NCBI GenBank assembly: GCA_026710825.1
Contig: JAPOQH010000116.1
Location: forward strand, 1 to 64,000
Reading direction: 5' to 3'
Length of the DNA: 64,000 nt
DNA from: Chloroflexota bacterium
Lineage (GTDB): Bacteria; Chloroflexota; Dehalococcoidia; Lucifugimonadales; UBA3495
A model generated the notes under the pieces. It made no database searches and was not told the origin of the DNA. It was given only the letters and a program-made list of their open reading frames with translations. The position numbers and the translations under genes were made by a program. Shown here in pieces: positions 1 to 64,000 of this stretch (position 1 is the stretch's first letter; each line of letters begins with the position of its first letter).

Positions 1-3000
1 AACACGATGGCCTTGCTGCCGTCGTGGCTCGCCGGCAGTTGGGAGAACCGGGCCACCGGCGACGCCAGGGGCCTCTCCGACATGCTCTGCGGTTCCTCAG
101 GCACGGTGATGCCCACCGCCACCTGGTCATCCTTCGTCCAGCCCTGGTCTTCCAGCGCCCACCAGTAGGCTCCCCTGGTCCGCATCACCGGCACTGAGCT
201 GTCGCTGCCCCTGAACTCCAGATCCCCGACGTGCAGGATGAAGTCTCCCGGCAGCTCGGTCTTGGTGCCCAGGTACAGGCCGCCGGCCACGTGCATCAGG
301 ATCAGCACCTTGTAGCGGTTACTGTCCAGGGTGACGTACTGCTCGGAAAGCGCACCGCGGTGAGACGTATAGGCGGAAAAACCGGAAGACGCCGGCTCCG
401 TGGTCTCATTCACCCCGACGGTCAGGGTGGCCGTCCACGGCCATTGGCGGGTGATGGTGATCGCGTAGGTCATTGTCGTGACCCCGTCCTCGGCGATGAC
501 CTCAACTTCTACCACGTTCTCGCCGTAACCCAACGAAACCGTGGCCTCATCCCCTGCGGTGGTCGTGCCATTCCCCTCGATGATGTTCACCGACGCCCCG
601 CCGTGGTTCCTGCCGGCCAAGATCGCGACCTCTGCGACGTCTTCGGACACCACCGCCGTGTATTCGAGAGTGGCGGGGTCGAAGGCGGGCGTCAGATCGA
701 TGGCGCCGCCCCATGCGTCATCCACGGTCAGGGCGCATAGCGTGGCATCATCGGTCGAGTTGGGATCTGCCCTGGTCACCCAGACCATGTAGATTTGCAC
801 CGTGGTGGCGTCTTCGGCGCTCACCATGACCTTGATGAGGTTGCTGCCCACTTCCAGGTCCACCGCCCGCTGGCCGGGCGCGTTGGACCCGTCGCCGGTG
901 AACACCAGTGGCCAGGCCCCCGCATGGTTGGCGGTCGCGGACGCGGTCACCTGATCCAGGCTACTGCGGACGGAGGCCACGTAGTTGGAGACCTCCGGAT
1001 CGAACGCTGGCGTCAGTTCCACGAACGCGCCGCCCCCCTCGGCAACCACAAGTTCGCTGAGCGTAGCATCGCTTGAGGAGTCGGCGGCGGCGCGCGTGAC
1101 GCTGACCATGTAGATCCTGACCGTGACGCCGTCCTGCGCCGTAACCATCGCCTTGACCAGGTTGTCGCCCACGTCCAGGCTCTGCGTCGCCTCCTCGGCA
1201 TTTCCGGTGCTGGCGGCGCCAACGAAGACCAAGCTGGCGCCGCTGTGATTCACGGTCGCCCTCGCGGTGACCGATTGGACGGTGTTGGCCACTCGGGCCT
1301 CGTACTGCACCGTGCCCGGGTCGAAGGTCGGCCCAAGCAGGATCTCCTCCCCCTGGTCGTCCAACAAAGTCAGGGAGTTGAGAGTGGCGTCGGTTGATGC
1401 CGCCCGCGTGACCGTCACCATGTAGATCATCGTGGCCTCACCGTCCTCGGCAAGGACCATCGCTTTGATCAGGTTCTCGCCGACGGTCAGGTCAACCGTC
1501 GCGGTGTCCGTGGTCACGGCGCCGTCTTGCGCGATGACCGATACCGTGGCTCCGCTGTGGTTCTTCGCAGCCGTGAGCGTGACCGACACGACATCGTTGT
1601 CCACCGATGCCGTGTAGACCGTGGTCGCAGGATCGAACACCGGCGTCAGCGACACCGTCGCGCCGCTGCGGTTTTCCAGCGCGAACCCGCTGAGTGTGGC
1701 GTCGTCCGCGTTTTCGGACGCCGCCCGCGTCACCGTCAGGTTGTAGATTTTCGCCGTGGTGGCATCCTCGGCATTGACCATCACCTTGATGGAGTTGACG
1801 CCCACATTGAGGCTCAGCGTCCGGCTGTCCATATCATGGGCGCCGTCTTCGCCAAAGATGAGCACCACCGCATTCGGATCGGTGGTAGTCGCCTCCACTA
1901 CCACGGAACCCACCTCGTTGGCCACTTCCGCCGTGTAATCGGTTGTGTCTGGATCGAATGTTGCCGGTGCAAGGCCGACGGAGACGCCCTGGTCGTCCTC
2001 CAACGTCAGCGCGCTTAGCGTGGCGTCGGTCGTGGCGTCGGCCGCGGCCCGTCGCACCAGAATGATGTATATCTTTGATGTGACGTCGTCCGTGGCCGTC
2101 ACAACGACCTTTACTCGGTTGTAACCCACATCCAGATCGCGCGTCACTTGCCCGGGAGGTCCGGTGGCGTCGCCGTCAAAGAAAAGCAGCGTCGCGCCAG
2201 CCTGAGCCGGCGCGGCGGTTGCGGTCACGGATGCCACGTCGTTCCCGACGGACGCATCGTAAAGCCCTGTTTCGGGATCGAATGAAGTGTAGAGGAGCAC
2301 CTGCCTGCCCACGTCATCGACCACCGTGAAGGAACTCAGCGTGGCGTCGCTCGCGCTGCCATCCACCGCCCGAGTCACGTAGATGGTGTAGATCCTTGCG
2401 GTGATCCCATCCTCCGCAGTCACCATGACCTTGATGAAGTTGTCTCCCGGAGACAGGTCCACCGCGGAGGACTCGGCCGCTTCCGTGCCGCCAGATGTGA
2501 TGATCAACACCGACGCGCCGGCGTGGTTCCTGGTGGCAGTGACGGTTGCGGACTCCATGTCGCTGGCCACCGACGCAGTGTAGTCGCTGACGGCGGGATC
2601 GAAGGTCGCCGGCGTCAGGTCAACGGCCGCGCCGTTGGAGTCAGCCAGGGACAGGACGCTCAACGTAGCATCGTCAGACGCGGCCCGGGTCACGTTGACC
2701 ATGTAGATCTTGGTCCGGCTGCCGTCTTCGGATGTCACCATCGCCTTGACCAGGTTGTCCCCCACTGCCAGATCGTAGTCCGCTTGCCCGGCGACGCTGT
2801 CGTCGGCTGCGCCGACAAAGGCCACTGACGCCCCGCCGCTGCTCATTGTGGCGACCGCAGTCAGCGAATCGATGTCGTAGGTCACCGACGCGCTGTACAC
2901 GAAGGAATACCGAGTGAAGGACGGAGTAAGCGCGATCGCCGCGTTACTGCCGTCGGTCAGGGCCAGCGCGCTCAGGGTGGCGTCGGTGAGTGTCGTTTCG

Positions 3001-4877
3001 TCGTTGTTAACGATGGTCCCGGTGGCAACGCCGGAACCCGCGATCACCGCGTTGTCCGACGGGTTGCTCAACGTCAGGTGGAAGGGCTCATCATCCTCGT
3101 CCACGCTGTCGCTGCCGGTGGGGATGCTGACGGTTTGGGCGATTTCCCCGGCCGCGAAGGTGAGGGTCTGCCCGCTCGCAGCAGTGTAGTCCGCACCGTC
3201 GCTGGCGTTCGCATCCTCGGTGGCCGTGTCGTCGCTGGTGTCGTACTGCACCGTCACCGGGTCGGCGACCGGCTCACTCAGCGCGACGGTGAATTCGACG
3301 TTGGAGCCTTCTGTGGCGCTGGCGTCCGCAACGCTCAGCGTGGGCGTCTCGACGGAAGACGGTCCCCTGATCACGACCCTCACTGCCTTGGAAAAGAAGC
3401 AGGTTGAGTACCCGCTCGTGCCGGCCCTCTTGTACTGACATGCGTCCGCCAAACTCCATCCCGGGTCGCTCTGAGGATCCTCGGTATCCGCCTTGGTTCC
3501 GGTCATGGCCAGGGAGCCCGCGACGTGTTCGACCCGCACGAAATAGGACGTATTGGCGGTCAGGGTGATGGTCTGCCCGACCGGTACGCTGAACTCGGCA
3601 TCCACCCCGGTGGCTAACGCTGCCGGAGCGACCAGTGTGTGGAGCAGGCTCCCCGGATCACCGCCGCTATCTGCAAGGATGCTGACGCTGATTTCGGCGT
3701 CGGCGCTGACGCCGCGCAGGTTGGAGAGGGTGATCCCCCCGATGGTTGCGGACTGGTTTCCGGTTGTGAACCCCTGCGCATATTCAAAATCGTGGTCGTT
3801 CAGGGCGTTTTGCGAGGTGAGAGCCGGGTTCTGGTGGATGTTGCTGACCAGGATGTCATCGGCAGATGGGTCCACTGGAGTGGCGTGCACCTCGTCAGAG
3901 GCAGGTCCATCACCCGCCTGATTGGTGGCGACGACCCTGATGACGTATTCCGTTCCATTGGCCAGATCCGGGATGGTGTATCCAGCGTTATCACCGTCGG
4001 CTGTGACGTGCTCGCGCCCGGTGCTGGCGGCGTCCTCGAATCCCTGGCTGCCCGTTTTCCACTGCACCCTGTACCCGGTGGCGACGTTGGTATTTCCCCA
4101 CGATACTCCGATTTCTCCATTCCTGGGTTCCGCCTCCAGATCTTGCACTTGCGGCGGTTCCATCAGTTTGAACGTCACCTTGGCGATGGGATTGTCGGAG
4201 AATTTCCCGGTGTTTCTCAGGCTGGCGATGACCCCCTGCGGGCCGGTTGCGGGATTCTCCCGGTCGAACTCAGTGCCATCCTCGGTGCCGGCATCCCACG
4301 CGTAGAGGTCCACGGAAATCTCACGCTCCCACTCCCCGTTGGGGCGGAGGTCCAGCGCGCTCGCGCCGGTGAACCAGTCCGGAGACGGATTGACCTTCGC
4401 AGCCAGGGTGACCAGCGGAAATTCCCTGGTGGTGGTAAATTCCAGTTGCTCCTCCGCATCCGCGCGCATTCTTCTCTCTGGCGTTTCGAAGAAACCCAGC
4501 GCGTCGCCGCTGTCCACCGTCTCGTTTATCTCATCCTCGAAGTCGTCCACCCGCCCCTGCTCCGCAAGGCTCTCGAAACCCGCGCTCGCACTTTCGCCTG
4601 CTTTCCAATAGGGCACGCTGCCCGTGTGCATGACGCCAATCATTTTTCTGAAGTTCGCACTGGAGGGCACGTCGACACCCGTGGCCAGGGCGTCGGCGGC
4701 AAACAGCCCGGTGAACGTGATTTCGTACCTGGCCGCCGCCGTGTCCTGACTCTGGCCGTGGCTCGGCAACGCTATCAGCACAAATGACACCAGCATTAGC
4801 AGGAGGGTTATCCCGACTGCAAATGCCCACCGTACACCCGTTCCACCTCGACCACCGGCGATGCGTGCGATCTTCAT
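1..4877 (-). CDS. Giant secreted multidomain protein: spondin, FN3, Calx-beta and eight cadherin-like beta-sandwich repeats (3' end outside window)
   Basis: The minus-strand frame is open for 1625 codons from ATG 4877 to the left edge, so the C-terminus is missing. A GGGG-rich ribosome site lies just upstream. A signal peptide or anchor (about residues 17-38, hydrophobic, then SHGQSQ) is followed by a spondin_N-like domain (about 51-237, with YEITFTGLF, SPDWFTGASALDL and DLYAWDAGTEDGTEF). Next come a fibronectin type III domain (about 244-330), a choice-of-anchor-like sandwich (about 340-490), a Calx-beta domain (about 511-622, ending TGTIVNND) and eight repeats of about 105 residues. Each repeat opens with DATLS-like and closes with an IYMVxVTRA-like strand, as in the cadherin-like beta-sandwich family. 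The last visible part (about 1480-1625) contains LHVGDLEFRGSD. The likely role is an extracellular adhesin or matrix-binding protein; the ligand is unknown. Confidence 0.88.
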   Translation of the reverse strand, partial: MKIARIAGGRGGTGVRWAFAVGITLLLMLVSFVLIALPSHGQSQDTAAARYEITFTGLFAADALATGVDVPSSANFRKMIGVMHTGSVPYWKAGESASAGFESLAEQGRVDDFEDEINETVDSGDALGFFETPERRMRADAEEQLEFTTTREFPLVTLAAKVNPSPDWFTGASALDLRPNGEWEREISVDLYAWDAGTEDGTEFDRENPATGPQGVIASLRNTGKFSDNPIAKVTFKLMEPPQVQDLEAEPRNGEIGVSWGNTNVATGYRVQWKTGSQGFEDAASTGREHVTADGDNAGYTIPDLANGTEYVIRVVATNQAGDGPASDEVHATPVDPSADDILVSNIHQNPALTSQNALNDHDFEYAQGFTTGNQSATIGGITLSNLRGVSADAEISVSILADSGGDPGSLLHTLVAPAALATGVDAEFSVPVGQTITLTANTSYFVRVEHVAGSLAMTGTKADTEDPQSDPGWSLADACQYKRAGTSGYSTCFFSKAVRVVIRGPSSVETPTLSVADASATEGSNVEFTVALSEPVADPVTVQYDTSDDTATEDANASDGADYTAASGQTLTFAAGEIAQTVSIPTGSDSVDEDDEPFHLTLSNPSDNAVIAGSGVATGTIVNNDETTLTDATLSALALTDGSNAAIALTPSFTRYSFVYSASVTYDIDSLTAVATMSSGGASVAFVGAADDSVAGQADYDLAVGDNLVKAMVTSEDGSRTKIYMVNVTRAASDDATLSVLSLADSNGAAVDLTPATFDPAVSDYTASVASDMESATVTATRNHAGASVLIITSGGTEAAESSAVDLSPGDNFIKVMVTAEDGITARIYTIYVTRAVDGSASDATLSSFTVVDDVGRQVLLYTSFDPETGLYDASVGNDVASVTATAAPAQAGATLLFFDGDATGPPGQVTRDLDVGYNRVKVVVTATDDVTSKIYIILVRRAAADATTDATLSALTLEDDQGVSVGLAPATFDPDTTDYTAEVANEVGSVVVEATTTDPNAVVLIFGEDGAHDMDSRTLSLNVGVNSIKVMVNAEDATTAKIYNLTVTRAASENADDATLSGFALENRSGATVSLTPVFDPATTVYTASVDNDVVSVTLTAAKNHSGATVSVIAQDGAVTTDTATVDLTVGENLIKAMVLAEDGEATMIYMVTVTRAASTDATLNSLTLLDDQGEEILLGPTFDPGTVQYEARVANTVQSVTARATVNHSGASLVFVGAASTGNAEEATQSLDVGDNLVKAMVTAQDGVTVRIYMVSVTRAAADSSSDATLSELVVAEGGGAFVELTPAFDPEVSNYVASVRSSLDQVTASATANHAGAWPLVFTGDGSNAPGQRAVDLEVGSNLIKVMVSAEDATTVQIYMVWVTRADPNSTDDATLCALTVDDAWGGAIDLTPAFDPATLEYTAVVSEDVAEVAILAGRNHGGASVNIIEGNGTTTAGDEATVSLGYGENVVEVEVIAEDGVTTMTYAITITRQWPWTATLTVGVNETTEPASSGFSAYTSHRGALSEQYVTLDSNRYKVLILMHVAGGLYLGTKTELPGDFILHVGDLEFRGSDSSVPVMRTRGAYWWALEDQGWTKDDQVAVGITVPEEPQSMSERPLASPVARFSQLPASHDGSKAIV

Positions 4878-5906
4878 GCTCACTGCCCCATGTCTAGCGT
4901 CAGCCGTAATTGTTCGTGTGGCACATTCCTTCGACAGGCGAGCCTCTGGGCGGAACCGGATGAGCGGCGAATGTTTTATCCGTTTCGGCGTGGCGTCGTT
5001 CTTAGCCGGCCCCATCGACCGTCCGCCGCAAAAACCACGTTCTACAAACACATACCCGCCTCGGCGATCACTGCTGCCGAGCGGCCCGGGTCAGGCCCGA
5101 CTCTAAGAGTCCACGATTATCCCGGCCGGAAACAATTGGCAAACGCCCCTGATCGGACAGTGCGAACAGACACCCCTGGCGAGTCACCGTTCCTCGTGCA
5201 AGGGGAACGCTAGGACACTCTTGGTCCGTGCGGATCTCGGATCCACTGTGCGGTAACCAAGCTATGGAGTGTCGCAAAAATCTGGTCCAGAGGGCCGGCC
5301 TGTGAATCTGACCAATGGCGAGGAACGAGGCAGCTCTTTTCGCATGGCGGGTTGCCACACGTCGCCATTGTTTGAAGTTCCGGTGTCACGCGCACCGCCT
5401 TTGTGACGGTTCCCGCGGAGACGGTGAAGGCATCGTCGCAGATCTTCCGGAACCCAGCCCTGCTCTTTTAGCCGAATGAGACGGTGAACCCGATTCGCAG
5501 ATACACGCCGGGACCGTCTCCCATCGTCTATGGACTACGTGCTGCCCTCGCCACCGCACACCGCATCAACCCAACCAATGGACGTCATGCCCCACTTCCC
5601 CGCTCCCTGACCTCCCATCCCCCGTCTGACCAACGCGGCTGTTGACCTTCGGTGGATGCGGGTTGAAAACCTGGGGACCTGACCGAAGCCTGTGGACCCG
5701 ACGGCATACCGCCCGTAACGTGATCGTGATGCTTCCGTTTGCCAGCCAATCTAATTTGCCAAATTGGCATCATTCCGTGCAAAAAACACATCACATATAT
5801 GTTGCTATGCACGATCGTGCCATTATAGATAGCCGCCAAAAATGATGACCAGCGTCGCGAACGCGTAAGGATAGCAGTGTGGCGGGGCAACCGCATCGGG
5901 CGCTGA
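4878..5906. other. Non-coding stretch, no gene recognised
   Basis: About 1 kb lies between the giant surface protein start and the decayed oxygenase remnant. Open frames here are short, show no family motif and lack convincing ribosome sites. It must contain the promoter of the minus-strand gene starting at 4877. The part around 5740-5850 is AT-richer and holds one perfect palindrome, listed separately. Confidence 0.5.
5757..5769. repeat. Perfect 13-bp palindrome TGCCAAATTGGCA
   Basis: Six-base arms TGCCAA and TTGGCA flank a single A, inside an AT-rich patch of otherwise GC-rich sequence. It is operator-like, but no adjacent intact gene clearly depends on it. Confidence 0.4.
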
Positions 5907-6578
5907 TGCGAGCCGCCTCCGGATCTGGAATCCATCGTCATGGCCCACGCGCTGGTGAATTCGCAGCCACTGGTACTCGGCACGATCCAGACCGACGAAC
6001 GCCGCAGCATGGCGCGCTACATATTCAGCGTCTCCCGCACCCTGATTGGCAACCGGCTCGCCGACGACCTGCGATTTTCGAGGACACGCGTCCTGGGCGT
6101 GGTCCCATAGTTCCGCCTCCGAACCCGGTACAACTCGTTCATGGTCAGGCACGCGCCTGCCTTCGCCAGGCACAGCCGCTTCGAAAATTTCACAGAACTG
6201 CTCAAGACCGGCACCTTCGAGCAAAACGGGATCTCATACCGCCTGCCCCACCACATGTACTCCGAGCGCTTCCACCCTTGGTGACCGCTCGGTTCTAGCG
6301 AGCCTGACACCTACTGGCCCGAGCGCTTCTTGGAACACAACCGATCCAAGGCCGACCGGACCGCGTACATCCCATTCGGAACCAGCATCCGCATCTGTCA
6401 GGGACACCGCATGGGGCGAATGGCGACCTGGACCGCCGCCACACGAATCGTCAACACGTTTCGTTTCCAAACCGAAGACGACCAGCCGCTTCCCGAACGT
6501 GAGATGTTCGGTCTCACCCTCACCCCAAAACCGTACTCCTTGCTGATAACCCGAAGGACGGACATCACCGGGTGGTGA
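5907..6578 (+). pseudogene. Decayed oxygenase remnants: MpaB/DUF2236-like tail followed by cytochrome P450 C-terminus
   Basis: One reading frame carries protein-like sequence interrupted by TAG at 6108-6110 and TGA at 6282-6284. The first part (IVMAHALVNS, VSRTLIGNRLADDLRF, NGISYRLPHHMYSERF) resembles the C-terminal part of MpaB/DUF2236-type oxygenases; this match is from memory and only moderate. After the second stop the same frame gives YWPERFLEHN and YIPFGTSIRICQGHRMG, the heme-binding Cys loop of cytochromes P450 (FGxxxRxCxG), and ends with a P450-like C-terminus. The N-terminal P450 parts, including the ExxR helix, are absent. There is no start codon with a ribosome site. These are most likely two adjacent dead gene ends. 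Confidence 0.55.
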
Positions 6579-6939
6579 CGGTGCTCGAAGCACGCGCGGA
6601 GTTCGGCCGGAGTTCGGCCGGTGCGTCCGGTATCGCAGGGGCAGCGACGAAAACGCCCCATTCTGACGAATTCGACGCTAAGGGCCGCATCGCGCCTTGG
6701 AGACATCTCTCCATGAACGGCCACCGATATACCGGTGTGCCCAGGCCTTATACGCCAAAGTGGGCCGACCCTTCACCGAACCAACTGGAAACCTCTCGCC
6801 ATCCCCCTGGGACTTGCCCGCTGCCGCTCCAGGCCGTACAGTATGGGCGCAGTCAACTCCACCTACTGAGAACGCCGCCCCATGCCTCCGTGACGGGCTG
6901 GGAACAGCGGTAACGAACAGTCTCCAAAGGGAGGTCAAG

Positions 6940-8040
6940 ATGCGACTCGACCCCATCAACCTGTACGACTACGAGGAACGTGCCAGGCTGGTTTTGCCCC
7001 ACGACGATTGGGACACCATCGACGCCGGCGCCATGGACATGTTCACCACCCGGCGCAACCGCACCGCATTCGAGGAACTGACCCTGCGCCCCAGGTTCCT
7101 TCGCGACATCGGGGAGCGGGACCTTTCGACCACCATGCTCGGCAACGAACTCAGCATGCCTCTGTTCGTCTGCCCCGCAGGTTCCCATCACCGGGCCCAC
7201 CCCGAGGGAGAGGTGGCCACCGCCCGCGGCGCGAGCATGTCCAACACCCTGATGATGCTCAGCACCGGCTCCAACTGCAGCATGGAAGAGGTCGCCGAGG
7301 AAGCCACCAGCCCCCTCTTCTTCCAACTCTACCACCGGGGTTACGACCTCACCGAAATGCTGGTCCGCCGCGCCGAAGAGTCCGGATTCAAGGCCATCAC
7401 CCTGACGGTGGACACCCCCACCCCCAGCCCCAAGGAGCGTGACCTCCGCAACCGGTACGACCGGAACTTCGAACAGGGCAACTTCCGGGGCGTCAACAAG
7501 CCGGAGAACGTGCTGCGCGGCACCGACGAGTCCGTCGGCTGGAACGTCAACCGGACCGTTCCCCTCACGTGGCACGAGCTTGACTGGCTTCGCAACCTCA
7601 CCGGCCTGCCCCTGGTGCTTAAGGGCATCCGCACCCGCGAGGACGCGCACATCGCCGCTGAAAGCGGTGTCGACGGCATCCTGGTATCCACCCACGGTGG
7701 CCGCCAACTGGACATGACCATGGGCGCAATCGAGATGCTGCCTGAGGTCGTCGATGCGGTCAAAGGCAATTGCGAAGTCTACGTCGACTCCGGAGTCCGC
7801 CGCGGCAGCGACGTGGTGAAAGCCCTGGCCCTGGGAGCCAAGGCCGTTGGCATCGGTCGTCCTCTCTTCTGGGGATTGGCCATCGACGGAGCCGAAGGAG
7901 TCCACGGAGTCCTGGAACTGATGCGGGAAGAGATCGACCGGGCTATGGCGTACTGCGGCCAGACCTCCGTCGAGGACCTGGAGCCCAACCTGCTCAACAT
8001 CCCACAGGGCTGGGGAGCCCCGCCCCAACCGGACTTCTAA
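6940..8040 (+). CDS. FMN-dependent alpha-hydroxy-acid oxidase/dehydrogenase
   Basis: A 366-residue TIM-barrel flavoenzyme of the glycolate oxidase/lactate dehydrogenase/mandelate dehydrogenase family, which oxidises 2-hydroxy acids to 2-oxo acids. ATG 6940 follows AAAGGGAGG at good spacing, so the longer upstream frame is not used. Catalytic residues are visible: Y131 (FFQLYHRG), D158 (LTVDTP), K228 (LVLKGIRT), and H252 and R255 (STHGGRQLD). The length is typical. Two deviations stand out. The Tyr near residue 26 that contacts the substrate carboxylate in glycolate oxidase is Thr/Ile (WDTIDAGA), and the usual SNHGGR is STHGGR. The substrate is therefore uncertain. It stands alone on its strand. 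Confidence 0.9.
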   Translation: MRLDPINLYDYEERARLVLPHDDWDTIDAGAMDMFTTRRNRTAFEELTLRPRFLRDIGERDLSTTMLGNELSMPLFVCPAGSHHRAHPEGEVATARGASMSNTLMMLSTGSNCSMEEVAEEATSPLFFQLYHRGYDLTEMLVRRAEESGFKAITLTVDTPTPSPKERDLRNRYDRNFEQGNFRGVNKPENVLRGTDESVGWNVNRTVPLTWHELDWLRNLTGLPLVLKGIRTREDAHIAAESGVDGILVSTHGGRQLDMTMGAIEMLPEVVDAVKGNCEVYVDSGVRRGSDVVKALALGAKAVGIGRPLFWGLAIDGAEGVHGVLELMREEIDRAMAYCGQTSVEDLEPNLLNIPQGWGAPPQPDF

Positions 8041-8503
8041 GCGCCCAGCCCAATGAGGCTACGGAGGCCGTAACTCACACGGGCCCCCGCCAAGTCCCAG
8101 ATCGGCAAACTCTGATCAGCCGGCAAGCCGGCCGCGCTCCCGTAGCGTTGGCCGGCCCGGGGTACCGTCAGCAACTCGTTGGCAAGCTCGCCGCTTGGTG
8201 ATGCCTAGGCCACCTTCAGGTACTCTGATCAGGCAACTCCGCCCAGGGCCGGAACTGAGCCGGCTCCGGGGCTTCTTCGGAGCACGTCCGGCAGCATATG
8301 CTTGTCCAGAGACAGGTCAACCATCAGCTGGCTCGAGTTGCCGTTTTTCCCTTCCGACGACCGTTCTCAGTATCCTGAGCAAGCGCGCGTCGGCCACGCC
8401 CTTCCCTAGGAAATCGTCCGTCCCCTCGAACCTCTTGCCCACTGGAACATCTCGCCTATCATCAAGCCCATGCTCACACCGAGTCCGCCGAAATCCAGAG
8501 GGA
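8041..8503. other. Intergenic stretch, no supported gene
   Basis: Sequence lies between the convergent hydroxy-acid oxidase and amine oxidase genes. A short minus-strand stretch near 8330-8440 (TDDFLGKGVADARLLRILR) vaguely resembles the end of a response-regulator receiver domain. It is too short and too broken to call. Confidence 0.4.
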
Positions 8504-10450
8504 TCAGCCGTGGCAGGACGGGTCGCATTGGTCATTCGGCGGCACATCCAGCACCGGATTGGTGTCGAAAAACCCCACCGGTTTCAGGCTGAACCCGCAG
8601 TACGCCACCGGCGAAATCGGCCAGTCCTCGGGACACGGCACGTGATGGTAGCCCAGCGTGTACCAGACAACCACGTCGGTGTTCTCCACGTTCCGGTTAT
8701 CCTTTGTGTACTCAGGCAGCCCAGCGCCGCCGGGATGCTGGTTGGGATACGGCCCCGTCGCCGAGATTTCATCCCGCTGGTATGGAGTCACCCACAGGTG
8801 CTTGGTCATGAATCCCGCCCGCTTGATGATGCTGGCCTCCGGATGAGCGAACGGCAGGATGTTCTCCCCGGGCATTAGCTTGTAGCTCACGGGTTGCCCC
8901 AGCGCATTTGGTGTTGATGCGTTGGACACAACCCAGTACCGTCCGCTCATGGGATCGACCACCCTCTGCGCCTCATGCTCCGTGCTCAGCAGGGTTTTCT
9001 CCGCATAAAAGGCGTTGTTGTGGGGGTTGTCCGGACCAGGCGGAGCGGCCACCGTATTAACCTCGTATACCGAGTTGTTGTCGCCGTCCACGCACATATC
9101 CATGCGAAAGTTGAAGAAGTGCTGGTGGATGTGGGCATTTAACTGCGGCGCAACGATTGTCCCGTATTTCGGGATTTCACCCTCTTCCACCGCGGCGGTG
9201 TTGATGATCCCAGTGAGCTTGATCTCCATCTGTATCGTGCCGTCCTGGTAGAAATACCAGAAGAACCCGTACTCATAGTTGCCCACCGTGGCGACGCTGG
9301 AAATCACCAACCGCCGGGATCGGCGCACTTCGGTCTTGCCGATGCGCCAGTCCGTGTGCTTCCAGAGTATCCCGTAGTCCTCTTCGTGCATGCACACGGC
9401 GTTGGGAATTGTAAATGCCTCACCGTTCCCCGTGTTCAGCGCCGCGTCGAAATAGTAAATCTCTCCAAGGCAGTCACAACCCAACGTCAGTGAGTTGGTC
9501 AGCGATCCGATTCCGTACTCACCCGCATCGAACGCGTTTTTGCGGTAGTGGTCCTTGCCGGGGTCCCCGTATGGCACCACCATGTCGGATAGCGCAGCCC
9601 GGTACAGTACCGGTCGCACTCTTCCTTGGTCCTCGTAACCGACGGTGTGGATCACCAACCCCTCCCGGGGCGTGAACCCGACCCGCAAGTGCCACTTCTG
9701 CCATTCGACACTCCAACCGTCCACCCTGAAGCTGGGCCCGTCGGGCTGCGTAATATCCAGCGGTTTCAGATCATCACGAAACTTGTCAACAAACTCAGCG
9801 GCGTAGTTGCCGTCGTCCGGCGGCAGAGGCACCAGACCGTAGTCATCGACCCTGATCACCTCCATGCTGTTCAGATCCACGACTGCGGTAACCCCCTCGA
9901 TCGGCCGCGCATACCCGTTGTCGTTGGGGCTCGATCTGGCGAAGTTGCGGCACAGTACCAGGCGTTTGCCCTCTTCATCATCAAACCCGAAGTTGCCCGC
10001 CGACCACGGATCAACCATCACAAGGCTGGGGTCGGTGATGCCCCGTTTCTTGATCGCTTCCTGGAATCTGGAGTCGGCCCTCACCGCCGCTTCGCACTCC
10101 ACGAACTCGTCGAACATCACCCTCGGTTGAACACCGGGCACATGTTTCCACGAGACCACCTGTCCCGTATCAAGGGCGACCACCGCTTCATATGTGGCCG
10201 CCTCATCGTTGTCCAGCACCACTAGGAACGCCTCCCTGCGCACGGCGTCACCCGCTCGGAACCCGTTCACCTCCGCCTTTTCGGACTCCCGCAACACCAC
10301 TGTCTCGAACCGTACCCGAGGGCCCAGGCGACGCTCCATTTTCAGGATTGCCGAAGCCTTGGCGATCTCCTCGGCCGTCAGTGGGTCCAGCGGGTGCGCG
10401 ACGATGGAATCGCCCAATGTTTGTGGCGTTGCCTTGGCGGAAATGGTCAT
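8504..10450 (-). CDS. Primary amine oxidase (copper/topaquinone)
   Basis: A 648-residue copper amine oxidase, which oxidises primary amines to aldehydes with release of ammonia and hydrogen peroxide. The start at 10450 is chosen because AGGAGG lies eight bases upstream. All active-site elements are present: the topaquinone precursor Y392 in NYEY, copper ligands H440 and H442 (HIH) and H551 (KHLWVTPY), and the catalytic base D308 in AFDAGEYG. Length and order match bacterial phenethylamine/histamine-type oxidases. No signal peptide is visible, so a cytoplasmic enzyme is expected. The gene stands alone, divergent from the propeller gene at 10731. The physiological amine is not evident. Confidence 0.95.
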   Translation of the reverse strand: MTISAKATPQTLGDSIVAHPLDPLTAEEIAKASAILKMERRLGPRVRFETVVLRESEKAEVNGFRAGDAVRREAFLVVLDNDEAATYEAVVALDTGQVVSWKHVPGVQPRVMFDEFVECEAAVRADSRFQEAIKKRGITDPSLVMVDPWSAGNFGFDDEEGKRLVLCRNFARSSPNDNGYARPIEGVTAVVDLNSMEVIRVDDYGLVPLPPDDGNYAAEFVDKFRDDLKPLDITQPDGPSFRVDGWSVEWQKWHLRVGFTPREGLVIHTVGYEDQGRVRPVLYRAALSDMVVPYGDPGKDHYRKNAFDAGEYGIGSLTNSLTLGCDCLGEIYYFDAALNTGNGEAFTIPNAVCMHEEDYGILWKHTDWRIGKTEVRRSRRLVISSVATVGNYEYGFFWYFYQDGTIQMEIKLTGIINTAAVEEGEIPKYGTIVAPQLNAHIHQHFFNFRMDMCVDGDNNSVYEVNTVAAPPGPDNPHNNAFYAEKTLLSTEHEAQRVVDPMSGRYWVVSNASTPNALGQPVSYKLMPGENILPFAHPEASIIKRAGFMTKHLWVTPYQRDEISATGPYPNQHPGGAGLPEYTKDNRNVENTDVVVWYTLGYHHVPCPEDWPISPVAYCGFSLKPVGFFDTNPVLDVPPNDQCDPSCHG

Positions 10451-10664
10451 CACGACCTCCTGAGATTGGGTCCACCGGTGTGTAGTTCGGGTCGGTTTCC
10501 CGACGCTATCAGTGCTGTCTCGTCGGGTCAAGCGGTGCACCGTATGGGCAAGCGGCGCAAAAACTAAATCGACCCGCGGAGCGTTCTTGTTGAGCCAAAG
10601 GCTACTGCAATCCTCCGCCGTCACTCGTAATCCATGCCGTTATTCCAACGGATTATGATCCTGT

Positions 10665-10694
10665 TTGGCATGTTATGTTGCGGAATGCTACACT
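10665..10694 (+). promoter_or_regulatory. Predicted sigma70-type promoter with extended -10
   Basis: TTGGCA (10665-10670), an 18-base spacer and TACACT (10689-10694), with TG one base before the -10. It lies 36 bases upstream of the propeller gene start and on the correct strand. Predicted by eye only. Confidence 0.45.
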
Positions 10695-10730
10695 ACCGCC
10701 CAATCCACTGCTGAAACATAGGAGGCCACC

Positions 10731-11819
10731 ATGGTTGATCTCACATCTGCGACAAGCCTCGACCAGTTTGGGTTGTCCATTGGCACGCCGGCTATCCGGT
10801 CGGTCGGCCCTCTGGCCTTCGGACCCGATGGCATCCTGTTCGTCGCTGACAACGTCGGCGCGTTCATATTCGCCATCGACCCCGGCGACTCCGGTGAAGG
10901 CGAACCCCACGACGTCAATCTGGCGAATTTCGACGCCTCGTTGGCGTCCTATCTCGGCTGCTCCCGCGACGATGTAGCCATACGGGACATGGCGGTACAC
11001 CCAACCTCCGGCAGCGTTTACCTGTCCGTTGTGCGCGGCAGCGGCGACGCCTCCGTTCCTGTGATAATCAGGGTGGCCGGCGACGGGTCCATCGGCGATG
11101 TTGCCCTCGAAAACATCCCCCACTCTCAATACGAAATCACTGACGCTGCCGACGAGGATGATCCACGGCTGGTAACGCGTATGCAACTGCGCACCGTTAC
11201 GGTCACCGATATGTCATACGTCGACGGTCTCCTCCTCGTCGCCGGCACGTCCAACGAGGAGTTCACCTCGACCCTGCGGCGCGTTCCGTTCCCCTTCAAT
11301 GGCGACGCGAAATCCAATTCCTTGGAGATATTCCACGTCTCACACGGGAAATACGAAACGGCAGCGCCCATCCGCGCGTTCGTTCCGTATCAGGGTAATA
11401 CCAGCATCCTGGCCAGCTACACCTGCACCCCTGTCGTCCAGTTCACTCTCTCCGAATTCGACTCGGAAAAGCACGTCATGGGCAAAACGGTCGCCGAGTT
11501 GGGCTCCCACAACCATCCGCTGGACCTGATCGCCTATCGGCACGATGGCGGCGAATACCTGTTGGTCTGCAACGACCGCCACCCGTTGTTCAAGATCGCC
11601 TGCAAGGACATCGACGGCCAGGGCCCCTTGACCGTGCCCGACGACTCAATGGATGCCTCGCCGGCGGATCCGGTCACACCCGGCGTCGGCGTGCCGCGCC
11701 AGTTGCTGCCGCATCCGGGAGTCAAGCGCATGGCCAACCTCAACGGCGACGCCGTGCTCATGCTCCATCAGGATGACGACGGCGCCCACCTGCGCACCTA
11801 CGCCACCGCATCGCTGTGA
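10731..11819 (+). CDS. Beta-propeller-like protein of unknown function
   Basis: A 362-residue protein starting at ATG 10731 behind AGGAGG. Several blade-like segments are visible (PLAFGPDGILFVADN, RDMAVHPTSGSVYLSVV, DMSYVDGLLLVAG, HPLDLIAYRHDGGEYLLV), suggesting an NHL/WD-type propeller. There is no signal peptide. It has a lone YTCTP cysteine motif and an HNHPLD motif that could bind metal, which is speculative. The stop overlaps the next gene's GTG by four bases, so the two are almost certainly co-translated. I do not recognise the specific family. Confidence 0.8.
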   Translation: MVDLTSATSLDQFGLSIGTPAIRSVGPLAFGPDGILFVADNVGAFIFAIDPGDSGEGEPHDVNLANFDASLASYLGCSRDDVAIRDMAVHPTSGSVYLSVVRGSGDASVPVIIRVAGDGSIGDVALENIPHSQYEITDAADEDDPRLVTRMQLRTVTVTDMSYVDGLLLVAGTSNEEFTSTLRRVPFPFNGDAKSNSLEIFHVSHGKYETAAPIRAFVPYQGNTSILASYTCTPVVQFTLSEFDSEKHVMGKTVAELGSHNHPLDLIAYRHDGGEYLLVCNDRHPLFKIACKDIDGQGPLTVPDDSMDASPADPVTPGVGVPRQLLPHPGVKRMANLNGDAVLMLHQDDDGAHLRTYATASL

Positions 11820-12916
11820 CCGACAATCGCCGCTTGAGACTTGAGTGGGCATCACACCAGGGAAGCGACTGCCTGCAGATCACCGGTTGGAGTGAAGCCG
11901 AACTCAGCGAAATGACCAGGGCGGACGCCGGGGCCTTGTCCCGGCGTCTCGCCCTTTATCCCAGCGACGCCTTGGGTGCTAGCGGCGGCTACGCAACCGT
12001 CCCGCCGATTGCCGGTGGATTCGAGGTGCACGACGAGCGCGTCCTCTTCCGCCCGCGGTTTCCGTTTGCGGACAGCATCGACTACACGCTGATGATCGAC
12101 CAACCGGGAAGTGTCGAACCCGAAACGTGGACGATCCGGCGCGCGTCCAAAGCTTCCGTGCCTACCGCCCGCGTGCTGGAAATCTACCCCACCGCAGAAG
12201 TCGTCCCCCTGAACTTGCTCAGGATCTACGTTCAGTTCTCGGATCCAATGAGTGATGGTTGGGCAGAACGCGCCATACGCATCCGCTCCCTGGACGCGGG
12301 ACAACCGCTCGAGAACGTTTTCCTTCCTCCCGTACCCGAACTTTGGGACTCCGAACGGCGACGTCTGACCATGCTGTTGGACCCCGGTCGCATCAAGCGC
12401 GGCCTGGTTCCCAACCTGGAATCCGGATACCCCCTGGCGGATGGGATGACCGTCGAGATTTCGGTCGACCTGGGCTTCCGCGATGCCCGGGGCCAGCCGC
12501 TCAAAGCCACCGCTCAACGGACCTACCGCGTGGGTCCCGCGTTGCGCTCCAGGATCGACCCGGGCCGTTGGAGCGTTAGCGTCCCGCAATCCGGGTCCAG
12601 CGCCCCCCTCTCGGTCACGTTAGACCGCCCCCTTGACCATGGGCTGCTCCGGCACAGCTTGTCAGTCCAAAACTCGACCGGCAACACACTCCACGGAACG
12701 ACCGCAATCGGTACCTCCGAGCTTGGCTGGAGTTTCACGCCGGAGCCCCCCTGGGAATGCGGACCGCACCAATTGGTCATCGAACCCCGCCTGGAAGACG
12801 TTGCTGGCAACACGCCGGCACGCGTCTTTGATCGGGACATCTGCAGGCCAGAGGACGCTCCCCAAGCCAATACGCAAACCCGTATTCCGTTCAATTGCGG
12901 TCCGGTCACCCGATAG
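11816..12916 (+). CDS. Protein with C-terminal Ig-like domains, unknown function
   Basis: A 366-residue protein starting at GTG 11816, within the stop of the preceding gene (overlap 11816-11819), implying translational coupling. The middle contains a bacterial Ig-like segment (LEIYPTAEVVPLNLLRIYVQFSDPMS). The C-terminal third shows LDRPLDHGLLRHSLSV, WSFTPEPPW and LEDVAGNTPARVFD, a pattern I associate with Ig-like proteins of Planctomycetes and similar bacteria. No signal peptide is visible, which is unusual for such domains. It probably acts together with the upstream propeller protein; the role is unknown. Confidence 0.75.
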   Translation: MTDNRRLRLEWASHQGSDCLQITGWSEAELSEMTRADAGALSRRLALYPSDALGASGGYATVPPIAGGFEVHDERVLFRPRFPFADSIDYTLMIDQPGSVEPETWTIRRASKASVPTARVLEIYPTAEVVPLNLLRIYVQFSDPMSDGWAERAIRIRSLDAGQPLENVFLPPVPELWDSERRRLTMLLDPGRIKRGLVPNLESGYPLADGMTVEISVDLGFRDARGQPLKATAQRTYRVGPALRSRIDPGRWSVSVPQSGSSAPLSVTLDRPLDHGLLRHSLSVQNSTGNTLHGTTAIGTSELGWSFTPEPPWECGPHQLVIEPRLEDVAGNTPARVFDRDICRPEDAPQANTQTRIPFNCGPVTR

Positions 12917-13301
12917 CCTTAGCCTCGTCGTTGGGTTCCCCCTCGCGGGTAAAGGCACGTTCCGGGCGTGCCCTCCGAACCCAAACCTGCCCCGGGTTTT
13001 CTCGCATGCCGCCAACCATGCCAACAAGCCCGGACCACCAAACCTTGCATCCTGATCGGCCCCATTCGACCCGGTCGCAGTGGGATGGGCAAGAATCATA
13101 CCTTGGGCGCCGTGTTGGGCAAAAAGCCTAATCTCCGGAGCGCCATCCAATCACGCCGGTTCCGTCGCGTGCCCGCCGGTCACGGCTCCACATCCCGCCA
13201 ACAAAAAAAGACCATCAACCGCCACGACTCTCATGATATTGGGGATCGAGCATATCGGCTGCTCGAATAATAGCGTTGCATAATAATAGTTATTCCGTAT
13301 G
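12917..13301. other. Intergenic stretch, no gene recognised
   Basis: No reading frame with a family motif or ribosome site. Sequence becomes AT-rich after about 13240, leading into the promoter region of the ABC importer operon. Confidence 0.5.
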
Positions 13302-13330
13302 TTGACTTTACCGAACCCGTTGGCTAGACT
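13302..13330 (+). promoter_or_regulatory. Predicted sigma70-type promoter of the ABC importer operon
   Basis: TTGACT (13302-13307), a 17-base spacer and TAGACT (13325-13330), in an AT-rich patch 138 bases before the solute-binding protein start. A second weaker pair (TTGATT and TATACG, about 13384-13415) lies downstream. Predicted by eye. Confidence 0.5.
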
Positions 13331-13467
13331 AGCCCATCTATCGAAAATTCAATGTAAATGCAGGATTAACAACGAAATATTTTTTGATTGACCTGTTATG
13401 GATACGGTATACGTAACACCGTATTCACCGTTCCGTCGAGACAACGCAACTGCCTGGAGGTGGTCCG

Positions 13468-15309
13468 ATGAAATGGTTCAGGATTAGCCGCAACGGTACT
13501 ATCACGCTCGTGATTGCAGCACTTCTGCTGATCCCCCTCATTGCTTGCGGAACGGCTGGTGAATCAGAACCCGATGCCCAACAGCCCGCAGCCGCGTCGC
13601 AAGCCTCCCAGCAGCAAGCGCCAGCGGCGGCTACGCAACCGCCCGCGGCTGCGCAATCAAGTTCCGGCCAGTCCGCTCCCGCCCCGACTGCAGCGCCCCA
13701 GGCCGCGTCATCCGACGCAGCCGCCGGAGCCGTTGAACCGATGGGCACCCTTAACACGGGTCTCAAGGAAATGGGGCCATTCTTCTTGCATCCCAGCAAC
13801 CTGGGCAACCCGCAGATCTTCGTTCACGGCACCGCGCCCATCGGAGAAGGATTGCTCCAGCAGGACCTCAACCGCGAAGTCAGCGGCCTCCTTGCCGAGT
13901 CTTGGGAAGTCTCCGAGGACTACCTGACCTGGACGTTCCGGCTCAACAAGGGCGTGATGTTCCACAAGGGATATGGGGAAATGACCTCAGAAGACGTGCT
14001 GTGGACCATGCGACAGTGGGGATTCAGCAAACATCCTCGCGCCGGCCAATTGACCACGTTCTGGGAAGACCGCCCTGGGACCGAAATCGTTGATCCCTAC
14101 ACGCTTAAGGTGCACACCGGCGAGCCCGTGGTGGAGGTGATCGCCCAACGGTGGCACATGACACCCGGCGGCGGTTCCACATTCATCGCCAGCCGGAAGC
14201 AAACCGAAGAGTTGGGGGTCGAGGAAGCCAGCACGCAAATCGCCGCCACCGGCCCCTGGGAAATCGTGGACTTCCGCACCGGCGAGTTCTGGAAGATGGA
14301 AGCGGTGCGCGACCACTGGCGGCACACCCCCGAATTCGCTGAGTTCATCATGTGGGAAATCCCTGAGGAAGCCTCCCGTTTGGCCGGTTTCCAGACTGGC
14401 AAGCTCGACACCTTCCTTATGTCCTTCGACACCATCCCCAGCGTTCTTGAAGTCGAGGGCGCCGAACTCATGACTGTGCCCAACGCCGTCGAAATGGGCC
14501 TCCGCATCTACGGAAACTGGTACCCCATCGAGGGCGTGGAAGCCAGGTCCGGATACGACCCCGAACTCCCGTGGGTCTCCCCCACCGACGACGTGACCTC
14601 CCCCGAATGGGAACGCGCCGCTAAGGTGCGCCGGGCCCTGGTTATTGCCATCGACCGGCAAGCCCTTGTGGACACAATCCTCTCGGGCTACGGCCACATC
14701 AATACCCCGATGCGCAATTACACCGGGTTTGAGCACTATCTCGACGGTCGAGACTGGGAATTCAGCCCTGACCGCGCTCGCGAACTGATCGAGGAAGCCG
14801 GTTATCCCGACGGGTTCAGCATCACTTTGACGCCGTCCCTCCGTGGCGCGCCCGCCGAAGTCGAAGGCTGCGAAGCCATCTCCCAGATGTGGGGCGACAT
14901 CGGTTTGGACGTGAACTTCCAGCGGGTACCTTACGGCACCCTGCGGCCCCAGTTGGTTGGACGCACCTACCAGGGCGCCACCTGCCACGCCGGTTCCCCG
15001 CTGCCCACTCCCGCCACCGGTTTCGGAAGCTACCTGAGCGCCAACCCGTTCAATCGCGGGCTGGAGCACTGGTGGTCGGAATCTAAGATGATCGAAGCAC
15101 AGTCAGCCGTTGACCCGGCCGAGCGTGAGAGCCTCGAGCGCGAAATCGGCCAGTTCCTGTTCGATAACGCGCTGACCGACATCAACTACTACACCATCGA
15201 CGCTGTCTGGCCGGTCGGGCCGCGCATCGAACCCTGGACGGAATACGTGCGAACCACCGACGTGCGCCAGATCAACGGCTACGAGTACATCCGCCACCGG
15301 CGGCCGTAG
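13468..15309 (+). CDS. ABC importer solute-binding lipoprotein (SBP_bac_5, peptide/nickel type)
   Basis: A 613-residue extracytoplasmic binding protein, first gene of the importer operon, with GGAGG nine bases before ATG 13468. A lipoprotein signal ends in the lipobox LIAC at about residues 24-27. It is followed by a long Ala/Gln/Pro linker (to about residue 85), typical of surface-anchored Gram-positive or Chloroflexota SBPs. The rest follows the family-5 fold (LAESWEVSEDYLTWTFRLNKGVMFHKG, VRRALVIAIDRQALVDTIL, ARELIEEAGYPDGFSITL). The ligand cannot be read from sequence: these proteins bind oligopeptides, nickel chelates, opines or glycans. Downstream are both permeases and both ATPases. Confidence 0.93.
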   Translation: MKWFRISRNGTITLVIAALLLIPLIACGTAGESEPDAQQPAAASQASQQQAPAAATQPPAAAQSSSGQSAPAPTAAPQAASSDAAAGAVEPMGTLNTGLKEMGPFFLHPSNLGNPQIFVHGTAPIGEGLLQQDLNREVSGLLAESWEVSEDYLTWTFRLNKGVMFHKGYGEMTSEDVLWTMRQWGFSKHPRAGQLTTFWEDRPGTEIVDPYTLKVHTGEPVVEVIAQRWHMTPGGGSTFIASRKQTEELGVEEASTQIAATGPWEIVDFRTGEFWKMEAVRDHWRHTPEFAEFIMWEIPEEASRLAGFQTGKLDTFLMSFDTIPSVLEVEGAELMTVPNAVEMGLRIYGNWYPIEGVEARSGYDPELPWVSPTDDVTSPEWERAAKVRRALVIAIDRQALVDTILSGYGHINTPMRNYTGFEHYLDGRDWEFSPDRARELIEEAGYPDGFSITLTPSLRGAPAEVEGCEAISQMWGDIGLDVNFQRVPYGTLRPQLVGRTYQGATCHAGSPLPTPATGFGSYLSANPFNRGLEHWWSESKMIEAQSAVDPAERESLEREIGQFLFDNALTDINYYTIDAVWPVGPRIEPWTEYVRTTDVRQINGYEYIRHRRP

Positions 15310-15411
15310 CCGTGGTAGCAAGATCAGCGATCTGTTCGGACGGACCGGAAGTGTTCATGCGACACCCAACGATTCCGACCACCGTGGCGGCGCTCGTCCA
15401 TACTGTCTCAG

Positions 15412-15684
15412 TTGAACCGCAGCGCCGTCTGGAATCGTCGTCTTGAACATCCGTGGCTCGATGACCAGGTCGCTGCCCGCATCGCAGAGGTCGACAGCGA
15501 AAAGCGCCGGGAACTCGCCATCGAGACGGCCACGTTCCTGTCCGAAAACGCAATCACCGCCGTCGGCCTCTACAACTTCGACGTGGTCTGGCCGGTGGGT
15601 CACCGGATTCAGCCCTGGCCCGAGGGCGTAAGGCACCGGGACATCCGCAACATCAACGGTTACGAGTTCATACGCCCAAGGTAA
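15412..15684 (+). pseudogene. Remnant of a second SBP (C-terminal ~85 residues only)
   Basis: This short frame aligns with the C-terminus of the SBP ending at 15309. NRRLEHPW parallels NRGLEHWW, VVWPVGHRIQPW parallels AVWPVGPRIEPW, and INGYEFIRPR parallels INGYEYIRHR. Nothing resembling the other ~500 residues precedes it, and there is no ribosome site. It is best read as the tail of a tandem paralogous SBP gene whose body was deleted. Identity is only about half, so the duplication is old. It could still be translated as a 90-residue peptide from the TTG at 15412, but that is unlikely. Confidence 0.75.
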
Positions 15685-15707
15685 CTTGCGCCAAGTGAAC
15701 AGGCAGG

Positions 15708-16241
15708 ATGGGCAACGCTGATATGTTTTGGCGAAAATCTGGAATTGCAGTCGCATTGCGGACGTTGTTCGGGTTGCCGCTGGCGGCGGTGTTGGGAGTC
15801 ATCGGGATGGCAATCGCGTCTGCGTCGTCGGTATTCTTCGGCGTGTCCGGTCTGCCCACCTTGCTCGCCCTGCTCATGATCGGCGCCGGTGTCGGGGCCG
15901 GCACTGGGGCGGGCGTGATGATGCTCAGGATAGACGCCGTCCCGCCTTGGCCCTTGTTGTTGCTTAGTGGGTTGGTGTTGATGCTGTTGAGCGCTGGCGG
16001 CGGTTGGGTGGGCTTCCAGATCGGAGACCAAATCTCAGCAATCGAAGACGCCAAATGCGTGGGTGTCTGCGGCTACTTGTTCAGACCGAGAACCTACATC
16101 GTGTTGGGCGCGACGTTGGCCGCGAATGTGATTGCGTTGGCGTTCAACATCGTCTACGAAGGAAGATCCAACCGCGGGACCTCAACCAACCCGCGGATCA
16201 ACCCCGCTACGAGCGGAGCGCGTGGTGCCCAGCGCCGCTGA
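15708..16241 (+). CDS. Small integral membrane protein, unknown function
   Basis: A 177-residue frame with about four hydrophobic segments (roughly residues 14-37, 47-70, 78-100 and 125-147), predicting an inner-membrane protein. ATG 15708 or ATG 15723 could be the start; neither has a strong ribosome site. The loop between segments 3 and 4 contains a Cys pair (CVGVCG). The tail is Arg/Asn/Thr-rich. It lies within the importer operon between the SBP genes and the first permease. I recognise no family. Confidence 0.55.
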   Translation: MGNADMFWRKSGIAVALRTLFGLPLAAVLGVIGMAIASASSVFFGVSGLPTLLALLMIGAGVGAGTGAGVMMLRIDAVPPWPLLLLSGLVLMLLSAGGGWVGFQIGDQISAIEDAKCVGVCGYLFRPRTYIVLGATLAANVIALAFNIVYEGRSNRGTSTNPRINPATSGARGAQRR

Positions 16242-16369
16242 TATCCGCAATCCAAGTGAAGGACAACGGGACTACAAAAGCCGGCCGCGGCCGGCCTGCC
16301 ATTTGAACAACCATCAAAACACCATGTAGCGCCAATAACACACTGGATTTGTCCGGGAGGAAGTGAAAT

Positions 16370-17287
16370 ATGCAGCGGTACCTGGTCCGGCGCATCTTAT
16401 TGGCTCTGGTGACTTTGCTCGCCGTTTCGTTAATCATTTTCGTAATGAGCCGAGCCGCAGGCGACCCTCGGCACGTCTACTTGGACGACTATTCGACCCA
16501 GGAAGACTGGGACCGGTTGACGGAAACCCTGGGGTTGGACAAGCCCTACTACTATCAGTACGGGATATTCCTCGGTAGCGCACTCAAGGGCGACTTCGGC
16601 CAATCCATCAAAGAGGGTCGCCCCTCGATGGAGGTGATAATCGAGCGACTCCCTGCCACGATCCAATTGGGTACGGCGGCGTTCGCCTTCTCCGTGATCG
16701 TGGGCGTGCCCTTGGGGATACTGTCCGCGGTGAAACGAGGCACCTTCCTGGACATGACCGGGAAGATAATCGCGTTGATCGGCCAATCTGCTCCCGTGTT
16801 CTGGCTCGGCTTGATGCTGGTGTTCCTGTTTGCGGTGCGATTGGATTGGCTCCCACCCTACGGGAGGCAGGAGATATCGAGCATCGTCCTGCCTGCAGTG
16901 GCGTTGGGCTGGTTCTACGCCGCCGCTAACCTGCGGTTGTTGCGGTCCGCCATGCTCAACGTGCTCGACTCCGAATACGTCAAATTGGCCCGTGCCAAGG
17001 GCGTATCCAACAATGTGATCATATGGAAGCATTCCTTGCGTAACGCCTTGATCCCGGTCTTGACGTTCGCGGGAATTACCCTGGGCAGTCTGGTTACCGG
17101 TTCCCTTGTCGTGGAGACCGTGTTCGCCTGGCCAGGGCTGGGTCAACTCGCCATCCAGGCCCTGGCCGGCAACGATTATCCGCTGCTGCAAGCCGTGGTG
17201 ATCGTGTTCACGCTGATGTACGTCACGGCGGCTTTGTTGGTGGACATCATGTACGCATACATTGATCCCAGGATCAGGTACGGATAG
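16370..17287 (+). CDS. ABC importer permease, DppB/OppB type
   Basis: A 305-residue inner-membrane permease starting at ATG 16370 behind GGGAGGAAG. It has an N-terminal transmembrane helix, an OppB-like N-terminal stretch (MQRYLVRRILLALVTL) and the BPD_transp_1 core. The EAA-like coupling loop reads SEYVKLARAKGVSNNVIIWKHSLRNALIPVL, here cited by its ends, near residues 200-230. The C-terminus YAYIDPRIRYG is typical of DppB/NikB proteins. It pairs with the next gene to form the translocation channel. Confidence 0.95.
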   Translation: MQRYLVRRILLALVTLLAVSLIIFVMSRAAGDPRHVYLDDYSTQEDWDRLTETLGLDKPYYYQYGIFLGSALKGDFGQSIKEGRPSMEVIIERLPATIQLGTAAFAFSVIVGVPLGILSAVKRGTFLDMTGKIIALIGQSAPVFWLGLMLVFLFAVRLDWLPPYGRQEISSIVLPAVALGWFYAAANLRLLRSAMLNVLDSEYVKLARAKGVSNNVIIWKHSLRNALIPVLTFAGITLGSLVTGSLVVETVFAWPGLGQLAIQALAGNDYPLLQAVVIVFTLMYVTAALLVDIMYAYIDPRIRYG

Positions 17288-17301
17288 GGGAGGACAGCAT
17301 C

Positions 17302-18201
17302 GTGGCAGCAGAAGCAACTCTGGTCGTTCAGCCGGTTCCGGTTCCTGTACGTATCGCCAGGAGGGCTTGGCGATTGCGGCGCTTGCCGCTGATTCCCATG
17401 CTTATCTTGGCGGTATTCATCGCCACCGGCATATTCGCGCCCCTGATCGCGCCCCACGACCCCGAGCGCGGCAGCCTGCGGGAGCGCAACCTCCCACCCG
17501 CATGGGAAGAGGGAGGCACCACCAAATTCCTCCTTGGAACCGATCACCTCGGACGCGACATGTTGAGCCGCGTCATATTCGGTGCCCGCATTTCGTTGGT
17601 CGTCGCCGCTGTAACCCTTGTCGTCGGCATGGGAATCGGCGTCGCCAGCGGCTTGGCCGCCGGATGGTACGGCGGCTGGATTGACGAAATCCTGATGAGG
17701 GTGGTGGACATCAAGCTGGCCATACCTACCATCTTGCTTGCCTTGGTGTTGGTGTTAGCCCTCGGCCAATCATTCATGATCATTGTGGCCGTCTTGGCTA
17801 TCGCGGTTTGGCCGCGCTTCGCCCGGAACGTTCGCGGCGAGGTCCTGCAACTCAAAACCATGGACTTCGTCGCCCTCGCCAAGGTGGCCGGAGCGTCCAC
17901 ACCACGCATTCTGTTCATTCACATCTTCCCGGGCGTGATCAACACGTTGATTGTGCTGGCGACCCTTGAGATCGGCATCGTCATCCTGCTGGAATCTACT
18001 CTCAGCTTCTTGGGCGCGGGTGTCCCGCCGCCTACCCCGGCTTGGGGCTCTATGGTGTCCGACGGCCGCGACCGGCTCGCGGTTGCATGGTGGATATCCA
18101 CCATGCCCGGGCTTGCGATCATGTTGACGGTGTTGTCCATGAACCTGTTCGGCGACTGGCTCCGAGACCGTCTCGACCCACGCTTGCGGCAGTTGGGATG
18201 A
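17302..18201 (+). CDS. ABC importer permease, DppC/OppC type
   Basis: A 299-residue permease starting at GTG 17302 with GGGGAGGA eight bases upstream and only 14 bases after the preceding permease. It has the OppC N-terminal helix (about 27-47) and the GTDHLGRDMLSR motif that introduces the BPD_transp_1 domain. The coupling loop ends in MDFVALAKVAGAS, and the C-terminus [17 protein letters not shown] is diagnostic of DppC/NikC. It is the second half of the channel. Confidence 0.95.
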   Translation: MAAEATLVVQPVPVPVRIARRAWRLRRLPLIPMLILAVFIATGIFAPLIAPHDPERGSLRERNLPPAWEEGGTTKFLLGTDHLGRDMLSRVIFGARISLVVAAVTLVVGMGIGVASGLAAGWYGGWIDEILMRVVDIKLAIPTILLALVLVLALGQSFMIIVAVLAIAVWPRFARNVRGEVLQLKTMDFVALAKVAGASTPRILFIHIFPGVINTLIVLATLEIGIVILLESTLSFLGAGVPPPTPAWGSMVSDGRDRLAVAWWISTMPGLAIMLTVLSMNLFGDWLRDRLDPRLRQLG

Positions 18202-18259
18202 TTACTTCCGACGGTGAATCCTGCATCTCACACATCACCTCCCATAAACAGGCGGAAGC

Positions 18260-19252
18260 ATGAGCACCAATTCAACAATCAAAGACAACCCCGTGGTTCT
18301 CCAGGTCGAAGGCCTGAAGACCTACTTCGAAACCCGATGGGGCACAGTCAAGGCGGTGGACGGGGTCAGCTTCGACCTGCGAAAAGGCGAAACCCTCGGC
18401 ATAGTGGGTGAATCGGGCTCCGGCAAATCCGTCACCATGCTGTCGGTAATGCGCTTGATCCCCAGTCCTCCCGGTCAAATCGTGGAGGGACGTGTCCTGC
18501 TTGAAGGCCAGGACCTCGTCGATCTATCCGAAAAGGAAATGGGCGCCATCCGCGGAAGCCAGATCGCGTTGATCATCCAGGACCCAATGACCTCGCTGAA
18601 CCCCGTGTTTTCCATCGGCAACCAGGTCGGTGAGGCCATCAAAATTCACCAGGACATCCCCAAGCGCACCGTTCTCCAGCAGGTGCTGGACGTGCTCAGG
18701 AAGGTCAACATCCCGGCCGCCGACACCAGGGTTCGGGACTACCCACACCAGATGAGCGGCGGCATGCGCCAGCGTGTGGTCGGGGCCATCGGCATCTCCT
18801 GCGAGCCCATGGTACTCATCGCCGACGAACCCACCACGTCTTTGGACGTTACCATTCAGGCCCAATACCTGAAATTGTTGAAGGAACTGCAGGAAGCGTC
18901 CGACATCGCCCTTATCTTCATCACCCACGACTTCGGCATCGTTGCCAAGATGTGCGATCGGGTGGCGGTGATGTACGCCGGCAAAATCGTCGAAATGGGC
19001 GACGTTCGCGATATATTCAACAACCCATCCCACCCCTATACCGAGGCTCTGCTCTCCTCGGTGCCGAAGCTCGAAGAGGACGTTGACCGTCTCTACTCCA
19101 TCGAGGGCCAACCACCCACGCTGCACGATCTGCCGCCCGGGTGCCCGTTCGCGCCACGATGCCAGTACGTTCGGGATAAGTGCTCCCAGTCGTATCCTCC
19201 CCAATTCAACCTGACCGACGGCCATTACGCCGCATGCTGGAGGCTGGAATGA
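18260..19252 (+). CDS. ABC importer ATPase, DppD/OppD type
   Basis: A 330-residue nucleotide-binding subunit. Walker [10 protein letters not shown]-loop [12 protein letters not shown], signature MSGGMRQRV, Walker [14 protein letters not shown] and switch H in FITHDFG are all present. The C-terminal oligopeptide-transporter domain holds the Cys motif typical of OppD ([16 protein letters not shown]), which in some members binds an Fe-S cluster. ATG 18260 follows GGCGGAAGC, a modest ribosome site. The stop overlaps the next start by four bases. Confidence 0.96.
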
Positions 19253-20259
19253 CCACTACCACTATGGATGCCAGGCCAACGGCGGATACTACCAACGAGG
19301 TTCTGCTCGAAGCGGAAGGACTCAAGAAATACTTCCCGGTCACCAAGGGTCTGTTGATTTCCAAAATAACCGGCCACATCAAAGCGGTAGATGGGGTCTC
19401 GTTCCAGATCCGAGCCGGGGAAACCTTGGGCATCGTTGGCGAGTCCGGATGCGGCAAGAGCACTACTGCCAAGATGTTGCTCCAGCTCGAAGAGCCCACC
19501 GAAGGCACCATTCGCTACCAGGGCAAGACGATCCACAATGCGACCTCCGAAGAACGCCGGGCGTATCGCAGTTCCGTCCAGGCGGTCTTCCAGGATCCTT
19601 GGAGCTCATTGAACCCCAGGATGCGCGTTCGCGACCTGATCGCCGAGCCCATGGTGATCAACCTCGATCTCAGCCGACGGGAAATGCAGGACCGCGTCGC
19701 CAAACTGCTCGAGGACGTCGGCCTGAGCAGCTATCACGCCAATCTGTACCCGCATGAGTTCAGCGGTGGCCAGCGTCAACGCCTTGCCATCGCTCGAGCG
19801 CTGTCGGTGGAACCACGCGTCATCGTGCTGGACGAACCCGTCTCAGCCTTGGACGTTTCCATCCGCGCCCAGATCATGAACCTGCTGAAAGACTTGCAGG
19901 AGGAATACAACGTCAGCTACCTCCTGATCGCTCACCACCTCGCCACTGTCCGGTACATGTGCGACTGGGTCGCCGTCATGTATCTGGGTCAGATCGTCGA
20001 GTTCGGCCCCACGCGGGAACTGTTCGAAAACGCGTCCCACCCCTACACCAAGGCCCTCATGAACGCGGCTTTGCCGTCGCACCCCGACATTGAGCAGGAA
20101 GAAATGATTCTGACCGGCGAGGTCCCGTCACCACTCAACCCACCGGAGGGTTGCCGTTTCCATCCTCGTTGCCCCTTCGTCATTGACCAGTGCCCGACCG
20201 CGATACCCCAGGTCACCGAATTGGCCCCCGGCCATATGGTGTCCTGCCACCTGTACTGA
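19249..20259 (+). CDS. ABC importer ATPase, DppF/OppF type
   Basis: A 336-residue second ATPase starting at ATG 19249, inside the ATGA overlap with the preceding gene, so translation is coupled. Walker A GESGCGKS, Q-loop AVFQDPWSSLNP, signature FSGGQRQRLAIARAL, Walker B VIVLDEPVSALDV and switch H in LLIAHHLA are intact. The C-terminal domain carries the OppF Cys motif (EGCRFHPRCPFVIDQC). A stem-loop follows. Since the second SBP/permease operon at 53516 lacks ATPases, this pair could also energise that transporter; that is inference. Confidence 0.96.
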   Translation: MTTTTMDARPTADTTNEVLLEAEGLKKYFPVTKGLLISKITGHIKAVDGVSFQIRAGETLGIVGESGCGKSTTAKMLLQLEEPTEGTIRYQGKTIHNATSEERRAYRSSVQAVFQDPWSSLNPRMRVRDLIAEPMVINLDLSRREMQDRVAKLLEDVGLSSYHANLYPHEFSGGQRQRLAIARALSVEPRVIVLDEPVSALDVSIRAQIMNLLKDLQEEYNVSYLLIAHHLATVRYMCDWVAVMYLGQIVEFGPTRELFENASHPYTKALMNAALPSHPDIEQEEMILTGEVPSPLNPPEGCRFHPRCPFVIDQCPTAIPQVTELAPGHMVSCHLY

Positions 20260-20287
20260 TCACCGTCCCTGCGCTGACTCACGCCAG

Positions 20288-20318
20288 GCGCCCCTGCCTC
20301 CCAATCGGGCAGGGGCGC
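20288..20318 (+). terminator. Stem-loop after the ABC importer operon
   Basis: An 11-bp perfect stem (GCGCCCCTGCC with GGCAGGGGCGC) and a 9-base loop, 28 bases after the dppF-type stop and just before the convergent methyltransferase pseudogene. No T-tract follows on either strand, so it may be an mRNA-stabilising hairpin rather than an intrinsic terminator. Confidence 0.55.
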
Positions 20319-20334
20319 AATCTGTCCCGTCAAA

Positions 20335-21273
20335 CTAGGCTTTCTTTTCCGCCGCGAACAATGCCCACCCAATCTTGCCCTCATTAGCAGAATCGACCCA
20401 GAAGGACAACGACTCCACCGTCCCATCAATGGTCTCCGCTCCAACCCGAGGTAGCAGCGCATCTGGCTGCTCGACCAACCGGTCGCGCACCCACGCGTAA
20501 GAACGTGCCACGTACTGCGACCAGTCCTCCGCTTTGGTTACCCTGAACCCTTGGCCGGCCAACCCTTCGCGGTAGTCATCGAAATCCCACATGTCCGGTG
20601 ACTTCACCCGGTCGTATATTTTCGCTCGATCATCCTGCGGCGTGTCCTTCCGCACCAGGATGTCCGTAAAAATCAGGCTCCCGTGCGGCCTCAAAACCCG
20701 CTGGCACTCCGCCAGTACCGTGTTTTTATCCGCCGCGTGCAGAAACGCTTCCTAGCTCCAGACCACGTCGTATGATCCGTCGGCGCACCCTAGCCCGTGG
20801 AAGTCTCCGTACTCGAAGGTCAACAGGTGGTTCAGGCCGGCCTCTGCTCCCCGGTCCCGCGCCAACTCCAATTCCCGCTCGCTGATGTTGACGCCCGTAA
20901 CGTTGCAGCCAAAGTTTGATGCCAGGTAGCGCGCTGTTGAGCCGTATCCACAGCCGAGGTCCAATACCATCACCCCCGGCCCCAACCGGACGGCGCGTGC
21001 CATGATCTCATTGGTATGTTCCATCGCCTCCGGGTGGGGACAACCCTCGCTGCAGGGAACCCCGAGGTGAAGGTTGTCTCCCCAGATCGTTCGGTAGATC
21101 TCGTCCGCTGGTCCGTCGTAATAGGCTCGGGTCGTGGACACCACCGAGGCCAATGTTCTATCGTCCAAGAGCCGTTTCTCCCATCGCGGTGTTGTCGCCG
21201 GATGGGTGCTACTGCGCCCCGCGTTCGGCATCGGGCCATGTATATTAGTGGTCCATCGGTCACCGAGGTCCAC
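20335..21273 (-). pseudogene. SAM-dependent methyltransferase interrupted by a single in-frame TAG
   Basis: From GTG 21273 the frame encodes a class I methyltransferase with SAM motif VLDLGCGYGS, VTGVNISERELELAR and FEYGDFHGLGC. It reaches DVVWS and then TAG at 20754-20752, and resumes without frame change as EAFLHAADKNTVLAECQRVL, then LIFTDIL, running to 20335. Related glycine/sarcosine or phosphoethanolamine-type methyltransferases read VWSQEAxxHA here, so a single CAG-to-TAG change explains the break. Total length (about 312 codons) suits the family. Either the gene died recently, or the base is an assembly or sequencing error. Its substrate is unknown. Confidence 0.8.
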
Positions 21274-21314
21274 GTAATCACATGTCAGCGTACCCGCAAG
21301 GAGGTGTCACGGCA

Positions 21315-21779
21315 ATGAGTCTGGAAGATATCGAACTCAGGCTCCGCGCCTTGGAAGACGTGGAGGCAATCAAGCGACTCAAGGCCCGCTATTGCGCCTA
21401 CTGCGACGACAACTACGACGCCGAAAACATCGCCGGCCTGTTTGTAGAAGACGCTGTCTGGGACGGCGGCATGCGTGGCAAAGCCGAGGGGCGGGGGGCC
21501 ATCCGCAACTTCTTCGTCAACGCTCCCAACCGGTTGCCCTTCGCTGTCCACATGGTCATGAACCCGATCATCGAAGTGAATGGAGACACCGCCACCGGTA
21601 TCTGGTACCTGTTCCAACCGTGCACTTACGCGGACGGAAACCGCGCGGTTTGGGGTTCGGCGAGATACGACGAGGAATACGTCAGAGTGGATGGCGTTTG
21701 GATGTTCAAGAACTTGAAGCTCACGTCTCACTTCTGGACCCCCTTCGATGAGGGATGGGCCCAGACCCAGTTTGTATAG
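21315..21779 (+). CDS. SnoaL-like (NTF2-fold) protein
   Basis: A 154-residue protein with the SnoaL_4 pattern: an N-terminal helix (LRALEDVEAIKRLKARYCAYCDD region, about 10-35), then FVEDAVWDG, GRGAIRNFF, HMVMNPIIEV and YDEEYVRVDGVWMFKNLKL. The family includes cyclases, dehydratases and ring-hydroxylating dioxygenase small-subunit relatives. ATG 21315 follows AAGGAGGTG, a strong site. It lies 10 bases before an SDR gene, so they form an operon, probably acting on the same small molecule. It is divergent from the broken methyltransferase. Confidence 0.88.
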   Translation: MSLEDIELRLRALEDVEAIKRLKARYCAYCDDNYDAENIAGLFVEDAVWDGGMRGKAEGRGAIRNFFVNAPNRLPFAVHMVMNPIIEVNGDTATGIWYLFQPCTYADGNRAVWGSARYDEEYVRVDGVWMFKNLKLTSHFWTPFDEGWAQTQFV

Positions 21780-21789
21780 GAGTGCCGCC

Positions 21790-22566
21790 ATGGGCCAGAT
21801 GGATGGAATGGTCGCGATCGTCACCGGAGCCAGCCGGGGTCTCGGCCGCGCGGTCGCCGCAGAGTACGCGAAGGAAGGTGCCAGCTTAGTCATCTGCGCG
21901 CGCGCCCAGTCCCCAACCGGCCTGGACGGCACGCTGACGGAGACCGCTGAACACATCCGGGCCGCCGGCGGCGATGTCTTGGCTGTCGACTGCGACGTCA
22001 CCGACGAATCCCAGGTCAACGAAATGGTCCGCCAGGCCACCGAGCGCTACGGCAGGATCGACGTGCTCTTCAACAATGCCGGCTCCATGGTGCTGGGCGA
22101 ATCCATCCTGGAGATAGACGCCGCCCGGTGGGAGCAACTCATGCGCGTCAACGTGAACGGCCCATATTTTTGCAGCCGTGCCGTCCTGCCCACCATGATG
22201 GCGCAGCGCCGTGGCAGCATCGTCAATATCGGCTCCAGGATGGCAACCGACCCCAATCAGGGTGGGGGAGTCCTCTACAGCGCCAGCAAGGCGGCAGTCC
22301 ACATGTTCAGCTACTGCCTTGCCGACGAGGTGCGCGACTACAACATCGCCGTCAACATCCTCAGCCCCGGCGGTTTGCGCAGCGAAGGTTCGGCGGCAAT
22401 CCCCTGGACGCAGCGCGACTGGCACGAGCGCGTGGAACCCAGCGCCATCGGGCCGCTCGCGGTCTTCCTCGCCTTGCAGGACGCCAGCACGTTCACCGGT
22501 CAATTGGCGTCGCGTTTCGACTACGGCACGACTTGGGGCCCGGGCCTCCAGCAATCCACAACCTGA
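21790..22566 (+). CDS. Short-chain dehydrogenase/reductase
   Basis: A 258-residue classical SDR with the NAD(P)-binding TGASRGLG (about residues 13-20), NNAG, catalytic Ser in VNIGSRM and YSASK. The acidic/basic residue after beta-2 is CARAQ, hinting at NADP preference. ATG 21790 follows AGGAG, 10 bases after the SnoaL-like gene. The C-terminal end is slightly unusual (FDYGTTWGPGLQ in place of the common VDGG). The substrate is unknown; context suggests a hydroxylated or aromatic intermediate. Confidence 0.9.
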   Translation: MGQMDGMVAIVTGASRGLGRAVAAEYAKEGASLVICARAQSPTGLDGTLTETAEHIRAAGGDVLAVDCDVTDESQVNEMVRQATERYGRIDVLFNNAGSMVLGESILEIDAARWEQLMRVNVNGPYFCSRAVLPTMMAQRRGSIVNIGSRMATDPNQGGGVLYSASKAAVHMFSYCLADEVRDYNIAVNILSPGGLRSEGSAAIPWTQRDWHERVEPSAIGPLAVFLALQDASTFTGQLASRFDYGTTWGPGLQQSTT

Positions 22567-22710
22567 CCCCAACGCCCCGACCACCCCTTCGCCCGCTTGA
22601 ATTCAACATGGCTGGAGCCCATACTGGCGGCGCAAGACGCTCAGTATGCAGCACGACAATAACCGTCCGTGCTCCTGCCTCAATCCGCCTTCACGTCAGG
22701 AGGTAGGCAC

Positions 22711-23691
22711 ATGACAACCTTGGTAACCGGTGGCGTTGGTTTTGTCGGCGCCAACATCGTCAAAGACCTTGCGGTGCGCGGACACGACGTGGTCAGCTTG
22801 GACGTGCTGCCTGCCGATGATCTTGTGTCGAACTTCCTCGGGCCGCTGGCCGAACGCGTTCAATTTATTCACGGCAGCATCCTCGACGTGTCTGCCCTGG
22901 ACGCCATTCGATCTCAGCACTCCATCGACAAAGTCGTGCACGCCGCAGTTTTCACCGTGAACCGCACGGACTTGGAAACCGACCGCAGCAAGGACATCCT
23001 GGACATCAACCTCCAGGGCACCGGCAACCTGTTGGAATTCGCGCGGTTGGCCGACGTGCGGCGATTCGTGTACATCAGCTCCGGCGCCGCCTACGGCCTC
23101 ACCCGCGACCCGGACCAAACCTACAATGAGGACGACCCGCCCCAGCCCGGCAATCTGTACGGCATCACCAAGTTCGCCAGCGAGTTGCTCGCCCGTCGCT
23201 ACGGCGAGTTGCACGCATTTGAAACGGTGAGCTTGCGCCTGAGCACTCCCTACGGGCCTATGGAGCGCGTAACCGGTCATCGCGGCAATATGTCCACACC
23301 CTACCAGTGGACGGGCCAATTGCTCCGTGGAGAACCCATCGAAGCCAACCTCTCTGATCACGGCCGCGATTACACCTACGTTTTGGACACCGCGGATGCC
23401 GTATCCACTGTACTTGACGCCGATCACCTGGCTCACGACTTGTACAACGTGACCAATGCGATGCCGGTAACGGAAGGGCAGATCCAACAGGCTTTGGTGG
23501 AACTGTTCCCCGAAACCCAACTCGTACCGTCAACCGCGCCCGACCCTGGTGCAAGTTCCCTCGGCCCAACCCGAGGCCCGTTGTCCGGGTACCGTCTGTG
23601 GCACGACCTGGGTTGGACTCCCAAGTTTGACCTGCCGTCAGGCTTGGCTGATTATGTTCAATGGCGCAGGGATTCCGGATTTTTGGATTAG
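22711..23691 (+). CDS. NAD-dependent epimerase/dehydratase family protein
   Basis: A 326-residue extended SDR. The start at ATG 22711 has AGGAGG nine bases upstream. It shows the Rossmann motif TGGVGFVG, VDLxVLP-like beta-2, the conserved SSGAAYG and the catalytic YGITK. The sugar-nucleotide epimerase fold continues to DLGWTPKFDL near the C-terminus, like UDP-glucose 4-epimerase relatives. Many such enzymes in catabolic clusters act on non-nucleotide substrates, so the substrate is open. Confidence 0.88.
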   Translation: MTTLVTGGVGFVGANIVKDLAVRGHDVVSLDVLPADDLVSNFLGPLAERVQFIHGSILDVSALDAIRSQHSIDKVVHAAVFTVNRTDLETDRSKDILDINLQGTGNLLEFARLADVRRFVYISSGAAYGLTRDPDQTYNEDDPPQPGNLYGITKFASELLARRYGELHAFETVSLRLSTPYGPMERVTGHRGNMSTPYQWTGQLLRGEPIEANLSDHGRDYTYVLDTADAVSTVLDADHLAHDLYNVTNAMPVTEGQIQQALVELFPETQLVPSTAPDPGASSLGPTRGPLSGYRLWHDLGWTPKFDLPSGLADYVQWRRDSGFLD

Positions 23692-23758
23692 AGTCCGAAT
23701 CGGAACCGTTCCGTGGTTCCTGTTTTCATAGCGATCTTTGTGCTGGGAGGATCTGCCC

Positions 23759-25243
23759 GTGTTGAAATCGAGGACCGGCTTGGGTGCCATGACCGGCGAA
23801 CGGTACGTTTCCAGCTTGCGCGACGGGCGTGAGGTCTGGTTGGATGGCGCCAAAGTCCCGGATGTTCCCGGGCATCCTGCCATGTCCGGCATGGTCAACG
23901 AACTGGCCCGCATTTACGACCTGCAACACACCGAGCAGTACCGTGACGAAATGACTTTCGTCTCATCGGAGACCGGCAACCGCTGCAGCCTGTCCTGGCT
24001 CTTGCCCCGCAGTAACGACGATCTCCGACGCCAACGCCGCAACAGCGAAATCTGGAACGCCGAGTCGTGGGGCCAACTCGGCCGCAGCCCCGATATCCTG
24101 GCTCCCCATATCATCAGTCTCATCGCCATCAGCGACGCCCTTGGTCAGGTGAAACATCCCAGGTGCGATTTCGCCGAAAACATCATCAACTACCATCGCT
24201 ATTGCATGGAAAACGACCTGTTCCTGACCCACGCCCTCGGGGACCCGCAGGTTGACCGCAGTGAACAGCCACAGAACGAAATCCGCGCCGACGGCGAAAC
24301 CGAAGTCGCGTTGCACGTGGCCGAAGAAACCGCCGACGGCGTGATCGTCCACGGCGCCAAGCAACTCGCCACGGCCGCGCCAATCAGCAACGAGACCTAC
24401 GTATCCCTGTCCGCCACCTTCATGCGCCGCTCCGACCCACGTTTCATCCTGGCTTTCGCGATACCCACCGACGCCCCAGGCATGAAAATTCTTTGTCGCG
24501 AACCCGTCTCGCAATGGGAGGGATCATTCGGTCATCCGCTCGCTGCCGCCTACGACGAGCAGGACGCCATGTTGTTCTTCGACCACGTCCTGGTTCCGTG
24601 GGACCGGATCTTCATGCTCTACGACTCCGGCCCCCTGTTGCAGCGGCTGGGCTCTCAGTCAAACTTCCGAGGATGGGGCAACCTGTGCCGGATCCACCAG
24701 CGCATGAAGGTGATGACCGCGGTGGCAACTCTCATCGCCGAATCTATCGGCGTCATCGAATACCGCGAAGTCGCCGCCAAGCTGGGCGAAATGGCAATGC
24801 ACACCGAGATGTGGCGGCACGCTATGGACGGCGTCGAACACAATGCCTACCCGGCCGACAACGGCCTCATGTCATTGGGCTCCACCTCCGGCATGAACAT
24901 CTACTTCGCCCAGACGTCGGCCCGCATGGTCGAACTGCTCCGCGAAATCTCCGGTTCCGGCATGATCATGCAGCCCAGTGAGGCGGATTTGGCCAACCCC
25001 GAATTCCGACCCTACCTCGACAGATACATGCCCGGCCGAGGCGTCGGCGTGGAGTACAAGTCCCGCCTGTTCCGTTTGGCCCACGACCTCGCTGTTTCGT
25101 CTTTCGGGATGCGACAGGAAATCTACGAGTACTGGCACGGCGGCGATCCCAACCGCAACCGCATCAACCTCCTGCGCAATTTCGACCAGTCCGACATCAC
25201 GGATCGCATCAAGTCCCTCATCTCAGAGCCATTGAGATCGTAA
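23759..25243 (+). CDS. HpaB-family flavin monooxygenase (4-hydroxyphenylacetate 3-monooxygenase-like)
   Basis: A 494-residue oxygenase of the acyl-CoA-dehydrogenase-like HpaB family, which uses reduced FAD to ortho-hydroxylate phenols; some members instead are 4-hydroxybutyryl-CoA dehydratase-like. GTG 23759 is preceded by GGGAGG. The N-terminal HpaB motif is clear (MTGERYVSSLRDGREVWLDG, about residues 10-29). The central part has ENDLFLTHALGDPQVDRS and AKQLATAAPISNE, and the C-terminal domain carries the family pattern to RNRINLLRNFD. No flavin reductase partner (HpaC) is encoded nearby. It is probably part of an aromatic degradation route with the LigB-type dioxygenase at 26029. Confidence 0.9.
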   Translation: MLKSRTGLGAMTGERYVSSLRDGREVWLDGAKVPDVPGHPAMSGMVNELARIYDLQHTEQYRDEMTFVSSETGNRCSLSWLLPRSNDDLRRQRRNSEIWNAESWGQLGRSPDILAPHIISLIAISDALGQVKHPRCDFAENIINYHRYCMENDLFLTHALGDPQVDRSEQPQNEIRADGETEVALHVAEETADGVIVHGAKQLATAAPISNETYVSLSATFMRRSDPRFILAFAIPTDAPGMKILCREPVSQWEGSFGHPLAAAYDEQDAMLFFDHVLVPWDRIFMLYDSGPLLQRLGSQSNFRGWGNLCRIHQRMKVMTAVATLIAESIGVIEYREVAAKLGEMAMHTEMWRHAMDGVEHNAYPADNGLMSLGSTSGMNIYFAQTSARMVELLREISGSGMIMQPSEADLANPEFRPYLDRYMPGRGVGVEYKSRLFRLAHDLAVSSFGMRQEIYEYWHGGDPNRNRINLLRNFDQSDITDRIKSLISEPLRS

Positions 25244-25541
25244 TTTCCGGGCCTCGAACTGTCTACCGTGGTTTGTTGGCGATCGTCTCGTCGCGGCAGT
25301 TTGTCGTGAAAGGTCTGGAACATGTTGGTGTGCCGAAACACATACGTCTTGATCGTGGTTTCCTGGGAAACAAGTCAACCAGTGTTAGTATTATTGTAGG
25401 TGGCTCGCGTGCGGCCACTTTGATCAACACACCCCCTTATACTCAAGACGATACCAATTTGACCGCGAAGTCCATCCGTTGGCTTCCGGCTCACGTATTT
25501 TAATTACGGCCGATAAATCGTACCCATGTGGAGACACGGAA
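25244..25541. other. Intergenic stretch before the STAS gene
   Basis: Locally AT-richer non-coding sequence with no reading frame of note. It probably carries the promoter of the STAS gene; no convincing -35/-10 pair was found. Confidence 0.4.
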
Positions 25542-25880
25542 ATGGCACTCCAACACAGTCGTGAAGATGGAGTCTTGGACATACAAATGGAGGGGCGAAT
25601 AGACAGTCTCGGCACCACGGATTTTTCCGGCGAATTGGATGCCATCATAACTCCCGATGACCGAGCGGTTATCCTAAACATGCGCCGGCTCGAATACATC
25701 AACAGCGCCGGTATGCGCACTCTCCTGGAAGTGGTCCGAAAGCTCCGGAGGCAGGACGCCAAGTTCGCGATCTATTCACCCATCGGTCCGGTCAAGGAAG
25801 TCTTCCAACTCAGCGGGTTCAACCGCGTCATGGAAATCCATGACTCCAGGGATGCAGCGATCGCCGCGGTCACTGGCTAG
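25542..25880 (+). CDS. STAS-domain anti-sigma-factor antagonist-like protein
   Basis: A 112-residue single STAS domain like SpoIIAA/RsbV. The start at ATG 25542 is behind GGAGACACGGAA. It shows LDIQMEGRIDS, AVILNMRRLEYINSAGMRTLL and the conserved SAGMR loop whose serine is phosphorylated in this family. No anti-sigma kinase or PP2C phosphatase is nearby, so partners must be elsewhere. It is probably a partner-switching regulator, and is flanked by unrelated catabolic genes. Confidence 0.88.
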   Translation: MALQHSREDGVLDIQMEGRIDSLGTTDFSGELDAIITPDDRAVILNMRRLEYINSAGMRTLLEVVRKLRRQDAKFAIYSPIGPVKEVFQLSGFNRVMEIHDSRDAAIAAVTG

Positions 25881-26028
25881 CAAACATTCACCTACGCCGC
25901 CTCGCCCTCGCAGTCCCGATACCCGAACGCTGTAGGCAAGACCAGCCCTTCGATTGCACTGCGAAAGGGCGGGACCCTCAACCGTACTCGCTGAGGATGC
26001 CGCCCCTTGAAATGCTTTGCCGCTGTCC

Positions 26029-27024
26029 CTAACCCCAGGTGGCAAATCCCATGGCGCACCCGGTCCCGGCCGGTGAACGATAGCAAGGCACGTAGTCGAC
26101 CACGTCCATGTCGAGGTGCTCAGTGGCTCCGGTCACCACGATCCAGTTGCGGATTTCCGAGCTGCCGGAGTTGATTTTATGGCGGGGCAGAGCCATCAAT
26201 TGATCGACGCTCTTGGCCTGCATCCCCGCCAACGCCTGTTGGTCCAGTTCCTCGTCCACCACGAAGTGGCTCAGCCCGCCGGACGCCAGTATGCCTACGC
26301 GAATGTCCTTGTCCCAGGACTCAATGGCCCCACGGAGCGCCTGCCCCAGGTTGTAGCAGCGCTTGGGCGTCGGCTGGTTGGGCGGGTAGTAGGTGTTGAG
26401 CATCACCGGCACGGTGGGGATGATACCGTCGATCATCAGGCGGTTGTACACGTAGCCGAAGGCATGGCCGATACCGCCCTGTTCGCCCCGGCCCCGAGTC
26501 GGATCCAGGAACTTGGAACTGCCCACGTCGAACTCGGCGTCCATCAGGCTGTTGATGATGTGCAGGCCCAGCACTGAATCGGTCGGCACCTGCTGATCCT
26601 CGGTGTTGTACCCAATCAGAGGCTGGCCGCCGGTCGAAGGCCCTGCCTCATGGCCGGACACCTTGACCTCGTCGCCCCAGTACACGCAGAAGGCTGGCAT
26701 GTTGTCGTCCAGCAGGTACTCATGCTGGTCGTCTCCGACCATGACCAAAACGTCCAGGTTGGCGTCGTAGAGTTTTTTCGACAGATGGGCGATGGCCTTC
26801 TGGTTTTGCTGGTGGCGCTGCTCGAACTTCTCCGGCGTGATCTCCTTCGCGATCTTGTCGCCGTCGATCCGAGCCAGCAGGTCTTCGAAGTTGGACGTGA
26901 TGCCATCGGTGCCGATGAGCTCAAGGTGTCCCTTGTCGCGCTCGCCGCGGCCGGCCCAACCCTTCGCCGGTGTGCTGAGTTGCGGGCTGTGGGAAGACGC
27001 CAGTCCCAGTACTATTTCTGCCAT
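26029..27024 (-). CDS. Class III extradiol dioxygenase, LigB family
   Basis: A 331-residue protein beginning MAEIVLGLASSHSPQLS with metal-ligand His at position 12. It also has VMVGDDQHEY, IPTVPVMLNTYYPP and ILASGGLSHFVVDEEL, where the conserved His of the LigB active site lies. The family opens catecholic rings (protocatechuate, gallate, homoprotocatechuate) with non-haem Fe(II). ATG 27024 has GGAG nearby. It lies alone between the STAS gene and a minus-strand amidohydrolase. With the HpaB-like hydroxylase and ACMSD-like amidohydrolases it fits a meta-cleavage pathway for aromatic acids. Confidence 0.9.
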   Translation of the reverse strand: MAEIVLGLASSHSPQLSTPAKGWAGRGERDKGHLELIGTDGITSNFEDLLARIDGDKIAKEITPEKFEQRHQQNQKAIAHLSKKLYDANLDVLVMVGDDQHEYLLDDNMPAFCVYWGDEVKVSGHEAGPSTGGQPLIGYNTEDQQVPTDSVLGLHIINSLMDAEFDVGSSKFLDPTRGRGEQGGIGHAFGYVYNRLMIDGIIPTVPVMLNTYYPPNQPTPKRCYNLGQALRGAIESWDKDIRVGILASGGLSHFVVDEELDQQALAGMQAKSVDQLMALPRHKINSGSSEIRNWIVVTGATEHLDMDVVDYVPCYRSPAGTGCAMGFATWG

Positions 27025-27159
27025 TGTCCGGCTCCTTAACTTGGGTAGTTGATTTCGGTGTTCGGACGGTTCAACGCGCCGTGCGCGTGGTGCATGGCGC
27101 GCATTTTATCGCATCACGCCGCGAGTTTGAAAACGGTACTGCCGCGCTGCTATCCCGTA

Positions 27160-28179
27160 TCAGTAGTTGATGCCGTACACCCTCATCGCCGTGTCATGGA
27201 ATAGAGCAGCGCGTTCGCTGGCCGTGTAACCGGACGACAGTCGCTTGAACGCGTTGAACAGCACGTGGTAGGAGTAGGACGGTTTGTCCACCGGAAAATT
27301 GCTCTCAAACATGCACCGTTCCGGCCCGAACTGCTCGATGCAGTAGTTCATCAACGGCCCCAGCGTTTCCGCCAACTCCTCGGAGCCTATCGGCGTTTCG
27401 CGCCCGTCCCAGCCGTAGCCATACCGCACTTGTCCCACACCGCCCAGCTTGATCACCACGTTGGGACACTGTGCAACCTCAGCGACTCCAGCCCTCCACG
27501 CCGGCAGGACCTCGTCGTCCCGGTTGGCGTACGGGCCCACCCGAACCAGCCCTCCGATATGGTTCAGCACGATGGTCAAATCGGGAACCGCTCGCGCAAA
27601 CTCCGCCAGCTCAGGCAACTGCGGGTGATACAGCGAGTTTTCCAGCACCAGCCCCATCTCGGCCATCACCCGGGCGCCGGCCCGGTATCCGTCGGTGGAT
27701 AGTGCCCCTCGAATATCCCGCTGCGCCAACTCAGGGCTGGCATCCCACCCCGTGGAGTGGCGTACGCCTCTGAATCGCGGGCTGGCGTCGCGCATGGCCT
27801 CCAGCACCGGCCTCACTCTCTCTCCCAGTTTCAAGTCGGCATGTCCCATGATGGCCGCGGCAGCTTTCGTTGGGCCGTGGCTGCCGGTCGCGCTCTCCGC
27901 GGCGATCGTCTCGATGTATTCCACCTCGCCTACCGGCCTCATCTCTTCGGGCCCATCCTGGCGGTATTCGCACCGGACCTCAATGAACACGGTGGAGCGC
28001 ACGTTATGCCCGCTGCCCACATCGTCGGTCAACTCCGGCAGCAGGTAGCGCTGGTAGGCCGGAGGCTCCGGTCGCGACACCCAGAAGTGATGGTGTGTAT
28101 CGCAAATCGGTAGATCCGGTTCCAGCGTTTCCTCCGTCGTTAGCGCCAGCCAGTTCTCGCCTTTGATGACCATGTCCAT
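27160..28179 (-). CDS. Metal-dependent amidohydrolase (PF04909-type TIM barrel)
   Basis: A 339-residue protein. ATG 28179 is chosen because GGAGG lies six bases upstream, while the longer frame lacks a ribosome site. It has the N-terminal metal motif [26 protein letters not shown] and the terminal ESNFPVDK with the conserved Asp. It resembles 2-pyrone-4,6-dicarboxylate or lactone hydrolase-like amidohydrolases. It is the third amidohydrolase in a 4-kb stretch, facing away from the deacetylase-like gene. Function is assigned at family level only. Confidence 0.9.
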
Positions 28180-28417
28180 CGCCTCCACAGCGTCGCTTCG
28201 CCAGATACTAACACGGTGGCCAAAAATTGATGCGGACCCAAAATGCTCCTGCCAATCTCGCATGTCGCCGCCGCTCCACGCGCAGACGACGCAAAAGCCG
28301 CTTTATGTCCCGTCGGAAAGGCAACCGCGTCTCAGTTTGCGGTACTATAGGGCCGCCGAGTTTCACCACCGTCATCAACTGAGACCGGCGTTCGACATTA
28401 GGCGAGGAGACGAAATC

Positions 28418-29302
28418 ATGGCCGACAAACAAATCCTCTGCTCATTCGGCGTTGATCTGGACGCCGTCGGCGGTTGGTTGGGATCCTACGGCGGCGAGGA
28501 TTCGCCCGACGATATCTCCCGAGGCTTGTTCGCCGGAGAAGTCGGCACCCCCCGCCTGCTCAAACTGTTCGAACGCCTGGACATCAGGACCAGTTGGTTC
28601 ATTCCCGGCCACTCCATCGAAACGTTTCCCGACGAGTGTCGCATGATCGTCGAGCAGGGCCATGAAATCGGTATGCACGGCTACTCCCACGAAAACCCCA
28701 TCTCCATGTCCCCGGAGCAGGAGGAAACGGTCCTGCTGCGCTGCATCGACTTGATCACGGAGGTCTCCGGCAAACGCCCCCGGGGCTACGTCGCGCCCTG
28801 GTGGGAGTTCAGCCACGTCACCAACGAGTTGCTCCTCAAACACGGCATCAAGTACGACCACAGCCTGATGCACAAGGATTTCGAGTGCTACTACGTCCGC
28901 GTCGGCGACCGCTGGACCAAGATCGACTATGCCATGCCGGCAGACTTTTGGATGCACGCCCTCGAACGCGGACAGGAAACTGACCTAGTTGAGATCCCTG
29001 CCAACTGGTACCTGGACGACCTCCCGCCCATGATGTTCATCAAGAAATCTCCCAACAGCCACGGGTTCGTCAATCCCCGTGAGATCGAATCAATGTGGCG
29101 TGACCAGTTCGATTGGGTCTACCGGGAATACGACGAGGCCGTCTTCCCCATCACTATCCATCCGGACGTCAGCGGCCGACCACAGGTGTTGTTGATGCTG
29201 GAACGCCTCACGGAATACATCCGCTCCCACGACGGCGTCCAGTTCGTTACGATGGAAGAAATCGCTGACGACTTCCTCGCCAAACACCCGCGCCAACGCT
29301 GA
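28418..29302 (+). CDS. Polysaccharide deacetylase-family (NodB) hydrolase, PuuE/PgdA-like
   Basis: A 294-residue protein starting at ATG 28418 behind GAGGAGA. It shows the NodB-type motifs FGVDLDAV (first Asp), [25 protein letters not shown] (H-x-x-x-H metal site) and [10 protein letters not shown]. The terminal [17 protein letters not shown] matches the PuuE/peptidoglycan-deacetylase-like subgroup that acts on cyclic amides or imides as well as sugars. It is followed by two amidohydrolases with short gaps (46 and 40 bases), so a three-gene operon is likely and a small-molecule substrate seems more probable than a polysaccharide. Confidence 0.9.
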
Positions 29303-29348
29303 TAGCACCCCTGACATCAATCCATCTTGAGTCACCCAGGAGACCCGC

Positions 29349-30344
29349 ATGCGTACCATCGATTTTCACGCCCACCTCACGCCTCAGTGTTTCTGGCATG
29401 CCACCGAAGGCTCGGGCGACTGGCACTCCCTGCGGCGGGAAAACGATGCCCGCGGGCGTGAAATACTGGTCGTCGGGGACCGACGCGGTCAGTTGCCTCC
29501 CAAGTCCAGTTGGACTCCCGAACAGCGCCTGTCCGATATGGATTCCCTTGGCGTCGATATCCACGTGGTGTCCCCCTACTCCGGTTTCTACAACTACGAA
29601 CTGGACACCGATTTGGCGGTAGCCACGTCCCGGGAGTCCAACGACGAGATCAGCCAGATGATGAAATCCTGGCCCGACCGCTTCGCCGGCTTGGCCACCT
29701 TGCCCATGCAGGACGTCCCTGCCGCCATCGCGGAACTTGAAAGGGTGATGGTGGACCTCAGTTTCAAGGGCGCCGTCATCGACGACAAGATCAACGACAA
29801 ACTCCTGGACGAACCCGAATTCCTGCCGTTCTGGAAAGCCGCCGAGCAACTGGGCGCGTTCATCCTGTTCCATCAGGGTGGCGACACCATCGTGGATCGC
29901 CGTATCCAGCGCTACCACCTGCCCAATTCCGTCGGAAACCTCGCCGACCGTACGATCACCTTCGCCTCCCTTGTCATGGGTGGCGTCATGGACGCCTGTC
30001 CCGACCTCCGCATCTGCCTGTCCCACGGCGGGGGGTTCGCGTGCTACGGTGCCGGCCGCATGGATCGGGGGTGGGAGCGCATCCCGGAGGCCGACCGCCT
30101 CGCAGCGCTGCCCCCCAGCCAGTATCTGAACCGGTTCTACTACGACAGCATCGTGTACACCGAGCAGTCCCTGCGTTTCTTGATCGACTCTGTTGGCGTC
30201 GAACGCGTCGTATTTGGTACCGATTGGCCCTACGACATGGCGCAGGATTGGCCCGTTTCCTGGATCCTGAGCATGGACAGCCTTACCCAGGATGAGAAAG
30301 ACGCGATCCTGTGGCAAAACCTGGAAAACCTGCTGGGCATCTGA
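29349..30344 (+). CDS. ACMSD-like amidohydrolase, copy 1
   Basis: A 331-residue TIM-barrel enzyme starting MRTIDFHAHLTPQCFW, with the H-x-H metal motif of the aminocarboxymuconate semialdehyde decarboxylase family. It also has ATLPMQDVPAAIAELER, LSHGGGFACY and the terminal FGTDWPYDMA with the active-site Asp. The family includes decarboxylases of 5-carboxyvanillate and gamma-resorcylate, and hydratases of meta-cleavage products. ATG 29349 follows AGGAG. It is paralogous to the next gene. Confidence 0.92.
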   Translation: MRTIDFHAHLTPQCFWHATEGSGDWHSLRRENDARGREILVVGDRRGQLPPKSSWTPEQRLSDMDSLGVDIHVVSPYSGFYNYELDTDLAVATSRESNDEISQMMKSWPDRFAGLATLPMQDVPAAIAELERVMVDLSFKGAVIDDKINDKLLDEPEFLPFWKAAEQLGAFILFHQGGDTIVDRRIQRYHLPNSVGNLADRTITFASLVMGGVMDACPDLRICLSHGGGFACYGAGRMDRGWERIPEADRLAALPPSQYLNRFYYDSIVYTEQSLRFLIDSVGVERVVFGTDWPYDMAQDWPVSWILSMDSLTQDEKDAILWQNLENLLGI

Positions 30345-30384
30345 CTGCCTTTGGCTGCATCACCCACGTTCAGGAGGACGATTC

Positions 30385-31389
30385 GTGAGACACATAGACG
30401 TTCATGCCCACCTTGCGCCACAGGTCCTTTGGCAGGCATTCGAGCAGGGGCAGGACTGGCACGGAATGAGCCACGAGACCCGCGGAGGCGCAGAGTTCAT
30501 CATCGGCCACGGCAAGCGGATTCTCATCAACTCCCCGAAAATCCGATACACCCCCGAGCAGCGACTCGCCGACATGGATGCCGAGGGCACCGACGTTCAG
30601 GTGGTTTCCATCCACACACCCTTGTTCCCTTACCATTGGGAAACTGCCCGGGCGGTGAACGCCTCCCGGGAGGTGAACGACGAAATCGCCGGCATGGCGA
30701 AGCAATGGCCCAACCGGTTCGCCGGCATGGCGACCCTGCCGGTGCAGGACGTTGACGCCGCTATCGCGGAACTCGAACGCGCCGTCAAAGTCCTCGGACT
30801 CAAGGGCGCCGAACTGGACACCGTAGCCAACGACGGCCTCAACTGGGATGAGCCCCGGTTCCTGCCTCTGTTCAAAGCCGCCGAGGAATTGGACGCCCTG
30901 CTGTTCTTCCACCCGCAGCCCCAGGACAACATCGTTGCCGTCGAGCGCACCCTGCGCTACGGCATACCCAACAGCGTGGGCGTGGTCCTGGAAGACGCCC
31001 TCGTCGTCGCCACCCTCATCTGCGGCGGCATCCTCGACCAGTGTCCCAACCTCAGGGTCTGCATCGCCCATGGCGGCGGCGGCGCCTGCTTCGCCATGGG
31101 CCGCATCGACCACGGATGGCAGGTTCGCTCCGAAGCCCGCGTCAACATCCTCAGGCCACCCAGCGCCTACCAGAAGCAGATCTATTACGATTTCCTCACG
31201 AGCAGCGAGGCCGGGTTGCGCTTCCTCATCGACACCGTCGGAGCCGACCACGTTGTCATCGGGAGCGACTGGCCCTTCGTCGGCTGGGATCCATCCCCCG
31301 GCGGATGGCTGGAAGGCTTGCAAACCCTGTCCCAGGACGAGAAAGAAAAAATCGCCTGGCGCAACTTGGAATCCCTTCTCGGCATCTGA
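30385..31389 (+). CDS. ACMSD-like amidohydrolase, copy 2
   Basis: A 334-residue paralogue of the preceding gene, starting at GTG 30385 behind AGGAGGA. It has the same layout: IDVHAHLAPQVLW, TPEQRLADMDAEGTDVQVV, ATLPVQDVDAAIAELER, IAHGGGGACFAMGR and IGSDWPFVGW. The shared motifs and adjacency show a tandem duplication. The two may form a hetero-oligomer or act on consecutive substrates. Products of meta-cleavage of aromatic acids are the most plausible substrates given the LigB-type gene nearby. Confidence 0.92.
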   Translation: MRHIDVHAHLAPQVLWQAFEQGQDWHGMSHETRGGAEFIIGHGKRILINSPKIRYTPEQRLADMDAEGTDVQVVSIHTPLFPYHWETARAVNASREVNDEIAGMAKQWPNRFAGMATLPVQDVDAAIAELERAVKVLGLKGAELDTVANDGLNWDEPRFLPLFKAAEELDALLFFHPQPQDNIVAVERTLRYGIPNSVGVVLEDALVVATLICGGILDQCPNLRVCIAHGGGGACFAMGRIDHGWQVRSEARVNILRPPSAYQKQIYYDFLTSSEAGLRFLIDTVGADHVVIGSDWPFVGWDPSPGGWLEGLQTLSQDEKEKIAWRNLESLLGI

Positions 31390-31461
31390 GTGCACCCGTT
31401 ATGTGAATCGCCTGACATATCTCCGAATCCTCTTCGCCAACGTTACCCCGGACGAACCTGT

Positions 31462-33246
31462 ATGACCCAACCTGACGCCAGCAACACTATCCCGTGGCGC
31501 GACTGGAGCGAGCAAGCCTTTCAGGACGCTCGGTCCCAGGACAAACCCGTGCTCCTCACCATGGGTGCAACCTGGTGCCACTGGTGCCACGTCATGGATC
31601 AGACCTCCTATGCGGATGACCGCGTCATCCGGTTGGTCAACTCCGCGTTCATCCCGGTGCGTGTCGATGTCGACCAGCGCCCCGACATTTCGCTGCGCTT
31701 TAACCAGGGAACCTACCCATCGGTTGCCTTTCTGACCGGCGAGGGCGAGTTCCTGGCCGGCCGTCCCTACACTCCTCCGGACGAGATGGCCGCGCTGCTC
31801 GAGCGAATCTCCAGCGGCGAATTCGTCCCCGAAACCCAGGCCGGGGATGGAACCGCCTCACCAGCCACGACCCCCGGAGTTGGTTCCTCTTCGGACGCCG
31901 TCCTCAGCCGATTGACCGACCTCTATGACGATTCCTTTGGCGGTTTCGGCCTCGAACCCAAGCAGCCGCCTTGGGAGGCTCTCTCGTTCCTCAGCGCTCG
32001 CTACGGCCTGACGGAAGATCGGCAGACCCTGTTGATGGTCGAATCCACGCTGCGCGGAATGCTGCACGGCATCTACGACCCGAAAGACCAGGGATTCTTC
32101 CGCTACGCGGTGAGCCGCGATTGGAAAGTCCCACACTACGAAAAAATGCTGGTCAGCAACTCCAATCTCCTGCTCGCGTACCTCGCCGCCTACCAGATCA
32201 CCCGCCGTGCGTTGTACCGCTCAGCGGCCGAGGGAATCCTGGCTTACCTCGAAACAACACTGTTCAATCCGACAGAGGGTTTGTTTTTCGCAAGCCAGGA
32301 TGCTGATGAACCGTTTTACCAATCGTCCTGGAAAGATCGCGACGCCGCGCCGGAACCACCCATCGACCGCACGCTGTATTCAGGCTGGAACGCCTTGACC
32401 GCCCATGCCTTGATCGAGTCCGCCAACGTGCTCCGCCGCCCGGCGATTGGCGTGATGGGTGCCGATATCCTGGCGAAGCTCTGGGAAGAAAGCTGGACCG
32501 ATTCCGGAGGTCTGACCCGCCAAGTTCGCTCGTCCAGCGACACTATGCCCGTCCTCATCGACCAAGTTTACTTCCTCAGGGCGTGGCTCGCGCTATATCA
32601 GTCCACCGGGCAGCCCGAGCCTTTGGCCAGGGCGATACAGGTAGCCGACACCATTCAACGGCTGTTCGGGGCCTCAGGTGGCGGATGCTATGACACCACC
32701 GCTTCCCAGTCGTTTGAATCCAGCATATTGCGTCGTGAGCAACCCGTGCTGGACAACAGCCTTTTGGCCGAGGCGCTGCTGACCTTGGCCCACCTCACTG
32801 GCGACGAGGGATACCATGCGCGCGCGGAAGCAACCCTGAGCATCTTCGAACCTGTGGTGCCCGGCAAGAGCTACTTCGGCAACCACGCATCCCGCCGTAT
32901 GGAAGAGGACGAGGAGGCCTTGTTCCTCCCCGCGGGAGCTGCCTGGGGACGCGCCCGGGATTTCCTGACCCATGGCCCGGTCAGCCTGGTCCTCGTCGGC
33001 GATTCGTCCAGCCCTGCCTACCGCCGGCTCCACCAGTCAGTGTTGAGAGTGAACGCTCCCCATCGAATCGTCCAACCGTTGGACACCGCACGGGACGCCG
33101 ATCAGATCCGCAGGTTGGGTTTCCCGCCCAACGCAGATCCCACACTGTACGCCTGCGTCGGATTTGCGTGTCTCCCTCCCATCACGACCCCTGATGGTGT
33201 CAGGGAAATGGCCCGTTCACGCGCTTGGACCAGTCTTTCTCCCTGA
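31462..33246 (+). CDS. DUF255/YyaL-type thioredoxin-domain protein
   Basis: A 594-residue protein with an N-terminal thioredoxin-like DUF255 domain (GATWCHWCHVMDQ, redox pair C39 and C42, then VRVDVDQRPDI). It is followed by an alpha/alpha six-hairpin glycosidase-like region (YEKMLVSNSNLLLAYLAAY, SGWNALTAHALIES). The arrangement matches the SSP411/YyaL family (human SPATA20), whose function is poorly known. It is shorter than the usual 650-700 residues, mainly in the linker after the thioredoxin domain. ATG 31462 has only a weak ribosome site. Confidence 0.9.
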   Translation: MTQPDASNTIPWRDWSEQAFQDARSQDKPVLLTMGATWCHWCHVMDQTSYADDRVIRLVNSAFIPVRVDVDQRPDISLRFNQGTYPSVAFLTGEGEFLAGRPYTPPDEMAALLERISSGEFVPETQAGDGTASPATTPGVGSSSDAVLSRLTDLYDDSFGGFGLEPKQPPWEALSFLSARYGLTEDRQTLLMVESTLRGMLHGIYDPKDQGFFRYAVSRDWKVPHYEKMLVSNSNLLLAYLAAYQITRRALYRSAAEGILAYLETTLFNPTEGLFFASQDADEPFYQSSWKDRDAAPEPPIDRTLYSGWNALTAHALIESANVLRRPAIGVMGADILAKLWEESWTDSGGLTRQVRSSSDTMPVLIDQVYFLRAWLALYQSTGQPEPLARAIQVADTIQRLFGASGGGCYDTTASQSFESSILRREQPVLDNSLLAEALLTLAHLTGDEGYHARAEATLSIFEPVVPGKSYFGNHASRRMEEDEEALFLPAGAAWGRARDFLTHGPVSLVLVGDSSSPAYRRLHQSVLRVNAPHRIVQPLDTARDADQIRRLGFPPNADPTLYACVGFACLPPITTPDGVREMARSRAWTSLSP

Positions 33247-33638
33247 ACAGAACGGCCCTGGAGCCTGCCGGCAGATGGCAGCATCCCCGCATTCGCGAGC
33301 AGATCCGGACCACGTCTACTGATACGCATCAATCGGTCGCCATCCTTTGTGCGCACTGCTGCGTTCCCAGGGACGACTGAGCGGATCCAGATCAATCCAC
33401 CCGCTGAGCACGCACTCGCCGCTCTACCTTGTCGCAGATACCCAATTCGGACGACGCTCGGCCGTAACCAGAGACGAAACGCCGCCCGCGACCAGGTGAG
33501 ACCGCCGGCATTCGCCAAAAGGTCTGCAACAACGATCGTCCACGGAGCGCGCAAGCGCCATCGAGACGCTCGCGACGCTTTCAGATCGGGTCCATGGACA
33601 ATCGCCGGCAGTCCGATGGACTAGCCGGTGCGATCAGT
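33247..33638. other. Intergenic stretch, no gene recognised
   Basis: Space between the convergent DUF255 and dodecin genes. No frame has family motifs, and I see no clear terminator hairpin with a T-tract. Confidence 0.45.
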
Positions 33639-33872
33639 TTAGTCCTCGGTAATGTCTTCGCCCCCGTCCACGCGGAAGCCGATGCCCACCTTGACCTGGT
33701 ACCAGTTCGCCTGGCCATCATCGATGGTTCCTCGGATTTCCCGGACTTCGAACCAGTCCAGGTTTCGGATGGTTTGCGCAGCCCGCGAGATGGCTCCGTC
33801 TATCGCCTGCTGCACAGACTCGCTGGAGGATCCCACCAGTTCGACTACCTTATAAGTGCTTCCAACTGCCAT
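33639..33872 (-). CDS. Dodecin family flavin-binding protein
   Basis: A 77-residue protein matching dodecin along its length: TYKVVELVGSSSESVQQAI, AAQTIRNLDWFEVREIRG (containing the Trp that stacks on flavin in bacterial dodecins) and WYQVKVGIGFRVD. Dodecins assemble as hollow dodecamers that store or buffer riboflavin/FMN. It is about seven residues longer than usual because of an acidic tail (GGEDITED). GGAG precedes the ATG at 33872. It is a plausible flavin buffer in a genome rich in flavoenzymes. Confidence 0.93.
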   Translation of the reverse strand: MAVGSTYKVVELVGSSSESVQQAIDGAISRAAQTIRNLDWFEVREIRGTIDDGQANWYQVKVGIGFRVDGGEDITED

Positions 33873-34075
33873 GTTTCTTTCACTCCGTTCATTTTGAGGA
33901 TGGAATTTCCGTTATTTTCGGTTACGGCAACGATGTATGATAAGGGCAGCGCCTGAGTACGGCAACAAGCCCAGCAGCCCATTTTCGCCCAGTAGCAGGC
34001 CGGAATTCTCACCTACCAGCCATTTTGGAAACCTCATCCATACGCTGATCCGGCCTCTCTGGATGGAAATTGCCC

Positions 34076-35221
34076 ATGCTAAGAAGCGACGCCCGCATCC
34101 TTACCACCCACACCGGTAGCTTGCCCAGGCCCGCTGGTCTGGTCTCCATGCTCGGCTCGGTGTCCCGGGGTGAAGCCGTCGATCAACCGGCCCTGGACGC
34201 AGCAGCACAACAGGCCATCTCCGATGTCGTGTCCGCACAGCTTGCCGCCGGCGTTGATGTCATCAACAACGGAGAGCAATCCCGCGTCAGCTTCTCGACC
34301 TACGTAACCCAGCGCATGTCCGGTTTCGGCGGTGCGTGGACACGGCGTGGCCACCGCGACCAGAATGAATCCCCGTCAATCCGACGGTCTCGCGTCGTCC
34401 AACTGATGAGCGACGTCCCCACCTGCGTTGGCCCACTGTCCTACGACTGCCTGGACCTCGTGGAACAGGAATGTCAGCAATTGCTCGCCACCGTCGACTC
34501 CTCGTACGCCAAACCCCAGGAATTGTTCATGACCGCCGCGTCGCCGGGCATTGTCGCTCTGACCATGGCCAATCGCTACTACGGCAACCATGAGGAGTAC
34601 GTTTTCGCTCTCGCCGGCGAACTACGTAAAGAGTACGAAATCATCGTGCGCAACGGGCTCACCTTGCAGTTGGATTGTCCCGACCTCGCCATGGAACGCC
34701 ACGTCTCCTACCAGGATGAGCCGCTGTCCGCTTTCCGTGATGTCGTTGCCCTGCATGTTAGGGCTATCAACTACGCTCTCTCCGATATCCCGCGCGACCG
34801 CGTCCGGTTGCATGTGTGTTGGGGCAACAGCGAGGGACCCCACCACTACGACGTGCCGCTGGAAGACATCCTCGATTTGCTCTACGACGCAAAGGTCGGC
34901 GCGCTGGTCATGGAAATGGCAAACCCACGCCACGCTCACGAACATCGCGTCTATCGCGACGTTCCCCTGCCAGAGGGAATGTTGTTGGTCGCCGGCGTCA
35001 TCGACACCAAGACGAACTATGTTGAACACCCCAGGCTCGTAGCCGACCGTTTGCATCAGGCCGTTGCCGCAGCCGGCGGCGACCCCACTCGCGTGCTTGC
35101 CGGAACCGATTGTGGATTCGACACCTCTGCGGGCTCCAACCGCGTGGAACCCGGCATCGTCTGGCTGAAACTCCAGGCCATGCGTGAGGGCGCGGACATC
35201 GCCAGCCGCGAATTATTCTGA
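34076..35221 (+). CDS. Cobalamin-independent methionine synthase (MetE C-terminal)-like protein
   Basis: A 381-residue protein with the UROD/MetE-like barrel: TTHTGSLPRP at the N-terminus and zinc ligands HVCWGN (His and Cys), VMEMANPRH (Glu) and AGTDCGF (Cys). The core of MetE that binds 5-methyl-THF and homocysteine is about this size, but stand-alone proteins like this include alkyl-cofactor transferases such as epoxyalkane:CoM transferase. It is therefore not proof of methionine synthesis. ATG 34076 lies behind GGATGGA; a TTG two codons earlier is possible. It stands alone on its strand. Confidence 0.88.
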   Translation: MLRSDARILTTHTGSLPRPAGLVSMLGSVSRGEAVDQPALDAAAQQAISDVVSAQLAAGVDVINNGEQSRVSFSTYVTQRMSGFGGAWTRRGHRDQNESPSIRRSRVVQLMSDVPTCVGPLSYDCLDLVEQECQQLLATVDSSYAKPQELFMTAASPGIVALTMANRYYGNHEEYVFALAGELRKEYEIIVRNGLTLQLDCPDLAMERHVSYQDEPLSAFRDVVALHVRAINYALSDIPRDRVRLHVCWGNSEGPHHYDVPLEDILDLLYDAKVGALVMEMANPRHAHEHRVYRDVPLPEGMLLVAGVIDTKTNYVEHPRLVADRLHQAVAAAGGDPTRVLAGTDCGFDTSAGSNRVEPGIVWLKLQAMREGADIASRELF

Positions 35222-35314
35222 CCCATCCTGTCCCAATCGCCCTTTCGCCATTCGAACCGAAGACCCACCGCATCCGCCGGATTCCATCGGTATCCCCGGA
35301 GCGCCGAGGCATCG

Positions 35315-38300
35315 TCATCCCGATTGGTTATACGTCGGCGGGTTGTAGACGATCGGCCCACTGTACTTCCAGGGTCCGTTCCGCTTGTTGGTGTCCCCTG
35401 AGTTTTTCCAAACGTAAGCCGCCCGGACCCTGAAGTTGTAGCTCTCGCCCTCCACCGGCGCGGCGTTGCGGCAATATCGGGTCAGATCCAGCGTCAGCAC
35501 GTCGCTGTTCAACGTGTCGTTGCCCCGGCCAACGTCCCGGTATCTGCTCTGCGAACCCCACCCGCTTGGCTCGCCGTTGGCCAGTTTGTACTCCACGTCG
35601 TAGCGGTATTGCGGCACCGTGCTGCCGTCGCTATCAAGTATCGGTCGCTTATTATTGAAGTTGCGCACCGGCCGGAAGTCTGGATTGTCGGGATAGTACG
35701 GATCGGGCCGGTCCCACGTCACCGTGAACCCGCCCCCGGCGCGTACCTCAGCATCCACGTCGGCGGGTGCGTGTGGAGCGCCGGACATCACGGAAAATTC
35801 CTGCGATGGTTCGCTTTCTCCTAGCACATTCCTCGCAATGATCCTCACGTAGTATCGCCCGTGCCCGGCCATTCTGTTGATCAAATGCAACCCGACCACC
35901 GGGTTGGATGACACCGCGTTGTTTCCTGATTCATAGTCGGCCCGGGTTCGCCATTGGATCAAATAGTCGTCTGGCGGCGTCCCGCTGATCGGCGTGTCCC
36001 AGGACACCAGCAAAGATGCCTTGCCACCCACCGCTTCGACTCCCCTTGGTATGTCAGGTGGCCCGCCGCTTGGGTCGTACAACACCCGGTCGGTGTAGGC
36101 CCAGGGGCCGTTCCGCACGTTCGTGTCGCCGGATTGCTTCCACACGTAGGCTGCCCGTATACGGAATTTATAACTCTCTCCCACTACCGGCTCGGAGTAG
36201 GCACAGAATCTGAGGTATTCTAGTCGGTGCGGGACCGGATCCAGGTTGTCATTGCGTCCCGCCACGTCCTGGTATCTGCTCTGCGAACACCATGGCCCCG
36301 GCGGGTCCCCGGCCAACCTGTACTCCACGTCGTACCGGTATTGCGGCACCGTGCTGCCGTCGCTATCAAGTATCGGTCGCTTATTGTTGAAGTTGCGCAC
36401 CGGCCGGAAGTCTGGATTGTCGGGATAGTAAGGTTCCGGCCGGTCCCAGGTGATCTCGAATCCGCCCCCCGGCCTAACTTCCACGTTGAAATCCGAGGGT
36501 TCATGGGGCGCGCCCGACATCACAAAAAATTCCTGGGACGGTTCGCTGCGCCCCAGGTAGTTGCGGGCCAGCACGCGCACGTAATAGCGGCCGTGCCCCG
36601 CCATGTCTTTCAACGCGTGAGAGCGTCTGAATGGCGCCCAGATTATCTTCTCGTTGCCGGGCTCATATTCCGCCCGCGTGCGCCACTGGATTACGTAAGC
36701 ATCCGGCGGCGACTGGCTCAGGTCAGGTTCCCACGACACCAGAAGCGAGTTCTTGCCGCCCACCGCTTCCACTTCGACGGGCATCTCGGGCGGTCCGATC
36801 GGCGACGCCGTAACTTCGGCGGGGACGCCCGCCAGCCCTCCCGAGGACTGCGCGGTCACTCTGAACGTATGATTCGTGGAATTGAGCAATTCCGATATCG
36901 TCGCATTGGTGGGCGATCCCACGGGCACTTCCAATCGTCGCGTTGAATCGTATTCCTGCGAGCCGGATTTCCACTCCACCACGTACCCGCTCAGGTCCAC
37001 CTCGCTGTTCTCGGGGAGACCCCAGATGAGCACCATAGTATGGTCGCTCGGGAAAGAACCCAGGAACGCGGGTCGGCCGGGTTGGCCGGGCACGCTGGAA
37101 GCCTCAGCGGCCCTGCTGTGTCCGTGTTCGTCAACTGTTGAATCTGTCGACTCGCTGTTCACTGCGACGACGCGGACGTGGTGCTCGACTCCGTCGGTCA
37201 ACCCCGAAATCGTGTGCGACAACTCCGACGAATCCGAAATCAGGGTCTGGCGGGACGAGTGGTAGTCCTGGTCAGCCGAGCGCCATTGGACAGCGTAGTG
37301 GGTGACCTCAGGCGACGCTTCGTACAGGTGAGGCTCCCAGGTGACCTTCAATCCCCCGTCCTGCCGAATCACGTTCACGTCCTGCGGCTTGCGGGACTCA
37401 CACCCTCCGTCGCGCCAGGGATTGCCGCCCACTGCATCAGCGTGTGTCAGCGCCCAGTTGGCTTCACCGGTCGAGCAATAACCGCCGAACTTATCTCGCA
37501 AAAGGTACACGATGGTCCGCTTCCCGCTGGCCGTTCGGATGTCTCCCCACAATGAATCAAGATCGATTTCGCCGGAACCGTCGTCATAGTGATTCTCGAA
37601 CCAGGCGGGGATTTCGCCTCTGACTACTTTTTTGACGACATTCCTGCTCTGGCTGTCCGGCTTGCCCCGACTGCCAATTTCGGGGCAGCTCGCGATGTAT
37701 CCAAGCCTCAGGTTGGAGTTGTCCCGCGTAACATACGCCAAAACATCGGCGTATATCTCCCCCACCGGGCAATGACCATTGACCCGGTGATTGAAGTAGA
37801 GCCATCCCACTCCAACTGCGTCTTGGACGTTCGGAACTCGGGTATCCAGCGTGAAGTGGTGGGCGAGTTCATGCAGTACCACCGTGTCCGAACGTAACCC
37901 GGACTCCGTGAACCCGTACCGTATCCCCCTCGCCAAGCCGCGAAATCCGGCGTGGCCGCCCATGTAAAAAACGTACCACCCGGGCGCGTTGCTGGATCGC
38001 ACTCGCACGTTTAGTGGCTGGTTGCTCCACGCCTGGCGTACCCACGGGTAATCATCCTCGTACTCCTTGACGACGTTGTTCGTGATGTGATTCTTGGCCT
38101 CCTGCGAGGTGGTCGCGGCAGCCCACGAGGAATTCGGCGTCCTACCATCCGCGTGTGACGCTGCAATGCGTCGATCGGCTCCACTCAATCCCGCGTCGAA
38201 GATTTTCCCCACGTCATTCGTATCGGATCCCAGCGCAGGTCCTTGAGGGGAAGCGTCGCCGCCACCCGTTGAAATACCGGATTGAGATGAACTCGTCTCG

Positions 38301-39025
38301 CTGTACGAAGTCGCCAGCGACCCCTCAATTTTGAACAGAACGGTGTAGTCTTCGTCGGTGTTGATGCTCCAGCCCGCCGCCCCGTTCGAGTCCAGGGCGT
38401 GGCCATCCACGAAGCCCGCGTAGTAGAACGTGGTCTCGGAGACACCCGCGGCGTTCTCCAATACCAGGTAGTATTCGGTGTCTTTCCCCAGCACGGAGTT
38501 GGCCGGAGCGGTGAAGGTGTTCACGGCGCTGTCCGTGAAAGAATTGGGATCGGTCAGCGTGTACAGAATCTCGTCGGGGAACCCATCATCGTCGGCCGAG
38601 TAGATGTTGACCTGAGGGTCATCGTTCGAGCCCACATCTTTGATCCAGGCTTTCACCGCGGATAGCGAATATCCATACGGGTTGGAACCCGTGGTGAACC
38701 TGATGGCCTGTACGTAAACTATCCCATCTTCAGGCCCGATCGGCTCCCAACTTGCCGGCGCCGAAGCCTGTCCTAGGTTGCCAATCAACGTGATCGACGA
38801 ACTCGATTGAGAGTGCCGGCTTGCCCCCGAATCGGGAGCAACCGATCCCGCTGCAACTCCTGACTCCAATGTATTATCGGCAAATGTCAGCCGTTCCCCG
38901 ACGCCCGATGATTCCAGGGGGCTTGCGAAAACGGCAACGACCAGCGCGATCGCAGCACCTCCCCCCACCACGGCCGACAGGGCTATTCGCCGATGCGTCA
39001 ACCAGTAAAATGCGGACATTATCAT
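35315..39025 (-). CDS. Secreted HExxH metalloprotease-like protein with six FN3 domains
   Basis: A 1236-residue protein from ATG 39025 (GGAG upstream). It has an N-terminal membrane/signal segment (about 16-35), a choice-of-anchor-like sandwich (about 80-235, ending near GWSINTDEDY), and a catalytic-looking region with HELAHH at 385-390 and E423 in GEIYADV as a possible third zinc ligand. From about residue 540 come six fibronectin type III domains; pairs 3-4 and 5-6 are duplicates. The overall picture is an extracellular zinc peptidase or surface protein. The peptidase family is not one I can name, and catalysis is inferred from the motif only. Confidence 0.88.
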   Translation of the reverse strand: MIMSAFYWLTHRRIALSAVVGGGAAIALVVAVFASPLESSGVGERLTFADNTLESGVAAGSVAPDSGASRHSQSSSSITLIGNLGQASAPASWEPIGPEDGIVYVQAIRFTTGSNPYGYSLSAVKAWIKDVGSNDDPQVNIYSADDDGFPDEILYTLTDPNSFTDSAVNTFTAPANSVLGKDTEYYLVLENAAGVSETTFYYAGFVDGHALDSNGAAGWSINTDEDYTVLFKIEGSLATSYSETSSSQSGISTGGGDASPQGPALGSDTNDVGKIFDAGLSGADRRIAASHADGRTPNSSWAAATTSQEAKNHITNNVVKEYEDDYPWVRQAWSNQPLNVRVRSSNAPGWYVFYMGGHAGFRGLARGIRYGFTESGLRSDTVVLHELAHHFTLDTRVPNVQDAVGVGWLYFNHRVNGHCPVGEIYADVLAYVTRDNSNLRLGYIASCPEIGSRGKPDSQSRNVVKKVVRGEIPAWFENHYDDGSGEIDLDSLWGDIRTASGKRTIVYLLRDKFGGYCSTGEANWALTHADAVGGNPWRDGGCESRKPQDVNVIRQDGGLKVTWEPHLYEASPEVTHYAVQWRSADQDYHSSRQTLISDSSELSHTISGLTDGVEHHVRVVAVNSESTDSTVDEHGHSRAAEASSVPGQPGRPAFLGSFPSDHTMVLIWGLPENSEVDLSGYVVEWKSGSQEYDSTRRLEVPVGSPTNATISELLNSTNHTFRVTAQSSGGLAGVPAEVTASPIGPPEMPVEVEAVGGKNSLLVSWEPDLSQSPPDAYVIQWRTRAEYEPGNEKIIWAPFRRSHALKDMAGHGRYYVRVLARNYLGRSEPSQEFFVMSGAPHEPSDFNVEVRPGGGFEITWDRPEPYYPDNPDFRPVRNFNNKRPILDSDGSTVPQYRYDVEYRLAGDPPGPWCSQSRYQDVAGRNDNLDPVPHRLEYLRFCAYSEPVVGESYKFRIRAAYVWKQSGDTNVRNGPWAYTDRVLYDPSGGPPDIPRGVEAVGGKASLLVSWDTPISGTPPDDYLIQWRTRADYESGNNAVSSNPVVGLHLINRMAGHGRYYVRIIARNVLGESEPSQEFSVMSGAPHAPADVDAEVRAGGGFTVTWDRPDPYYPDNPDFRPVRNFNNKRPILDSDGSTVPQYRYDVEYKLANGEPSGWGSQSRYRDVGRGNDTLNSDVLTLDLTRYCRNAAPVEGESYNFRVRAAYVWKNSGDTNKRNGPWKYSGPIVYNPPTYNQSG
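35589..35716 (-). repeat. Internal 128-bp direct repeat, copy B (FN3 region)
   Basis: Matches 36321-36448 with about 5 differences in 128 bases. It encodes DNPDFRPVRNFNNKRPIL and flanking residues. The offset of 732 bases is exactly 244 codons, so the reading frame is conserved. Confidence 0.85.
36321..36448 (-). repeat. Internal 128-bp direct repeat, copy A (FN3 region)
   Basis: Partner of the repeat at 35589-35716. Flanking parts of the duplicated FN3 pair have diverged much more than this core, which suggests selection or gene conversion on this segment. Confidence 0.85.
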
Positions 39026-39481
39026 CTCGTTTCTCCGTCGGCCCCTGCTCCTGATGCCAACCTCGCGTCCAACCTCCTTGGACCAAGCCGCCGCTCAGCC
39101 ACCCGTGCCTACGCGCGCATTGAACCCTAGCCCCAGGAAGGTGAGCGGATGGTTGCGTCGGCTCACCCCAACGCGCCGCGACACGCTGCGTGCACGCGAT
39201 GATCCCGGCACGACGCGGGCTGTTCCGCCACTCAAACCCCGCCGTCAGCGCCATAAAAGTTAGCCGGCACAACTCGGCAAGTCTGTACCCGACGGAAAAT
39301 GCACCCGACGCACATGGTCGGTGCACGAACGTACTGATGGTTCTCAAAATTCCGACAGAAAGCGCACGCCACACTCAAGGGGGAAGGCATTTGCTGTTTC
39401 CTCTGTGCGCGGCTTTGAGGCTTCTTTCCTCCACCTGTCCGATTCGACTGGCCTTTGGTTGTCGCGGACACGTCGATTACA
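39026..39481. other. Divergent intergenic region
   Basis: Separates the minus-strand FN3 protein from the plus-strand oxidoreductase and must hold promoters for both. No convincing promoter pair, repeat or small gene was recognised. Confidence 0.4.
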
Positions 39482-40783
39482 ATGCGCGACAAAAAACGGA
39501 CATTGGAATCGCGCGAGGACAACCCGATAAACGTCATGAACGGTGCGAGTTGGAATCAAGAATCACTGTGGCATTTCGCCTCATCGCGTGGCGTGGACCG
39601 CCGTACGTTCCTCCGACTTCTGGCCGCCGGTGGAGCGGCAGCCGTGCTCGCCGCCTGCGGGGTTGACCCGGCGATGCCGGATGCCCACTCCGGCTCCACG
39701 GACCCTGGAACTCCCCCACCGGCGTCCCGTCCCTGGTTCAAGGACCCGGAACCGTTCATTTTGCGTGACGACAAGGGCTTGGAAGCGCGTTTGGAAAATC
39801 TCCACGGACTGATCACTCCTAATCGGTTGTTCTTCGTCCGCAACAACTCCGTCAGCCTCGACGTCGACGCGGCCGATTGGACCCTGTCCGTGGAAGGCGA
39901 CGCAATATCAGATCCGATCGAACTCACCTACGAAGACATCAAAAACCTGCCCACCCGCACGCTCTTCGCCTACCTTGAGTGCGCCGGCAATCACCGTGCC
40001 ATGTTTGACCTCGTCAATGGTCGGCAGGCATCCGGAACTCAATGGATGACCGGAGCGGTCGGCAACGGTGAATGGTTGGGCGCATCCCTCCGCGACATCC
40101 TCACCACGGCCGGCATTCGCGACAACGCTCACAGCGTCCTCCTGGTGGGTCTGGACACCGAATCTCCCGAGGGGGGGTTCCGGTACTCCCTGCCCGTCGA
40201 AAAAGCCATGCATCCGGATACCCTCTTGGCCTACTCATTGAACGGCGAGACTTTGCCCAGAGACCACGGTTTCCCTGTCCGTGCGTTGGTGCCCGGCTGG
40301 GTCGGCAGCGCCAACATCAAGTGGTTGGGCCGCATCGTGGTTTCGTCGGAACCGCTCTGGACCCGCAACAACACCACGTCATACGTGCTGATCGGCGACC
40401 AATATCCCGTGGAGGGCGAATCCCTCGGCACACCCGCCACCGTTCAAGTCATCAAAAGCGCGCTCGCCCTCCCGTGGCCGGCCCAGTTCCCGCCCGGCCA
40501 GCATCGTATCCACGGGTTCGCTCACTCTCCCCACGGCGAAATCACACGCGTCGAATGGAGCGCCAACGCTGGCGCAACTTGGTTCAACGCTGATCTGAGC
40601 GGACACCAACCCCCTCGTTCTTGGGCGCGGTTCGAATTCATCTGGGACGCCCGGGCAGGAGATCATGTCCTCATGACGCGCGCCCACGACATCGCCGGCA
40701 ACACCCAACCTGACGCGGTGCCATTCAATGAGAAAGGGTACCTGTTCAACCAACCGCTGCCTCATCCCATCCACGTTGTTTAG
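39482..40783 (+). CDS. Exported sulfite oxidase-like molybdopterin oxidoreductase
   Basis: A 433-residue protein with a twin-arginine signal (DRRTFLRLLAAGG) running into a lipobox-like LAAC, so export by Tat, perhaps followed by lipidation. The mature part matches the oxidoreductase molybdopterin-binding domain: AYLECAGNHR holds the Cys that ligates molybdenum, and RALVPGWVGSANIKWL is the dimer-type SoxC/sulfite-oxidase motif. The C-terminal Mo-co dimerisation domain follows (IHGFAHSPHGEITRVEWS). No heme domain is present. The start is uncertain: ATG 39482 or ATG 39536, neither with a good ribosome site. Sulfite or another oxyanion may be the substrate. Confidence 0.9.
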   Translation: MRDKKRTLESREDNPINVMNGASWNQESLWHFASSRGVDRRTFLRLLAAGGAAAVLAACGVDPAMPDAHSGSTDPGTPPPASRPWFKDPEPFILRDDKGLEARLENLHGLITPNRLFFVRNNSVSLDVDAADWTLSVEGDAISDPIELTYEDIKNLPTRTLFAYLECAGNHRAMFDLVNGRQASGTQWMTGAVGNGEWLGASLRDILTTAGIRDNAHSVLLVGLDTESPEGGFRYSLPVEKAMHPDTLLAYSLNGETLPRDHGFPVRALVPGWVGSANIKWLGRIVVSSEPLWTRNNTTSYVLIGDQYPVEGESLGTPATVQVIKSALALPWPAQFPPGQHRIHGFAHSPHGEITRVEWSANAGATWFNADLSGHQPPRSWARFEFIWDARAGDHVLMTRAHDIAGNTQPDAVPFNEKGYLFNQPLPHPIHVV

Positions 40784-40874
40784 CGTCCCTCGCCGCTGTT
40801 CCTTGACAACCATTACCCCCAAGTTACAATCGGCACTGAAACTCCGTATCAGCGAACGCGAAGGAGAAAATGAA

Positions 40875-41627
40875 ATGCCGTTCTACACACGAGGCGACGT
40901 CACCATCCACTACTCAGACGAGGGTTCAGGTTTCCCGCTCCTCGCCACGCCCGGTGGCGGCCTGAATTCCATAATGTCCGGCTGGCCCAATCAGGTCATC
41001 AACGTCAGGGAAGAGTTCAAAAACGACTTCCGTATCATCACCATGGACCAGCGCAACGCGCAGGGGGGACAGTCGACCGGCCCCGTACAGGTCGAGGACC
41101 CCTGGGGCGCATTCGCCGATGACCAACTGGGCCTGATGGACCATCTCGGGATCGACAAATTCGGATTCATCGGGTTCTGTATCGGCGGCCCGTTCGCAAT
41201 GACACTTATCAAGCAAGCCCCCGACCGTGTCGTGGCGGCTGTGCTATGTCAACCCGTCGGACACGCCGCAGCAACCCCGGACGCCATGTACGACTCCGGC
41301 CACGACATTTGGGGCCCCGCGCTGATCGCCAACCGTCCCGACCTCAACATGGAAACCATCGACCAGTACCTGCACAATTTATACCGAATCCAACCGGATT
41401 TCATGTACAGCGTTTCCCGGGACTTCGCCCGCTCCTGCCAGACTCCCCTCCTGGTCATGCCCGACGACACCCCGTCGCACTCCCTCGAGGCCGCCATGGC
41501 TATGGCGGAACTGGCCCCCAACGCGCAGGCAACCGTCTACCCCTGGAAAGAAGACCCGGACATCAAGGCCCAGACCATTAACCAGGTCCGCGATTTCCTC
41601 AAGGCCCACCAGCCCGTCGCAGTCTGA
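40875..41627 (+). CDS. Alpha/beta hydrolase with cysteine in the nucleophile position
   Basis: A 250-residue alpha/beta hydrolase starting at ATG 40875 behind AAGGAGAAAA. The nucleophile elbow reads GFCIGG, with C102 where most members have Ser, as in dienelactone hydrolase. Other landmarks are TPGGGLNS (oxyanion region), MDQRNAQGGQS and the C-terminal VRDFLKAHQ. A catalytic His is not obvious; the candidate is in PSHSLEAA. It is followed by a strong terminator. The substrate is unknown. Confidence 0.87.
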   Translation: MPFYTRGDVTIHYSDEGSGFPLLATPGGGLNSIMSGWPNQVINVREEFKNDFRIITMDQRNAQGGQSTGPVQVEDPWGAFADDQLGLMDHLGIDKFGFIGFCIGGPFAMTLIKQAPDRVVAAVLCQPVGHAAATPDAMYDSGHDIWGPALIANRPDLNMETIDQYLHNLYRIQPDFMYSVSRDFARSCQTPLLVMPDDTPSHSLEAAMAMAELAPNAQATVYPWKEDPDIKAQTINQVRDFLKAHQPVAV

Positions 41628-41675
41628 AGCTGAACAGCGCTGTTCGCCGTCAGGCGTTCCGCTCAAGACAACTCT

Positions 41676-41709
41676 TGGCGTCCCGCACAATCGTGTCGGG
41701 ACGCCATTT
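41676..41709 (+). terminator. Rho-independent terminator after the alpha/beta hydrolase gene
   Basis: A ten-base perfect stem (TGGCGTCCCG with CGGGACGCCA) and an 11-base loop that can pair further (CAC with GTG), followed by TTTCATT. It lies 49 bases after the stop. Confidence 0.8.
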
Positions 41710-41885
41710 CATTGTCGGCCACCAACTGAGCCTTGCTCACCCGGCATCATCTCCGCAGACACGCCAATCAAATCTATCCACTAATCACCTGAACGCCGTC
41801 AACCGACGATTTCGTGCATGGTCGCAATTTGCTGACATCAGCCGCGTTGACGCCGCCAATCGCGCCGCATACACTGGTTGGGCTT

Positions 41886-42590
41886 ATGCCACGCTTATTC
41901 GACCTCCACATTCACACCACCAAGGGCAGCGCTGATTCCAGCCTGACGCCCGAAGACCTCATCCTCGAAGCCGAACGCCTCGGCCTGCGCGGGCTCTGTA
42001 TTACTGAACACTCCGGCCCGTGGGACCGCCACGAGTTCGCCGCCTTCGCTGCCCTGCACAACGTCGTCCTCATCCGTGCGATGGAGGCCGATACCGACAT
42101 GGGCCACATCCTCTGCTTCGGTGTCGATCGCTACCAGAGTGGTTTCAACCGCGCAGAGGAACTGAGCAGGGCCGCCCACGCCGTGGGTGGATTCGTCGTT
42201 TCGGCGCACCCCTTCCGTGGCGTTCTGGGGAAGCATCATCGCACTCGCCCCTACCTGTATCCCGACCCCAACGAACCCATTCCCACCGAGCCCGAAATCG
42301 CCATGCAGCATCCGGTATTCCAACTCGCCGATGCTGTCGAAATCGCCAACGGCGGCACCTCTGAAGAGGAAAACAATTTCGCCGCCGAGGTCGCCCATCG
42401 GCTGAACCTACCCGTTACCGGCGGCAGCGACGCCCACAGTACTCACGGGCTGGGCAAGTTCGTCACCGAATTCCCCGACGAAATATTCGACGAAAGCCAG
42501 TTCATCGCGGCGTTGCACCGCGGCGACTTCCACCCGGTCGAAGGGCTCCGGCAGGGATCCCTCCGTCCCTATCGCATCCGCACCACGTAA
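41886..42590 (+). CDS. PHP-domain metal-dependent phosphoesterase
   Basis: A 234-residue PHP-family protein: LFDLHIHTTKGSADSSLTPED (first HxH motif), LCITEHS, VSAHPFRG and GGSDAHSTHGLG, covering the usual metal ligands. Stand-alone PHP proteins hydrolyse nucleotides or phosphorylated small molecules (for example RNase AM/TrpH relatives). The start at ATG 41886 lacks a strong ribosome site. It lies 17 bases before the helicase gene, which suggests an operon with nucleic-acid processing functions. Confidence 0.9.
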   Translation: MPRLFDLHIHTTKGSADSSLTPEDLILEAERLGLRGLCITEHSGPWDRHEFAAFAALHNVVLIRAMEADTDMGHILCFGVDRYQSGFNRAEELSRAAHAVGGFVVSAHPFRGVLGKHHRTRPYLYPDPNEPIPTEPEIAMQHPVFQLADAVEIANGGTSEEENNFAAEVAHRLNLPVTGGSDAHSTHGLGKFVTEFPDEIFDESQFIAALHRGDFHPVEGLRQGSLRPYRIRTT

Positions 42591-42607
42591 ATTACGGGCG
42601 GCGACCA

Positions 42608-45493
42608 ATGACCCAGGCATCCGTCTTCGGCGGTACTCGGCTCGACCCTTTCGAGAACGAGTTTGTCTGCATAGATCTCGAGACCACCGGCCTCAACGCC
42701 AACTCCGACACCATCATTGAGTTGGGAGCCGTCCGTTTTCGGCGTGGCGAAATCCTCGAACGCTACCAGTCTTTCGTCAACCCTGGTCGGCGGATCCCTC
42801 CGTTCATTCAGCAACTCACTTCCATCAGCCAGGCGCAGATCGAACGCGCTCCCACCTTCAATCAGGTCGCTGACCAGTTCGCAGATTTCATCGGCGATCT
42901 GCCCATCGTCGGCCACAACGTCGCTTTCGACATCGGGTTTTTGCGGTCCCATCATCTCCCGCTCGCCAACCGCAATTACAACACGTGGGATTTGGCCTCC
43001 ATATTCCTGCCCACCCTCCCCGAGTACAACCTGGCGGCATTGGCCACCCGCCTTGGCCTTGACCACAGTCAGGCCCACCGCGCCAGCGCGGATGCTGAGA
43101 TCACTGCGCTGGTGTTCCACCGCTTGCTGACCATCGCCAGCGGACACCCTGCCGCCAAGGTCGCCTTCATCGCCCGCGCGGCCCGCGCAGCCAACGCCTC
43201 CGTCGCCGACCTGTTGGAGGGACTGATACCCCACGCGTCAGGCGCCAACGCCGCCTTGACGGACTCCGCGAACGGGAACGCATCGGGTGCCCCGAGCCTA
43301 TCCGGCGTGCGCTTGGAGCACCTCGCGGAACAGGCGCCGGCCAATCAGGTCGACGGATCGCCCAGCGCTGTCATCCGCCAACCCCTCACCGAGCGGCAGA
43401 TCGAGGGCTTGCTCGACACCGACGGTATATTCGCCAAATCATTCCCCAATTTCGAGACCCGCCCCGAGCAGGCCGAGATGCTCAAGGCCGTCACCCGCGC
43501 TATCTTCCAGGGCCGGAAACTCATCGTCGAGGGCGGTACCGGAATCGGCAAGAGCATCGCCTATTTGCTCCCGGCAGTCATGTACGCCGCCACCACCGGC
43601 CAGCGCGTCGTGGTGTCCACCAACACCATCAACCTCCAGGAACAGTTGATGGAGAAGGATATCCCGGAGGTGCGGCGTATCCTCGAAGAGGCCGGCATCC
43701 TCGAGCCGGGCGCCTTCCGCGCCGCCCAACTCAAGGGCCGTTCCAACTACGTATGCTTGCATCGCTGGAATAACCTCGGCAACTCCGATTCAATCAACGA
43801 AGACGAGGCCAGAGTAATCGGTAAGACTGCCGTTTGGCTCGACGAGACGAAGACCGGCGACCGCACCAGCCTCAACCTCAACATGCAGGATTGGACCGCT
43901 TGGTCCCGCATCTGTGCGGACCCCATGGAAGGTTGTCCCGCATTCCGCGGCGGTGCGCCATGTTTCTTGCGTCAGGCCCGCAACCAGGCCGAGTCAGCGC
44001 ACATCCTGGTCATCAACCACGCCCTGCTCCTCGCCGATCTCGCGGTCGGCGGCACTGTCCTCCAGGACTACCAGCGCCTCATCGTCGACGAAGCCCATCA
44101 CCTCGAGGAGGAAGCCAGTCGGCAGATGGGTTTCGAAATCGCTGCCAACACCCTGACCCAGGAACTGGAAGGCGTATATCGCATCATCAGCCACCTGAAC
44201 GCAGCGGCGGCCCGTCTGGGCGATACCCTCGAAGCGCCCCGCGCCAGGGAATCCGTCAGCGCAGCCTCCGCCGCCTGCAATCAGGCCGGCCAGGCTTGGC
44301 AAATACTCTGGGAAACCGTCGACGAACTGTATCGTAATTCCAACCGCTCCTCCGACAGCGGGCGACCCGATAACGACCGTCAACCTTTGACTCTTGACGC
44401 CACTCTTCGGCAATCCCGCCCTTGGAGTTCTGCGTCCATCGAATGGGAATCCGTCTCCGCGTTCATGCACGAGAGCGTCACCGCCCTGTCTGCTCTGCAA
44501 CGCACCGTGGCTGATGGATTGTTCCATTTGGCCGACGACAGCCCGGCCACCGAACTGGGTGGCGCGGTGGAGGTCCTCACCGACATCAACACCAATCTGG
44601 CATCCATATTCGGCCGCCATGAGGACGATCGCATCCAGTGGCTCGACTATGTCCGTCGCAACTTGACCCTGCACTCCACACCCCTCGACGTCGGGCCCAT
44701 CCTGGCTGACCGTCTGTTCGCCGCCAAGGAATCCGTTGTTCTCACCAGCGCGACTCTCGCCACCGACTCCCGGTTCGATTTCCTGCGTCAGCGCGTTGGT
44801 TTCCCCGAAGACTGCGACGAACTCCTGGTGGACAGTCCATTCAACTATCGTCGCAACACCCTCCTCCTGGTCCCCGATGATCTCCCGGATCCCAGGCGTG
44901 GCGCCGATCACTCCAGTGGCACTGCCGAGGTCATCTTCAACATGGCCAGTGCCCTCGACGGGCATCTCCTCGCGCTGTTCACATCCCACAGCGCGTTGCG
45001 TGACGCGTCATACCGCGTGCGCAGCCGCCTCCGTGCCGAAGGAATCTCGGTCCTGGCGCAGGGAATCGACGGCACCCCTCGCCAGTTGATCGACCGGCTG
45101 CAATCCGACCCGCGCTCCGTGCTCCTTGGCACCGCCAGTTTCTGGGAAGGCGTGGACCTCGAATCGGGCATATTGCGGGGACTCCTCGTTTGCCGTCTCC
45201 CGTTCCCCGTCCCCAACGACCCGGTCGTCAAGGCCCGCGGCGATTTGTACAACAACCCCTTCAATGAATACCAGGTGCCCAACGCCGTCCTCAGATTCCG
45301 TCAGGGTTTCGGCCGGCTGATTCGCAGCAAAACCGACCGTGGCGCGGTCGTGATCCTGGACCGTCGCATCCAGACCGCCAACTATGGCGACCGTTTCCTG
45401 AACGCTTTGCCGCCCTGCACGATCCAGGCATCCAGCGTATCCAACGTGGGCCGACAGGCTGCCCAGTGGCTCGGCCTGACCCGTACCGCCTGA
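42608..45493 (+). CDS. dinG: DinG-type ATP-dependent helicase with N-terminal DEDDh exonuclease
   Basis: A 961-residue fusion. Residues about 15-185 form a DnaQ-like 3'-5' exonuclease (CIDLETTGL, GHNVAFDIGFL, HRASADAE). A linker follows, then an XPD/DinG superfamily 2 helicase with Walker A GGTGIGKS (about 308), an Fe-S-type four-cysteine set (about 380-453: YVC, ICAD, GCPAF, PCF) and VDEAHH (about 492). C-terminal motifs run to the family ending (GFGRLIRSKTDRGAVVILDRR). This exonuclease-helicase arrangement is known from Firmicutes DinG; whether the helicase part is active is not readable. ATG 42608 follows GGGCGG, a weak site. Confidence 0.93.
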   Translation: MTQASVFGGTRLDPFENEFVCIDLETTGLNANSDTIIELGAVRFRRGEILERYQSFVNPGRRIPPFIQQLTSISQAQIERAPTFNQVADQFADFIGDLPIVGHNVAFDIGFLRSHHLPLANRNYNTWDLASIFLPTLPEYNLAALATRLGLDHSQAHRASADAEITALVFHRLLTIASGHPAAKVAFIARAARAANASVADLLEGLIPHASGANAALTDSANGNASGAPSLSGVRLEHLAEQAPANQVDGSPSAVIRQPLTERQIEGLLDTDGIFAKSFPNFETRPEQAEMLKAVTRAIFQGRKLIVEGGTGIGKSIAYLLPAVMYAATTGQRVVVSTNTINLQEQLMEKDIPEVRRILEEAGILEPGAFRAAQLKGRSNYVCLHRWNNLGNSDSINEDEARVIGKTAVWLDETKTGDRTSLNLNMQDWTAWSRICADPMEGCPAFRGGAPCFLRQARNQAESAHILVINHALLLADLAVGGTVLQDYQRLIVDEAHHLEEEASRQMGFEIAANTLTQELEGVYRIISHLNAAAARLGDTLEAPRARESVSAASAACNQAGQAWQILWETVDELYRNSNRSSDSGRPDNDRQPLTLDATLRQSRPWSSASIEWESVSAFMHESVTALSALQRTVADGLFHLADDSPATELGGAVEVLTDINTNLASIFGRHEDDRIQWLDYVRRNLTLHSTPLDVGPILADRLFAAKESVVLTSATLATDSRFDFLRQRVGFPEDCDELLVDSPFNYRRNTLLLVPDDLPDPRRGADHSSGTAEVIFNMASALDGHLLALFTSHSALRDASYRVRSRLRAEGISVLAQGIDGTPRQLIDRLQSDPRSVLLGTASFWEGVDLESGILRGLLVCRLPFPVPNDPVVKARGDLYNNPFNEYQVPNAVLRFRQGFGRLIRSKTDRGAVVILDRRIQTANYGDRFLNALPPCTIQASSVSNVGRQAAQWLGLTRTA

Positions 45494-45496
45494 CCC

Positions 45497-46354
45497 GTGC
45501 AGCTAGAGATCAACCAGCCTTTCGACCTCGCTGAAAGCTTGGAGAGCGGTCAGGCGCATCGTTGGCGTCGTTTGGGTGATGGGTGGTACTCCGGCGTACT
45601 TGGCGACCGCTTGTTGCACCTGCGCCAGGTACCCAACGGACTGGAATACCGCGAAACATCCGTTGGCGGCCGTCCCGCCGAGGGCGAAACCGACGCCCTC
45701 CTTAGGGCATATTTTCGCCTCGATGACGATATCGCCAAAATCTACGAGGATATCTGCCGCGACCGCCGAGTTGCCGCGATGGTGGCCAGGTATCCCGGCC
45801 TGCGCATCCTCCGCCAGGAACCCTGGGAATGTACCGTCGCATTCATCTGTTCGGCGACCTCCAACATCCCCCGCATCCATCAGAACATGGAGTCCATGGC
45901 CGACCATCTGGGACAACCGTTGGAGCTTGACGGTGAGGTCCGCCGCACGTTTCCGTCGGCCCCGCAGTTGGCAAAGGCCGGCGAAAGTGCTCTCAGGGAT
46001 CTCGGATTGGGTTTCCGTGCGCCCTACGTGATCTCCGCCGCCCACCAGGTCGCCGATGGCGCCCTCGACCTCGATGCGTTGATTCGCCTACCGTATCCCG
46101 AAACCAAGGCGCGCCTCATGGACTGCTACGGCATCGGCGCAAAGATTGCGGATTGCATCGCGGTATTCTCGCTCGAAAAACTTGAGGCATTCCCCGTGGA
46201 CGTGTGGGTCCGGCGTGCCCTCGCGGAATGGTATTTCCCGATGCAAAAAAAGCCCCCCGATCGCGCGATGGTCGATTGGGCCCAATCATACTTCGGGCGG
46301 TACGCAGGATATTCCCAGCAGTACCTGTTCCACGGCCGTCGTATGCAGAAATGA
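45497..46354 (+). CDS. ogg: 8-oxoguanine DNA glycosylase/lyase, OGG1-type
   Basis: A 285-residue HhH-GPD glycosylase with an OGG1-like N-terminal domain (FDLAESLESGQAHRW). The recognition segment is ILRQEPWECTVAFICSATSNI, given by its ends at 104-124. The hairpin reads YGIGAKIADCIAVFS, with K216 as the Schiff-base lysine and D235 in AFPVDVWVRR as the catalytic acid. It removes 8-oxoguanine opposite C and nicks the strand. GTG 45497 lies three bases after the helicase stop, so the genes are coupled in one repair operon. Confidence 0.93.
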   Translation: MQLEINQPFDLAESLESGQAHRWRRLGDGWYSGVLGDRLLHLRQVPNGLEYRETSVGGRPAEGETDALLRAYFRLDDDIAKIYEDICRDRRVAAMVARYPGLRILRQEPWECTVAFICSATSNIPRIHQNMESMADHLGQPLELDGEVRRTFPSAPQLAKAGESALRDLGLGFRAPYVISAAHQVADGALDLDALIRLPYPETKARLMDCYGIGAKIADCIAVFSLEKLEAFPVDVWVRRALAEWYFPMQKKPPDRAMVDWAQSYFGRYAGYSQQYLFHGRRMQK

Positions 46355-46364
46355 GCGCGGGCAA

Positions 46365-46395
46365 AAAATAAGGGGGCGAATCAAATTCGCCCCCT
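46365..46395 (-). terminator. Terminator of the FmdB-like gene (minus strand)
   Basis: On the minus strand the stem AGGGGGCGAAT/ATTCGCCCCCT (11 bp, 3-base loop, 46371-46395) is followed by TTATTTTTT. It lies 23 bases past the FmdB-like stop. The convergent glycosylase gene may also use the hairpin, though without a T-tract. Confidence 0.8.
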
Positions 46396-46418
46396 GCAGG
46401 TTCCAATCGGATGTTGGA

Positions 46419-46658
46419 TCAGTGGCCGCACCCACAGGCTCCGCCACAGCCGCCGCCCATGGGCATCGGCATCGGCGATCCACCCAGATCCGCCATATCA
46501 CTGGCGAACCCGTCACCCTTGCTCACCGCAGCGAACACCGAGATGGCGCGCTTGGCCGGCTGCTCGCAGTGCGGGCAATCGGCGCCGCTGGCGGACATGG
46601 ACTGCAATTTTTCAAACTTGTGCCCACAGGTCGGACACGAGTACTCATAGATAGGCAT
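46419..46658 (-). CDS. FmdB-family zinc ribbon protein
   Basis: A 79-residue protein beginning MPIYEYSCPTCGHKFEKLQ and continuing DCPHCEQPAKR; the two CxxC pairs form the FmdB/CxxC zinc ribbon. The tail is rich in Gly, Met and Cys (MPMGGGCGGACGCGH), a common feature of the family. It is named after a putative regulator of methylotrophy genes but its role is not established. ATG 46658 has GGGAG nearby; a longer upstream frame is not used. Confidence 0.92.
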   Translation of the reverse strand: MPIYEYSCPTCGHKFEKLQSMSASGADCPHCEQPAKRAISVFAAVSKGDGFASDMADLGGSPMPMPMGGGCGGACGCGH

Positions 46659-47016
46659 GGCAATCGCTCCCAAAGTCGGTTGATATTCAGGACTATAACC
46701 CCCGTATACGAAAAGCGTCAAGCCGGCGTGTCGCCTAACGAGAGTGTTTCAATCACTTGCACACGCCCACGTAGCCGGCCCATGGTGAACCAGTCGAACC
46801 ACGTGCGGACGGTTTTTTCAGAAACCTTCTGCCCTGCATATTTGCTCGGTTCCGAGACAATCGCGAAACCCTGGTGATCTCACGCGTACCAACTCTATAG
46901 CTACTGACATGGCATGCCGCACGGTCCTAGGGTCGACCCATGGATCGCCCGCCTTCGGCCTCACCAATTGGTCCACCGATCCCCGAAAGTACACCCCGCA
47001 ACACCCTGCCCACCTC
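46659..47016. other. Divergent intergenic region
   Basis: Lies between the FmdB-like gene and the Zur-like regulator. Short open frames occur but carry no motifs. The promoter of the regulator is at its right end. Confidence 0.45.
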
Positions 47017-47046
47017 TTGACAATCCCGTCGCGGTACGGGTATAAG
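47017..47046 (+). promoter_or_regulatory. Near-consensus sigma70 promoter of the Zur-like regulator
   Basis: TTGACA (47017-47022), an 18-base spacer and TATAAG (47041-47046). The ATG is at 47064, so the expected 5' untranslated region is only about 10 bases and the transcript would be close to leaderless; no ribosome site is visible. Confidence 0.7.
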
Positions 47047-47063
47047 CGAGACTCCATATCAAC

Positions 47064-47531
47064 ATGGTCGCCGCAACCCAAAAACACTCGGGACACCATC
47101 ACCCGCGTCCCCGCTCCGCCGCCGTCGTCGATGACATCGTCGAGCGCTTGGTAGCCATGGGATATCGCGATACCGAACCCCGCCGCCTCGTGATCGGTGC
47201 TGTTGCTGCCCATGACCGCCCTTTTACCGCCGAGGACCTCTGCTCCGCTCTCCCGTGCGTGGGTCGGGCCACCGTGTTTCGCGGACTCCGCCTGCTCGTC
47301 GAAACCGACCAGGTTTGCCGGGTCCTCTTGGAGGACCGCGAACTTCGGTACCAACTTAGCCACCAGGGACACCACCACCATATGCTCTGTGCCGTTTGCG
47401 GAGCCTCCGCCGACCTGGCGGACTGCGATGTTGAGGAAACCCTGCGAGCCGCCGCGACCGCCGTCGGCTTCCAGATGAGTGGCCACTGGTTGGAGGTTTA
47501 CGGGCGCTGCGTCTCGTGCGCTGCGGCTTGA
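47064..47531 (+). CDS. Fur-family metalloregulator, probably Zur
   Basis: A 155-residue Fur-family repressor. The winged-helix part contains RRLVIGAVAAHDRPFTAEDL and RATVFRGLRLLVE. The dimerisation/metal part has GHHHHMLCAVCG and a C-terminal CVSC, the two CxxC pairs of the structural zinc site. An extra His-rich N-terminus (HSGHHHPRPR) is present. Its position directly upstream of a zinc-binding lipoprotein and permease, with Fur-type boxes in between, argues for zinc as co-repressor and a Zur role. Metal specificity cannot be proven from sequence. Confidence 0.88.
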   Translation: MVAATQKHSGHHHPRPRSAAVVDDIVERLVAMGYRDTEPRRLVIGAVAAHDRPFTAEDLCSALPCVGRATVFRGLRLLVETDQVCRVLLEDRELRYQLSHQGHHHHMLCAVCGASADLADCDVEETLRAAATAVGFQMSGHWLEVYGRCVSCAAA

Positions 47532-47590
47532 TGGCATAACCCATCACTGGCCGCGCGACTCCCATCCTTTTTTATTTTTCCAGTCTTTAT

Positions 47591-47605
47591 TGATACCCAA
47601 TGTCA
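47591..47605. promoter_or_regulatory. Fur/Zur-type 7-1-7 box 1
   Basis: TGATACC-C-AATGTCA, one mismatch from a perfect inverted repeat at the outer positions and similar to the Fur-family consensus TGATAATnATTATCA. It lies 126 bases upstream of the zinc-binding lipoprotein gene. Confidence 0.6.
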
Positions 47606-47649
47606 TCTTTGATTGAAATTGAGACCGTATTTCATTAACTCCAATGTTT

Positions 47650-47664
47650 TGATACCAAATATCA
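47650..47664. promoter_or_regulatory. Fur/Zur-type 7-1-7 box 2
   Basis: TGATACC-A-AATATCA, with TGATA and TATCA fully symmetrical, 67 bases before the ATG at 47731. A third partial site, TGATACCCGGCGTTCA, starts at 47680. Spacing and position suit repression of the binding-protein gene under zinc sufficiency. Confidence 0.7.
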
Positions 47665-47730
47665 ACTGTGCGGCTTTGTTGATACCCGGCGTTCACTCTG
47701 CTGGAACCGGATCCACAGGAGATTCTCGTT

Positions 47731-50088
47731 ATGAACCACGCCAAATCCCTTCGTATGTCCAGGATCACCCAGTGCGTATGCGCACGCCGCGGCCTGCTAA
47801 CGCTTGCCGCAATGGCATTGCTCATGTCTGCACTATTTTTGACTGCCTGCGGCGGCGACGAACCTGCGTTCCCTCCCGCTGATTCGACCGCCGCCGCAGG
47901 TTCAGATACGTCGCCGAGTCCAGGCCCAGCCTCCGGGTCCTCGGATCCTGCACCGGCCCAAGCCACTCCACAGTCCTCGAGTTCTTCGTCGTCTGCGAGC
48001 GCCGCAGAGCCAGAGCCCGATGAGCCCATCAAAGCGGTTGCCAGCAATGCCGTGTTGGCCGATTTGGTCTCCAACGTGGGCGGCGACCGCGTGTCCGTCA
48101 ATGTCCTGGTGCCCGCTGGCGCTGACGCTCATACCTGGAGCAGCACCCCCCAGGACAGCGTTCGAATTGCCAACGCCAGCCTCATTGTCAGCAATGGCGC
48201 GGGGTTGTCTGCCCAGGTCGACGCCCTGATCGACAACGCCGCGTCCGCAGACGCATTCCGCGTAGTCGCCTCAGACGGCCTCGAACCCCAGGAACTGGTG
48301 GAATTGCCATTCCCCGAGGAGGACCACAACGGGGAACAAGACCACATGGCGGAAGCTGAGCATCACGAAGAAGTCGCTGGTCGGCTCCTGGTCGGCGACG
48401 GCGAGGGACCGGGTCTATCCGTCATCGATCTGGAATCCGGCGACGTACACCAGAACGAGTTCGACCTCGGCTCTCGCGCCGGCCGGATTTACTCCACCGC
48501 ATCCGGCCGCTTCGCCATCGCCGTTTCCTCCGACGCCAACGCTGTCCATCTATTCGACGGGGGCATATACCTCGAGGAGCATGGCGACCACTTTGACCTG
48601 GTCGAAACCGACGTCCATCGGCTCGATGCAAACTTGACCGGCGACCGTCCGGTCCACCTGTACGTTGGCGGCGAGTGGGCGACTGTTTTCTACGATGATT
48701 CCGGCGACATCGCGCTGATCAACGAGCATGAATTGGAACACGAAGGCGATGCTTGGGTTCCCGTGATGATGAACGCCGGCGCTCAACACGGCGCGGCAGT
48801 TCCTCTGGAAGGTGACCTGTTTGCCGTCTCTCTCCAGCACCCTGATTACCTTCAAAATCCGGAAGACTACGGACGGCCCATCGGCGCGGAAATCCGAAAC
48901 CTGGACGGACAGGTGCTGCATCGGGCTGAGGGTTGCCCCGACCTCCACGGCGATGCCGGAAACGGTCACGCGGCGGCCTTTGGTTGCACCGGAGGCGTCC
49001 TCGTCGTCGAAGCCCACGACGGCGATTACGACCACGCATTCATACCGGCGCCACCCGGCTCCCCCGACGACTTCCGCCTGACCTCCGTTTTTGGCTATGA
49101 CGGACTCGACCATTTCTTCGCGTTGGGCTCTGCCGTCGGCCTCTATCTGGTAGAACCGGAATCCGGTGAAATGGAGCAGTTCATCCCTGCTACGGACTCC
49201 CTGAGGCCAATTCAGGTGGCATTTAGTTACGATGGCGAGTTGCTGTTGGTCCTGATGTCCGACGGAGAGCTGCGTTCGTATGACGCGCATGACGGAGATC
49301 TCCTGGAATCCGCGTCTGGATTCTTGTCAGCCGACCTGGACCCCGGATTCTGGGCCCGGCCTCATATCGCCACTGCTCCCGGCCACATCTATATCACCGA
49401 CTCCGCGGCCGGCGAAGTTCTTGCGTTGGATGCCGATCACCTGGAGGTGGTCGACCACTGGGACGTGGATGGCAAGCCCACCAAAATCGCGTTCGTCGGC
49501 ATCCTGGGAGACGGAGATCACCCCGAGGAAGGCCACGACGACCACGACAGCGAAAGCGACGACCAAGGACACGACCATGGTGAGGGTGATCCGCACTTCT
49601 GGCTCAACCCCCGCATGGTTGTCCATTATGTCAATCGGATCGCCAACGGCCTCGTCGCCGCAGATCCTGACAATGCCGGTGTGTACCTCGACAACGCCGC
49701 CGCTTACATCGAAAAGTTGGAGGCACTGGACGCGTACATTGCCGACTCCCTTGCCGGCATCCCCCACGATCGGCGTGTGATAGTCACGTTCCACGATGCG
49801 TTCGGATACTTTGGTAGCCGCTACGACTTCGAGGTCATGGCTTTCGTCGGCTCCCACGCCGGTGAAGTTTCTCCGGACGACATATCCAGGGTGATAGACT
49901 TGGTCGATGACCAGGGTTTGCAGGGGGTTTTCGCCGAACCCCAGTTTTCCGCCGACGCATTGGAACAGGTCGCCCGGGACTCCGGCATCGGTATCGGAAT
50001 CCTGCGCTCTCTGCCCGACGCCACCCACGGCGACTACATCAGCATGATGCGGGCAAACGCCGACGCCCTGGCCGGCTTGCTCAACTGA
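47731..50088 (+). CDS. Zinc-binding lipoprotein (ZnuA/AztC type) with an inserted AztD-like beta-propeller
   Basis: A 785-residue protein starting at ATG 47731 with AGGAG upstream. A lipoprotein signal ends in LTAC (37-40), followed by a Ser/Pro linker to about 97. ZnuA lobe 1 (about 99-195) has the ligand H134 in GADAHTW. Residues 197-212 are His/Glu-rich. A complete propeller follows at about 217-590 (GRLLVGDGEGPGLSVIDL, EEHGDHFDL, the Cys pair C402/C419 around PDLHGDAGNGHAA, ending KIAFVG), resembling the periplasmic zinc chaperone AztD. A second His/Asp loop (596-616) leads into ZnuA lobe 2, with H622 (DPHFWLNP) and H688 (TFHDAFGYF). The propeller thus sits exactly where ZnuA proteins carry their flexible His loop. 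Ordinary ZnuA proteins are about 300 residues. Confidence 0.92.
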   Translation: MNHAKSLRMSRITQCVCARRGLLTLAAMALLMSALFLTACGGDEPAFPPADSTAAAGSDTSPSPGPASGSSDPAPAQATPQSSSSSSSASAAEPEPDEPIKAVASNAVLADLVSNVGGDRVSVNVLVPAGADAHTWSSTPQDSVRIANASLIVSNGAGLSAQVDALIDNAASADAFRVVASDGLEPQELVELPFPEEDHNGEQDHMAEAEHHEEVAGRLLVGDGEGPGLSVIDLESGDVHQNEFDLGSRAGRIYSTASGRFAIAVSSDANAVHLFDGGIYLEEHGDHFDLVETDVHRLDANLTGDRPVHLYVGGEWATVFYDDSGDIALINEHELEHEGDAWVPVMMNAGAQHGAAVPLEGDLFAVSLQHPDYLQNPEDYGRPIGAEIRNLDGQVLHRAEGCPDLHGDAGNGHAAAFGCTGGVLVVEAHDGDYDHAFIPAPPGSPDDFRLTSVFGYDGLDHFFALGSAVGLYLVEPESGEMEQFIPATDSLRPIQVAFSYDGELLLVLMSDGELRSYDAHDGDLLESASGFLSADLDPGFWARPHIATAPGHIYITDSAAGEVLALDADHLEVVDHWDVDGKPTKIAFVGILGDGDHPEEGHDDHDSESDDQGHDHGEGDPHFWLNPRMVVHYVNRIANGLVAADPDNAGVYLDNAAAYIEKLEALDAYIADSLAGIPHDRRVIVTFHDAFGYFGSRYDFEVMAFVGSHAGEVSPDDISRVIDLVDDQGLQGVFAEPQFSADALEQVARDSGIGIGILRSLPDATHGDYISMMRANADALAGLLN

Positions 50089-50107
50089 TCACACCGAGAC
50101 CCGACTT

Positions 50108-50137
50108 GGGGACGGATGATGGTCCGTCCCCTTTTTT
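50108..50137 (+). terminator. Strong intrinsic terminator between binding protein and permease
   Basis: A nine-base perfect GC-rich stem (GGGGACGGA with TCCGTCCCC), a six-base loop and six Ts. It lies 20 bases after the binding-protein stop and upstream of the permease gene. It should reduce read-through, giving much more binding protein than permease, unless the permease has its own promoter. Confidence 0.9.
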
Positions 50138-50173
50138 GTGCCTGGTCAACCGTCAGTAACCAATGTAACTATC

Positions 50174-51043
50174 ATGATCGATTTGATCGTAGAACCCATG
50201 CAGTACGGGTTTATGCAGCGAGCGTTGCTGGTGTCCGCCCTCGCAGCCACCGCCTGTGGAGTCGTCGGCACGTTTGTCGTGTTGCGCGGGATGGCCTTCA
50301 TGGGCGACGCCATCGCCCATTCCGCGCTTACCGGCATGGCCATTGCATTCCTGGTTGGCGTCAACGTGACCGTGGGTGCTCTGGTGTGGGCGGTGCCGGC
50401 ATCCCTGGGCATCTCGTTCGTGTCCCGCCGGACCGGCATCCGGCTGGACGCGGTTATCGGGGTCCTCTTCGCCGGCGGGTTCGCGTTGGGAGTAATATTG
50501 ATCAACGTCTCCCCAAATTACGCCGGCGATCTGCTGGGCATCCTGTTCGGCAACGTCCTGGGAGCCTCATGGCTCGACGTGCTGTCGGTCGGTTGCCTCG
50601 CGGGCGGGGGGATAATCGTGGTCGGCCTGCTTTTCCAAGAGGTGGTCTTCATGACCTACGACGCCTCGGTCGCGGAAGCGTCCGGGATCCCCGTACGGTT
50701 CTTGGAATATCTGCTCCCGCTCCTGGTGGCCCTGACCACGGTGGCCTCGCTGCAAACTGTCGGCAACGTCATGGTCATGTCGCTATTGGTGGTTCCAGCC
50801 GTCACCGGGAGCATGTTGGCTCGCCGGTTGGCCAGCATGATGCTGGCTACGGTTGGAGTTGCCCTCACCGCCATCGTAATCGGCCTGTACCTTTCATTCC
50901 ACGCCAACCTCCCCACCGGTCCAGCCATCGTCGTCGTATCGGTGACGCAATTGCTCGTGGTGGTTGTGGTCTCTCCGCGACGTTGGTCCCTGTTGGCACG
51001 GTGGCGTCGCCGCACCGGCAGCTCCGAACCCGCCGCCGACTGA
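50174..51043 (+). CDS. Zinc/manganese ABC permease, ZnuB/AztB (ABC-3) family
   Basis: A 289-residue inner-membrane protein with about eight or nine hydrophobic helices. The ABC-3 signature is clear: FVVLRGMAFMGDAIAHSALTG near the N-terminus, cited by its ends, and the coupling region with VTYDASVAEASG-like sequence (MTYDASVAEASGIPV). ATG 50174 is chosen as the first Met before the first helix; a ribosome site is weak. The gene follows the terminator at 50108 and is eight bases before the DUF3179 gene. No ATPase gene of the transporter is nearby. Confidence 0.92.
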   Translation: MIDLIVEPMQYGFMQRALLVSALAATACGVVGTFVVLRGMAFMGDAIAHSALTGMAIAFLVGVNVTVGALVWAVPASLGISFVSRRTGIRLDAVIGVLFAGGFALGVILINVSPNYAGDLLGILFGNVLGASWLDVLSVGCLAGGGIIVVGLLFQEVVFMTYDASVAEASGIPVRFLEYLLPLLVALTTVASLQTVGNVMVMSLLVVPAVTGSMLARRLASMMLATVGVALTAIVIGLYLSFHANLPTGPAIVVVSVTQLLVVVVVSPRRWSLLARWRRRTGSSEPAAD

Positions 51044-51051
51044 ACCGCGAC

Positions 51052-52047
51052 ATGGCAACTGGCTGCGACCGCAAATCCCGGTACCCAACCCGGTGCCGCC
51101 ACCGGAGCCACCTACGCTTGGCGATCGGCCTGACCGCAATTTGCTATTTCCCGATCGTTCTTCTAGCCTGCGCTCCAAATCCGCCCATGCCGGATCCGCA
51201 TTCTGGACAATTCATCGGCAGCTACGAAGAGGTCATTGAGCTACCTGGACCTGTCGCAGCAGGTTTTTCGGACTCCGAATTCGACCAGTTGCTGCGCCCT
51301 GACGACATTCCCCCAGTCTATTCGCCAATGTTCGTACCCGCCTCCGAAGCCAACCTGCCCGACGACGAATTGGTGATCGGACTGGCCATCGGAGACGACA
51401 CCCGCACCTATCCGGCCGGCATCCTGTTCGCCAGGGAGATGGTCAATGACGTGGTGGGGGGCGTGCCCGTCCTGGTCAGTTGGTGTCCCAGGTGCTACGC
51501 AGCGCTGGTGCATGACCGGCGCGCCGACGGCAGCGTTTCAGTTTTTGGCAATCAGGGAGCGCTATATAAAGGAGCGATGACCTGGTTCGACCACGAGACC
51601 GGCAGCGTATGGTCCCAGCCGTTGGGAGCAGCATTGGCCGGACCCAGGGCCGGTGCCACGCTGTCATTGATCCCGTCGCAACTTACCACCTGGAGCGACT
51701 GGTCCGCGTCTCATCCCCAAACCAGGGTCTTGGTCGTCGACGAACCGTCCCAGCCGTTTCGTGGACGCCGACCCGGCCCAGACCATGTGGTCGGCGTCGT
51801 CATCGGAGATACGGCAGTCGCACTACCTTACGACCAAATTCTGCCCACCATGCCACATGAGATCAAAGTAGGGGACATTAGTGTCACGGTGTGGCGCGAC
51901 GCCCATTCCGGAGCTATACAAGCCAAGCAACTGCACGAATCGGGCAACCAACGCCGGGAAATCCCAGTGCTGATCGCCTACCGGTCTGCCTGGCTCAAAT
52001 TCCATCCGGATAGCCTGATCGGTCCAACCCGAGAGCCCGGTCGGTGA
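51052..52047 (+). CDS. DUF3179 lipoprotein
   Basis: A 331-residue protein starting at ATG 51052, eight bases after the permease stop. The signal has a hydrophobic core and lipobox LLAC (about 38-41). The DUF3179 domain shows PVLVSWCPRCYAALVHDRR with a CxxC, FGNQGALYKGAMTWFDHETGSVW and the conserved TTWSDWSASHP. The family is widespread and of unknown function. Its tight linkage to a zinc permease and its CxxC suggest a role in metal handling at the cell surface, which is inference. A frame continuing further upstream is a shadow of the permease gene. Confidence 0.87.
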   Translation: MATGCDRKSRYPTRCRHRSHLRLAIGLTAICYFPIVLLACAPNPPMPDPHSGQFIGSYEEVIELPGPVAAGFSDSEFDQLLRPDDIPPVYSPMFVPASEANLPDDELVIGLAIGDDTRTYPAGILFAREMVNDVVGGVPVLVSWCPRCYAALVHDRRADGSVSVFGNQGALYKGAMTWFDHETGSVWSQPLGAALAGPRAGATLSLIPSQLTTWSDWSASHPQTRVLVVDEPSQPFRGRRPGPDHVVGVVIGDTAVALPYDQILPTMPHEIKVGDISVTVWRDAHSGAIQAKQLHESGNQRREIPVLIAYRSAWLKFHPDSLIGPTREPGR

Positions 52048-52375
52048 GTGATGTAGACGCTACCCTCGGGTCAAGCCGCCACACCACCACGCCGAACCAG
52101 TTGCCGGAATTATCCCTTTTTATCTCCCCGTTTCTACGCTTGACCGCCATCGGCAACCCCAAAATATATACTGGCACGTATTTGGCAACTGGAAAGTGCA
52201 TAAAGCCTTTCGAGTTTCCAAATTCCGTACTCCGGTCCCATACCATCCATATAGTGCGCCGCCATTAATATCAATATTTGATATTGGGAAGCGGTCCGCG
52301 GGGCAGTCTTCCCGACGTGTAAGCCCCACCGCCAGGCCATTCTATCGGCCGCCGCCCTGGGGGCAGCAGCAACCG
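52048..52375. other. Convergent intergenic region with an AT-rich inverted repeat
   Basis: No gene. At 52267-52285 lies AATATCAA-TAT-TTGATATT, a perfect 8-bp inverted repeat whose half-site TTGATA also occurs in the Zur-type boxes but in the opposite arrangement. No T-tract follows, so it is not an obvious terminator. Confidence 0.55.
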
Positions 52376-53062
52376 TCAGTCGATGGGCAGAATGCCCAAA
52401 CGTATCGCAGTCACCACCGCGTCCAGCTTGGTCGGAGCGTCCAGCTTTCTCCGGAAATGCCGGATGTGATTCAGCACCGTGTGTGGGCTGATGTTCAGTT
52501 CATTCGCGATGCGCGGGGTATCCCATCCGCCCGACACCAGGCGCAGCACTTCCACCTCCCGACTTGTCAGCCTGGGCGCACCCGATGCTGCCGTCCCGGC
52601 GAAATGTCCCTCCGTTGCGATTCTTCGGCTTGGAGCCGTCGCCTCGACTGGGGTCGCCCCGCTCAAACCGTCGGACCGTGTTCCAGCCGCCTCCTCGGTG
52701 AACAGATGTAACACGATCGGATCCCCACCACCCATGCCGCCAATCACTACCGGTGTCAACGAAACCAACTTACGGTCCCCCGTCGACGTGATCATCGCCG
52801 TGCTAGTTTGCGATGGCACGCTTCCGGCGATCAGATCCTGAATGGCGGGACAACCACCCTCGCACTGCGCTTGGTCCCCACCTGAGACAACGCCGGACAA
52901 AGCCTCATAACAGTGCCGACCCAACATTTCCTGGCTTGTGTAGCCTAGAATGCGTTCGGCCTCCCGGTTCCAAAACACAATTGTTTGGTCCAGGGATACC
53001 CCGTACGCTCCGAACGTCGCAGCAGCCAATACGGCAAAAATGCTGTCCGTTGTCAAAGACAT
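52376..53062 (-). CDS. PAS-LuxR transcriptional regulator
   Basis: A 228-residue protein with an N-terminal PAS fold (about 10-115: ATFGAYGVSLDQTIVFWNREAERILGYT, cited by ends, and a Cys-rich CEGGCPAI segment) and a C-terminal LuxR/FixJ-type helix-turn-helix (about 163-225: LTSREVEVLRLVSGGW, ANELNISPHTVLNHIRHF). There is no receiver domain, so it senses its signal directly. The two Cys of CEGGC plus C in RHCYEAL could be a redox or metal site. It is divergent from the second ABC operon, which is its most likely target. Confidence 0.9.
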   Translation of the reverse strand: MSLTTDSIFAVLAAATFGAYGVSLDQTIVFWNREAERILGYTSQEMLGRHCYEALSGVVSGGDQAQCEGGCPAIQDLIAGSVPSQTSTAMITSTGDRKLVSLTPVVIGGMGGGDPIVLHLFTEEAAGTRSDGLSGATPVEATAPSRRIATEGHFAGTAASGAPRLTSREVEVLRLVSGGWDTPRIANELNISPHTVLNHIRHFRRKLDAPTKLDAVVTAIRLGILPID

Positions 53063-53515
53063 TCAACCTGACCGAGTTGACTCGCCAAAGCCGGAGACGC
53101 CGGCTCAACGAGTTGACACATTGACGAAGACTCTCACCACTGCCTGGGGTCAAATAAATGGCCAATCCAGACACTGTTGGGTAGAGTACTATCCATACCT
53201 TAACGAGTCTATAACACATGAATGTTATCCCGACAATTGTCGGAAGATACGATCTCCGGTCGTAGCGCCGACTCTTCCGCCGTCTGTGTCACGCCCCTGT
53301 ATCCCAATGGACGATGACCCGGTGGACCCATCTAAATCCATCCCGTTCATACACTCCGCTGCCTCCGGTGCGGCGGAGCCGCAGCAATCCCACGCTGTTG
53401 ACAACCCCTTCCCTTTTCAGTGAATTCCAACGCGCTGCCACGCGTGGATTCCCGCGTGCCAGTCACCATCTTTCTATTGTGTCCAGTTGGCAAATTGGCA
53501 CGGAGGGAAATCAAG
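53063..53515. other. Divergent regulatory region with a perfect 14-bp palindrome
   Basis: Between the PAS-LuxR regulator and the second SBP gene. CCGACAATTGTCGG at 53230-53243 is a perfect palindrome and a candidate operator. TTGACA at 53398-53403 could be a -35 element for the SBP gene, but its -10 is poor. No gene recognised. Confidence 0.55.
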
Positions 53516-55342
53516 TTGAATAAAGTCGCATCTTTACGCGCCTCCTTGTGCGGCGTTTTCGCATTGGCGTTGTTGTTCGCCTTGGCATGCGGAGCGCCCA
53601 CCGAGCAAGCTGCGCCCAGTGCCCCCGCGGCCGCAGATACGCAGGCGCAACAAGCCGCCCCCGATGCAACCGCCGCGCCCGCCCAGCAACAGCAGGCGGC
53701 CCCTACCGCAACCACCGCATTGGCCCAGCCGGCCGGCATGTCCGATGCCAGCGCTGGCGGAGCCGCACCCACCGCGGCGCCGGAACCCACCGAAGCTCCG
53801 GCCGCTGAACTCGGTGCGCCCGTCCAGGCCGACCTGCGCGTAGCCATCACCCCTCCGTACGCGGAAAACCTGCTCGGCTGGCGCGTGGGTGGCACCAACC
53901 AGGGAATGCTCCAGCCCATGCAGGAAGCGCTCTTCCAGCGTGACTACCAGACTTGGGAAGCCCGGCCCATGCTGGCCGAGTCTTGGTCCGTTTCTCCTGA
54001 CGGCAAAGAATGGAACATCAAGCTCCGCGAGAATGTCCCATTCCACCACGAGGAAGACACCTTCGGCGTGTCCGACTTCGTATTCAGTTTCCAGCTCTGG
54101 TCCCACCCTGAAGCCAAGACCGGCTTCGGAGACTTCTGGCACCAGATCCTGGGACCCGATAGCGATGACCAGCGCAGCTACGATGTGGACGCTCTTGGCT
54201 CCGCTCCCACCGTCACCGAAGTCAGCGACTCCGAGATGGTTTGGAACATGAACCGGCCCGAGCTTTGGATCCCCTTCTACGCCTCGGAAGCCACCACTGA
54301 CCCCTTGATCTACAGCCTGGACTACTGGGAAAAGGTCGGCGAAGGCGAATACGGCCTCAACCCCGTCGGCACCGGCCCTTGGAAGTTCGTCAACTACGAG
54401 CAGGGTGCGAGACTCGAGTACGAACGCGCCTTTGATGACCACTGGCGCATCAACCCAGACTTTGACACCTTGACCTTCTTCTTCGCCGAAGAAGACCTGA
54501 CCCGCGTCGCTATGCTCCGTGCTAAGGAAGCCGACATCGCCGAGATTCCTCGCGAACTGCAGGGCGAAATCGTCAATGCGGGCTTCGCTATCACCCAGAG
54601 CACCCTACCCGCCTTCATGGTTTGGATCGGCATCGGCGGACAGTACCTCGAAGACCGGTACGACCCCAATGACCCCAACACCAACGTGCTGGTGCGTCGC
54701 GCCATGAACCACGCCATCGACCGGGAAGCCTTGAACGAAGCCTTCTTTGACAACAAGATGGAACTGATGGCTAACACGGGCTGGCATCCCACTGACCCGT
54801 CCTTCGATCCCGCTTGGGAAATTCCGGCCTATGACCCAGACGCGTCGCGCCAGCTCCTGGCCGAAGCGGGTTACACCGACGGCTCCGGCCCCAACATTGA
54901 ATTCATGGCCGGTAAGTTGGTCGGCGTTCCGGAACTCACCGAAATCGCCGTCCCCATCATCTCCTGGCTCGAAGAGGTCGGATTCGAAGTGGACGCCCAG
55001 ATCGGCGAATTCCAGCCCATCCGCACCCGCTACAAGGCTCGCGAGATGAACGGCGTCCTGTGGACCCACCGCACGGGCTTCTGGCCCGCCGGCCGCAACA
55101 TGCGCGTCTACTTCGTCAGTCCTACCCTCGCCGGCGCGGTCTACATGTACGAGGACCCGTTCACCGAAGACCTGTTCACCAAGTGGCAGAGCAGTGTCGA
55201 CGAGGCCGAGCGGCTCCAGCTCATGAAGGACGCCGGCCAATACATGTACGATCAAAGCGCCACCATGCCTCTCGGGTTCCTGTTCGCCGAATTTGGAATC
55301 AACCCCGAGGTCATCGCCTCATACTCTGTGAACAACAGCTAA
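53516..55342 (+). CDS. ABC importer solute-binding lipoprotein (SBP_bac_5), second system
   Basis: A 608-residue family-5 binding protein. TTG 53516 is chosen because GGAGGG lies at ideal spacing and the resulting N-terminus is a clean lipoprotein signal (ASLCGVFALALLFALAC, then GAP). A long Ala/Pro/Gln-rich linker (to about residue 100) follows. The fold shows LAESWSVSPDGKEWNIKLREN, VRRAMNHAIDREALNEAFF and ARYSVNNS-like end (ASYSVNNS). It resembles the SBP at 13468 in architecture but not closely in sequence, so a different ligand is expected. The ligand is unknown. Confidence 0.92.
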   Translation: MNKVASLRASLCGVFALALLFALACGAPTEQAAPSAPAAADTQAQQAAPDATAAPAQQQQAAPTATTALAQPAGMSDASAGGAAPTAAPEPTEAPAAELGAPVQADLRVAITPPYAENLLGWRVGGTNQGMLQPMQEALFQRDYQTWEARPMLAESWSVSPDGKEWNIKLRENVPFHHEEDTFGVSDFVFSFQLWSHPEAKTGFGDFWHQILGPDSDDQRSYDVDALGSAPTVTEVSDSEMVWNMNRPELWIPFYASEATTDPLIYSLDYWEKVGEGEYGLNPVGTGPWKFVNYEQGARLEYERAFDDHWRINPDFDTLTFFFAEEDLTRVAMLRAKEADIAEIPRELQGEIVNAGFAITQSTLPAFMVWIGIGGQYLEDRYDPNDPNTNVLVRRAMNHAIDREALNEAFFDNKMELMANTGWHPTDPSFDPAWEIPAYDPDASRQLLAEAGYTDGSGPNIEFMAGKLVGVPELTEIAVPIISWLEEVGFEVDAQIGEFQPIRTRYKAREMNGVLWTHRTGFWPAGRNMRVYFVSPTLAGAVYMYEDPFTEDLFTKWQSSVDEAERLQLMKDAGQYMYDQSATMPLGFLFAEFGINPEVIASYSVNNS

Positions 55343-55393
55343 TTCGGTGGCATGAAGGGTCACGAGTACACAGAGGTCGTGCGCCAGTAATTC

Positions 55394-55429
55394 AAAGTGC
55401 GGGGCGACTGCTGGGTCGCCCCGCACTTT
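55394..55429 (+). terminator. Very strong hairpin between SBP and permease genes
   Basis: A 15-bp perfect stem (AAAGTGCGGGGCGAC with GTCGCCCCGCACTTT) and a six-base loop, 51 bases after the SBP stop. Only three Ts end the stem. It probably attenuates read-through into the permeases and protects the SBP mRNA. Confidence 0.85.
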
Positions 55430-55461
55430 ATCCATGACACCCTGCACCTACGAAGGCTCCT

Positions 55462-56385
55462 ATGCAGCGCTACATTATCCTACGCATCGCTCAATCCGTC
55501 GTGGCGCTCCTGGTCATATCGGCCATCGTTTTTGCGTTGGCCAGGGTCACCGGCGACCCCGTAGCAATCCTCTTGCCGGAAGATGCCAGCCCCAAGGTGG
55601 TTGAGCAGATCCGCACCAAATGGGGACTCGACCAGCCCATCTATGTTCAGTACGCCAAGTACATCGGTAACTTCGTCACTGGCGACTTTGGCGAAGCTTG
55701 GGCCTACGGTGGCGTCCCAATCACCGAACTCATCGCCCGCCGCTTGCCCAACACCATCTATCTGGCCTCGTTTGCGTGGATAGTGAGCGCTGGCATTGCT
55801 TTGCCCATCGGCGTGTTGGTGGCGGTCAAAAAAGACACTGTATTTGACTGGACCGGCAAAATCATCGCCCTCATCGGGCAGTCCGCTCCGTCGTTCGCCA
55901 TCGGCCTGCTCTTGATGTGGGTATTCGCGGTGATCCTCGGCTGGCTCCCAACCTCGGGTAACGACGCGGGGTTCAAGTCAATCCTCTTGCCCGGAATTGC
56001 CCTCGGCTACTACAACGTGGCCGCCGTCATGCGCTTGACCCGATCTTCCATGCTGGAAGTCTTGGACACGGAATACGTCAAGCTCGCCCGGATCAAAGGC
56101 ATGCCGGAGCGGAAAGTCATCTGGAAACACTGCTTCCGCAATGCCCTGATCGTCCCGTTTACCTACATGGGACTCATCGGCGCAGTGCTGCTCACAGGTT
56201 CCGTCGTTATCGAAACCGTATTCGTTTGGCCCGGCCTTGGCGACCTCGCCATCGACGCCATTCGTAACCGCGATTTCCCCGTGATTCAGGCCGTGGTAAT
56301 ACTGTTCGCGACCTTCTACATATTCATCAACCTGCTGGTTGATGTGATGTACGCGTACCTGAACCCGCGCATCCGCTACAACTAA
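55462..56385 (+). CDS. ABC importer permease, DppB/OppB type, second system
   Basis: A 307-residue permease starting MQRYIILRIAQSVVALLV, with the family's extracytoplasmic segment (ARVTGDPVAILLPEDA), the coupling loop around EYVKLARIKGMPERKVIWKH and the terminal YAYLNPRIRYN. It is clearly paralogous to the permease at 16370. It lies 33 bases after the hairpin and 45 bases before its partner. Confidence 0.95.
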   Translation: MQRYIILRIAQSVVALLVISAIVFALARVTGDPVAILLPEDASPKVVEQIRTKWGLDQPIYVQYAKYIGNFVTGDFGEAWAYGGVPITELIARRLPNTIYLASFAWIVSAGIALPIGVLVAVKKDTVFDWTGKIIALIGQSAPSFAIGLLLMWVFAVILGWLPTSGNDAGFKSILLPGIALGYYNVAAVMRLTRSSMLEVLDTEYVKLARIKGMPERKVIWKHCFRNALIVPFTYMGLIGAVLLTGSVVIETVFVWPGLGDLAIDAIRNRDFPVIQAVVILFATFYIFINLLVDVMYAYLNPRIRYN

Positions 56386-56430
56386 GGCGCCGATCACCTC
56401 GTAGCGCAGAACCCCAATAGGACCGGATTA

Positions 56431-57354
56431 ATGACCACTTCCGCAGCAACCCCGGGCGCATCTGCGTCTGCCGCCGACGCGCTCGCCGAACAGCAACGTA
56501 GCCGGGCCGGCCAGGCAATATACAACGTCAAGCAGTACCCCATCATCCCGTTGGTGATCCTGGCGGTGATGCTGATCATCCCGGCCGTCTTCGCCAACCT
56601 GATCTCGCCCCATGACCCCGTCGATGTCAATCTCCGCGCCCGGTTGATGCCTCCCGCTTGGATGGAAGGCGGCAGTTGGGAGTACGTACTTGGCACCGAC
56701 CGCCAGGGTTTTGACATCCTCAGCCGCATCATCCACGGCGCCAGGATTTCCCTGTCCATCTCCGTGCTGGCCATCGCCTTGGGTGGTGGCGTCGGCACCG
56801 TGCTCGGCCTTATTGCTGCCTATCGCGGCGGTTGGATCGACACCCTGATCATGCGCATCGTTGACATCAAGCTGGCGTTCCCGTCCATCCTGTTGGCGCT
56901 GGTGCTGGTGGCAGTCAGCGGCCCTGGCTTCCAGACCGTGGTATTGGTGATCGCTCTCCTGTTGTGGGCCAGATTCGCCCGTATGGTGCGCGGCGAAGCC
57001 CTCGCCATCAAGCAGCAGGACTTCATCGCCCGCGCCCAGGTGGCCGGAGCATCGCCAATCCGCATCATGGTTCGGCATATCTTCCCCAACGTCGTCAACA
57101 CCGTCGTCGTCTTGGCCACCCTGGAGGTTGGCCACGTCATCATCTTGGAGTCCACGTTGAGCTTCCTCGGTGCCGGCTTGGTCAAACCCACGCCCGCTTG
57201 GGGCCTCATGGTGGCCGACGGCCGCGCCCTCATCGTAACCGCGTGGTGGCTGTTCTTCTTCCCCACTTTGGCCATCGTCCTCACGGTGCTGTCCATGAAC
57301 CTTCTCGGCGACTGGCTGCGCGACCGCTTGGACCCCAAGCTGCGCAACGTCTAG
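56431..57354 (+). CDS. ABC importer permease, DppC/OppC type, second system
   Basis: A 307-residue permease with an N-terminal soluble Ala-rich tail, one helix (about 32-52), [16 protein letters not shown], the coupling loop ending [14 protein letters not shown] and the terminal [18 protein letters not shown]. It is a paralogue of 17302-18201. It is the last transporter gene here; no ATPase follows, so energy must come from subunits encoded elsewhere. Confidence 0.95.
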
Positions 57355-57438
57355 CCATCCACCCGCAACTCGGATCTACAACGGCGGGGTGTCTAGCCAC
57401 ATCCCGCCAACCTTTTGCCCAACCCAACCCGGCAACCA

Positions 57439-58848
57439 ATGACCTCTAACCCTGGCAACTCAACACCGTCTGCTCAGACCCCTCCGGAACATCCGCAGGA
57501 CCAAACGGATACCGACGTCATCCTGCCCGATTGGGCCCAGGAATTACCCAGTCGGAGGCGGTTCCTTTCCCGTCGCAACATCATCATCGCCGCAGTCGCG
57601 GTGGTCGTGATCGGAATCGTCGTCTGGCAAAACTTCCCGTTCATTCCGGACCCGGTGAAGTTGGCCCGCCAGCCTGATGTGGTCTTTGACACGGCATCGA
57701 CCGCAGATCAATGGACCATGAATGGGCGCACCCTTGGCCAAACCCGCTTCGCTGCGGATGTGGTGTCTGCGCCGGTAGGAAATCTGGCTTGGAGCGTGGA
57801 TGCCGGCCCGCCAACACTGGCCGCGCCCCTGGTCTCGGACGGCCGCATCTATCTGGGCGCTCACTTTCGCATCGCGGTGCTGGATGCTGACACCGGCGCC
57901 GAGTTGGAGTCCCTGGACGCCACTGGACCCATCGGGAACTCGCTGGCGTTGGTCGACGACACCCTGTATTACTCCATGCCTGACCGCCGCCTGGTCGCTC
58001 GCGATGTCGCGTCTCACGAGTTCCGATGGGAGTATGTAATGTCAGACTCCACCGCGGGACCGGTGGCCGTGGCCAATGGCATCGTCTATGCCGGCGCTTT
58101 GGACGGTGTCACCTACGCCGTCAACGCCACGACCGGCGAATTGATCTGGCGCCATTCAACCCAAGGAGAGGTGCGATCTCCCGTGTCCACCGCCGATCGG
58201 GTCGTGCATGTCGCGTCAGCCGACCGCAGCCTGTACGCTCTCGACGCAAGGACCGGGCAGGAACGCGCCCGCTTCCGAACCGGTGCAGCCTTGGTCGCCG
58301 CGCCCGTAACTGCAAACGAGTTGACCTACTTCGTCTCAGGGCGCCAGCTATACGCGATGGACGCCGATGCCCTGGAGTATCCCGGTCAATATGCGGTGAC
58401 CCGCACTTGGTCTCAGCTATGGCTCTGGGGATTCCCGTTGCCGTCTCCTCCGGCCCAGCCTGGCGATCGTTGGCGATTGGGCCCGGATTATGCCGAAGGC
58501 ATCACCAGTCGCCAGAAGCGCACCGAGGGGATCATTTCGGCCCCCGCCGTGGCTGGCGACCGCCTCTATATCGGCGACACCCTGGGCAAGTTCTACGGAG
58601 TGGACGCCATCACCGGCGAGGAACAATGGCAGTTCCAGGCTGTCAACGGGATCGTTGCGCCGCCCGTGGTGGTGGGCGACCTCGTGGCCTTCGGCGACAA
58701 GTCCGGCTTTCTCTATGGATTGGATCGCCACGACGGCACGGAACTCTGGCGTATGCAGTTGTCCGACGAGATTCGCATCAGCCCCGTATACGCGGAAGGC
58801 CGCCTATGGGTGCGCACCCAGGACGGCCAACTCCACGCCGTCGACTAG
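57439..58848 (+). CDS. Membrane-anchored PQQ-like beta-propeller protein
   Basis: A 469-residue protein with a cytoplasmic Pro/Thr/Gln tail, one transmembrane helix (about 48-64, IIIAAVAVVVIGIVVW) and an external propeller. PQQ-type blades recur, each with an [A/G]xDAxTGxExW-like motif (ALDARTGQERARF, GVDAITGEEQWQF, GLDRHDGTELWRM). It resembles BamB-like or outer-wall PQQ-binding-like proteins without dehydrogenase residues. It is 84 bases after the DppC-type gene and probably belongs to the operon, perhaps as a scaffold. It is separated from the convergent SDR by only six bases. Confidence 0.87.
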   Translation: MTSNPGNSTPSAQTPPEHPQDQTDTDVILPDWAQELPSRRRFLSRRNIIIAAVAVVVIGIVVWQNFPFIPDPVKLARQPDVVFDTASTADQWTMNGRTLGQTRFAADVVSAPVGNLAWSVDAGPPTLAAPLVSDGRIYLGAHFRIAVLDADTGAELESLDATGPIGNSLALVDDTLYYSMPDRRLVARDVASHEFRWEYVMSDSTAGPVAVANGIVYAGALDGVTYAVNATTGELIWRHSTQGEVRSPVSTADRVVHVASADRSLYALDARTGQERARFRTGAALVAAPVTANELTYFVSGRQLYAMDADALEYPGQYAVTRTWSQLWLWGFPLPSPPAQPGDRWRLGPDYAEGITSRQKRTEGIISAPAVAGDRLYIGDTLGKFYGVDAITGEEQWQFQAVNGIVAPPVVVGDLVAFGDKSGFLYGLDRHDGTELWRMQLSDEIRISPVYAEGRLWVRTQDGQLHAVD

Positions 58849-58854
58849 CAAGCG

Positions 58855-59637
58855 TTATTGGGCGGTATAGCCTCCGTCGATCACTAACTCGCTGCCCGTC
58901 ATGAACGACGCCTCGTCCGACGCGAGGAACAGCACTCCGTTCGCGATGTCATCCACCGTGCCAATGCGACCCATCGGCGTATTGTCAATCCGCATCTGCC
59001 GTAACTCCGCATCGGACATCATGCGCTCGGTCATGGCTGTGTCTATGTAGCCCGGATGCACCGAGTTGCATCGAATCCCGTCGCCCGCGTACTGAACAGC
59101 AGTGGACTTGGTCAGGAGTCGCACCGCCCCCTTGGAACTGGCGTAAGCCGAACCCGCGCCCGAACCCGGGCTCAGCCCAACCAGGCCCGCAATCGACGAA
59201 ATGTTGATGATCGATCCACCGCCGGCGGTGCGCATCGCGGGTATCGCGGCCCGCGTTCCCAGGAAAACTCCCTTGCCGTTCACGTCCATGATCTGGTCCC
59301 AGACCTCAACCGGAGCCTCGTGGATGCGCGGAGCATTGACGCCCCCAACGTTCGTGCTTCCAATGCCAGCGTTGTTCACCAGGATGTCCAGCTTGCCGTA
59401 GCGGCTCACGGCCTCCGTTACCGCATCCGCCCACTGGTCGGCGTCGGTGACGTCCAGATGGACAAAGGTGGCCTGCCCGCCCAACTCTCGGATTTCCGCC
59501 TCCAGTTTCAGCCCTTCATCGTCCAGGATATCGCCGATCACCACGGCGGCGCCTTCATTCACGAAAAGCCTCGCCTCCGCCGCGCCTTGTCCCCGGGCGC
59601 CCCCGCTGATCAGTGCTACCTTGCCTTCCAGTCGCAT
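58855..59637 (-). CDS. Short-chain dehydrogenase/reductase (glucose/3-hydroxysteroid dehydrogenase-like)
   Basis: A 260-residue classical SDR with GGARGQG (coenzyme loop), GDILDDEG (acidic residue after beta-2, indicating NAD), NNAGIG, the catalytic Ser in INISSIAG, YASSKGA and the C-terminal FMTGSELVIDGGYTAQ. ATG 59637 is chosen because GGGAGG precedes it; a longer frame has no site. It is the last gene of the minus-strand group 58855-63607. Substrate unknown. Confidence 0.93.
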   Translation of the reverse strand: MRLEGKVALISGGARGQGAAEARLFVNEGAAVVIGDILDDEGLKLEAEIRELGGQATFVHLDVTDADQWADAVTEAVSRYGKLDILVNNAGIGSTNVGGVNAPRIHEAPVEVWDQIMDVNGKGVFLGTRAAIPAMRTAGGGSIINISSIAGLVGLSPGSGAGSAYASSKGAVRLLTKSTAVQYAGDGIRCNSVHPGYIDTAMTERMMSDAELRQMRIDNTPMGRIGTVDDIANGVLFLASDEASFMTGSELVIDGGYTAQ

Positions 59638-59823
59638 TACTAACCTCCCAGTACAATGCTGGATAATCGCGCCCATGTTATCGCATCATCACGCCGTTTG
59701 CGATGCTGATTACAGTCGTAGGCATGTCTCAGCACACTGCAAAACACAACGATGCGGCGCGGAGTACTTCATCCATTACCTTCGCCACATCGTCGTCTCA
59801 GCGCAGTCCACCTCAATAATATA

Positions 59824-59845
59824 GGGGCGAATAATCATTCGCCCC
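59824..59845 (-). terminator. Palindromic hairpin after the lactonase-like gene
   Basis: GGGGCGAAT-AATC-ATTCGCCCC, a nine-base perfect stem, 33 bases beyond the lactonase-like stop on the minus strand and followed there by TATATTATT. The core is shared with the hairpin at 46371-46395. Confidence 0.7.
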
Positions 59846-59877
59846 CGATTGACTGCCATCGTCGCGGCGAGGCCGCT

Positions 59878-60927
59878 CTACCCCAACGTCGTCGTCAGCA
59901 CCCACATCGGTCGCTCTCCCACCGAGTACGTCCCCAGCGGTGTCATCGCGCCCGTACCCGGGTCGATGCCGTAGGATGCAAGTTGCCCGGTCGCCGACCC
60001 GGCGGCATACACATACCGCCCCGAGGGATCCAGGCTGAAGGCGCTGGGCACCGCTTCGGTCGATGCATGGTCTGCCGGCGTCAGCCGTCCCTCACCATCC
60101 ACCGTGAAGCTCGCGATGCTGTTGTGCCCGCGGATCGGCCCGAACAACAGCTTCCCGTCCGGCGAGAACTGGATCTGCGAGCACGTGTTGCGCTCCGAGA
60201 CCCCCGCCGGCAGCGTCGACACCGTCTCCAGGGACGTCAGCCGCCCACTCCCATCTATCGTGTAGGACGATACGCTGGAGCCCTGCTCGTTGGAGAAGTA
60301 CACCACGTCGAGAGAGGGGTGATACGTGAGATGCCGCGGCCCGATCATGTCATCCTGCGCCAGCGTGGGTGGATCGTTGGCAGTCAGCGTCCCGCTGTCC
60401 GCATCGAAACGAAACTGGTAGATGATGTTCGGAGCCGGGATATTCTTGGGTGGCTCGAGCACGTTGTCATTCTGCCTGGCGATGTGCGGCACGTATGCAA
60501 ACCGGTTGGAGCGGTCCGTCTGTATGGAATGCGCGCCCGTATCGGTATCCAGCACGCAGGTCGCCGCGCCTCCCACGCTGCCGTCGTCGCCCAGCGGATG
60601 CACCGCCGCTTTCCCGTCGGCGTAGTACGACGAAAGCAGGAACCGCCCCGTCCGGTCGGTCGACAAGAATGCCGGCTGTCCCGGCGGTACCACCGAACCG
60701 GTCTGCGTCAACTCACCGGTTTCCTGGTTGATGCTGTGGCTGGTTATTTCGGGAACCTCTCGGTGTCCCGCGTACATCGTCTGTTTGTCGGGGCTGATCG
60801 CCAGCAGCGATGGCCCGCCGGTGACGGGCTCCTCCCCGACTCGGGTCAGCGACCCGCTGGCCTCATCCAATGAGAAAATTGACAGTTTGTTGTCGTCTTG
60901 GGCTGCCACGTACACATATGTTGCCAT
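59878..60927 (-). CDS. Lactonase-family (YbhE/Pgl-type) seven-bladed propeller protein
   Basis: A 349-residue protein starting MATYVYVAAQDDNKLSIF, with AGGGAGG upstream of 60927. Repeated blades contain GPSLLAISPDKQTMYAG, PAFLSTDRTGRFLLSSYY, HSIQTDRSNRFAYVPH, GPRHLTYHPSLDVVYFSNE and FSPDGKLLFG. This matches the lactonase/6-phosphogluconolactonase YbhE family, whose members hydrolyse sugar lactones or related cyclic esters. It has no signal peptide. Neighbours (SDR and LLM-class flavoenzyme) suggest a sugar or lactone oxidation route. Exact substrate unknown. Confidence 0.9.
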   Translation of the reverse strand: MATYVYVAAQDDNKLSIFSLDEASGSLTRVGEEPVTGGPSLLAISPDKQTMYAGHREVPEITSHSINQETGELTQTGSVVPPGQPAFLSTDRTGRFLLSSYYADGKAAVHPLGDDGSVGGAATCVLDTDTGAHSIQTDRSNRFAYVPHIARQNDNVLEPPKNIPAPNIIYQFRFDADSGTLTANDPPTLAQDDMIGPRHLTYHPSLDVVYFSNEQGSSVSSYTIDGSGRLTSLETVSTLPAGVSERNTCSQIQFSPDGKLLFGPIRGHNSIASFTVDGEGRLTPADHASTEAVPSAFSLDPSGRYVYAAGSATGQLASYGIDPGTGAMTPLGTYSVGERPMWVLTTTLG

Positions 60928-61010
60928 GTTTTCTGCCTCCCTTTCTTCGATCTCGCCTCGGGTCCAATCAAGCATCAGGGCGGGTTTCGCGCCCGCCCTG
61001 GTTGTGGTTG

Positions 61011-61862
61011 TCAGCGAATCAATTCCTCCGCCATGCGCTCCAGTTGCTGGCCCATCTCCTCCTCGCTGTCGGAATGGTTCGGCCACACGCACACCCGTAG
61101 CGCCCCTGCGTTGAGAAAGTCGTCAACCGTTTGACGCGTGGTTTCCGGTGGCTGACCGAACACCGAAATGGTCAGTGCCTTGGGATCACGCCCTCGCTCC
61201 GCCGCCAGCGCGTCCATCTGTTCCCGGCTGTCTTCGATCTGCGCCGGAGTAGTGCGGTTGGGCAGCCATCCGTCGCCGTAGCGCACCACGCGACGCAGCA
61301 CATTGCGCGCATTCCCGCCCAACAGCACTGGCGGGTGCGGCTGCTGCACTGGCTTGGGGTACATATACACGGGCGGGAAGTTGTAATACTTGCCGTGGAA
61401 CTCGGCTTGGTCCTGCGTCCACAGTTCTTTGAGCGCCCCGATGGCCTCCTCCGTCTGCGTCCAGCGATGGTCGAAGTCTCCGCCCATCATCTCGGTTTCC
61501 TCGCGATTCCAGCCGGCGCCAATTCCGAACACGAACCGGCCATTGCTGTGCCTGTCCAGAACCGAGATCTGCTTGGCGAGAATCAATGGGTTCCGCTCCG
61601 GCACCAGCGTGATGCCCGTGCATAGCTTGATCCGGTCGGTTACCGCCGCCGCCATTGCCAGCGACATATACGGATCGGAGAAGTGCCGATACGTCCACGG
61701 TATCTCGCCGCCGGTAGCCGGGAACGGGCTGGCGCTGCTCACCGGTAGGATGGGATGTTCGTGATACCAGATGGACTCAAACCCCAACTCCTCGGCCTTC
61801 TTGGCGACGAACGCCGGATCCAGGGTGTAGGCAGGCAACGGTACTATTATTCCAACTGACAT
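61011..61862 (-). CDS. LLM-class flavin-dependent oxidoreductase
   Basis: A 283-residue luciferase-like (F420/FMN) barrel starting MSVGIIVPLPAYTLDP; GGAAGGAG precedes ATG 61862. It has the family's IWYHEHP, LCTGITLVPERNPLILAKQ, FGIGAGWNREE and PVLLGGNARNVLRRVVRYGDGWLP motifs. The size and the TIGR-style C-terminus fit F420-dependent members, but FMN use cannot be excluded. It is 83 bases upstream of the lactonase-like gene on the same strand. Confidence 0.93.
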   Translation of the reverse strand: MSVGIIVPLPAYTLDPAFVAKKAEELGFESIWYHEHPILPVSSASPFPATGGEIPWTYRHFSDPYMSLAMAAAVTDRIKLCTGITLVPERNPLILAKQISVLDRHSNGRFVFGIGAGWNREETEMMGGDFDHRWTQTEEAIGALKELWTQDQAEFHGKYYNFPPVYMYPKPVQQPHPPVLLGGNARNVLRRVVRYGDGWLPNRTTPAQIEDSREQMDALAAERGRDPKALTISVFGQPPETTRQTVDDFLNAGALRVCVWPNHSDSEEEMGQQLERMAEELIR

Positions 61863-61975
61863 TCGGTTTGCTCCTTCCTGGCAGCATGCCACATGATTTC
61901 AATGCTGTGTTGCGTGGTGTGTCGGAGTTTATCAGATGGACGCGGGCGCGGTGGTGCATGTTCACCCTCTCCCAC

Positions 61976-63607
61976 TCATTCGCCACCTTGGTGCAACAGA
62001 TTGCCCGCCAGTTCCCTGGCCGCATCCGGATCATCAACGAACCGTTCCTGCGGAACGCGCCGGAAAACGTTCAGCGACCTCAGGTTGTCGCCTACCGGTC
62101 CCGACAGGTTGAGCACGATGACCTCCGTCTTGGTGGCGGCGGCCGCGTCGATCAGCCGTTCCATCACCAGGGCCGCGCTGTCGTCCATGTGTACGGTATC
62201 CGAAAAGTCAAAGATGACCACCTCGTGTTCTTCAATATCCGCTCCCACCAGCCACGCCAGTCGATTCGCTGAAGCAAATGAGAACTCCCCACGCAGAGCC
62301 AGCAGGCCCACACGGGCCGCGAACTCGTCGGCGGCATCATCATCGGGCCGGCTCGAGAAAAACTGCCGGTCTAGGATCGGCACCGATATCACGCTGCCCA
62401 GCTCCCGCTGCTCCGATTCCCGGGCGCGCGCGAACGCCGCCACGATGAGACCCAGCACGATGGCGGTGATTAGATCCACGAATACGGTGAGCGCCAGCGT
62501 GAGTATCATGACCAATAGATAGTCGCGTCGCACGTGGCGGATCCGCTTGATGAGCCTCCAGTCGATGATGTCCCACGCGACCTTGATCAGAACTCCGGAC
62601 AACGCGGCCAACGGCATCGGTTCCGCGATTCTGCCCAGTCCCAACACCAGGGCCAACAGCACGGCAGCGCACACCACGCCGGACACCGGGCTGTTGCCGC
62701 CGGACCGGATGTTCAGGGTCGTGCCTGATGTTGCGCCGGCGCCAGGCAACGCTCCCAGCACGCCGGCGGCGATGTTTCCAATGCCCTGTCCCACCAACTC
62801 CTGATTGGATTTGTGGCGCGTGCGGGTCAGGGAATCTGCCACCAACGAGGTGACCAGGCTGTTGATCGACCCGATGAGGGCGAGCGTAAGCGCGGGCTGC
62901 ACCGCGGATAACAGCAACTTGGGCGAAGGGTCCGGCAGCAGGAGGGAGGGCAGCCCTTGGGGGAGCGACCCGATCACAGGCGCGTCCCGCAGCCAAAAAG
63001 CCCCCAGTGCCGTGCCGAGGATTACGGCGGGCAGGGGCCCGGGCACGAACCGCGCCAGTTGCCGAGGCCACGCGACACAGATTGCCAGCGACACGGCGCC
63101 AATGATTACGGCGTGATAATTTGCTCCCAGGACCGCGCCGGGCCATGCGCGAAAAATACTGAACAAACCCCCGGGTTCGGGCGCGGCTCCCAGGAACGGC
63201 AGGGTCTGAATGATTATGATGATGACGCCAATGCCGGACGTGAAGCCGGCAATCATGGAATAAGGCGTGTAGGTGATGAAACGGCCGATCCTCAGGGCGC
63301 CCAGGACGATCTGCATAACCCCGGCGAGCATCACGATAGTGAACGCCTCGGCCAGCGTGTCGGCGTGCTGATTCAGCACCACCATCATCGCCACCGCCAT
63401 GGCCGCCGACACATAGGAGATGCGGGCGGGCGTACCACCGAAAACCGATGTGCAGAAACCGACGGCGACGGCTCCGTACATGCCCGCCAGGGGACCCAGC
63501 CCTGTTGCTACACCGTAGGCCAGGGCCATCGGCAGTACGGCGGCAGCCGTGGTGACGCCACCGGAAACGTCCCCCAAAAACCTCCGCGGGTCGTAGTCTA
63601 GACGCAC
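61976..63607 (-). CDS. SulP-family anion transporter with C-terminal STAS domain
   Basis: A 543-residue protein with about 12 hydrophobic helices (about 10-400) and a STAS domain (about 430-540: LLALRGEFSFASANRL, VVIFDFSDTVHMDDSAALVM). Typical SulP motifs are ALAYGVATGLGPLAGMYGA near helix 1 and the substrate-region GALPGAGATSGTTLNIRSGG. SulP members carry sulfate, bicarbonate or other anions; the specificity is not readable. GTG 63607 is the best start but its ribosome site is poor. Confidence 0.9.
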   Translation of the reverse strand: MRLDYDPRRFLGDVSGGVTTAAAVLPMALAYGVATGLGPLAGMYGAVAVGFCTSVFGGTPARISYVSAAMAVAMMVVLNQHADTLAEAFTIVMLAGVMQIVLGALRIGRFITYTPYSMIAGFTSGIGVIIIIIQTLPFLGAAPEPGGLFSIFRAWPGAVLGANYHAVIIGAVSLAICVAWPRQLARFVPGPLPAVILGTALGAFWLRDAPVIGSLPQGLPSLLLPDPSPKLLLSAVQPALTLALIGSINSLVTSLVADSLTRTRHKSNQELVGQGIGNIAAGVLGALPGAGATSGTTLNIRSGGNSPVSGVVCAAVLLALVLGLGRIAEPMPLAALSGVLIKVAWDIIDWRLIKRIRHVRRDYLLVMILTLALTVFVDLITAIVLGLIVAAFARARESEQRELGSVISVPILDRQFFSSRPDDDAADEFAARVGLLALRGEFSFASANRLAWLVGADIEEHEVVIFDFSDTVHMDDSAALVMERLIDAAAATKTEVIVLNLSGPVGDNLRSLNVFRRVPQERFVDDPDAARELAGNLLHQGGE

Positions 63608-63657
63608 CTTTATGCCCCGGAGATCAGAAGGGTTGGGTGTTGACTACCGACCCGGAA

Positions 63658-64000
63658 TTACTGACCGGAACCTATCCAATCCGCGACCCGCTCGCCGATC
63701 ATGATCGTGGTGCAGTTGGTGTTGGCGCGGATAACATCCGGCATCACCGACGCGTCGGCAACCCGCAGGTTCTCTATCCCGTGCACGCGACAATACTGGT
63801 CGACCACCGCCATGGCATCCGCGTCCGGCCCCATCTTACAGGTGCCGGAGAGATGCTGGCCGATGCACACCTCGCGCAGCATCCAGTCGTCCAACCCTTC
63901 GTCGGACGTCAGGTCATCTGCGGTCGGTGAAATCAACCCGTCGTAGATGTTGCGGAACTGCTCGTGGTCCAGGAGGCGCACGACGATTCGCACCGCTTCC
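63658..64000 (-). CDS. GMC-family oxidoreductase, C-terminal fragment (5' end outside window)
   Basis: The frame is open through the right edge, so only the last 113 residues are seen. GQHLSGTCKMGPDADAM, VADASVMPDVIRANTNCTT and IMIGERVADWI match the C-terminal substrate/FAD end of glucose-methanol-choline oxidoreductases. The catalytic His (GQHLSGT) and the Asn of RANTN are present. FAD-linked oxidation of an alcohol is expected. It lies 50 bases upstream of the SulP gene and reads in the same direction. Confidence 0.93.
   Translation of the reverse strand, partial: EAVRIVVRLLDHEQFRNIYDGLISPTADDLTSDEGLDDWMLREVCIGQHLSGTCKMGPDADAMAVVDQYCRVHGIENLRVADASVMPDVIRANTNCTTIMIGERVADWIGSGQ

Follow-up and report, generated by a model that had tools for sequence, protein, structure and literature searches.

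An AztD-type propeller was found inside a zinc substrate-binding protein (SBP) of the ZnuA/AztC type, encoded as one polypeptide by a Chloroflexota bacterium (contig JAPOQH010000116.1; the window is the whole stretch of 64,000 nucleotides that was analyzed). The reading frame was uninterrupted over exactly positions 47731 to 50088 of the forward strand. The domains followed one another as lobe 1, His/Glu linker, propeller, His/Asp linker, and lobe 2, an arrangement laid out in the original prediction and on which profiles, AlphaFold2, and Foldseek agreed. Here, AztD is not a separate secreted polypeptide but is inserted in the SBP. The protein is probably a surface lipoprotein that serves as the SBP in a zinc ABC importer of the Zur type, with an AztD chaperone built into its D-loop, in which site-2 zinc would be passed via His-rich tethers to the protein's own SBP cleft. 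Its parts are as follows.

47731 to 50088, forward strand: fused zinc-binding lipoprotein of 785 aa, an AztC/ZnuA-type SBP with an inserted AztD propeller (ORF, profiles, AlphaFold2, Foldseek)
47731 to 47850, forward strand: signal peptide with lipobox LTAC, residues 1 to 40 (sequence)
48022 to 48297, forward strand: SBP lobe 1, residues 98 to 189, with metal ligand H134 (profiles, PDB sequence search, AlphaFold2)
48298 to 48378, forward strand: N-linker, residues 190 to 216, His/Glu-rich and disordered (pLDDT below 50 at 195 to 212)
48379 to 49500, forward strand: AztD-type beta-propeller, residues 217 to 590 (NCBIfam, PDB chain alignment, AlphaFold2, Foldseek)
49501 to 49587, forward strand: C-linker, residues 591 to 619, with H597 and a GHDHG motif (H614, H616) (ligand counts)
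49588 to 50082, forward strand: SBP lobe 2, residues 620 to 784, with H622, H688, and E736 (each in 58 of 58 fused proteins)

Both components were recognized in profile and PDB sequence searches. The Pfam ZnuA profile matched two separate stretches of the ORF (overall E value, 5.9e-74), as did the NCBIfam AztC profile NF040870 (9.1e-59; 199.2 bits, below its 350-bit cut-off). Residues 222 to 589 matched positions 2 to 354 of the 356 in the NCBIfam AztD profile NF038015 (1.2e-38), with a score of 132.8 bits, below the 400-bit cut-off; four scanned propeller-only homologues from other phyla were also under this cut-off, at 98 to 244 bits. In the PDB, the middle of the protein matched AztD (6cmk, 1.3e-31; 6ck1, 4.4e-31), and both ends matched AztC and other SBPs. 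A generic WD40 or PQQ propeller was rejected, since such entries reached only 0.0024 to 0.37 in these searches. Thus, the predicted assignment to AztD and ZnuA held in the profile search, with weak WD40/PQQ matches only.

When the PDB alignment was compared with the numbering of PMC7463823, the insert was located at the AztC D-loop, to within a few residues. Query residues 189 to 615 replaced PdAztC chain positions 92 to 108, which correspond to about 115 to 131 in the paper's numbering, provided that the His of DPH is His138. The D-loop of AztC comprises residues 117 to 133, and its histidines are required for zinc transfer (PMC7463823, available text). The donor therefore sits at the flexible His loop, as had been proposed.

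AlphaFold2 placed the propeller at residues 217 to 590, in blocks mostly above 90, between linkers that were disordered at 195 to 212 and 595 to 619; two models were made (pLDDT, 80.6 and 87.5), both with disordered linkers. Since it lies between two disordered linkers, the propeller is an insertion and not a tail, in line with the original prediction; a tail was ruled out by AlphaFold2 and Foldseek, and the protein ends with lobe 2. The pTM values were only 0.54 and 0.59, and the placement of the propeller relative to the SBP cleft is therefore undefined in the models. In Foldseek, ranks 1 to 9 were all AztD structures (TMt, 0.82 to 0.85). Rank 10 was holo AztC, whose alignment spanned the insert in 693 to 695 columns (TMt, 0.82 to 0.84), with an rmsd of 7.7 to 7.9 Å over both lobes; the other listed SBP matches mostly covered a single lobe. 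The expected ZnuA/AztC bilobe split by an AztD-like propeller, with metal-site residues in place, was thus recovered. Seven blades had been expected for this propeller; AztD is described with eight in the available text of PMC6689063.

Residues were counted in 58 fused proteins, of which 54 carried the lipobox cysteine C40. The predicted HGDH motif and Cys pair were located as HGDHFD at residues 284 to 289 and as cysteines 402 and 419.

48580 to 48597, forward strand: AztD site 2 motif HGDHFD, with H284, H287, and D289 (aligned to PDB AztD chains)
48655 to 48948, forward strand: AztD site 1 ligands H309, H353, and H406 (alignment to PDB AztD chains)
48934 to 48987, forward strand: Cys402 and Cys419, counterparts of the AztD disulfide cysteines (spacing as in PdAztD Cys214/His218/Cys231)

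At site 2, H284 and D289 were retained in all 58 proteins and H287 in 57. H597 was the only candidate for the fourth, C-terminal His of this site (38/58), which in AztD shows 68.1% conservation (PMC6689063, available text). At site 1, the pore histidines H309, H353, and H406 were retained in 57, 56, and 55 proteins, respectively. The Cys pair was invariant (58/58), and a disulfide is predicted by equivalence. The full set of six propeller ligands and the Cys pair was intact in 55 of the 58. Site-1 histidines were changed in the homologues L107, L110, and L113; L107 and L113 retained all three site-2 ligands, and in L110 every site-1 histidine and one histidine of site 2 were substituted. The SBP histidines H134, H622, and H688 were present throughout (58/58), and we take the first His metal ligand of AztC to be the equivalent of the first of these. 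The AztC metal ligands His138 and His204 are named in the available text of PMC7463823. No Asp279-like C-terminal ligand of AztC was seen in the window's protein; a motif search of the 58 fused proteins gave D in 2, G in 22, and no motif in 34, and by eye the position was variable in unfused relatives too. Region 705 to 714 aligned with the AztC Z-loop in the PDB sequence search, with no clear identity.

The N-linker contained at least one His in all 58 proteins and at least two in 51; in the C-linker, H614, H616, and some His within 591 to 602 were each present in 58. GHDHG-like His pairs were seen by eye in some unfused relatives and are therefore not special to the fusion. The dN/dS of the lobes and the propeller against three relatives was 0.05 to 0.15, a rough estimate because dS was about 1 or more; at the sequence level, this indicates purifying selection on the folded parts.

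We propose that the propeller takes up zinc at site 2. This site would form near the first and last strands of the propeller, and it is these strands that the two His-rich tethers connect to the SBP. The tether histidines, including the GHDHG beside the SBP ligand H622, would replace those of the D-loop and could bring zinc to the three-His SBP site (H134, H622, H688), and the operon permease, with an ATPase probably encoded elsewhere, would import it. Site 2 is the only site from which AztD releases zinc, and the rate-limiting step is association (PMC6689063, available text); tethering would provide an intramolecular step instead of the slow AztD-AztC encounter. Such intramolecular transfer from propeller to SBP is plausible. 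In streptococcal AdcA, the SBP domain alone was sufficient for import in one study (PMC7858048, available text), which was counted against this explanation.

The propeller and the linkers may instead form a reservoir that buffers surface zinc, with dissociation and re-binding by the SBP or other proteins and without direct ligand exchange. His, Asp, and Glu together make up the majority of linker residues (medians, 0.56 and 0.62), some unfused relatives have a long His-rich loop but no propeller (L068, 109 aa; L064, 124 aa), and L143 consists of two tandem propellers without SBP lobes, all of which fit such a store. However, site 2 in particular was retained, even in L107 and L113 with their changed site-1 histidines, and the insert is located at the D-loop. 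We therefore regard a reservoir as unlikely and favor transfer to the protein's own cleft.

The fused gene is preceded by Zur-box-like palindromes and flanked by genes for a regulator of the Fur family and an AztB-like permease.

47064 to 47531, forward strand: Fur-family regulator, probably Zur (Pfam FUR, 4.5e-18)
47591 to 47605, no strand assigned: Zur-box-like palindrome TGATACCCAATGTCA (2 mismatches to TGATACnnnGTATCA)
47650 to 47664, no strand assigned: Zur-box-like palindrome TGATACCAAATATCA (1 mismatch to the consensus)
50138 to 51043, forward strand: AztB-like ABC-3 permease (ABC-3, 1.6e-65; AztB, 8.2e-61; AztB score of 205.9 bits versus a cut-off of 280)

Judging from its context, the regulator is probably Zur rather than Fur or PerR; its gene adjoins the fused gene across the genus and also occurs in unfused operons. 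The palindrome consensus TGATACnnnGTATCA was read by eye from the palindrome 5' of the zur genes of the genus, and the window's own copy upstream of zur has 3 mismatches. The evidence for this putative site is its clustering upstream of fused genes: a site with at most 2 mismatches within -200 to +60 accompanied 12 of 14 fused genes on SBP scaffold 2 and 17 of 28 on scaffold 1, and the reversed palindrome gave 0 of 58. Across the whole window, the palindrome was not enriched (16 matches with at most 3 mismatches versus 11.7 expected), and the genome-wide search gave 64 places versus 26 for the control. Inspection by eye showed no zinc genes next to the three further 1-mismatch places of the genome, and a script scan of the window's two upstream stretches yielded no inverted repeats with arms of 7 to 10. 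Scaffold-3 genes had neither zur nor the palindrome (0/13), and a permease was present in 5 of 13, on the opposite strand.

The ATPase of the importer is likely encoded elsewhere. No ABC-ATPase signature was found in the window outside 18248 to 20256; the best candidate, at C92, shared 52% identity with the ATPase encoded in an unfused operon, and no Zur-box-like site was found upstream of it. The genome (92% complete) yielded no second AztD. Of 57 fused loci, 24 had a zur-like gene within 4 kb, 19 a cognate ATPase, 30 a permease, and 40 any of these.

The propeller might also act as a hub that supplies zinc outward to other extracytoplasmic proteins, such as the Cu/Zn superoxide dismutase encoded next to it in some relatives; Sod_Cu proteins adjoin the fused gene in L037 and L042, and sodC is close to 3 of 13 scaffold-2 loci. 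However, 54 of the 57 fused loci had no sodC within 4 kb in a BLAST search, and import genes are far commoner in the gene context, which makes outward delivery improbable. Least credible of all is a relic propeller that has given up metal handling and acts purely as a scaffold or in adhesion: beta-propellers often function as binding platforms and L110 has lost several ligands, but the nearly universal ligand set and the purifying selection described above speak against it.

A single-ORF fusion was found at 57 of 75 loci among the matches listed in species genomes with the propeller motifs, all 57 labelled Chloroflexota in their record titles. Two motifs derived from an alignment of Chloroflexota sequences served for the contig scan, and the best 80 of 82 relatives were retained, so other phyla are under-sampled and 57/75 is not a prevalence; the 27-row and 58-row sets overlap in organisms. 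Among 400 sampled Chloroflexota genomes, 13 matched AztD, 6 of them (own genome included) at 1.5e-15 or better and the rest at 1e-4 to 9e-4. The fused form was also present in contigs of 3.4 to 4.4 Mb (OX638345.1, OX638353.1, OY282456.1, OY282565.1). Given this recurrence, the size of some contigs, and the purifying selection, an assembly artefact or chance was rejected. A viral or phage origin was likewise set aside, as the viral contig scan yielded no relative. As for a plasmid-borne form, 1,480 of 72,556 plasmid records matched, but in no record did a single place cover 80% of the query, and the top match, the sole record opened, contained two separate genes. AztD-type propellers also occurred in a 925-aa Binatia protein and in a double-propeller lipoprotein.

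Sequence comparison indicates separate histories for the propeller and the SBP lobes. The window's propeller was 62 to 75% identical to 11 propellers on another scaffold, and the lobes of these were only 29 to 39% identical; the lobe and propeller trees were in conflict (AU test, p = 1.1e-55 and 4.9e-46). In the tandem pair of L146, one member with and one without the propeller, 202 of 257 lobe residues were identical, and a 24-nt His-repeat flanked the propeller on both sides and recurred in the unfused loop. Four scaffolds had fused members (50% clusters; cluster sizes were unchanged at 46% and almost unchanged at 54%). The number of propeller types depends on the identity threshold: four types and seven scaffold-propeller combinations at 54%, and only two types, hence five combinations, at 46 to 50%.

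In the propeller tree, the window's group was nested in the scaffold-1 group on starred branches, and the AU test did not reject the contrary (p = 0.129). Nor did it decide on propeller loss by the unfused same-genus protein L061 (p = 0.369) or reject scaffold-3 propellers as one clade (p = 0.338). Some rows were flagged as long by the tree program (L100, L075, the Poribacteria SBPs, and stand-alone propellers), none of them in the window's group. Only 13 of 58 rows had linker DNA sharing above that of every shuffle. The window's gene was not one of them; its linker repeats showed no excess over shuffles, and a 20-nt repeat pair of 85% identity at 48312 and 49521 may be chance. We infer that recombination within or beside the His-loop coding sequence carried the propeller cassette from one SBP scaffold to another. 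On a broader idea our judgment is evenly balanced: the AztD propeller with its His-rich flanks could be a movable zinc-handling cassette that enters His-repeat loops, is exchanged between scaffolds, occurs in other proteins, and makes zinc-binding proteins self-loading, with repetitive His-loop DNA as the recombination site.

The two-protein AztD-AztC complex is transient and known only from docking, according to the available text of PMC6689063 and PMC7463823. A natural single-chain version sets stoichiometry and proximity and could open the transfer state to crystallography, cryo-EM, and single-turnover kinetics. It also exemplifies domain insertion at the very loop thought to dock that domain, as well as related domains on different scaffolds, including a tandem pair with and without the propeller. 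In addition, it bears on zinc acquisition in little-studied uncultured Chloroflexota, with SAR202 among the record names.

ZnuA and other cluster A-I SBPs share the bilobed fold, with a His-rich loop in the corresponding position, whereas the loop here contains an entire propeller domain. Another SBP homologue, matched by profile, is the anchored-repeat ABC transporter substrate-binding protein TIGR03772; its lobe 2 starts only at about position 311 of 486, and it must therefore have much extra sequence before lobe 2, which we take to be an inserted repeat domain and not a propeller. Streptococcal AdcA is likewise a surface lipoprotein that unites a zinc SBP with an accessory zinc protein, and a His-rich loop lies at their interface, but its accessory domain is a C-terminal ZinT, whereas here it is a propeller inserted in the His loop (PMC7858048 and PMC6689063, available text). 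The closest parallels were with AztABCD of Paracoccus denitrificans, which has in common both folds, AztD site 1, site 2, and the Cys pair, the SBP histidines, a Fur-family regulator, and an AztB-like permease (PMC6689063 and PMC7463823, available text). Unlike in that system, no ATPase was found in the window's operon, and the Asp279-like ligand is mostly absent. Above all, AztC and AztD are two proteins in Paracoccus, whereas here AztD is inserted at the AztC D-loop.

The gene under study is a single ORF:

47731-50088, + strand, fused SBP-propeller lipoprotein, 785 aa

The N-terminus of the protein carries a signal peptide, followed by the lipobox LTAC with C40. Pfam ZnuA matched two separate stretches, as did NCBIfam AztC, and the gap between the AztC stretches was filled by AztD (residues 222-589, profile positions 2-354 of 356, 1.2e-38). 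In a PDB sequence search, residues 98-188 and 616-784 matched AztC (chain of 5w56) and residues 213-612 matched AztD (6cmk). The full-length protein (27-row alignment, pLDDT 80.6, pTM 0.54) and residues 96-785 (58-row alignment, pLDDT 87.5, pTM 0.59) were modeled with AlphaFold2; in both models, the lobes and propeller were well folded and the two linkers were disordered, and the arrangement of propeller and SBP was not predicted because pTM was low. In Foldseek searches, ranks 1-9 went to crystal structures of AztD and rank 10 to holo AztC, whose alignment spanned the insert (693-695 columns, TMt 0.82-0.84, rmsd 7.7-7.9 A). Among the matches listed, holo AztC was the sole SBP aligned across the insert in the first search; six further chains were so aligned in the second (5kzj A and B, 5w56_A, 8svc, 5z2j, and 5z2k), and the remaining SBP matches listed covered one lobe each. 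The window's protein almost certainly has the order lobe 1, propeller, lobe 2. No AztD-SBP fusion of this kind was found in the titles or abstract openings of the open-access papers listed. In PMC6689063 "fused" occurred once, about AdcA, and neither "fused" nor "fusion" occurred in PMC7463823.

Full-length fused matches were present in 18 genomes besides the window's own (60 genomes, own included), and AztD was rare in the phylum (400 genomes). In G002, a relative of the same genus, the SBP was unfused within the same zur-SBP-permease order. When genome_contigs was scanned with the propeller alignment, at least 75 loci were obtained. Lobe 1, propeller, and lobe 2 lay in a single ORF at 57 of the 75 loci listed, every one of them from a record with Dehalococcoidia, SAR202, Chloroflexi, or Chloroflexota in its title. 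The closest relatives of the window suggest that it derives from a Dehalococcoidia MAG. Among the other 18, three (L090, L098, and L150) had split frames or contig ends, and six had a propeller without SBP lobes (L100, L106, L138, L143, L144, and L145), with L106 split and L138 and L145 beginning at a contig end. The remaining nine belonged to Poribacteria, Pseudomonadota, and Actinomycetota. Ten of the loci listed, those nine plus L100, are assigned by name to phyla outside Chloroflexota, and none of them was fused to SBP lobes; a separate SBP ORF lay near four of the five Poribacteria loci and, at a distance, at L100.

Several other arrangements were observed. The Binatia protein at L100:5215-7989 (+; 925 aa, no SBP lobes) carries its propeller, 72% identical to that of L045, between His-rich stretches. 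L143:4237-7209 encodes one 991-aa protein with two AztD propellers and L144:4085-7182 contains two tandem AztD propeller genes, both without SBP lobes. The 784-aa AztD-like protein of Poribacteria at L151:5824-8175, where this was searched, ends in a FlgD_ig/secretion-tail-like C-terminus. At the loop position, the unfused SBP at L064:4709-6304 has a His/Glu-rich stretch of 124 aa, and that at L068:5655-7019 has a repetitive His/Asp/Glu loop of 109 aa.

The propeller of the window's protein was 62-75% identical to those of 11 second-group proteins, whereas the lobes were only 29-39% identical. When the 58 fused proteins (window included) were clustered at 50% identity for lobes and 54% for propellers, four scaffolds and four propeller types occurred in seven combinations of 18, 14 (the window's), 13, 4, 3, 3, and 3 proteins; at a propeller cutoff of 46-50%, two types gave five combinations of 18, 14, 13, 10, and 3. 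Trees were built from 72 lobe pairs and 75 propellers. In the lobe tree, forcing together the 32 proteins that carry propeller type 1 cost 451 log units (p 1.1e-55), and forcing together all 58 fused SBPs cost 668 (p 1.8e-30); in the propeller tree, forcing together the 28 scaffold-1 propellers cost 696 (p 4.9e-46). Scaffolds 1, 2, and 5 also contain unfused members. Judged from these sequences, propellers and SBP scaffolds have different histories, and exchange may have run either way. At L146, two tandem SBP genes have lobes identical at 202/257 positions; the propeller-free gene has a plain His loop built of 24-nt repeats, and the propeller-bearing gene has like repeats on each side of the propeller. 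This pair suggests recombination at His-repeat DNA. DNA words common to both linkers were longer than in all 30 shuffles in only 13/58 rows, and the window's gene was not among them.

A Fur-family gene (probably zur, as judged from context) lies upstream of the window's fused gene and an AztB-like permease gene downstream. In 14 sequences from the genus, the palindrome TGATACnnnGTATCA was recognized by eye at the zur promoter. With up to two mismatches, between positions -200 and +60 relative to the fused gene, it was found at 12/14 scaffold-2, 17/28 scaffold-1, 1/3 scaffold-5, and 0/13 scaffold-3 genes; controls gave 0/58 (reversed) and 0.30 in all (shuffles). Within 4 kb of the 57 loci, some on contigs that end sooner, we counted zur at 24, a cognate ATPase (identity to the L045 ATPase of 45% or more) at 19, a permease at 30, any of these three at 40, cobW at 4, and sodC at 3. 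A CobW-type gene (L046:4235-5659, -) adjoins a fused gene, and in some genomes of the same genus Cu/Zn superoxide dismutase genes (Pfam Sod_Cu, ~1e-28) do so, at L037:5060-5656 (-) and L042:8773-9351 (+); sodC was near 3/13 scaffold-2 loci. A candidate DUF3179-like protein seems to follow the window's permease (51044-52047, +), where L044 and L071 have DUF3179 proteins.

No ABC-ATPase signature was found in the window outside 18248-20256, ~27 kb away. Elsewhere in the window's genome, the best candidate, at C92, was 52% identical to the ATPase of an unfused operon. By eye, it has no SBP or permease alongside and is adjoined by glyoxalase-like and other genes that recur beside unfused zur-SBP loci; one of those loci includes ATPase and permease, and a domain search confirmed the glyoxalase domain both there and at C92. 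The candidate may be this system's ATPase, left at the old locus. In this genome (92% complete), one other SBP locus was found and no second AztD.

Site 2 (H284, H287, D289), site 1 (H309, H353, H406), and the Cys pair C402/C419 aligned with AztD chains, with the C-x3-H-x12-C spacing of PdAztD C214/H218/C231. All eight residues were intact in 55/58 fused proteins: H284, D289, C402, and C419 in 58, H287 and H309 in 57, H353 in 56, and H406 in 55. L107 and L113 had changes at site 1 only, and L110 had all three site-1 His changed plus H287D. An Asp279-like ligand was mostly absent (2/58, motif search). H134, H622, H688, and E736 of the lobes were kept in 58/58, as were the linker residues H614 and H616 (H597, 38/58); by eye, some unfused relatives also carry such His pairs. 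Against three relatives, dN/dS was 0.05-0.15 for lobes and propeller, rough values because dS was about 1 or more.

In the alignment with the apo-AztC chain (5w56; PDB sequence search), chain position 91 corresponds to residue 188, and the match resumes at chain 109, residue 616. The replaced stretch would be AztC ~115-131 in published numbering if, by our own assignment, the DPH His (chain position 115) is His138; the D-loop is 117-133 (PMC7463823). According to PMC6689063, site 2 lies on an extension made up of a hairpin together with the strands at the N- and C-termini, and it is the sole AztD site passing zinc to AztC. Since the insertion runs through the propeller termini, the SBP would be tethered next to site 2. 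The main job of the fusion is probably direct zinc transfer from that site within the molecule. For the separate proteins, PMC7463823 describes a transfer from AztD in which the AztC D-loop is essential, as is every one of its three His, with the D-loop entering the AztD pore in the docking model.
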